The notes under the pieces are model-generated. The model was not told where the DNA came from. It did not search any database and saw only the letters and a program-made list of their open reading frames with translations. The translations under genes and the position numbers were made by a program. Shown one piece after another: positions 1 through 25,181 of a stretch of DNA of 25,181 nucleotides (the stretch's first letter is position 1; each line of letters opens with the position of its first letter). The stretch comes from a virus: IMG/VR virus record IMGVR_UViG_3300006737_000190, positions 1-25,181 of that record. One strand, given 5' to 3'.

Positions 1-29
1 TCTTCGATCTGTGCTCTTCCAATTGTCAT
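1..29 (-). CDS. 5' end of a further late gene, cut by the window edge
   Basis: Only the first nine codons are visible, reading MTIGRAQIE. The ATG shares an ATGA overlap with the stop codon of the upstream 844-residue gene, the same translational-coupling arrangement used at many junctions in this window. That junction is the main reason to accept it as a start. A short IGR-type N-terminus after the ejection-protein genes would suit a small virion protein, but nothing about function can be read from nine residues. The reading frame is open to the window edge. Confidence 0.45.
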
Positions 30-2560
30 ACTTGATATTGCCCGTACTGCTGTTGCTGTGGAGTGGGCAACCTAAACGGCTGGTTCGTGTTGTATTGCGG
101 TATGGGAGTAAAGCCGGGGTAATACATCGCCTGACCAAATTGAGTCTGCTGTGGCTGTGGCTGTGGCTGTTGCGGCACCGGCACGCCAGCCTGCTGAGCC
201 TGTATGGCTAGCGCCTGCTGGCCTTGATTCAGGGCCTGCTGTTGCATAGCCGCCTGTTGCCCTTGGCCAAGGAAGTTGCCCACAGCCCCGAGTGTTGCCA
301 AACCAGTGCCTATGCCAGCTTGCAATGGGCTTGGCGCTGGGGTGAACTCCGTGCCTATCTGGCTTGGACCAGTCTGCTGTCCTGCGAGCTGAACGAAAGG
401 CAATAGACTTTGATACTGTTGCATAGGCGCCTGCTGAGCCTGCAACAAAGCGTTCCTTTGCGCATCGAGCTGAGCCTGATTCAGAGTTTGCTGTTGTCCG
501 CCAATCGCCTGTAGATTGGCAACATCTTGAGCGCCTGCGGACGCTACGCTTTGCCCTAGCCCTGTCATCTGCTGACCAAACTGAGTTTGAGCGCCCTGAC
601 GCAACTGCGCCTGCTGGCCGAGCATATTCGAGTAATTTTGCTGTGCGGCCATGCGCTGATTGGCCAAATTGCTCTGTTGTTGCGCCAGTTGTTGCTGAGA
701 AGCAAGTCTCTGTGCGGCTGTCTGCCCAAGAGTGGCCTGTCTTGCCTGAGAAGCCGCTTGCTGTGCCGCGGCCGCTGACATCTGCTGACCTGTCAAATCT
801 TTGGCGGCGCCAAATCTTTGACCGGCCAAGCCAGCAATCTGACTGCTAAATCTCTGTTGTGCCGCAAGTCGTTGCTGGGCGGCGTCACTCAAGGCGCCCG
901 CCATCCTCTCACCCGCACCACTTTCAAGCTGAGCGCGTTGCCCGATTTGGTCCGCCAATCGGCTTCCGGCACCAAATCTTTGTTGGGCTCCGCTTCCAAG
1001 TCGCGTTGCTAGTTGCTCGCCTGCACCAAAGCGCTGACCAGCTAGTGAGGCTAGTCCTGTTGCGGCCTGTCTTTGCGCGGCTTGCTGACGAGCAAACTCA
1101 CCAAGCGCCGTCTGCTGAGCTTGCTGGAAGCCTCCAGAGCGAATCGCTGATATTCTGTCTGCCAGACCGCGACCCAGTGCTTCTCTGCGCTCTTCGGCCG
1201 TCAATCTGGCTCTGGATCCAAACGCAGACTCACCACCCGTCTGAATGTCTCGCGCTCGCTGTGCAATATCTGCCTGATCGGCACCTTCCAACACATCTTC
1301 GATGGTCTGCTGAACCACTGCCTGCTCAAAGGGATCATAAAACTCGCCCGTCATACGCGGGTCGAATCCGCCAGTTGTGGCCCGTAGCCTTGCTTCTGAC
1401 TCGCCGAGTCGAGAACCGAGATCGGCAACACCCGCCGCAGAGCCAAGCTCTGATGCGCCCAATCGACGATCAAGCCCGCCAATAGCTGATCGTAACTCCC
1501 GCTCGGATCGCCCAAGGCCCGGCTGTAATCCAGAAATAGCACGTCTTCGCTCTGCGAGAGAGCCGCCAAGATCACCGCTGAAGTCATCAATTGCGACCTG
1601 CTCACGCCCCAAAGCTCTATCTAGCTGTTGCTCAAGCGTAGAGACACCGCCGCGCAGTGTGCCGGTGGCATCTCCTACCCTGCGGCCAAGATCTTTCTCT
1701 GCTTGCTCTGCCAGACCTTCGAGTTGTCCGAGGTCTTCGCCAAACCTGCCAGCGGCTTTACGGCCTAATCCTAGCGCTTCCTGCAATTCACTTGAATAAT
1801 CTCTTAACGCGCCGCGAGAGAAGTCTTTCTGCTCGTCAAGCCCGCTTGTCAACGCCCCGAGTCCGCGGCTATACGCTTGCTCTGCCGCACTTAGAAATGG
1901 AAGCTGTTGACCGACCTGAGACCGCGCGATGTCTTGGGCAAGTTGTTGATCGGCAGTGAGTCCAGCAATGGCCTGCGGAATGACAATCGGGCGACCCTGA
2001 TCGTCAAAGAATGTGCGCTCTGCCGCTCTAAAAGCGCCGGGCAAAAAGCCCTGCTGGGTTGCGTCACCAAACAGCAACTGCTGAATGATGGGGTCCATTG
2101 AGACATCGCGGCGTGCTATGCCGCTGACAAAAGGCGCTTCATTGCTGACCTGCTGGGGCGCCACTTGATCTTGGGTGGCGGGCGGTGGAGGTTGCGACCC
2201 TTGACCGCCGCCGGTTCCTTGAGGCTGGAAACCCGTAAATTGGGAACCGTAACCAAGATCAGTATAACTTCCCGGCTTACCTTCTGCGTCATAGTACTGA
2301 CCCATGACGGGGCCGTAGGGAAGATCTAAAATCTCGGGTGTGCCACCGGGGAAGGAGTAGGGAACGTTGGGTGTCTGATACTGAGCAACTGCTTGAGGGT
2401 TTTGTTGTGCAAAGGCATCAACTTCCGCTTGGTCGCCCGTAAATCCCACCGATTTCTGAACGGCCAAGGGGTAAGAATTAGGACCATAAATCGAAACCAA
2501 GTAGGCTTCTTGCTCTGGGGTCAATCCCGGCCCCCCCGTGGGCAACGGCATAATGCTCAT
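26..2560 (-). CDS. Giant helical internal virion (ejection) protein candidate
   Basis: The product has 844 residues. It has a Pro/Gly/Tyr-rich N-terminal 140 residues, then a long Ala/Gln/Gly/Arg-rich, almost certainly helical body, then a Gln/Pro-rich tail. Residues 343-396 and 507-668 fall into tandem 18-residue units (annotated separately). Residues 400-480 form a less repetitive block with acidic and basic helices. No signal peptide is visible, and only residues 745-765 are hydrophobic enough to touch a membrane. It lies one base after the 600-residue gene, at the end of the nozzle and internal-protein block. In podoviruses this position usually holds proteins packaged in the head and ejected with DNA, so that role is inferred from position, size and composition. 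Start ATG 2560 was chosen; the ATG at codon 4 is an alternative. It could instead be an elongated fibre or scaffold-like protein. Confidence 0.8.
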   Translation of the reverse strand: MSIMPLPTGGPGLTPEQEAYLVSIYGPNSYPLAVQKSVGFTGDQAEVDAFAQQNPQAVAQYQTPNVPYSFPGGTPEILDLPYGPVMGQYYDAEGKPGSYTDLGYGSQFTGFQPQGTGGGQGSQPPPPATQDQVAPQQVSNEAPFVSGIARRDVSMDPIIQQLLFGDATQQGFLPGAFRAAERTFFDDQGRPIVIPQAIAGLTADQQLAQDIARSQVGQQLPFLSAAEQAYSRGLGALTSGLDEQKDFSRGALRDYSSELQEALGLGRKAAGRFGEDLGQLEGLAEQAEKDLGRRVGDATGTLRGGVSTLEQQLDRALGREQVAIDDFSGDLGGSLAERRRAISGLQPGLGRSERELRSAIGGLDRRLGASELGSAAGVADLGSRLGESEARLRATTGGFDPRMTGEFYDPFEQAVVQQTIEDVLEGADQADIAQRARDIQTGGESAFGSRARLTAEERREALGRGLADRISAIRSGGFQQAQQTALGEFARQQAAQRQAATGLASLAGQRFGAGEQLATRLGSGAQQRFGAGSRLADQIGQRAQLESGAGERMAGALSDAAQQRLAAQQRFSSQIAGLAGQRFGAAKDLTGQQMSAAAAQQAASQARQATLGQTAAQRLASQQQLAQQQSNLANQRMAAQQNYSNMLGQQAQLRQGAQTQFGQQMTGLGQSVASAGAQDVANLQAIGGQQQTLNQAQLDAQRNALLQAQQAPMQQYQSLLPFVQLAGQQTGPSQIGTEFTPAPSPLQAGIGTGLATLGAVGNFLGQGQQAAMQQQALNQGQQALAIQAQQAGVPVPQQPQPQPQQTQFGQAMYYPGFTPIPQYNTNQPFRLPTPQQQQYGQYQV
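148..170. repeat. Hexanucleotide microsatellite encoding Pro-Gln repeats
   Basis: The hexamer GCTGTG is repeated just under four times on the plus strand. In the overlapping minus-strand gene this encodes alternating Pro-Gln in the C-terminal tail (about residues 797-804). It is a short, slippage-prone, low-complexity tract inside a coding region and is probably not functional as DNA. Confidence 0.6.
557..1042 (-). repeat. Nine tandem 18-residue (54-bp) helical repeats
   Basis: Residues 507-668 of the 844-residue protein divide without gaps into nine 18-residue units. Examples are AGQRFGAGEQLATRLGSG (507-524), AQQRFGAGSRLADQIGQR (525-542) and AQQRLAAQQRFSSQIAGL (561-578). The loose consensus is Ala at 1, Gln-Arg at 3-4, a hydrophobic residue at 5, a hydrophobic residue at 11 and Leu/Ile at 15. 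The unit at 597-614 is the weakest. Repeats are diverged at DNA level, so this is an old protein repeat rather than a recent tandem duplication. Confidence 0.75.
1373..1534 (-). repeat. Three further 18-residue units, second register
   Basis: Residues 343-396 of the same protein split into SGLQPGLGRSERELRSAI, GGLDRRLGASELGSAAGV and ADLGSRLGESEARLRATT. They share a Gly/Asp-Leu-x-x-x-Leu-Gly-x-Ser-Glu pattern. The period is the same as in the main block, but the consensus differs. Confidence 0.6.
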
Positions 2561-2561
2561 G

Positions 2562-4364
2562 TCAAGCCCCCTTCGCCTGCGGTGCAGTCGCGAACTCTGA
2601 GAAGAGATCCATCATCTTGTACATCAGGTCGATGCCTTTGTCTCTGGACTCTCCGTTTGCGGGCTTCAGCGTGATGATGCCGTTGTCGTTGTTCATGTCA
2701 AAGGCGCCCGCGCCTCGAACAGCTCGGCCCGTCATCACAAACTCACCGTCTGACAACATGGCTGGAATGTCATCGCTGATCTCCGTGCCTTTACCGTCTA
2801 TATCACCCGTCATTCGGACGAAGACCTCTTGATCTACGTCTCCACCTTCCGCAAAAGCCATGACGGGCCCGCCATATCTTGCCTGCATGGGCGCAGGAGC
2901 GCCTCCTGACAGCGATGGGATGGTGCCAGCGGGCAACAAGCCAAACTCAACTGGATTCGGAGTAGGCTGGCCGGTGCGGCGAGCAATCTCCTGTTCTATG
3001 TTGTACCGACCCATTGCGTTCATCTGCGTCAGCGGAGTGAGAGGCACGCCTTTGCGATCTTTGGCTTCGTCATACGCCAGCTTACCGACCAAGCCAGCCA
3101 AGCCAGCCGTGCCGAGCAATCCGCCAATGCCCATGTTGCCTTGACCGCCAAGACCCAACATGGACATCAGATCGAAGCCGCCACCGCCTTGCTGTGGCAT
3201 GAATTGCTGTTCTTGCTGACCGCCTTGCGTCATCTGCTGATACTGCTGGAAGGCGCCCATCAACCCCTGTTGGCCGATCATGCCTTTTTGCTGTAGCTCA
3301 GCAAGAATTTGCTCAAAGCTCAAGTTTCTGGCCATGCCTTCTTGGATCGCTTGATCTATTGCGGGGTTGTTTTTTGCGGCCTCCGTCAGAACCTCGGACG
3401 CAGATTTGGTGCCGAAAAGTGTGCCGCCCAGATTACTGAAAAGCCCCTTATCATCCGCGCCCGGCATTACATATTCATAAATACTGGAGCCTGTATTTTG
3501 CAAATTGCCCAAGAGACCCACGTTGTCGGTGCCCGGCATAATGTATTCATAAGCGTCCTGTAGAAGACCAGAAATTCCGCCACTCATATTAGGTGCTCCG
3601 CCAGAAGGGAAGGAGAAGGTTCCGCCACCGAAACCCGGTATTTGAATGCCGCCACCGCTACCGCCCGGCATTGGCATTCCAAGCGCCGCTATGCCGCCGA
3701 GAGGATTGCCAGACTTGAAGGCGTCATAAGCGTTGTAGCCTTTTGCAATGAAGGCGGCAGGTGCCTGCCAAGGGCCCGGTATAAACTGGGCGACTTGCGC
3801 AATCGGCTTTACAACTTTCTTGCCAACCTTTTTGACGCTCTTCCAAGTCTTTTTTAACCAGCCAAATTCTTCCAAACCAGTAATTGGGTTGAGCGAGGCA
3901 ATCCCAGCGCCAACAACATATTCTTCTGGATTCATGTCCAGCTCAGCAAAACGATCCCCAACAATCTTTTCAAATTCGGCGTCTGCCATAACTTGAGGGG
4001 GCAAAATGACCTCGCCGGGCGCGACGTGTGCAAGCTGAGTGTCTGTACCCCTGCCTGCTTGAGCCAATTCAATAGCCATGTCAGCCATCGGCGCCTGAGA
4101 TCCGACCATGGCAGACTTGGCCAGACCTTCCGCCGCACGGCGCTCAGTGGGATCTTCCGCTGTTTGCGCGGCGCCCATTAAGCCCTCAATAGTCTGACGT
4201 AAAGCCTCGTTTGGATCCTGTGGCATCATGGCGCTTTCTGCCAATCCCTGTTGCACCTCTGGATCTGAGACATCAAGGAGATCGGCGTCTACAGGGCCTC
4301 CTTCGGCCATACCCATCGGCATTCCCGCAAGGGCTGAAATTCTTTGTTGTAAAAATGTATTCAT
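2562..4364 (-). CDS. Large internal virion protein candidate with GEVILP/DGEFVM motifs
   Basis: The product has 600 residues. The N-terminal 110 residues are acidic and Met/Ala-rich. The motif AHVAPGEVILPPQV lies at 112-125. A basic amphipathic stretch (Trp-Leu-Lys-Lys through Lys-Lys-Val-Val, about 168-187) leads into a hydrophobic Pro/Trp segment. A long Gly/Met/Gln-rich centre follows. Near the C-terminus, DDIPAMLSDGEFVMT (531-545) precedes FDMNNDNG. The paired GEVxLP and SDGEFVM motifs recur in large internal or tape-measure-like proteins of marine phages (recalled, not searched). The start overlaps the upstream stop as ATGA. Because of its place after the nozzle and before the 844-residue protein, an ejected internal protein that may contact the host membrane is inferred. 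A function in cell-wall cleavage is not supported by any motif I can see. Confidence 0.8.
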   Translation of the reverse strand: MNTFLQQRISALAGMPMGMAEGGPVDADLLDVSDPEVQQGLAESAMMPQDPNEALRQTIEGLMGAAQTAEDPTERRAAEGLAKSAMVGSQAPMADMAIELAQAGRGTDTQLAHVAPGEVILPPQVMADAEFEKIVGDRFAELDMNPEEYVVGAGIASLNPITGLEEFGWLKKTWKSVKKVGKKVVKPIAQVAQFIPGPWQAPAAFIAKGYNAYDAFKSGNPLGGIAALGMPMPGGSGGGIQIPGFGGGTFSFPSGGAPNMSGGISGLLQDAYEYIMPGTDNVGLLGNLQNTGSSIYEYVMPGADDKGLFSNLGGTLFGTKSASEVLTEAAKNNPAIDQAIQEGMARNLSFEQILAELQQKGMIGQQGLMGAFQQYQQMTQGGQQEQQFMPQQGGGGFDLMSMLGLGGQGNMGIGGLLGTAGLAGLVGKLAYDEAKDRKGVPLTPLTQMNAMGRYNIEQEIARRTGQPTPNPVEFGLLPAGTIPSLSGGAPAPMQARYGGPVMAFAEGGDVDQEVFVRMTGDIDGKGTEISDDIPAMLSDGEFVMTGRAVRGAGAFDMNNDNGIITLKPANGESRDKGIDLMYKMMDLFSEFATAPQAKGA

Positions 4365-4675
4365 GGCGTTGTCACCGTTACAGATCCCACTCCAGAGGCA
4401 ATTCCCACCCCGCTAGGATAGCTTTGATGCTCGTACAGGTTCCGAAACTGAGTACCGTCGAAAGCCTGATGAATGCTAAGCGTAGTATTGTAGATAATGG
4501 CTCCCGTGGCAAATTGCTGTTCAGAAATCTGCGTGGAATTAAAGTGTGGAGAAATTGTGAAATCCACCGCTCCGAGGTTGATTTCTAAGATTCGAACGAG
4601 CCTGTTGAAAGTTTCTGCATCGACGCCCTCCGCGCCGATTGCAAGCGGCAGTCGCGTCGGCAGTAATCTGCTCAT
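4361..4675 (-). CDS. Small conserved virion protein, function unknown
   Basis: The product has 104 residues, begins MSRLLPTRLPLAIG and has no Cys or transmembrane segment. It is β-rich by appearance, with many Thr/Ser/Gly and a Thr-rich end (VGSVTVTTP). It starts in a TAATG overlap with the nozzle gene and ends in an ATGA overlap with the 600-residue gene. It is therefore embedded in the tail and ejection-protein block and most likely made with it. I do not recognise a named family. A minor tail or neck component is inferred only from position. Confidence 0.75.
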   Translation of the reverse strand: MSRLLPTRLPLAIGAEGVDAETFNRLVRILEINLGAVDFTISPHFNSTQISEQQFATGAIIYNTTLSIHQAFDGTQFRNLYEHQSYPSGVGIASGVGSVTVTTP

Positions 4676-6570
4676 TATCGACGTCCACTAGGTTGCAAAT
4701 CGACACGGGTGGTGCCTAGACGCCATTTGTAGCCTGTCGCATCGGTGGCGCTAAGGTCATCATCTGACTCGAATCTCACAACGATTTGACGTGATCTGCT
4801 TCGTAAATTCTTGAATTGGGTGTCACTTAATATTTGAGAGGTGCTTTCAGTTGTCAAAGAATCACTAGGAAAATCGCGGCTTTTTAAGACAAAATTGACC
4901 GCTGGATTATTGCTAATTCCAGTGTCTAGTATGAATCGCACGTCCGGTATGACTTTTTTTACGAAGCTGAAATTCTCTCCAGCACTGATGTCAATATCAC
5001 CAGACTCAATAAACACGTTGGACATCCCTGCGCCGAGATCGTCGTAACCCACCTCATGCTGAAAAACGAACTGCTCTGAGTTTTCTGTTGCAGTGGCAAA
5101 AGGTACGTTTTCTATCCCCGCATCTAGCCACGCATAACGGACTAAAGACCCAATGCTCCAATGATTTTCCTCGTAGTTATAGATAACGTAACGAGATATT
5201 TCTTGTGTGCCGTCTTCTTTGCTTGGGTAAAAAAACCACATTTCGCCATACTCGCTGTTGAGGCCCATGTGGCACTTAAAGGCTTGACTGAGGTCTAAAT
5301 CATTAAAGACGTATTCCTGCACAGTGCATGGCAGTTTTTTGACCGCGCCAGTGTAAATGAAAAAGCCCGTTTTGCTTGCAAAGAAAACGCCATTAGGTGC
5401 AGTCACAGCGGCTTTTGGCCCGACTAGGCCAGCACCCTCGTTGACCAAATTCACCGCAAAAGTAAGCGGGGGCCCTATGAACTGCATCGAATACAAACTT
5501 GTGTCCGTCCAAATCAATATTTCCTGACGGCTTTTTATAGCGCCAACAATAAAGGAGCCAGCAGAAATCCTTACGGAGCCAGCAGAATTTGTGGCCGTCG
5601 GATTGAAGTCGAGTTCATTTTCGGAATCGGAAAATGCGATCAGCATTGGATCAACTGTACCTGATCGAGAAGCGCCTGAAATAGGGTCTGCGCCCAACAC
5701 GATCAGATGGCGATCAATCTCTGACGTGATGACCTGAAGGCCGACGGTGGGCACGAGATCTGCGCCGGTAACTCCAGAAAGATTCACGGCACGAGTGGAT
5801 AATCCGCCGCTTTCCAGCCACCTAAAAATACCGCCGCCCCGCGGATTTATTATGAGATTTTCACCAAAATTGTCGTGAGTCCAAAGTCTGAGCTGGCCGG
5901 TGTTGGCAATCGGGCTTGTCGATCCCCAAGTCCCCGCACCCCAAGTTCCATTACCCCAGCCTGTTGCCTGCACATATACATCGAGCCCGACATTTATTTG
6001 ATACGCTCCGACTGTGCTCGATCCGCCATTACCAGAGTCAGAGGCGTTGGCGGTGACGGTTGCGCCAGAGGTATCCTTTGCTGTAATCGTATAAGTATTA
6101 CCATCTGTTACGAGTACGATTTGATACTCTTGGTTAAGCACAGCGGCCGTAACATTGCCGCCAAGAGAGGCGGCGCCACTGAAGGTTACAAAGTCATCGT
6201 TGACCGCTCCGTGACTTGTATCGGTGACCGTGATCGTGGAGGAGCCGTTGGTTGCGGCAAAAGTGACATCGCCCGCTGAGGTCGTGGAGCGAATCGGGGT
6301 TACATCGTAATAGAGATCGCCCGACTCGATGTAGTATTTGAACGTAGTGCCGAGTCCAAGATACCGAACGCCGCCCAGCTCAATCCAACTATGCAGAGCG
6401 CGGGCAACGCCAAGGAAAGCATTAGCGCCCAGCTTAATCCAACCGCCAATTTTTTCGACTCGACTTTTGCGGAACCGAACCAAGTTGCCATCTACCCAGC
6501 CTCCCTTAGAAGAGTAGTCCGTGGCCTCTTTATCGATGCCCGCCTTAAATTCTAGGTTTGTCAGTGGCAT
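4675..6570 (-). CDS. Tail nozzle protein candidate (P22 gp10-like)
   Basis: The product has 631 residues. The N-terminus (GIDKEATDYSSKGGWVDGNLVRFR) matches the pattern of gp10/stabilisation-type tail nozzle proteins, which begin by declaring a parameter-like KGG...N-x-VRFR segment and continue as β-rich repeats suited to a propeller fold. Residues 95-193 look like an inserted small β-domain rich in Thr/Ser/Gly, followed by a Gly-Trp-rich turn (TGWGNGTWGAGTWG). The remainder is β-rich with regularly spaced Trp/Phe. In podoviruses such a protein forms the distal tube below the adaptor, which agrees with its place after the adaptor genes. No clear Shine-Dalgarno precedes the ATG, which lies six bases after the upstream stop, so reinitiation is likely. 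Family assignment rests on motif memory and gene order. Confidence 0.75.
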   Translation of the reverse strand: MPLTNLEFKAGIDKEATDYSSKGGWVDGNLVRFRKSRVEKIGGWIKLGANAFLGVARALHSWIELGGVRYLGLGTTFKYYIESGDLYYDVTPIRSTTSAGDVTFAATNGSSTITVTDTSHGAVNDDFVTFSGAASLGGNVTAAVLNQEYQIVLVTDGNTYTITAKDTSGATVTANASDSGNGGSSTVGAYQINVGLDVYVQATGWGNGTWGAGTWGSTSPIANTGQLRLWTHDNFGENLIINPRGGGIFRWLESGGLSTRAVNLSGVTGADLVPTVGLQVITSEIDRHLIVLGADPISGASRSGTVDPMLIAFSDSENELDFNPTATNSAGSVRISAGSFIVGAIKSRQEILIWTDTSLYSMQFIGPPLTFAVNLVNEGAGLVGPKAAVTAPNGVFFASKTGFFIYTGAVKKLPCTVQEYVFNDLDLSQAFKCHMGLNSEYGEMWFFYPSKEDGTQEISRYVIYNYEENHWSIGSLVRYAWLDAGIENVPFATATENSEQFVFQHEVGYDDLGAGMSNVFIESGDIDISAGENFSFVKKVIPDVRFILDTGISNNPAVNFVLKSRDFPSDSLTTESTSQILSDTQFKNLRSRSRQIVVRFESDDDLSATDATGYKWRLGTTRVDLQPSGRR

Positions 6571-6576
6571 GGCGCA

Positions 6577-7005
6577 TTATGCCAGCCTGATGATAGCGCC
6601 CGTCGCTGTCGGGCTGGGAAAAACGACCGTGAAGTTCCCTGCTGTAGCGCTTTTGTCGGCCCCGAAATCCAAGACACAAACCGCTTTGTTCGAGGCAGAG
6701 GAGTTATATATAAGGCATCCCCTCGCCGTGACGGTAGCGGTCCCAAATGTGAGGTCAGAAAAATCACACACGGCTGTCGTTCCAGCCGCGACGGGCGTCA
6801 CGCTGGTAAGATTTGCGCCGCCAGCGGTGTAGTTAGTGCCACTCGATTGGCCTGTGGTCACATAAGCCGTCGTGCTGGCCCCCAAAGTCGCACTGGAGGT
6901 GTAGAGCGCCAGCTTGAAAGTATTCCCAGAGCTTGCGGTAAAATCGTGAGTGCCGACCAACAGCTCTTGCTTAAAACTGGTACAGACAGCTTGGGAGATC
7001 GCCAT
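6577..7005 (-). CDS. Small β-rich virion structural protein
   Basis: The product has 142 residues and is Thr/Ser/Ala/Gly-rich with alternating hydrophobic residues (for example FKLALYTSSATLG), typical of a β-sandwich head or tail decoration protein. It contains three Cys (positions 8, 79 and 96) but no metal-binding spacing. A good Shine-Dalgarno, GAAGGAG, lies nine bases before ATG 7005. Having its own strong ribosome site in the middle of a coupled operon suggests it is made in quantity. Proteins of this type recur in marine podovirus genomes as minor structural proteins (recalled). The exact location in the virion is unknown. Confidence 0.75.
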   Translation of the reverse strand: MAISQAVCTSFKQELLVGTHDFTASSGNTFKLALYTSSATLGASTTAYVTTGQSSGTNYTAGGANLTSVTPVAAGTTAVCDFSDLTFGTATVTARGCLIYNSSASNKAVCVLDFGADKSATAGNFTVVFPSPTATGAIIRLA

Positions 7006-7008
7006 GAC

Positions 7009-7299
7009 TTATAACTCCTTCAATATATCAGCAAAATCCGCGTGCCCCTGTCCACGCAATTTTTGAGCAACAGTAGTGCGATCACTATATATCGCACTCT
7101 TGATCCCTCTCAGGATAACATCATAAACCTGTGCTCTGAAAGCCTCGGCCTGCATCCTGATATGCGGATCCGCCTGCTCTGAAATGCTGACCAACCTGTC
7201 AGTCGTAACCCGCGCCCAGAACTCTGGCTCGTGACCGCCGTCATCTGATGTGGCGACCATGACGTCTCCCACACTGGCGCTCGCTATCGTCGAAATCAT
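7009..7299 (-). CDS. Conserved small helical protein, function unknown
   Basis: The product has 96 residues. The N-terminus (MVATSDDGGHEPEFWARVTTDRLVSISEQ) is followed by a helical C-terminal half ending RGQGHADFADILKEL. The GHxPEFWA motif at 22-29 and the C-terminal GHxDxADIL pattern look like the conserved marks of a widespread marine phage protein that I know only as hypothetical. It starts in an ATGA overlap with the Rossmann-fold gene and ends three bases before the next start, so the three genes are translationally linked. No catalytic motif is visible. Confidence 0.75.
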   Translation of the reverse strand: MISTIASASVGDVMVATSDDGGHEPEFWARVTTDRLVSISEQADPHIRMQAEAFRAQVYDVILRGIKSAIYSDRTTVAQKLRGQGHADFADILKEL

Positions 7300-8018
7300 C
7301 CCTTGTATGGCTCCGCGGCTTTGGGCAACTCAATCCGTTGCAGGTTGTATTTTTGTTGTGCCTCTGCAAATTTACTGCGATTACAAATAATCCACTGTCC
7401 ATCCACATCATTCACGGCCATAAGCGGGTCATCAAGTCGATGGTAGCCATACAGGCGCTCATGCGGCTCTACGTTGGAATCCAGCAGGGCTGAGCGAGGA
7501 CTTGCGCCAATCGAGACGCCCTCGCTGATGCAACGCGAAACCCAAAACTCTACGCACCCTCTACCAGCTTCAGCGAAATGGAGATTGTGTTTATAACTAA
7601 AATCCATGCCGAATAGGTCCATGTGCCCTACCTTGTTATAAAGGCCAAAGGCAATGGCGTAAGCCACGGTATTGTTCAAATATGCACATTTCTGATCTTC
7701 GATCACCTCTGCGATGGGATATTCGACAATCGCAGGCACCCGCTCATCGAGTTCGCATGAATATATCGGCACCTCAATCTCTGGGAGCAAGCGACGCATA
7801 ACGTCAGTCTGATTGCCTGCGTCTTCCGTGTCGAGATATCGGCTGGCAGGGTCCATCATAAAAACCCTGTCGCACTGAAAAACAGATAGTGCGGCGTTAA
7901 TACACCACACTTCGTCCCATTCGGCGGAGTTTTCTACTCCTATAACGTAATCAATTTGTGACGCGCCTAACCCAAGAATGGCAATTTTCTTGCCCTCCAG
8001 CTCCCTGATTTTGGTCAT
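7296..8018 (-). CDS. Rossmann-like protein resembling MptE/DUF115 and GT42 folds
   Basis: The product has 240 residues. A β-strand-turn GKKIAILGLGAS (9-20) is followed by WCINAAL (38-44), FMMDP (53-57), YLNNTVAYAIAFGLY (113-127) and a strand DLFGMDFSY (134-142). This order (Gly-rich nucleotide loop, CINAA, MDP, an Asn/Ala-rich helix, then an LFGMDF strand) matches the sialyltransferase-like fold of MptE/DUF115/Maf proteins. In phage genomes such proteins are often labelled norphogenetic protein. Known relatives transfer or activate nucleotide-linked groups. Here the substrate is unknown, and modification of virion or host surface glycans is only a guess. The gene sits inside the connector/tail cassette, one base after the 215-residue adaptor candidate and overlapping the next gene by ATGA. 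It looks intact, with no frameshift. Confidence 0.65.
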   Translation of the reverse strand: MTKIRELEGKKIAILGLGASQIDYVIGVENSAEWDEVWCINAALSVFQCDRVFMMDPASRYLDTEDAGNQTDVMRRLLPEIEVPIYSCELDERVPAIVEYPIAEVIEDQKCAYLNNTVAYAIAFGLYNKVGHMDLFGMDFSYKHNLHFAEAGRGCVEFWVSRCISEGVSIGASPRSALLDSNVEPHERLYGYHRLDDPLMAVNDVDGQWIICNRSKFAEAQQKYNLQRIELPKAAEPYKG

Positions 8019-8019
8019 A

Positions 8020-8667
8020 TCAACTCACACCCATCCTCAATAAATCGAAACGATACTCATCGCGAGTCGCACGTCCCTCTGATACGTTCTTCATTCTCGC
8101 GATACCTTCTTTAAAGCGAGCCTCAAATGTCTGAATCACATCTGGCGGCTCCTTCAAAAATACTGCGCCCTCAACCAGAGCCCCGTAAAGCAAAGGATCT
8201 GGGTGATCTGTGGACAAAATTGTACTTTCAGACTCACCTCCGACAGTCAAGGAAGGCGGCTTATAAAGATAATGAAGCTCCACGTCATAACCGGCGTCTG
8301 GCACAGGGCTCAGTTCAAAGGCGCTGTCGTCAAATAACGAATAATACTTTGGCCTGCCCGTAGCGGATGTGCTGGAGTTGAACTGCTTCATAAAGCTGGG
8401 GTGCTTATAAAGAAGATAGTGATAAGTACCGCCGCTAATCACAGCCAGAGAAAAAGGCGCAAAAAAATCTGACGGGGTAGCCAAGAACCTTTTGCTTGTC
8501 GTTGTATTCCCTGTGACATTTCTTCTCTGCTCAGGAAGCTGAACCAGTTTGAATATCCGGTTTTCGCTCTCTTTTATAAACCGATCAAGATTGTTATTGA
8601 AGGTGGTCTCGTCCACCTGCAAGTAGTCTTTAATCGTCGTTTTTAAAGATGCAAGTGTGAAGCTCAT
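8020..8667 (-). CDS. Head-tail adaptor-type protein (second of two)
   Basis: The product has 215 residues. Helical N-terminal residues 1-45 (SLKTTIKDYLQVDETTFNNNLDRF) lead into a β-rich middle with Pro/Tyr/Asp turns (PDAGYDVELHYLYKPP, about 121-136). A C-terminal helical pair follows (DPLLYGALVEGAVFLKEP, about 157-174, then FEARFKEGIARM). This helix-β-helix layout is typical of short-tailed phage adaptor proteins (gp4/gp11/SU10 adaptor group) that ring the portal. The ATG overlaps the upstream stop as ATGA. Two adaptor-like genes (this one and the one at 8987-9682) flank a 107-residue protein. They may be adaptor and gatekeeper, but I cannot say which is which. Confidence 0.7.
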   Translation of the reverse strand: MSFTLASLKTTIKDYLQVDETTFNNNLDRFIKESENRIFKLVQLPEQRRNVTGNTTTSKRFLATPSDFFAPFSLAVISGGTYHYLLYKHPSFMKQFNSSTSATGRPKYYSLFDDSAFELSPVPDAGYDVELHYLYKPPSLTVGGESESTILSTDHPDPLLYGALVEGAVFLKEPPDVIQTFEARFKEGIARMKNVSEGRATRDEYRFDLLRMGVS

Positions 8668-8987
8668 GTGATTGTCACCTCAACCGTGCCGACTGCCGCA
8701 GTAATCTGGAAAGCCGTCAACTCTGTGCCTAGCTTGCCAAGACCCACATTTGTATACACCATAAAAAAGTTGCCGTCTTTGCCCCCGCTTGAAGGATCAA
8801 TTCTGGCGTCTTTGACTGCCTCTGGATCAATCGGCGTAGGCGTTCTTTGCAACTGTGGATGCTTCGGAGACCATTGATCTGGGCCGACCAAAAGGCCGTC
8901 CCAAGTCTTTTTCATGTCTTTTAGCTTGTATCGGAATCCGGTTATGTCACAAATTCCAAAAGCGTTTTTGCCTGCCGCAAAAGCCAT
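8664..8987 (-). CDS. Small conserved neck-region protein
   Basis: The product has 107 residues. The conserved-looking N-terminus (KNAFGICDITGFRYKLKDMKKTWDGLLVGPDQW) contains an Asp/Gly turn and a Trp-Asp-Gly-Leu-Leu-Val motif. Pro-rich residues 41-56 follow, and the protein ends in a β-rich segment ending in VEVTIT. It starts as TAATG with the 231-residue adaptor-type gene and ends in ATGA with the 215-residue one, so it is made together with the head-tail connector. The FGICDITGFRY pattern with a single Cys recalls a small marine phage structural protein whose role is not established. No membrane or catalytic signature is visible. Confidence 0.75.
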   Translation of the reverse strand: MAFAAGKNAFGICDITGFRYKLKDMKKTWDGLLVGPDQWSPKHPQLQRTPTPIDPEAVKDARIDPSSGGKDGNFFMVYTNVGLGKLGTELTAFQITAAVGTVEVTIT

Positions 8988-9682
8988 TAGGCAATCCTGT
9001 AAATTGTCAGGTCTGGGGCAACTCTGAAGCTGGCGCGTGCCTGATCTTGAGAGAGAGCACGCTCAAACTCTTCTTCGTACAACTGCTTCAAAAGCGTGAC
9101 TTTTTCTGGCGCTCGCTTTAATGCCATGTAGTACGCCAGACCGGCCGCTAAGCACGGATAGAAGCGGAAAGGCACCTCCAGCGTATTTGCTCCCGCATCC
9201 GCGTCATCCATGCGGCTCAATACGTTCAAATAAATGGTATATGTCGAGTTCTTGTCAGGTGCTGGCCAAACCGTGATCGTGGGGCTAATCTGCTTATCAA
9301 TAAAATACTGATTTGGCTTGCCGGTCGTTGACTTGTTGGCCAAATGTGCATATTCAGCGCGTGAGAGCTTATTCAACGGCACATCTGTGTCAGTGCCTTG
9401 CACGGTTTCACGCACAAACACGTCTAGCACGTCAATCACTGATGTTGGATTGGTGCTGTCGATTGTGTACTGGGTTGTATCTTTGACGGCACTGATCGTT
9501 TTCTGGTTGATTGTCCACTGATTCAGGCCGCGATTAGCCCATTCCGCCAGCATTAGGTTCAAGGATCTTTGCGCTGTCTGGAGGTCATAGCCAGTGCGAA
9601 GCTCAAGCCCACAGCGCTCAAAAGCCTCTTCGACATAATCCGCTACATCTAACTCAAAATCTTTACTGCCGCTCGTCGCCAT
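8987..9682 (-). CDS. Head-tail adaptor-type protein (first of two)
   Basis: The product has 231 residues from ATG 9682. An in-frame GTG at 9691 would add three residues, but ATG was preferred. The helical N-terminus (DVADYVEEAFERCGLELRTG, then LNLMLAEWANRGLNQW) is followed by a β-rich centre with PNQYFID and TITVWPAPD, and a C-terminal helix pair (AGLAYYMALKRAPEK, then LYEEEFERALSQD). The LxxMLxEW...G motif near the N-terminus is a hallmark of P22 gp4-type packaged-DNA stabilising adaptors, which join portal and nozzle. The start lies 20 bases inside the preceding gene. Assignment is from motif layout and gene order. Confidence 0.75.
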   Translation of the reverse strand: MATSGSKDFELDVADYVEEAFERCGLELRTGYDLQTAQRSLNLMLAEWANRGLNQWTINQKTISAVKDTTQYTIDSTNPTSVIDVLDVFVRETVQGTDTDVPLNKLSRAEYAHLANKSTTGKPNQYFIDKQISPTITVWPAPDKNSTYTIYLNVLSRMDDADAGANTLEVPFRFYPCLAAGLAYYMALKRAPEKVTLLKQLYEEEFERALSQDQARASFRVAPDLTIYRIA

Positions 9683-10361
9683 CGTCAGCACCCGCGTATA
9701 GGTTGTTGAAAACCTGATTTACGTCCAAGGTGTAGTCTAAATCAGATTTTGAATAATGGATATGCTGAGAGGGCCTGAAGTCTGGAGCACCCTCACCTGT
9801 CTCGAACCATGCAGGATGTGTAACCCGCACCCTGTTGTTGGGCAACGCAACGATATTCCCTGTCCACGGACCCGCATCCAACAGCTCCAAGACGTGGCTT
9901 TGTTTGTGCTGAGCGGGATCGTCAGCGATCTCGTTCTCAGCATAATCCACTGTAAAATAGTATTTGGCGGGGTACATTTCGCCATCAATCATGGCAAGCC
10001 ATGGGCAGGGCGTCGCTCTATCCAGCACATAAACTGCGTGATGATGCGAGCTACAGTCCCACGGCTGAGCCGCCCAAACGGGCATCGGCTCTGGCCAGTC
10101 TTCGAGAGGAGTATCACCAACTAAGGCGGTGATAGGCATACGAGCCCACATGGCGCCGCCATGCACGTTGGGCTCATCATCTTCGTCGTAGGTCTCTGCT
10201 CCAGTAAAAATCAACTGAAAGCTCAAGCACCTCGTCGGCATGGTGGTAACAGCGATAGCCATGGCGTGAATAAACTCGCCGTGGTATTTCTGGTGATTAT
10301 GCGTGTACTCCCTGCGCACCCAGCACTTAAAGTGCGGGATGTTACTTTGCAAATACGCCAT
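9663..10361 (-). CDS. His/Trp-rich protein of unknown function
   Basis: The product has 232 residues. It is unusually rich in His, Trp, Pro and acidic residues, with CWVRREYTHNHQKYHGEFIHA (about 13-33), PWDCSSHHHAVYVLD (about 100-114) and a C-terminal PSQHIHYSKSD. The many His/Cys residues suggest a metal site, but I cannot match it to a known enzyme. A GGAAG sequence lies directly before the ATG within the upstream stop region. It follows the run of basic mini-proteins and overlaps the adaptor gene by 20 bases, so it is expressed with the connector. Intact homologous-looking proteins occur in uncultured marine phages (recalled). It could be a structural or an enzymatic protein. Confidence 0.75.
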   Translation of the reverse strand: MAYLQSNIPHFKCWVRREYTHNHQKYHGEFIHAMAIAVTTMPTRCLSFQLIFTGAETYDEDDEPNVHGGAMWARMPITALVGDTPLEDWPEPMPVWAAQPWDCSSHHHAVYVLDRATPCPWLAMIDGEMYPAKYYFTVDYAENEIADDPAQHKQSHVLELLDAGPWTGNIVALPNNRVRVTHPAWFETGEGAPDFRPSQHIHYSKSDLDYTLDVNQVFNNLYAGADDGDERQ

Positions 10362-10799
10362 TTATCTTCCGAACAGACCACTCTTTTTACTGCTAGGGGC
10401 ACGCATCTTTCTGCTCATGCCGCCCTTTGCGCCGCCCTTGGTTTTCATAGCGCCGCCTTTAGCCATGCCCTTCGACTTCATGGCTCCACCCTGAGCCATC
10501 TTGCGTCTCTGCGGCCCACCGCGTTTTTTAGCCCTTTTCTCCATCATTGTTTTTGCGGCTGGCATTGTGGCATCCATCAATTCGCCCAACATTCCACCCT
10601 TGGAGTAACCTTTGGTCTTCATAACTCCTCCTTCCTTCATCCCCAGCATGGGGGTCGCACGACTTTTAAAAGCGTTTCTAATTTGGTTGAGACTTCTTTT
10701 AGTTTTTCTCGCTTTGCGCTCATCTGCTTGCCCAGCACCGCGACCTCTACCTTGCATCGGCCTTTTTGATTTTTTAGGTAGTCCTCTTGTGAATGCCAT
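10362..10799 (-). CDS. Lys/Gly/Met-repeat basic protein
   Basis: The product has 145 residues from ATG 10799. A longer ATG at 10814 exists, but GGAGGG sits about eight bases before 10799 and would lie within the longer version's first codons, so the shorter form is preferred. It is extremely rich in Lys, Arg, Gly and Met. Units of the form GGAMKTKG-x-x-KGG occur once around residues 56-70 and twice near 103-127. The N-terminal MAFTRGLPKKSKRP and the C-terminal RAPSSKKSGLFGR are also basic. No hydrophobic core long enough for a stable globular fold is visible, so it may be disordered and nucleic-acid binding. It is the last and largest member of the run of small basic proteins. DNA condensation in the head is an inference. 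Confidence 0.8.
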   Translation of the reverse strand: MAFTRGLPKKSKRPMQGRGRGAGQADERKARKTKRSLNQIRNAFKSRATPMLGMKEGGVMKTKGYSKGGMLGELMDATMPAAKTMMEKRAKKRGGPQRRKMAQGGAMKSKGMAKGGAMKTKGGAKGGMSRKMRAPSSKKSGLFGR

Positions 10800-10814
10800 A
10801 TTTGTACCCTCCAA

Positions 10815-10994
10815 TTAACGCGGAACTCGCGTTGTTTTACGTCGATTATTCATCATTGCGCCACAGCCACGCCCTTGAACCTCGACGTAACCGCCTTTGT
10901 TTAGATTGCGAGCAATCGCCTCACCACGTTTTCGCTCGTAGCCAGATAGCTTGCCGTCTTTGTTCAAGTCAGCTTTTTTTTCGTCAATCTTCAT
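10815..10994 (-). CDS. 59-residue protein with an EF-hand-like loop
   Basis: This small gene begins with ATG at 10994 in an ATGA overlap with the preceding basic protein. It reads MKIDEKKADLNKDGKLSGYE at the N-terminus and ends at TAA 10815. Residues 9-20 (DLNKDGKLSGYE) have Asp 1, Asn 3, Asp 5, Gly 6, Leu 8, Ser 9 and Glu 12, the complete set expected of a canonical 12-residue EF-hand calcium loop. The rest is basic, ending in RGCGAMMNNRRKTTRVPR. One EF-hand is half a normal pair, so it may dimerise or pair with the EF-like loop of the 399-residue protein encoded nearby. Calcium binding is inferred from the motif. The phage role is unknown. Confidence 0.8.
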   Translation of the reverse strand: MKIDEKKADLNKDGKLSGYERKRGEAIARNLNKGGYVEVQGRGCGAMMNNRRKTTRVPR

Positions 10995-11245
10995 TTGCGA
11001 TGCCTCACTGTTTTTTTGGCAACCTTCTTTGGTTGCTTTGAAAACTGCTTGCCTTTCTTGGTGTCTGCTCGCTTTTTGCGGGTCGTGGCCGCGTATTCCT
11101 TGTCAGACATAGCCTTGATGGCTTTTTCGGGCAAGTAACGCTCGCCAGTGGCTTTCTTGCCTTGAGTGCTGGGCTTGCCAGATTTAGTGCGCCACTTTTG
11201 TTTCGTCCATTTTTTTAGGGACTTCTGTGACTTCTTGAGAGCCAT
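10991..11245 (-). CDS. Very basic small protein, KKWTKQKW type
   Basis: The product has 84 residues, about one third Lys/Arg, with few acidic residues. A conserved-looking core (KKWTKQKWRTKSGKPSTQGK, residues 11-30) is followed by ERYLPEKAIKAMSDKEYA. It begins in a TAATG overlap with the preceding gene and ends in an ATGA overlap with the EF-hand gene. The Trp-Thr-Lys-Gln-Lys-Trp-Arg-Thr-Lys-Ser-Gly-Lys segment is a signature of a small uncharacterised phage/bacterial family (DUF5872-like by memory). A nucleic-acid binding role is suggested by composition, not shown. No signal peptide or membrane segment is present. Confidence 0.8.
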   Translation of the reverse strand: MALKKSQKSLKKWTKQKWRTKSGKPSTQGKKATGERYLPEKAIKAMSDKEYAATTRKKRADTKKGKQFSKQPKKVAKKTVRHRK

Positions 11246-11457
11246 TAGTCCCTATATCCTCCCCCAGCTTTTTTATAGGCGGAGGCCAGCATTTGAGCTT
11301 TTCTTGCACTCCACTGACCGCTCCTGCCGCCCTTTGATCCCGACTTTATTTGATTAAAAAGCCGCTTTCGCAGAGTGGGCTTTGTGTAATTTCCTGCTTC
11401 ATTTACCCGAGACTTTGCTTTCTTTTTCGCCTTGGGTTTGGCCTTTGCCTTGGGCAT
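11245..11457 (-). CDS. Very basic small protein, SARKAQMLA type
   Basis: The product has 70 residues. The N-terminal 18 are nearly pure Lys/Ala/Pro (MPKAKAKPKAKKKAKSRV). The C-terminal motif GQWSARKAQMLASAYKKAGG occupies about residues 47-66. The KxxPKAKKKAK end resembles histone H1-like tails. The C-terminal part resembles a conserved short domain found repeatedly in small marine phage proteins. It is coupled to its neighbours by TAATG overlaps at both ends, sits among other basic mini-proteins, and is probably translated stoichiometrically with them. DNA binding or a role in head filling is inferred from charge only. Confidence 0.8.
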   Translation of the reverse strand: MPKAKAKPKAKKKAKSRVNEAGNYTKPTLRKRLFNQIKSGSKGGRSGQWSARKAQMLASAYKKAGGGYRD

Positions 11458-12656
11458 TATCTCGATCCTCTCCCCATGCGTGGGTCCACCATGATTCGTC
11501 TCGGAGGTGGGGGTCTAAACTCAGCACCTCTGACTGGAGGCGTTTGTCCTCCGTAAAGTTCTGCCATAAGCTCTCTAAGTCGATCCACGTCAATGTTTGG
11601 GATCATGCCGCCAAAGGTGCCCGCGCCGCCTGTCAGGGCCGCAATGCGGTCTTGCAGATTGTCTGGGATTGTCGGCGTGGCAGGCGCAGTTGCGGGAGCG
11701 TCCACCCCTCCAGAGCGATCTCCCATCGACGCTATAGCGTCATCGATAGCCTGCTGAATACCTGCGCTGTTAAAAACGCTTGAAAGGAATCCGCCGCCCA
11801 TTGGATTTGGCGTCAAGGGCACCGGATCCCCTACTGGCATCGTGGATACCGTAGGCTCTTGACTACGCATGAACAAAGCATACTCAGCGTTAGTAACGGC
11901 ACCGTCGTTATTAAGATCTGCGCCCTGCTGAGAAGCAAAAGCCTGATTTGCCGCGGCCTCTTGCTGTGTCATATCCCTATTCTCCATCAACTCAGCGATC
12001 CGCGCCTCTAAAGGGCTCATCGCGGCTGGGTCTGATCCGCCTGTGGCGCTTTGCACACCGATATTGCCGAGAGTGCCCAAAAGGTTGGTGAAAGTGTCAG
12101 CCGGTGTCGCGGGCGTGGGGTCTATCGGCATGACTCCGCCAGTGGCGTCTGGAACCACTTCATCATCGGTAGGCGCCTGCCGCGTCGCTGGATTATCCAT
12201 CAAATACTGATATTGATCGTAGGGATTTGGTGTGAAGGAATCCAGAACGCGCTGTCTGTCAGCAATGACCTGCTGGACAAGACCGCCTTGATTCATCGTA
12301 GGAATATTTCCCCTTATGTCCGAATCGTCCAATGCACGGCCTCGTTGAAAATACTGACTCAAATCACTGAGAGGTTGACCTGTTTTTCCTCCTGCGCCGC
12401 CTCTGGGGCTTCCCGCGAGGCTTGAGGGCATCATTCCGCTCATGCCGCCCAATGAGGATCCGCGAGCACCTACTCCTGCGCCTCCACCGGCTTGATAGGG
12501 CCCTTGCATCATCGAAATAATCTCAGGACCGTATCTTAATGCCGCACCCAAGCCGGGATTCATCAGACCGATAATGCCTAACGCCGCTGTGCGTGGATTG
12601 GAATAACTGTCTGCCACAGGCTTCAGTAGTTTGAAAAACTCGTCTTTCATGCCCAT
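11457..12656 (-). CDS. Gly/Pro-rich virion protein with an EF-hand-like loop
   Basis: The product has 399 residues. A hydrophobic N-terminal segment (LGIIGLMNPGLGAALRYGPEI, about 26-46) could be membrane-active. Gly/Ser/Ala and Pro/Thr-rich linkers follow. Residues 247-258 read DLNNDGAVTNAE, a complete 12-residue EF-hand-type loop (Asp 1, Asn 3, Asp 5, Gly 6, Val 8, Thr 9, Glu 12) directly after a helix. The C-terminus is Pro/Arg-rich. The start is preceded by GAGG about eight bases upstream. It is the only large protein in a run of mini-proteins. A minor head or internal protein is the likeliest role from context. I do not recognise a named family. Confidence 0.75.
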   Translation of the reverse strand: MGMKDEFFKLLKPVADSYSNPRTAALGIIGLMNPGLGAALRYGPEIISMMQGPYQAGGGAGVGARGSSLGGMSGMMPSSLAGSPRGGAGGKTGQPLSDLSQYFQRGRALDDSDIRGNIPTMNQGGLVQQVIADRQRVLDSFTPNPYDQYQYLMDNPATRQAPTDDEVVPDATGGVMPIDPTPATPADTFTNLLGTLGNIGVQSATGGSDPAAMSPLEARIAELMENRDMTQQEAAANQAFASQQGADLNNDGAVTNAEYALFMRSQEPTVSTMPVGDPVPLTPNPMGGGFLSSVFNSAGIQQAIDDAIASMGDRSGGVDAPATAPATPTIPDNLQDRIAALTGGAGTFGGMIPNIDVDRLRELMAELYGGQTPPVRGAEFRPPPPRRIMVDPRMGRGSR

Positions 12657-12681
12657 GGCATCACCTCGTAAAAAATTGTAG

Positions 12682-12966
12682 CTACCAAGCCTTGCACGAC
12701 CAGTATCTGGCCGAAAACTTGTCTTTTGCCGTGTCGCATTTGTGCCGCGCTCGGAAAGATTTACGTCTAGCAGGCTGACTTTTTTTGATCGTCATCTTGC
12801 TATCGCCGTACCTGACCAGCTTGACCTCATTGCCCTTTTTGGCAAGGACCGCACTTTTCTTGGCCTTGTTGGGCGTTCGTTTTGGCTTGTTGTAGCCAGC
12901 AAAAGTCTCCCCTCGGTACTGTAGTCGCCCAGAGGGGAGTCGTTTAACGTCTTTGGTCGTTGCCAT
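12682..12966 (-). CDS. Basic small protein with C-terminal Cys/Trp motif
   Basis: The product has 94 residues and is rich in Lys and Arg. The N-terminal RLPSGRLQYRGETFAGYNKPKR leads to KKSAVLAKKGNEVKLVRYGD. The C-terminus ends RARHKCDTAKDKFSARYWSC followed by KAW, with His75, Cys77 and Cys91. The HxC...YWSCxxW ending is a pattern I recall in small podovirus proteins of unknown function. Two Cys and one His are too few for a full zinc site unless the protein dimerises. The ribosome binding site is weak. It lies two bases after the preceding stop and is part of the basic mini-protein run. Confidence 0.8.
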   Translation of the reverse strand: MATTKDVKRLPSGRLQYRGETFAGYNKPKRTPNKAKKSAVLAKKGNEVKLVRYGDSKMTIKKSQPARRKSFRARHKCDTAKDKFSARYWSCKAW

Positions 12967-12968
12967 AA

Positions 12969-13373
12969 TTAACCGTAACTCTTGATAAGCTCCAGAATAA
13001 TCATGTAGCTATCGCCGCTCGAATGTCCGACCGTCGTGAAATCCAAGTCACCAGTTTTGCCAGAGCCCGCGTTATTTGGAATACCGGAAAAATTAGAATA
13101 GTCGTGATGACCATTGGAATTTTCTGACAAGCCGATAGCCAGCACGTTGGTGGAGGCGTCAAATTCTATCTTGACGCTCATACCAGTACACTGCCACCAG
13201 ATCTTGTTGATTGTGACGGCGGTGCAAGCCTCACCGCGGGTGTTTGACGTCAAGGCAGAAACATCCACCTTTTTTACGGCCGACTCACCAGTGCCATCGC
13301 TGGCATTGGTAAATTTCAAGACGGCTTTGCGTTCACCGTCTTGAATGGTTTGCGAAGTGACTGCATCAGCCAT
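12969..13373 (-). CDS. Small β-rich structural protein
   Basis: The product has 134 residues. It starts MADAVTSQTIQDGERKAVLK and continues with alternating β-like segments, including INKIWWQCTGMSVKIEFD (about 55-72) and a C-terminal SYMIILELIKSYG. A clear Shine-Dalgarno (GGAGG) precedes ATG 13373 by about six bases, so it probably initiates independently. It is the second gene after the post-capsid terminator. Proteins with this opening (QTIQDGxRKAVxKFT) occur as structural proteins of marine phages (recalled), perhaps in the head or neck. No enzymatic motif is visible. Confidence 0.75.
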   Translation of the reverse strand: MADAVTSQTIQDGERKAVLKFTNASDGTGESAVKKVDVSALTSNTRGEACTAVTINKIWWQCTGMSVKIEFDASTNVLAIGLSENSNGHHDYSNFSGIPNNAGSGKTGDLDFTTVGHSSGDSYMIILELIKSYG

Positions 13374-13387
13374 TTGGAACCTCCAAT

Positions 13388-14098
13388 TTAGAGTTCAGTG
13401 CTGGCTGTGCGCTCTTTCATCGCCGTGACGTAATCTACGGTCAGGACTTTTGCCGCCGCCGCGCCATTTTGAATACCAAAAGAAACCGTCAGATCTTCAT
13501 CGTCAGGCGCGTTTGTAGACGCTACGGTGCCGACCTCAGTGTTGTTCTGATAGACGTGGAACTTCTGGCTTTTCGGGTCATACATGAAGCCGACAGTCAT
13601 AAAAGTGTCATCGGCCATCGCGGTTGGCAAATCCAAAGTGCTCTGCGTGCTGTCTTTCTCGACGATAAACGTCAACGTGGTTGAGCCGTCTGTGAGCAGA
13701 AAGAAAATCCCATCCGTGGTATTTAGCGGTGTGGTATCCGTAATTTGCAAACCCATCACGACATCAGAGGCGTCGGCATCAGATGTCTTGAATCGTGCGT
13801 TGAAAGCCAACTGCTTACCGGCTTCGTACTTGAAACCCTCCTTCACAAGCTGAAGGAACGTATTATCGTTATCAGCATCGTCTTGGGTCAGGACTAACAA
13901 GCCGCCGTCACCATCGCCCAGAGCCTCTGAAGCGTTCCCAGAGCCGGCCTCAGTGGTGGTAATTGTCCAGTCGGATGCCAGATAGGTGTCAAAGTCGTTG
14001 TGGTAAACGTGATATTTGGCTGGAGCAGGCATTTTTGCTCTGCCAAGAGTGCTTCCTGCGCCGACGTTAGTGACGCCAGAGGTAAAGTGGGTTGTCAT
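13388..14098 (-). CDS. β-sandwich virion protein, possibly capsid decoration
   Basis: The product has 236 residues, acidic and Thr/Asp-rich. The order of segments (YHVYHNDFDTY, GLLVLTQDDADNDNTFLQL, LAFNARFKTSDADASDVVMGLQI, FMTVGFMYDPKSQKFHVYQN) resembles a concanavalin/LamG-like jelly roll, with the typical DVVMGLQITDT and FHVYQNNTEVG strands. It is the first gene after the capsid terminator. It has a strong AAGGAGA Shine-Dalgarno six bases before ATG 14098, directly behind a perfect hairpin. Accumulation close to the capsid protein's level, or regulation by that hairpin, is possible. A carbohydrate-binding or head-decoration role is an inference from fold-like pattern and position. Confidence 0.75.
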   Translation of the reverse strand: MTTHFTSGVTNVGAGSTLGRAKMPAPAKYHVYHNDFDTYLASDWTITTTEAGSGNASEALGDGDGGLLVLTQDDADNDNTFLQLVKEGFKYEAGKQLAFNARFKTSDADASDVVMGLQITDTTPLNTTDGIFFLLTDGSTTLTFIVEKDSTQSTLDLPTAMADDTFMTVGFMYDPKSQKFHVYQNNTEVGTVASTNAPDDEDLTVSFGIQNGAAAAKVLTVDYVTAMKERTASTEL

Positions 14099-14119
14099 AA
14101 CAGTTCTCCTTCTGAACCA

Positions 14120-14140
14120 GTCATTGCCCTATGCAATGAC
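14120..14140 (-). other. Perfect 8-bp inverted repeat before the 236-residue gene
   Basis: The arms GTCATTGC and GCAATGAC are perfectly complementary around a five-base loop. The hairpin lies between the terminator T-tract and the AAGGAGA ribosome site (14105-14111), eight bases before it. It has no T-run of its own, so it is not a terminator. A 5'-end stabiliser, an RNase processing site or translation control are all possible. Confidence 0.6.
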
Positions 14141-14166
14141 CATTAGACTCCATCAGTTTACTCCGC

Positions 14167-14199
14167 AAAAAAAATAAAAAAAAGGGGCCCGAAGGCCCC
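14167..14199 (-). terminator. Strong intrinsic terminator after the capsid gene
   Basis: On the minus strand a six-pair all-GC stem GGGGCC / GGCCCC closes a TTCG tetraloop. Eight T, one A and eight more T follow. It begins 25 bases after the capsid stop codon. UUCG loops are unusually stable. The same bases read on the plus strand have the A-tract on the wrong side, so it acts only on minus-strand transcripts. Confidence 0.92.
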
Positions 14200-14224
14200 A
14201 ATACTCTTAGGAGTCGAGCTTGAA

Positions 14225-15142
14225 TTAAGCTCCTTGCGAGCCGTATACCCCACGCCAATCGGAGAAGCCGAAGCTATAACGCTCACGGGCCTTGTACCGA
14301 ATATTGTCAGTGGAGAAGTCAGGCTCCATGCTGGTTTCCATCGCTGTTCGCTGGAACATCTTGAGTCCTTCACCCGCATCCGTGACCGAAGTCAGGATAA
14401 AGAAGGCATCTGGGTCAGCCAAGTAGTGATTGACCGTGTAGCCTTGCGGAAGAACGCCAGTGTTACGAATAGCGTTGACGTCGTTGTCAGCAGTGCCCGG
14501 ACGCAAAGTTGAGTTCAGGATTCTGTCAGCAACGAAAACCAACTGAGGTGGTACAACCAGCTTGGTCGCTTGGACCGAGATAGTCAGACCGCGATCATCA
14601 GTGAAAGTGCTGATGTCAATCAGCGCATCTTCCAGAGAAGTCTCGTTTAGGTCAGCCATCGTGGTCGCACGATTAGCCAATGTTCCGCCGCCCGCAAGCG
14701 GGTGAGCGGTTGAGATCAACGGTTGCCCGTCACCTCCAGCAAAGCTGGAGCTGAAAGCATTGTTGAGAACATCTGCACCCTTTACTTCCTTGGTGTTTGC
14801 CATGGATCGCGCAAGCGCTTTCACATAACGGCGACCAAGAGAGTCGTACAGATTATCCTCGACGGCTTCACTCGTGAGACTGAAGGCCAAGGCAATCGTA
14901 TCGTGCGTATACCGGGCGGTAAAACCTTCAGATGCGGTGTCGAAAGTAACGCCAGCACCCTCAGTTTTTGTCGGCGCAGAGCCGAAACCCGTAATCAAAA
15001 CCTCTTCTTCAAAGGCACGCTCGGAGTCTTCGATAGCGAAGATTTCCTCGTACTCTCTGTCGTAAGAGTCATAACTCATACCAAACAGCGCGTTGAGACC
15101 CGGCTCAAGCTCTTTGGCTAATTGGGCTCGTGAAATAGCCAT
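14225..15142 (-). CDS. Major capsid protein, HK97 fold, Mu gpT-like
   Basis: The product has 305 residues, the length of Mu gpT. The N-terminal helix (ISRAQLAKELEPGLNALFG) is followed by the E-loop-like stretch 33-75. Then comes the gpT-type core FTARYTHDTIALAFSLTSEA (74-93), EDNLYDSLGRRYVKALARS and GDGQPLISTAHPL (137-149). The last matches the Gly-Gln-x-Leu/Phe-x-x-x-x-HP feature of the Mu family. The C-terminal half has P-domain-like segments (VVPPQLVFVADRILNS). It has the best ribosome site in the window (annotated) and a strong terminator just downstream, both expected of the most abundant virion protein. No protease or cleaved N-terminal delta domain is visible, which agrees with the separate scaffold candidate upstream. 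Confidence 0.93.
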   Translation of the reverse strand: MAISRAQLAKELEPGLNALFGMSYDSYDREYEEIFAIEDSERAFEEEVLITGFGSAPTKTEGAGVTFDTASEGFTARYTHDTIALAFSLTSEAVEDNLYDSLGRRYVKALARSMANTKEVKGADVLNNAFSSSFAGGDGQPLISTAHPLAGGGTLANRATTMADLNETSLEDALIDISTFTDDRGLTISVQATKLVVPPQLVFVADRILNSTLRPGTADNDVNAIRNTGVLPQGYTVNHYLADPDAFFILTSVTDAGEGLKMFQRTAMETSMEPDFSTDNIRYKARERYSFGFSDWRGVYGSQGA

Positions 15143-15149
15143 GTTTTAG

Positions 15150-15156
15150 CCTCCTT
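15150..15156 (-). promoter_or_regulatory. Consensus ribosome binding site of the capsid gene
   Basis: AAGGAGG lies seven bases before ATG 15142 and overlaps the stop codon of the preceding gene. It is a seven-base match to the anti-Shine-Dalgarno. The neighbouring genes have weaker sites or only stop/start overlaps, so it marks the capsid gene for heavy translation and fixes its start. Confidence 0.85.
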
Positions 15157-15742
15157 ATGCTAAGCCAGCGCCTTTGACACCCGCGATATGGTTTTGAATT
15201 ACAACCATAACATTGGTGTTTGCGCTTGCTACGTCTGAGTTGTCAGGATCCTGACTGATGTCAATGGCCTTGAGCGGCAACGTCGTGGTGGTAGCACCAG
15301 TCGTTACGTCCAACTCCATATTTGATCTGCCAGAGCTAGTATCACCCGTGGTGCTTTGGTCAACGATGTCAAAGTTGCCGAAAAGGTCGGCCACTGGGAA
15401 CGTATCGTCTGCCTGCACTTCGAAAACCACATTTGGATCATCGACTACGAAAGCGATAATGTCATCTGCGGCAACTCCACCGGGGTAATGATTTGCGAAA
15501 ATCTGCTCTTTAGAGGTTGGGTCCGTGTACTGAACGCCGTTGAATACTCCTACAACGGGCACAGTGGAACTAGCGGCCGCTCGTGAAACAGTACCGCCAG
15601 TCAGTTGCTTAACCAAGTCGCCTTGGAAAATAGCGCCTGACTGATTGTTGGCGATTCTATAACGAGACTGACCACCAGAAAACGGAGCGCCACCCATCAT
15701 TCGAGCAGGCTTCAGTCCAAAAGCGGCATCTTTATTTGCCAT
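15155..15742 (-). CDS. Head decoration or head-region structural protein
   Basis: The product has 195 residues. It opens MANKDAAFGLKPARMMGGAP and continues YRIANNQSGAIFQGDLVKQL, then VVGVFNGVQYTDPTSKEQIF and a Gly/Thr-rich C-terminal half. The order of an FGLKPxR-x-x-GGAP start, an IFxGDxV strand and a GVFxGVxYxD strand is characteristic of a small head protein encoded just before the capsid gene in many marine phages (recalled). AGGAGAG precedes ATG 15742 by about eight bases, so it has its own initiation site. Decoration of the capsid is the likeliest role. Direct evidence is lacking. Confidence 0.8.
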   Translation of the reverse strand: MANKDAAFGLKPARMMGGAPFSGGQSRYRIANNQSGAIFQGDLVKQLTGGTVSRAAASSTVPVVGVFNGVQYTDPTSKEQIFANHYPGGVAADDIIAFVVDDPNVVFEVQADDTFPVADLFGNFDIVDQSTTGDTSSGRSNMELDVTTGATTTTLPLKAIDISQDPDNSDVASANTNVMVVIQNHIAGVKGAGLA

Positions 15743-15758
15743 ATCGGAACTCTCCTAT

Positions 15759-16229
15759 TTACTGCTTGCCAAAAGATACACGGCTTGAGCGGCTAGGATC
15801 GTACTTAACATATCGAGAATCTTGCGCGGCCTCGTTGAACATATTGTTATCCAACGCCGCCGTCGCTGTTTCGGTCTTCTCAGCGTAATATTCATTGCGC
15901 TCTGTGACCGTCTCCTCGGGGATCTTCGCCAACAACAAACCTTCGTTATACACAACGCCTTCGTGTCGGCCGTTATCTAGCGTGGGCAGTTCAAACTCTG
16001 GAGGGAGATCGGTGCCGCGCACCAATTCCCATCCTTCGCGCAGACGTCGCGAAACATTCGCTCTGTCTTCACTGCCTAGCATCGACTCTCTGATCCATCG
16101 GTAAACATAACCGGGAGGAGCAGGGGGAGTCTCCAACTTCCGCACTGGGCGCCATGGTTGTCGCCGAGCCTGATTAACGTGCGCTCCGCTGTCACGGCTA
16201 GAACGTGTGCTCTTTTTTGTTTCAGACAT
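15759..16229 (-). CDS. Conserved head-assembly region protein, unknown role
   Basis: The product has 156 residues. A disordered basic N-terminus (Ser/Arg/Lys/Pro to about residue 40) leads to PGYVYRWIRESMLGSEDRANVSRRLREGWELVRG, with a helix containing Arg/Glu pairs and Trp. A Tyr/Asn/Glu helix follows, and the C-terminus (RYVKYDPSRSSRVSFGKQ) is basic. The YVYRWIRES...N-x-x-x-R-x-x-x-GWE pattern recurs in small proteins encoded between scaffold and capsid genes. The gene starts as TAATG with the scaffold candidate, so its level is tied to scaffold translation. I do not recognise a known function. A small assembly factor or scaffold partner is a guess from position. Confidence 0.75.
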   Translation of the reverse strand: MSETKKSTRSSRDSGAHVNQARRQPWRPVRKLETPPAPPGYVYRWIRESMLGSEDRANVSRRLREGWELVRGTDLPPEFELPTLDNGRHEGVVYNEGLLLAKIPEETVTERNEYYAEKTETATAALDNNMFNEAAQDSRYVKYDPSRSSRVSFGKQ

Positions 16230-17167
16230 TAGTTAGCCCTCTGTTGGATTTTTTGCTTCTCTTTCGCCACTGTCTTGATCCATTGATCGTCCGACATATT
16301 GTGCGGCTTCAATCCGCGAATCCGTTCGAGTTCGCTATTGCTAAAACGAACACCGTCCTTTTTCACTCGTGTTTGTGATCGACCACTGCTTTGGGCGGAG
16401 GCAACTCGTTGCACGGCGGGTTGATCCTCACTTTGCTCGATCTGTTCTAGCGGAGCCTCACGACTCTGCCTTGGTAGATTAGGATAAGCTCTTTCGACAC
16501 GGGAATCTAGTGCCTGATAATAATCCTCTGAATCAGGCTCATAGCCCTCGCTGATAAGATTGTAGTGAGTAAAGTAAGCAAACTGAGTCGCTTGCTTGTG
16601 ATCTTCATTCTCACCATCGCCATACCATGGATTTGCCTCATGCCAAGCTAACGCTTCTTTCGTCGGCTCTTGCGGCTGGGACTGGACTTGGCCTTGGGGG
16701 GCTTGTTCTTGATAAGGCTGATATTGTCCTTGTTGCTGGGCTTGGGCTTCTTTTCTAGCTTTGGCGGTGTTGAGTTTTTCTTTGCGAATGGCCACTTCGT
16801 TTTTAAGAGTTGTAGCTTTTGATTGCAAATCTGCATCACCACTCTGAACTGCTTGACGATAAATTTCATCTACCTGTGCCTCTTGCGCTTTTATTTTTTC
16901 TTCTTCCGCCGTTAGGGCGGCAGTTTCGTGTGAGGCGGCAATATTTTGATACTGATAAAGCTGTTGCTCGCGCTCTTGAGCAAGACGCTCCGCCGCGGCG
17001 GCTCTTTCTTCAGCCTCCCGCGCTCTCGCATTAAGTTTATTCACGCGGCGAGAAACCCGCTTTGAATACTCGTTCAGCTCGTCATCTGACTGTTGCGGCT
17101 GTTCCGCCTCATCTGCGATTTCGATCTGAATCTCTTCTTCGGCCTGTTGGCTCTCGTTCTCAATCAT
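16229..17167 (-). CDS. Capsid scaffold protein candidate
   Basis: The product has 312 residues. The acidic N-terminus (EEEIQIEIADEAEQPQQSDD) is followed by a long highly charged helix, about residues 38-150, with Ala/Glu/Arg/Gln periodicity (VNKLNARAREAEERAAAAER). A Gln/Pro-rich linker at about 145-170 and a basic C-terminal tail (GVRFSNSELERIRGLKPHNM, DQWIKTVAKEKQKIQQ) complete it. This charged helix plus basic C-terminal helix-turn-helix-like tail is the usual scaffold design, in which the tail touches the capsid protein. Position agrees: after the co-chaperonin and before the capsid genes. It starts in an ATGA overlap with the GroES-like gene. No protease motif is visible. Confidence 0.8.
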   Translation of the reverse strand: MIENESQQAEEEIQIEIADEAEQPQQSDDELNEYSKRVSRRVNKLNARAREAEERAAAAERLAQEREQQLYQYQNIAASHETAALTAEEEKIKAQEAQVDEIYRQAVQSGDADLQSKATTLKNEVAIRKEKLNTAKARKEAQAQQQGQYQPYQEQAPQGQVQSQPQEPTKEALAWHEANPWYGDGENEDHKQATQFAYFTHYNLISEGYEPDSEDYYQALDSRVERAYPNLPRQSREAPLEQIEQSEDQPAVQRVASAQSSGRSQTRVKKDGVRFSNSELERIRGLKPHNMSDDQWIKTVAKEKQKIQQRAN

Positions 17168-17574
17168 AAAATGCTCACTATATCGTCAGGGTTTAGGATC
17201 GTACCGATTACTTCATCATCGTTAATAATTCTGACCTCGGCGCCGTCTTCCAGCTTAAACCTAGCGCCAGAATAGCGGCCGATCAAAACCCACTGCTTTT
17301 CTTGGCACCATGGCGTGTCGCCATACTTTTCCGTGTCGTTATAGCAAAGGGGGCCCATTTTCACTACATAGGCAACCACGGTCGCAAGTGCCTCGCGATC
17401 CACTGTTGATTTTGTAAGGTGAATGCCGCCCTTGGTTTTTGCTACGCCTGCCCATGGCAGTACAAGCATTCGCCAGCCCGTGGGATCTGGCATCCGCTCG
17501 ATTGCGCTTTTTTCAAGAATAGTTGGATCAAGTACAACCTGATCCGCCGATACATAGGCTTCTTCCGCTCCCAT
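17164..17574 (-). CDS. Viral GroES-like co-chaperonin
   Basis: The product has 136 residues, compared with about 97 in bacterial GroES. The first 32 residues are an extra N-terminal segment. From 33 the fold follows GroES: GWRMLVLPW (strand 1), GVAKTKGGIHLTKS (43-56, mobile loop), then LATVVAYVVKMGP (63-75). WVLIGRYSGARFKLEDGAEVRII (95-117) corresponds to the GroES segment ending VLFGKY-x-G-x-E-x-K...G-x-E-Y. It ends DIVSIL, like DILAIV. The loop triplet IHL stands where GroES has IVL, the part that docks on GroEL. No GroEL is in the window, so it would work with the host chaperonin. It precedes the scaffold and capsid genes, suggesting a job in folding capsid protein, as T4 gp31 does. Confidence 0.85.
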   Translation of the reverse strand: MGAEEAYVSADQVVLDPTILEKSAIERMPDPTGWRMLVLPWAGVAKTKGGIHLTKSTVDREALATVVAYVVKMGPLCYNDTEKYGDTPWCQEKQWVLIGRYSGARFKLEDGAEVRIINDDEVIGTILNPDDIVSIL

Positions 17575-17756
17575 TAGCTCCCCTTAAAGTGCTCAGAAAT
17601 AGTCTCTTCTATTAAGGTTAGCGCATTGATCTCGCCTTGTATACTCTTGTACATCTCCATGTCAGAAAGCCTGCCGCCCATCAAGGTCTCTTGGATAAGC
17701 GCCTTTCTGTCTTCGATGGTCTTTTTGATCCGATTTGCTAAGTCAACGTCATCCAT
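17574..17756 (-). CDS. 60-residue helical protein, unknown function
   Basis: The product has 60 residues from ATG 17756 and overlaps the preceding stop codon as TGATG. A TTG one codon upstream is possible but has no advantage. It reads as one or two helices: DDVDLANRIKKTIEDRKALI, then LSDMEMYKSIQGEINALTLI. Short proteins with this heptad-like pattern (Ile/Leu/Met-x-x-Ile) commonly sit between the portal and head genes in podoviruses. Their function is not settled. It is coupled to the co-chaperonin gene by TAATG. No RNA- or DNA-binding motif is visible. Confidence 0.75.
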   Translation of the reverse strand: MDDVDLANRIKKTIEDRKALIQETLMGGRLSDMEMYKSIQGEINALTLIEETISEHFKGS

Positions 17757-17962
17757 CAATCAATCTCGTAAAATCCAAGGCCCTTGGTGGCCGCTCCGCC
17801 GCCGCGAATTTTTTTCTTAACGCGCTTCACTTCGCCGCCGTTTTTCATCTTTGCGGTTTTCATTGCAACAGCCACAGCCTGCTTGTGAGGCTTGCCCGAC
17901 TTCATCTCAGTTTTGATGTTGTCACTGATGGCTTTTTGGGATTTTCCTTTCTTTAAGGGCAT
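17756..17962 (-). CDS. Small basic protein, PLKKGKSQKAIS type
   Basis: The product has 68 residues from ATG 17962. The open frame extends to 18007 inside the portal gene, but AGGAGG lies six bases before 17962 and the portal stop codon lies between, so the short form is preferred. The N-terminal half (MPLKKGKSQKAISDNIKTEM, then KPHKQAVAVAMKTA) matches a small uncharacterised domain of phage and bacterial proteins, DUF6496-like by memory, with KxGKSxKxISxNI and KQAVAIAL-type segments. The C-terminal 25 residues are Lys/Gly/Arg-rich. DNA or RNA binding is likely from composition. It follows the portal, apart from the main basic mini-protein run. Confidence 0.8.
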   Translation of the reverse strand: MPLKKGKSQKAISDNIKTEMKSGKPHKQAVAVAMKTAKMKNGGEVKRVKKKIRGGGAATKGLGFYEID

Positions 17963-17972
17963 CGTGGGCCTC

Positions 17973-20480
17973 CTATAAGCGAATGCCATACTTTGCTTGA
18001 AGCTCAAGAAGTTTCAAGTCTGTCTGAGTTTTAAGACGATCCATGGCCAAATCCATCTTTTCGTCATTGTTGTCCTTAGTAGCATCAACACGCTGTTTAG
18101 CTATCTCAGCCTCTAAAAGTTTTTCGTTAGCCCGAGCCTGCTCTTTTTGCTCGAACTGACTTTGATCTTGTTGAAGCTCTGCCGCCCTAATATCTAGCTC
18201 CTGCTGTCTGATCGCCACTAGCGGATCTTCTGAATTACCTTGTCCAATGCTTATCAAAAACTCTTGGGTAAGCTGGGCCAAAATTGGGGCGGAGGCTTGC
18301 TCAATTAACGCCATCATCTCTTGTTGCATTGGCGCCAAGACCTCGGGCGGCACTTGCCCAGATTGCGCCAACTGCTCTATCTGCGCCGTCTGTTGTGTGA
18401 TTTCTGGGGGCAACTGTTGCGTGGCAATCTCTGTGGCCATAAATTGCAAATGCTGGCAACAGTGAGAAATAATCAAAGCCTGTATTTGAGGCGTCGTTTT
18501 TACAATCTCTGTAAGAAATAAGCTCCTATGCGCATCCACATGGGCTCTGTGATTTTGATTTGGGAACGCTTGTTGTGGTTGTCCCGCCAATAACCCAGCG
18601 TTTTCTAGACCGGCGTCCACTGGCATTGGTTGGGGCGGTGGTGCAGGGGGCTGAAGCAAGCCCTCCACGTTATCAACTCCTAGCGCCGCATACATACGCC
18701 TATAAGCCTCATACATTCCCTGCGGCCCATGGATCTGAGGATTTGATTGCACAAGCTGTAAAAGCTCCTGAGCCATAGTGATCCGCTGGCTCTGGCTGAA
18801 GATATTGGGATCGCTTACGGGTATGACGTCGATTCTGCCATCGAAGTCCTGCACCTTGATCTCAGATGGCCCAGATCCGGTCTGATACGGATAGTTCGGA
18901 GGCAAAAACTCTGCAAAAACGCGAGCTAATAATTGAAACTCTATTTTTTGACTGTAATGAAGCCGCTTGTGGATAGCAGACATGACCTTGGTGCCGCGCT
19001 CTAGCAAAGCGACAGTTGTGCCCACCGGCATGGCCTGATTCATGTCTCCCACGTTCATGTCGGCAATAGAGGCGAATCGTTTGCCAGAATCCACCAACAG
19101 GCCGAGCAAGCTCATCAGTACATTGCTGGGCTCTTTAATAGGCAGAGGTATCAAGTTCTCTCGGAGATTGCCGCCAGTCGTGTCAATATCACGGAACTCG
19201 CCCGGCTGAAGCGGCTCATCCTCGTCCCTAATGCGCATACCGCGAGCCTTGAAGCCCGCAGGTAGGTTTGCCAAGGTTCCAGCGTCAATTAATTGACGCA
19301 AAATCGAGGTGCTTGCTTTTGCAAGACCGCCAATCATGTGGCTCAGGCCAAGGCCGTAAAAACCAAGGCCCGGCAAGAATTTATACTGCACAAAATAGTT
19401 TATTTTGATTTTGAGAACGTCCGTTTCTAAATAATTACGCCTGATAGAAAGAACTTTTTGGCTCACATCGTCTATTGTCACGATGTAAGGCAGTTTCAGT
19501 CCGGTGGGCTGGCCATCCGCGCCGACATCCTCAAAACCGGGCAAATCGAGGACCGTGTGGACCTCGTAAACGGTATGGTCGCGAGTATTTTTACTGCTCG
19601 GCTCCATACCCTCGATAGAATCAATCTCTTCTTCGATCTCTGATCGTGAGAAGGCGTACCCACCATCAGAGATGTTGATGTCCGCATAGAATCCGTTGAG
19701 TTGTTGCTTGCGAATTTCGTTTTTGGACATCTGGAGCACATGAGTTACGCGCTCTGCGGTGAAAAGGTCGGATGCTTCGTAAGGCACAATAAGATCTTGC
19801 GGCTCGATGAATTTTGACATGGCACGATTGACTGCCGTGTCAAAGTATACTTTTTTGAACGCAGACCCCGCGAGCGGCAGATAAAACAACAGCATATCCA
19901 GCTCTGGATCAAACTCCTGCATCACATTCAGGATGTAGAAGTTCATAAACTCCTCGACACGAGAAGCCTGCGCGTCTGATTCGGGAGTTCGAGCACCCAC
20001 CACTTCCGTCTTGACTGGACCCTTTGCGGGGAGCATCTCCTTATATGCCTGCGCTTGGAACTGAGTCACGGCTTCGGCAAGGATTGGATGAATGACGCCA
20101 GTGGATCCTTGGAAGGGAGAAGATCGGGCCTCATCAAATTTCATGCCTAAGTATTTCAGGCCGTCAACGTAAGTCTTTTCCCAGTCAGCACGGCTTTCTT
20201 TGTCAGAGTCAATGCCAGCCAAAATCTCTTTTGAAATTACCATCAAGTCAACGTCATCAATTTCGTCAACCAGATTTGCATTGAATGCCGTTTGAGGCAT
20301 CTCCATCTGAGGGGCATCGATTTCGTCATCGACCAATATCGCATCATCGGCGACCAGTATTTCTGCCGCCGCACGGATTTGATCTTGGCGAGTCGGCTCT
20401 GGAGTTACCTCCATTGCGTTGCCCATGGGCATCACGTTTGGGTCTGAATCGGTGCCAAGTTCTCTTTTTTCGATAGCCAT
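17973..20480 (-). CDS. Portal protein
   Basis: The product has 835 residues. An acidic N-terminal extension (to about 75) precedes a conserved core: DSDKESRADWEKTYVDGLKY (91-110), SPFQGSTGVIHPILAEAVTQ (121-140) and AYKEMLPAKGPVKTEVVG. These are features of the P22-like portal group that forms the dodecameric DNA gate and packaging docking ring. The C-terminal 90 residues form an uninterrupted Gln/Glu/Ala/Lys helix (IRQQELDIRAAELQQDQSQF and on), as expected for the long barrel helix of P22-type portals that senses packaging pressure. A Pro/Gln-rich linker (about 620-650) precedes it. The start overlaps the terminase stop as TGATG. The length is large compared with the P22 portal (725). Confidence 0.88.
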   Translation of the reverse strand: MAIEKRELGTDSDPNVMPMGNAMEVTPEPTRQDQIRAAAEILVADDAILVDDEIDAPQMEMPQTAFNANLVDEIDDVDLMVISKEILAGIDSDKESRADWEKTYVDGLKYLGMKFDEARSSPFQGSTGVIHPILAEAVTQFQAQAYKEMLPAKGPVKTEVVGARTPESDAQASRVEEFMNFYILNVMQEFDPELDMLLFYLPLAGSAFKKVYFDTAVNRAMSKFIEPQDLIVPYEASDLFTAERVTHVLQMSKNEIRKQQLNGFYADINISDGGYAFSRSEIEEEIDSIEGMEPSSKNTRDHTVYEVHTVLDLPGFEDVGADGQPTGLKLPYIVTIDDVSQKVLSIRRNYLETDVLKIKINYFVQYKFLPGLGFYGLGLSHMIGGLAKASTSILRQLIDAGTLANLPAGFKARGMRIRDEDEPLQPGEFRDIDTTGGNLRENLIPLPIKEPSNVLMSLLGLLVDSGKRFASIADMNVGDMNQAMPVGTTVALLERGTKVMSAIHKRLHYSQKIEFQLLARVFAEFLPPNYPYQTGSGPSEIKVQDFDGRIDVIPVSDPNIFSQSQRITMAQELLQLVQSNPQIHGPQGMYEAYRRMYAALGVDNVEGLLQPPAPPPQPMPVDAGLENAGLLAGQPQQAFPNQNHRAHVDAHRSLFLTEIVKTTPQIQALIISHCCQHLQFMATEIATQQLPPEITQQTAQIEQLAQSGQVPPEVLAPMQQEMMALIEQASAPILAQLTQEFLISIGQGNSEDPLVAIRQQELDIRAAELQQDQSQFEQKEQARANEKLLEAEIAKQRVDATKDNNDEKMDLAMDRLKTQTDLKLLELQAKYGIRL

Positions 20481-21964
20481 CAGTAATAAACCTTTCTATC
20501 ACGCCTCATCGGGTGCATTTCCACTTGATAATCGTCTCCAAGTGACAGAAAACCGCCCTGTCTGAACCTCATCAGCGCCATCGTAGCCGAGTCACAATAG
20601 TCATCATGGTCTCCATACGGGAAAGAAGCCATTTCTTCGATGACTTCCTCTGCAAAAGCCTCTTCTGGAGCCCAAACCATGCCCGACTCAAAAATAGGAG
20701 CGACAGAGTTCATTCTCGCAATCTTATCCTGCCCTCGACTGGGTGTATAGGCGGTTACAGGAATACCAATCCGCCGCAACTCTTGGGTTAATGGCGTTCC
20801 AGTAGCCTTTGCCTCAATTAGAACGCAGTCAGGCTCCCAATACTTATATTCCTCCCACGCGAGCTTTTTGAGTTCTGGGAAATCAGCCCTCACACGCTTT
20901 GCGTCGAGCAAAATAATCGCATCGGGCTCCCCGTCTCGTGGCTTAAAGACCGCCCACGTCGTAATAGCGCTGTAGTCCGCTGTTTCTTTCTTCGAAAAGG
21001 CGGTGTCATAGCTTTGAATGACGTATTCGTACTCAGGGACATAATCAGGCTCCCACTTGTTCCACCATTCTCTCTTTACAATTGACCCCTCTTCCGCTGT
21101 CGGGTCTTGCATCCACTGCGCATTCCATTTTGACAGTGGCAAAGACGCTTTTACGGACAAAAGCTCCTCTTTTTTCCAAAATTCTGGCCAAAGCGGCGTG
21201 TCAGAGTCGGGCATAATTGCTGGAAACTCCACAATTTCCCACTGATCTGCATAATCATCGCCCTGCTTTTTCAAGACGCGGCCCACGAGGTCCTTGGTGC
21301 TCCAGCGAGTCATTACGATCACGATAATACCGCCCGGCTGAAGGCGCTGACGGGGGCCAGAGGTGTACCACTCGTAGACCGAATCCATGGCCGTCGGGCT
21401 CAAAGCGTCTTGCTCCGATACTGGATCGTCAATGATAAGTAGATCAGCGCCGCGGCCCGTAATTGCGCCGCCGACACCTGCGTAAAACGATTCACCACCC
21501 TTGCTGGTTGTCCATCGACCCGCTGATTTGTTGTCGGCCTGTAGCTTCAGATCGGGGAAAACAGTCTGATATTCATCGGAGTCGATGATATTCCGTACTC
21601 TACGGCCAAATCTGACTGCTAATTCAGCAGTGTGGGTGGTCTGAATGATTTTGAGGTCGCCTCTGAGCCCCATCATCCATGCTGGGAAGAAGGTGGAGGC
21701 AAATTCAGACTTGGTGTGACGAGGGGGTAAGCAGACAATAAGCCGCTTGAGCTTGCCTTGGGCAATCCGATTGAATTTTTCACCAATGATGCGGTGATGG
21801 CGCCCTTCGACAAACTCGGGCCACTGGCTTTTTACAAAGCGGATAAAATCTTTTTGACAGTCTTCCTGTTGCTCGATTGTCTCGTAGCGCTGAAGCAGGG
21901 CCAGAGCCTCTTGCTTCTCTTGGTCAGAAAGAATATCAAAGTCTTTAAGCGCTAAATTAGACAT
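20480..21964 (-). CDS. terL: Terminase large subunit (packaging ATPase and nuclease)
   Basis: The product has 494 residues. The Walker A-like CLPPRHTKS lies at 78-86, the form typical of many phage terminases. The Walker B and catalytic carboxylates are in LLIIDDP (175-181). The coupling motif MTRW is at 218-221, and NAQWMQDP (281-288) follows. Nuclease-domain acidic residues fall in SYDTA (318-322), VLIEAKATGT (381-390) and HDDYCDS (453-459). The protein is full length with no frameshift. The start lies in an 8-nt overlap with the lysozyme gene. No small terminase is adjacent upstream in this window: the upstream neighbour is a lysis gene, so the small subunit must be elsewhere or unrecognised. 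Confidence 0.95.
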   Translation of the reverse strand: MSNLALKDFDILSDQEKQEALALLQRYETIEQQEDCQKDFIRFVKSQWPEFVEGRHHRIIGEKFNRIAQGKLKRLIVCLPPRHTKSEFASTFFPAWMMGLRGDLKIIQTTHTAELAVRFGRRVRNIIDSDEYQTVFPDLKLQADNKSAGRWTTSKGGESFYAGVGGAITGRGADLLIIDDPVSEQDALSPTAMDSVYEWYTSGPRQRLQPGGIIVIVMTRWSTKDLVGRVLKKQGDDYADQWEIVEFPAIMPDSDTPLWPEFWKKEELLSVKASLPLSKWNAQWMQDPTAEEGSIVKREWWNKWEPDYVPEYEYVIQSYDTAFSKKETADYSAITTWAVFKPRDGEPDAIILLDAKRVRADFPELKKLAWEEYKYWEPDCVLIEAKATGTPLTQELRRIGIPVTAYTPSRGQDKIARMNSVAPIFESGMVWAPEEAFAEEVIEEMASFPYGDHDDYCDSATMALMRFRQGGFLSLGDDYQVEMHPMRRDRKVYY

Positions 21965-22400
21965 CCTTCCAGTCGAGCCCCTGCCAAAGCAGACCCTCGG
22001 CCTTGCGGCGCCTCTTTAATCCCTCCAAGACCTTGCCGTCCGATCTGTTCCAACGCGCCATTTCACTGGGAACTTCGTCGTAGTATCCCTGATTGAGTTT
22101 TCTGAGCAATGTGCTTTCACCAAGATTCGTTGGGCCCAGATTGAAGGTCCAAGAAACGAGCGCATCGAATTGATCTTGATTCAAACTCACTTCGACCAGA
22201 CGATCTACATAACCTTCGAAGTGCTTTAAATCTTCAAGAAGAAGATATTCCGCCTTATCATCGGTAATTTCGTCGCCCTCTCTGACACCCCTTGTGTGGC
22301 CATATCCAATTGTCCACACATTTGCACTACATTGGTATGCTTTTGTCTCACATCCTTCGAAATGTTTGATGAGGTCTATTCCCTCTGGGGATGTTCTCAT
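21957..22400 (-). CDS. Endolysin, T4/P22-type lysozyme (GH24)
   Basis: The product has 147 residues. The active-site region GIDLIKHFEGCETKAYQCSA then VWTIGYGHT gives Glu15, Cys24 and Thr30 in the exact GH24 spacing Glu-8-(Asp/Cys)-5-Thr. Cys replaces the Asp of T4, a natural variant in this family. The C-terminal FDALVSWTFNLGP and LLRKLNQGYYDEVPSEMARWNRSDGKVLEGLKRRRKAE complete the fold, with the family motif GLxxRRxAE at the end. There is no signal peptide, so it needs a holin. It cleaves the peptidoglycan glycan chain. The gene overlaps the upstream small membrane protein by ATGA. Confidence 0.93.
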   Translation of the reverse strand: MRTSPEGIDLIKHFEGCETKAYQCSANVWTIGYGHTRGVREGDEITDDKAEYLLLEDLKHFEGYVDRLVEVSLNQDQFDALVSWTFNLGPTNLGESTLLRKLNQGYYDEVPSEMARWNRSDGKVLEGLKRRRKAEGLLWQGLDWKDV

Positions 22401-22591
22401 TCTTTTTTCCCGAGAAACAATCCAAAGGCGCCCGTGAGTGCGCCTGTCATTACGGACACCAAAGCCGCTTGTTCTGGATTCGGATCAGGCAGGGACATGA
22501 ACCAGTCAACAGTCCTGTACGTCATCGCGATCATGGCGAACATCAAAATGCGTGGGATAATGCGCCATGCGTTCAGTTGCTCTGGTGTCAC
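22397..22591 (-). CDS. Small two-segment membrane protein in lysis module
   Basis: The product has 64 residues. Two hydrophobic stretches lie at 10-31 (RIIPRILMFAMIAMTYRTVDWF) and 42-60 (ALVSVMTGALTGAFGLFLG), linked by a Pro/Asp/Asn turn (LPDPNPEQ). It ends in Lys-Lys-Glu. Both ends overlap neighbours (ATGA), so it is translated with the 3-TM protein and the lysozyme. A pinholin, antiholin or holin partner is inferred from size, topology and position. No sequence family can be named with certainty. The pattern MTPEQLNAWRIIPR is familiar from marine phages as a small membrane protein of unknown role. Confidence 0.7.
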   Translation of the reverse strand: MTPEQLNAWRIIPRILMFAMIAMTYRTVDWFMSLPDPNPEQAALVSVMTGALTGAFGLFLGKKE

Positions 22592-22989
22592 TTCTCTCTC
22601 GCTACCTGCTTCGTCTTTTCGAAGGTCCGAAGTCCACCCAGACCGAGCATACCGAGAAGCACGGTGAGCAGGCTTTCCATCTCAAACACGGGGAGCGGAG
22701 GAGCGTCTACGCCAGCGAATGTGATGACGAAAACAGCAATAGGCTGACCCACGAAATGCCAAGCCAAGGCCACGCCGCAGGTCCAGCCGACAAACGGCCT
22801 CCACCCGGCAACGAACATTGACTTATGCGCCGCTTCTGCCTTGTTAATTTCAATCTGACCTTTCGCCAGTTCTTGCGCATGGCGCTCTGACATCGTGGCG
22901 ATTTCATGGGCCAGTTTTTGTTTGGTGTCTGCATCAGGAATGAACTTATCCAGTAAGCCGGTGACGGGCCCAATAAGTGCTTGAAGCAT
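22588..22989 (-). CDS. GTA-type 3-TM holin family protein
   Basis: The product has 133 residues. An N-terminal amphipathic segment (LQALIGPVTGLLDKFIPDA) is followed by a helical linker with His/Glu/Lys (24-57). Hydrophobic parts then occur at 60-91 (AGWRPFVGWTCGVALAWHFV and on) and 105-121 (ESLLTVLLGMLGLGGLR), ending in Lys/Glu-rich residues. The WRPFVGW-x-CGxALAW and LLGMLGLGGLRTFEK motifs match the GTA_holin_3TM group (PF11351, by memory), whose members form or assist membrane lesions in phage lysis and gene transfer agent release. The ATG overlaps the upstream stop as TGATG, with GGAGG about seven bases before it. Confidence 0.8.
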   Translation of the reverse strand: MLQALIGPVTGLLDKFIPDADTKQKLAHEIATMSERHAQELAKGQIEINKAEAAHKSMFVAGWRPFVGWTCGVALAWHFVGQPIAVFVITFAGVDAPPLPVFEMESLLTVLLGMLGLGGLRTFEKTKQVAREK

Positions 22990-23198
22990 CAGTCATCCTC
23001 CTTGACGTAGCGCCCTTTCTTATCGCGCTTACGATCTTTGCGAAACCACCCCTGCACCGTATCGGTTTCCCATATCCTTATGGCTGTCCACAAAATCGTG
23101 AGCAAAGCGGCGACGGCAGGAAGCAGTCCAGCAAGCGCCCCCACTGTCGTTGCCACAGAAACTGTATCTACAATTTGCTTAGAAGGCTCATCCAGCAT
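22989..23198 (-). CDS. Small holin-like membrane protein
   Basis: The product has 69 residues from ATG 23198. A longer frame starts at 23228 but would overlap the preceding gene, and a GGAGAG site six bases before 23198 favours the short form. After MLDEPSKQIVDTVSV, one long hydrophobic region spans residues 13-45 (about 33 residues), probably as two short helices around Pro31. A strongly charged tail follows (WFRKDRKRDKKGRYVKEDD). Such an acidic start, hydrophobic hairpin and basic tail are class II holin features. Its place before the 3-TM holin-type and lysozyme genes supports a role in lysis timing. Which of the membrane proteins is the true holin is not resolved. Confidence 0.7.
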   Translation of the reverse strand: MLDEPSKQIVDTVSVATTVGALAGLLPAVAALLTILWTAIRIWETDTVQGWFRKDRKRDKKGRYVKEDD

Positions 23199-23199
23199 T

Positions 23200-23676
23200 T
23201 TACGCTCTCCCCGTAATCGCCTGTACAATTATCCAGATTATGTAACCTGCCACGCCTGCAAGAATAGCAATCCACGCAGATTTTACCAGCGTATCTTTAG
23301 CTTCCTGTTGAGCGTAAACCTCGCGTTTACGTTGCTCTTGGACCTCTTTCATGCAATTACGATATTCTTCGACGCCCTCATTGCCATACGCATAGCGAAG
23401 AAGTTGCAGAAGCTCCTTGCGCTGATTGTCTATGCGCTTGCGGTGCGCAAAAAGCTCAGCCGCCTCTGCTTCGACTGACGAAGAAAAAACAATTTGCTTT
23501 AGTGGGTTAGTTCGTTTTTTATGTCTTTGGCTTGCGTAAAGAACATCGCTCGCATGGCCTTGCCAGCGAGCAACAACTTGGAAAGTGTCTTCGATACTTT
23601 TACCGGCCTCAATAAAGGCTCTGACCCCCGCATACGCCTTGGTGGCCGCCGCCACCGCTGTCAAAGGGTCAACCAT
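23200..23676 (-). CDS. Coiled-coil protein with C-terminal membrane anchor
   Basis: The product has 158 residues. It begins MVDPLTAVAAATKAYAGVRA with amphipathic character. A mixed charged region (about 35-130) contains a helix rich in Glu/Arg/Gln (AELFAHRKRIDNQRKELLQL, then YRNCMKEVQEQRKREVYAQQ). One C-terminal transmembrane segment, AWIAILAGVAGYIIWIIVQA (about 134-153), completes it. This topology fits a tail-anchored cytoplasmic protein. It is not a classic i-spanin, whose membrane segment is N-terminal. The gene starts eight bases inside the upstream 66-residue gene and ends one base before the holin-like gene. A lysis or membrane-associated structural role is inferred from position. No family name is certain. 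Confidence 0.7.
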   Translation of the reverse strand: MVDPLTAVAAATKAYAGVRAFIEAGKSIEDTFQVVARWQGHASDVLYASQRHKKRTNPLKQIVFSSSVEAEAAELFAHRKRIDNQRKELLQLLRYAYGNEGVEEYRNCMKEVQEQRKREVYAQQEAKDTLVKSAWIAILAGVAGYIIWIIVQAITGRA

Positions 23677-23869
23677 CGGGAACCTCGTAGATCACATACG
23701 GATCACAATACGACGTAAAGTAAGGCAGATACCAAGTGTATGTCTGCTCTGACTCGCTGTTTAGCTCCCTGTATTTACAAATTCTGTAATGCTCTAGCCG
23801 TGTTCTACTGCCTATCGCCCATGTGTAGGTGTAGGTGTCGAGCACCAGATACAGGACGATAACCTCCAC
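23669..23869 (-). CDS. 66-residue Tyr-rich protein, start uncertain
   Basis: The product has 66 residues if GTG 23869 is used. It is rich in Tyr, Thr and Trp (LVLDTYTYTWAIGSRTRLEHY) and ends YEVPDG. Three Cys-containing short segments (KYREL, SYCDPYVIYE) give no recognisable motif. The only good Shine-Dalgarno, GGAGG, sits at the start of this open frame and would suit initiation a few codons further in, where no ATG or GTG follows at normal spacing. The exact start is therefore doubtful. The stop overlaps the next ATG by eight bases, a coupling that supports its being real. Function is unknown. Confidence 0.55.
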   Translation of the reverse strand: MEVIVLYLVLDTYTYTWAIGSRTRLEHYRICKYRELNSESEQTYTWYLPYFTSYCDPYVIYEVPDG

Positions 23870-23872
23870 ATA

Positions 23873-24139
23873 TTACGCACTAGGATCGACCCAATCTGGG
23901 TTTGCCGCCCATTTTGGATCAGCACTAGGATCGTAGGTGTAGCGGTTCCCCGACCAATTCTCTGGGGCGTCTGTCACGCTCTCAGTCAACGTAGCGTTGC
24001 TGGAGTTCAGATCGGCGATGTAGAAGTCCGGTGAGGACGGGTCGCCAATCGTAATCTTGTCAGATGCCATAGCTACCGCCTTGCCATCTTCAAGCAGGTA
24101 CTTGGATAGCTTGGTTGCGTTTTCGGTAATGGTTTTCAT
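23873..24139 (-). CDS. Small tail-fibre-associated protein, unknown
   Basis: The product has 88 residues. The segment SSPDFYIADLNSSNATLTES (35-54), followed by VTDAPENWSGNRYTYD, is a pattern seen in small proteins next to marine phage tail fibres (recalled). It ends in a Pro/Asp/Trp-rich tail. It begins three bases after the stop of the repeat protein, with AAGGGC in the right place for a weak ribosome site. A chaperone or accessory fibre-tip role is possible from position. I know of no experiment supporting this, and no transmembrane or catalytic feature is visible. Confidence 0.7.
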   Translation of the reverse strand: MKTITENATKLSKYLLEDGKAVAMASDKITIGDPSSPDFYIADLNSSNATLTESVTDAPENWSGNRYTYDPSADPKWAANPDWVDPSA

Positions 24140-24142
24140 GTT

Positions 24143-25181
24143 TTAGCCCTTTACAAGTATTTCGGTTGCTGAAACTGCTGTGCCTGCTGTAACAGATGGC
24201 GAGGCCGCTGTAGTGCCTATTGTGCCATCTCCCTGCACAAAATACGTTTGCCCTGCGGTCAAGCTGGTCTGTTTGTCGTTGACTGAGCCACCTAGCTGAA
24301 TCGTCGCTAGACCATTATCGGTACAGTCATTTTCCGCAAAGCCAATAAAGTTTTCTGAGGTTAGGTTTGTTGATGACGCTTTGAAAACAACAGCCGTTCC
24401 GTAATCACCGTTGCCGCCGTCCCTGTAAGCTATAACAGTTCTATTTGCGTTGGAGTCATAGGCGGCGGATAAATAATCGGCGCTCGCATTTTCAAATACA
24501 ACGGCTGAACCAAAGCTAATTGAAGTGCCGCTTACTGTTCCAGAAATAGCAGTTCCGTAAGCGCCAGAAGCGTTGTTTTTATAAACTATAACAACTTGCT
24601 GAGCGCCAGAATCATAAACCGCAAAAGGTTCTGCGGTATTCGCGGCGGCAAATACAACGGCTGAACCAAACGAAATACTTGTCCCACTCACCGTTCCTAC
24701 AACAGCCGTGCCGTAATCACTGTTATCGTCATCTTCATAAGCGACTACCACTTTCTGAGCATTGGAATCATAAACGGCCCGCACGGAAAGAGCGGTTGCG
24801 CTTTCAAATACTGCCGCGCTACCAAAACTAATCGACGTGCCACTCACCGTCCCTACAATAGCCGTGCCGTAACTAGAGTTTCCCTCATCTTGATACGCTA
24901 TAACGACTTTCTGGGCGTTAGAGTCATAAACAATTGAGTTATATTCTACTGCCGCACTCTCAAATACAGCCGCACTTCCAAAGCTAATCGACGTGCCGCT
25001 AACTGTTCCAACGATAGCAGTACCGTAGTTAGAATTTCCATTATCGGCGTAGGCAATCACCACCTTTCCAGCGTTAGCGTCGTAAGCAATTGATGGGCTG
25101 GGGGAGTTTGCGCTTTCATATACAGCGGCACTTCCAAAACTAATAGACGTACCACTGACCGTCCCAACAATAGCAGTGCCA
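24143..25181 (-). CDS. Tail-fibre-like protein with 52-residue repeats (5' end missing)
   Basis: The C-terminal 345 residues are visible, and the reading frame is open to the window edge. Five back-to-back 52-residue units (annotated) share GTAIVGTVSGTSISFGSA and YDSNAQKVVIAY segments. Residues after them (FIGFAENDCTDNGLATIQLGG, then TAGQTYFVQGDGTIGTTAAS and SATEILVKG) form a C-terminal β-domain often placed at the end of phage and bacterial surface proteins. The four-strand feel of each unit suggests a β-propeller or solenoid. The gene sits directly before the lysis module. A receptor-binding or fibre role is inferred. No chaperone-cleavage or trimerisation motif is evident. Confidence 0.75.
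   Translation of the reverse strand, partial: GTAIVGTVSGTSISFGSAAVYESANSPSPSIAYDANAGKVVIAYADNGNSNYGTAIVGTVSGTSISFGSAAVFESAAVEYNSIVYDSNAQKVVIAYQDEGNSSYGTAIVGTVSGTSISFGSAAVFESATALSVRAVYDSNAQKVVVAYEDDDNSDYGTAVVGTVSGTSISFGSAVVFAAANTAEPFAVYDSGAQQVVIVYKNNASGAYGTAISGTVSGTSISFGSAVVFENASADYLSAAYDSNANRTVIAYRDGGNGDYGTAVVFKASSTNLTSENFIGFAENDCTDNGLATIQLGGSVNDKQTSLTAGQTYFVQGDGTIGTTAASPSVTAGTAVSATEILVKG
24401..25180 (-). repeat. Five exact-length 156-bp tandem repeats in the tail protein gene
   Basis: Units start at 25180, 25024, 24868, 24712 and 24556, each 156 bases (52 residues) long, with no insertions or deletions between them. The GTVSGTSISFGSA core is identical in all five. Residues 21-31 and 45-51 of the unit vary. 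Synonymous positions have diverged: GTVSG is GGG-ACG-GTC-AGT-GGT in the first unit and GGA-ACA-GTT-AGC-GGC in the second. More units probably lie to the right of the window. Confidence 0.9.

Follow-up and report, generated by a model that had tools for sequence, protein, structure and literature searches.

A putative SU10-type phage ejection protein predicted to form a helical hairpin of modular length

The locus and its genes

The window analyzed here, a 25,181 nucleotide stretch that forms the whole of the viral sequence under study, is marine phage DNA, and its gene content (Table 1) identifies it as part of a short-tailed, SU10-type genome. The gene of interest encodes an 844 amino acid protein and belongs to a module with a constant gene order: nozzle, a 104 aa protein, a 600 aa protein, the putative hairpin protein, a ~450 aa protein (sometimes split), and a protein of 800-1100 aa. 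It sits between the nozzle/needle genes and the large last ejection/DNA-transfer protein, as in the SU10-type module. The 600 aa neighbor, like the protein encoded at 3803-5959 in the relative L010, carries a C-terminal motif (MLSDGEFVMTGRAV) common to several tape-measure PHROGs; the module is that of a short-tailed phage.

Table 1. Predicted features of the window and of the 844 aa protein
Feature	Residues	Window position	Strand	Basis
Putative hairpin ejection-type protein, whole ORF	844 aa	26..2560	-	at least 583 relatives in IMG/VR
N-terminal region, low-confidence coil, variable among relatives	1-149	2114..2560	-	AF2 pLDDT 33-55; alignment
N-side base block, conserved DPxTQQLLFG...ERTFFDDQGRP...AGL	150-202	1955..2113	-	alignments; AF2 strand E150-153
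N-arm, 18-residue-period helix	203-396	1373..1954	-	AF2 helices, pLDDT mostly 75-82; lag-18 z=6.4
Three 18-residue units within the N-arm	343-396	1373..1534	-	sequence periodicity
Tip domain, length constant in relatives	397-484	1109..1372	-	anchors ~70 aa apart
Tip loop GGESAFGSRARL, symmetry center	441-454	1199..1240	-	AF2 loop between helices 410-440 and 455-529
C-arm, 18-residue-period helix	485-729	374..1108	-	AF2 helices 455-729; lag-18 z=5.4
Nine gapless 18-residue units	507-668	557..1042	-	sequence periodicity
C-side base block, TEFTPxPSxLQAGxGTGLATLGAxGNF; glycine-rich, hydrophobic	730-765	266..373	-	alignments; AF2 strand E734-737
Upstream neighbor, probable ejection-cassette member	600 aa	2562..4364	-	C-terminal motif common to tape-measure profiles; conserved order
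Nozzle/stabilization-type protein	631 aa	4675..6570	-	phrog_3287 E=3.9e-60; isolate homologue annotated stabilization protein
SU10-type tail adaptor		8987..9691	-	PF24175 SU10_adaptor, 55.5 bits vs cut-off 27
Group of small, strongly basic proteins rich in Lys and Gly		10362..11457 and 12682..12966	-	lies between head and adaptor genes
SU10-type portal		17973..20480	-	PF23899 SU10_portal, 38.9 bits vs cut-off 30
Open-ended ORF at contig edge, probably a repeat-built tail fiber or adhesin-like protein		24143..25180	-	~52-residue repeats (YGTAIVGTVSGTSISFGSAAVFESA), 156-bp tandem array

The 844 aa protein has no direct Pfam, PHROG or phage tblastn match. Its composition is Ala/Gln/Gly-rich, and Cys and Trp are missing from every relative sampled. 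Alignments of the relatives show that GSR is invariant in the AFGSRAR tip loop, and the spacing of the tip-domain anchors is about 70 aa (67-70 in most members). The tip-domain profile also matches isolate phages, with E values down to 1.6e-14.

A 1186 aa protein annotated as “internal virion protein D” (L213, 9188-12742 of MW202675.1) bears the tip-domain profile (E=7.5e-14), which suggests that the domain was fused to a larger ejection protein. Short tip-domain relatives (L041, 5803-6792, and the similar loci L042-L051) terminate in a self-processing chaperone of the Peptidase_S74-like kind (PF13884; 21 bits, marginally below the cut-off of 22), which would be unusual for an ejection protein.

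An 18-residue helical period in two arms

A preliminary description had noted two blocks of 18-residue units, nine without gaps and three more with a different consensus, and the units read as described. Identity autocorrelation of residues 330-710 gives z=6.7 at lag 18; for residues 507-668 the values are z=5.9 at lag 18 and z=7.5 at lag 36. In 2000 shuffles of these residues the maxima observed in the 844 aa protein were never attained, so Ala/Gln composition does not account for the period. The peak thus falls at 18 (z about 6-7) as had been anticipated, and the signal at lags 7 and 11 is at or near background. The whole N-arm (residues 225-400, z=6.4 at lag 18) and the whole C-arm (residues 484-700, z=5.4) are periodic, and the signal is absent from residues 400-484, between the arms, and from the N-terminus. 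The hydrophobic positions of the unit are 5, 11, and 15, those first named, plus 18 as a fourth. Tandem Repeats Finder detected no DNA array in the hairpin gene except a 6-base run at 148-170. As the repeat is gone from the DNA, the period is old and maintained at the protein level.

For large hydrophobic residues in the relatives, both arms have their spectral maximum at 3.59-3.60 residues per turn, with a peak power of 9.9 in the N-arm and 7.8 in the C-arm (about 1.0 in shuffled sequences). At 3.6 the N-arm has a power of 9.7 and the C-arm 7.6; the corresponding values are 1.1 and 2.2 for a period of 3.5 and 1.6 and 1.1 for 3.67. This agrees with the proposed repeat of five helical turns (18/3.6), and one unit corresponds to about 27 angstrom (2.7 nm). 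The arm helices are predicted from this periodicity to be nearly straight and not heptad-based; a heptad coiled coil is ruled out by the position of the peak and the little power at 3.5. The preliminary description had envisaged a straight helix, and its nearly straight, non-heptad character is retained here, but the two blocks do not form one helix and belong to opposite arms of a hairpin. We likewise reject the reading of the blocks as independent repeats of different consensus.

In the AF2 model of the 844 aa protein, residues 203-396, 410-440, and 455-729 are helical and residues 441-454 form a loop. Each base end has one strand (150-153 and 734-737). Structure prediction, which had been suggested as a check, returns helical arms, but overall confidence is low (pLDDT 62, pTM 0.31) and the tertiary fold is uncertain. 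The values for a short member of the family are pLDDT 46 and pTM 0.18. A Foldseek search with the AF2 model of the window protein gave no significant PDB match and a single weak, uninformative viral match, as expected given the long helices and the low pTM. A sequence search of solved structures gave chance coiled-coil matches only.

Matched arms and mirrored indels in relatives

A first scan yielded 55 relatives, and later sets comprised 109 and then 167 distinct sequences. Indels in pairwise alignments are multiples of 18 residues and are paired, flanking the constant domain of ~70 residues. Arm lengths were counted from residue G448 at the tip to D156 at the N-base and to P712 at the C-base, all three located by profile. 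The 109 distinct relatives fall on a ladder, with C-arms of 127, 145, 163... or 138, 174, 192... residues, and their C-arm minus N-arm difference is -28 to -31 or -21 to -23, with the exceptions of L060 (-5) and L192 (-35). The lengths of the two arms are correlated at 0.998 (Pearson) in 47 non-redundant members and at r=0.999 in the 167 relatives, among which arm lengths span 55 to 606 residues and the standard deviation of the difference is 3.6, compared with 111 after shuffling. Misplacement of the tip cannot yield a positive correlation because such an error moves the arms in opposite directions.

The prediction of matched arms and an 18-residue ladder was recorded before further scans, and 58 new distinct relatives were then scored. 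The predicted arm difference occurs in 55 of them; the other three (L352, L372, and L373, with identical arm lengths) have a difference of -33 via a 5-residue difference near the base. The C-arm lies on the predicted ladder in 53 of the 58, and the remaining five are one class in which both arms are shifted by 4. The arms of L376 (1331 aa) are 634 and 606 residues long, and the difference is still exactly 28. We regard the matched-arm architecture as very probable, and the two repeat blocks are probably the opposite arms of one hairpin around the conserved tip.

The L376 gene (3944-7936) encodes ~34 units per arm and has an internal duplication of ~108 residues (six units) in the C-arm. A super-period of 36 residues (two units) exceeds the 18-residue period in strength in this protein.

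A tree of 151 rows was built from the non-arm columns only (tip domain included). On it, the N-arm requires a minimum of 57 changes, the C-arm 51, and the arm difference 13. In 46 of 53 reconstructed arm-length events the two arms change by the same amount (to within 2 residues), and 40 of these 46 are exact multiples of 18 (36 residues in 13 events, 18 in 11, and 54 in 10). The remaining equal events include changes of 4, 7, 11, 29, 47, and 101 residues, near whole helical turns. The preliminary description had held that indels between homologues should respect multiples of 18, and both the ladder and the tree events do so.

Close pairs (at least 72% identity) have N- and C-arm indels equally distant from the tip. 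Across 21 hand-selected cases, one per event-like case, that span 52-213 residues from the tip, the tip distances on the two sides correlate strongly (r=0.986) and are offset by 7 residues on average. L357 and L376, for example, differ by N-arm indels of 36, 108, and 72 residues at 252, 151, and 103 residues from the tip and by C-arm indels of 72, 108, and 36 residues at 85, 128, and 241 residues from it. L314 and L318 have a paired 22-residue indel besides a paired 18. Mirrored indels are what antiparallel arms lying side by side would require.

These patterns bear on the idea that the 18-residue repeat is structurally meaningless slippage in low-complexity sequence. Slippage would suit the Ala/Gln/Gly-rich composition, and single 54-nt indels do occur (L059 vs L060), but it does not account for at least 40 reconstructed events in which equal changes fall at mirrored positions, for a tip and N-terminus without the 18-residue signal, or for the sharp 3.6 peak. 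Slippage alone is refuted by the matched-arm rule, and we give this explanation next to no credence.

A few loci are informative about how paired changes could come about. Over the first 1225 bases of the gene, L059 and L060 share 99.9% DNA identity; a single 54-nt indel, in the C-arm only, separates them. L062 is longer in both arms. The arms of L060 are unmatched, and its close relatives are matched at one unit fewer and one unit more. L060 is either a real unmatched intermediate, with change proceeding stepwise in one arm at a time, or an assembly artefact. Between L013 and L019, DNA identity falls to 80% in the stretch bounded by the two indels, compared with 95% and 88% on the outside, which suggests that the distal hairpin was swapped as a single cassette.

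Arms could also be paired between subunits, the N-arm of one chain lying on the C-arm of its neighbor within an oligomeric tube or bundle. The arm matching and the mirrored indels demand pairing at an equal level but are silent on whether the partners belong to the same chain, and multi-chain tubes are typical of ejection proteins (PMC10925440, PMC8954989). We consider this arrangement unlikely, since the shared tip and the presence of both base-end strands in one AF2 chain favor a simple hairpin, and we infer that the arms pack within one chain.

Family relationships and proposed function

SU10 gp21 and gp22 are among the best matches to phrog_4287 (“DNA ejection protein”), with E values of 1e-118 and 3.5e-109. 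The same module occurs in the isolate phages DSL-LC04, Pelagibacter phages HTVC023P and HTVC027P, and Planktothrix phage Pag-Yong1, and the short relatives encoded there carry the hairpin tip and C-block profiles. These short relatives match phrog_4287 over most of their length (E 5.6e-6 to 2e-19), and one hairpin member, L027, matches it directly over the C-arm and C-flank (4.9e-5), although Q/A/G-rich composition can inflate scores against this profile. The window protein itself lacks a phrog_4287 match, so the assignment is by a chain through relatives. By this route the 844 aa protein is probably an ejection protein, one that enters the host before the DNA, as the preliminary description supposed of its ejection, and a distant member of the SU10 gp21/gp22 family.

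The hairpin protein resembles gp21/gp22 of SU10 (phiEco32-like viruses) in its position after the nozzle and needle genes, in the family profile reached via its short relatives, in its Ala/Gln-rich composition, and in its Gly-rich hydrophobic end. The SU10 proteins differ in being 322-350 aa long without 18-residue periodicity, whereas hairpin arms, extended by matched units of 18, reach 606 residues. SU10 gp20-24 are located in the virion head and are lost on genome release (PMC9509320).

An external appendage of variable length, such as a tail fiber or whisker that is not ejected, would make the very long arms easier to place, and the Peptidase_S74-like chaperone at the end of some short relatives is typical of fibers. 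The conserved position within the nozzle-to-DNA-transfer cassette and the match to the gp21/gp22 family, which leaves the virion on genome release, make such an appendage quite improbable.

A further candidate is a siphovirus-like tape measure, a protein that determines how long the tail is. Tape-measure proteins of long-tailed phages also evolve in length by whole repeat units (PMC3271669), and the neighboring protein has the tape-measure-like C-terminal motif. Unlike the hairpin protein, they have an 11-residue (33 bp) unit that runs in a single direction, and matched antiparallel arms are no known tape-measure feature. The window encodes a portal, adaptor, and nozzle of the SU10 (short-tailed) type, and no major tail-tube gene was recognized in it. 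We find a tape measure very hard to reconcile with these features.

Like the hairpin protein, T7 gp15, P22 gp20, and DEV gp72/N4 gp51 are helical ejection-cassette proteins beside a much larger partner, but none has an 18-residue period. T7 gp15 and DEV gp72 refold into tubes after ejection (PMC8954989, PMC10925440). N4 gp51 is a helical hairpin at the portal (PMC12633501), and its DEV counterpart is a nonameric tube (PMC10925440). There is no homology to T7 gp15 or P22 gp20 by hhalign (probability 0.5% for both), and N4 gp51 has a marginal tip-profile score only (E=0.01).

In the cytoplasmic hairpin of the bacterial chemoreceptor, the tip is conserved and seven-residue indels occur symmetrically, in pairs, in the two arms (PMC5907407). 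It is likewise a long antiparallel hairpin with length changes that are paired and mirror-symmetric about the tip, but its quantum is 7 residues in a left-handed coiled coil, compared with 18 in the nearly straight phage hairpin. The sequences are unrelated, and the chemoreceptor functions in signaling and the phage protein in a structural cassette. None of the three elements, ejection protein, helical hairpin, or symmetric indels, is new by itself. A search of PubMed Central open papers found no matched-arm, 18/5 straight-hairpin phage protein, and those papers did not yield their combination with an 18-residue straight-helix quantum, an at least seven-fold length range, and a strict matching rule.

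Taken as a whole, the protein is likely an SU10-type ejection protein that forms an antiparallel helical hairpin of modular length. The conserved N- and C-flanking blocks would form a base from which two nearly straight arms reach the tip loop. Units would be kept or lost pairwise at the same level because the arms pack side by side. Predicted rod lengths range from about 8 to 91 nm. The upper value, that of a 606-residue arm, argues against straight storage in the head and against a ruler of periplasm length; the longest arms would probably be too long to lie straight inside the head of a typical podovirus. Storage would most likely not be as a rigid full-length rod. Helices that are rich in Gly and seemingly marginal, and that lack Cys and Trp, would suit a protein that unfolds to pass a narrow channel, a point that is only suggestive.

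The hairpin may pass through the portal and nozzle and refold outside, where we infer that several copies could bundle into a conduit extending the nozzle across the envelope. The count of unit pairs would then set the length of this conduit. By analogy with the ejection proteins above, a role as conduit or length ruler is conceivable, and we advance it with reserve. The ruler had been part of the preliminary description, and the number of units does vary among relatives; a measured length, however, would be a further step, as no neighboring gene scales consistently with arm length (within clades or among the longest members) and arms reach ~91 nm. More speculatively still, the hairpin rods might act as a modular ruler with 2.7-nm steps from ~8 to 91 nm that sets the length of the conduit or internal core, with length classes adapted to host envelopes.

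For most short-tailed phages it is an open question how the cell envelope is spanned and what fixes the length of the conduit, and the ejection proteins are unresolved in the SU10 structure. The family described here offers natural rods of many lengths that follow a strict rule, and it would allow a direct test, with 2.7 nm expected per unit pair. The paired-indel rule provides structural evidence from sequence alone where prediction confidence is low, and straight 18/5 hairpins may be a useful design motif.
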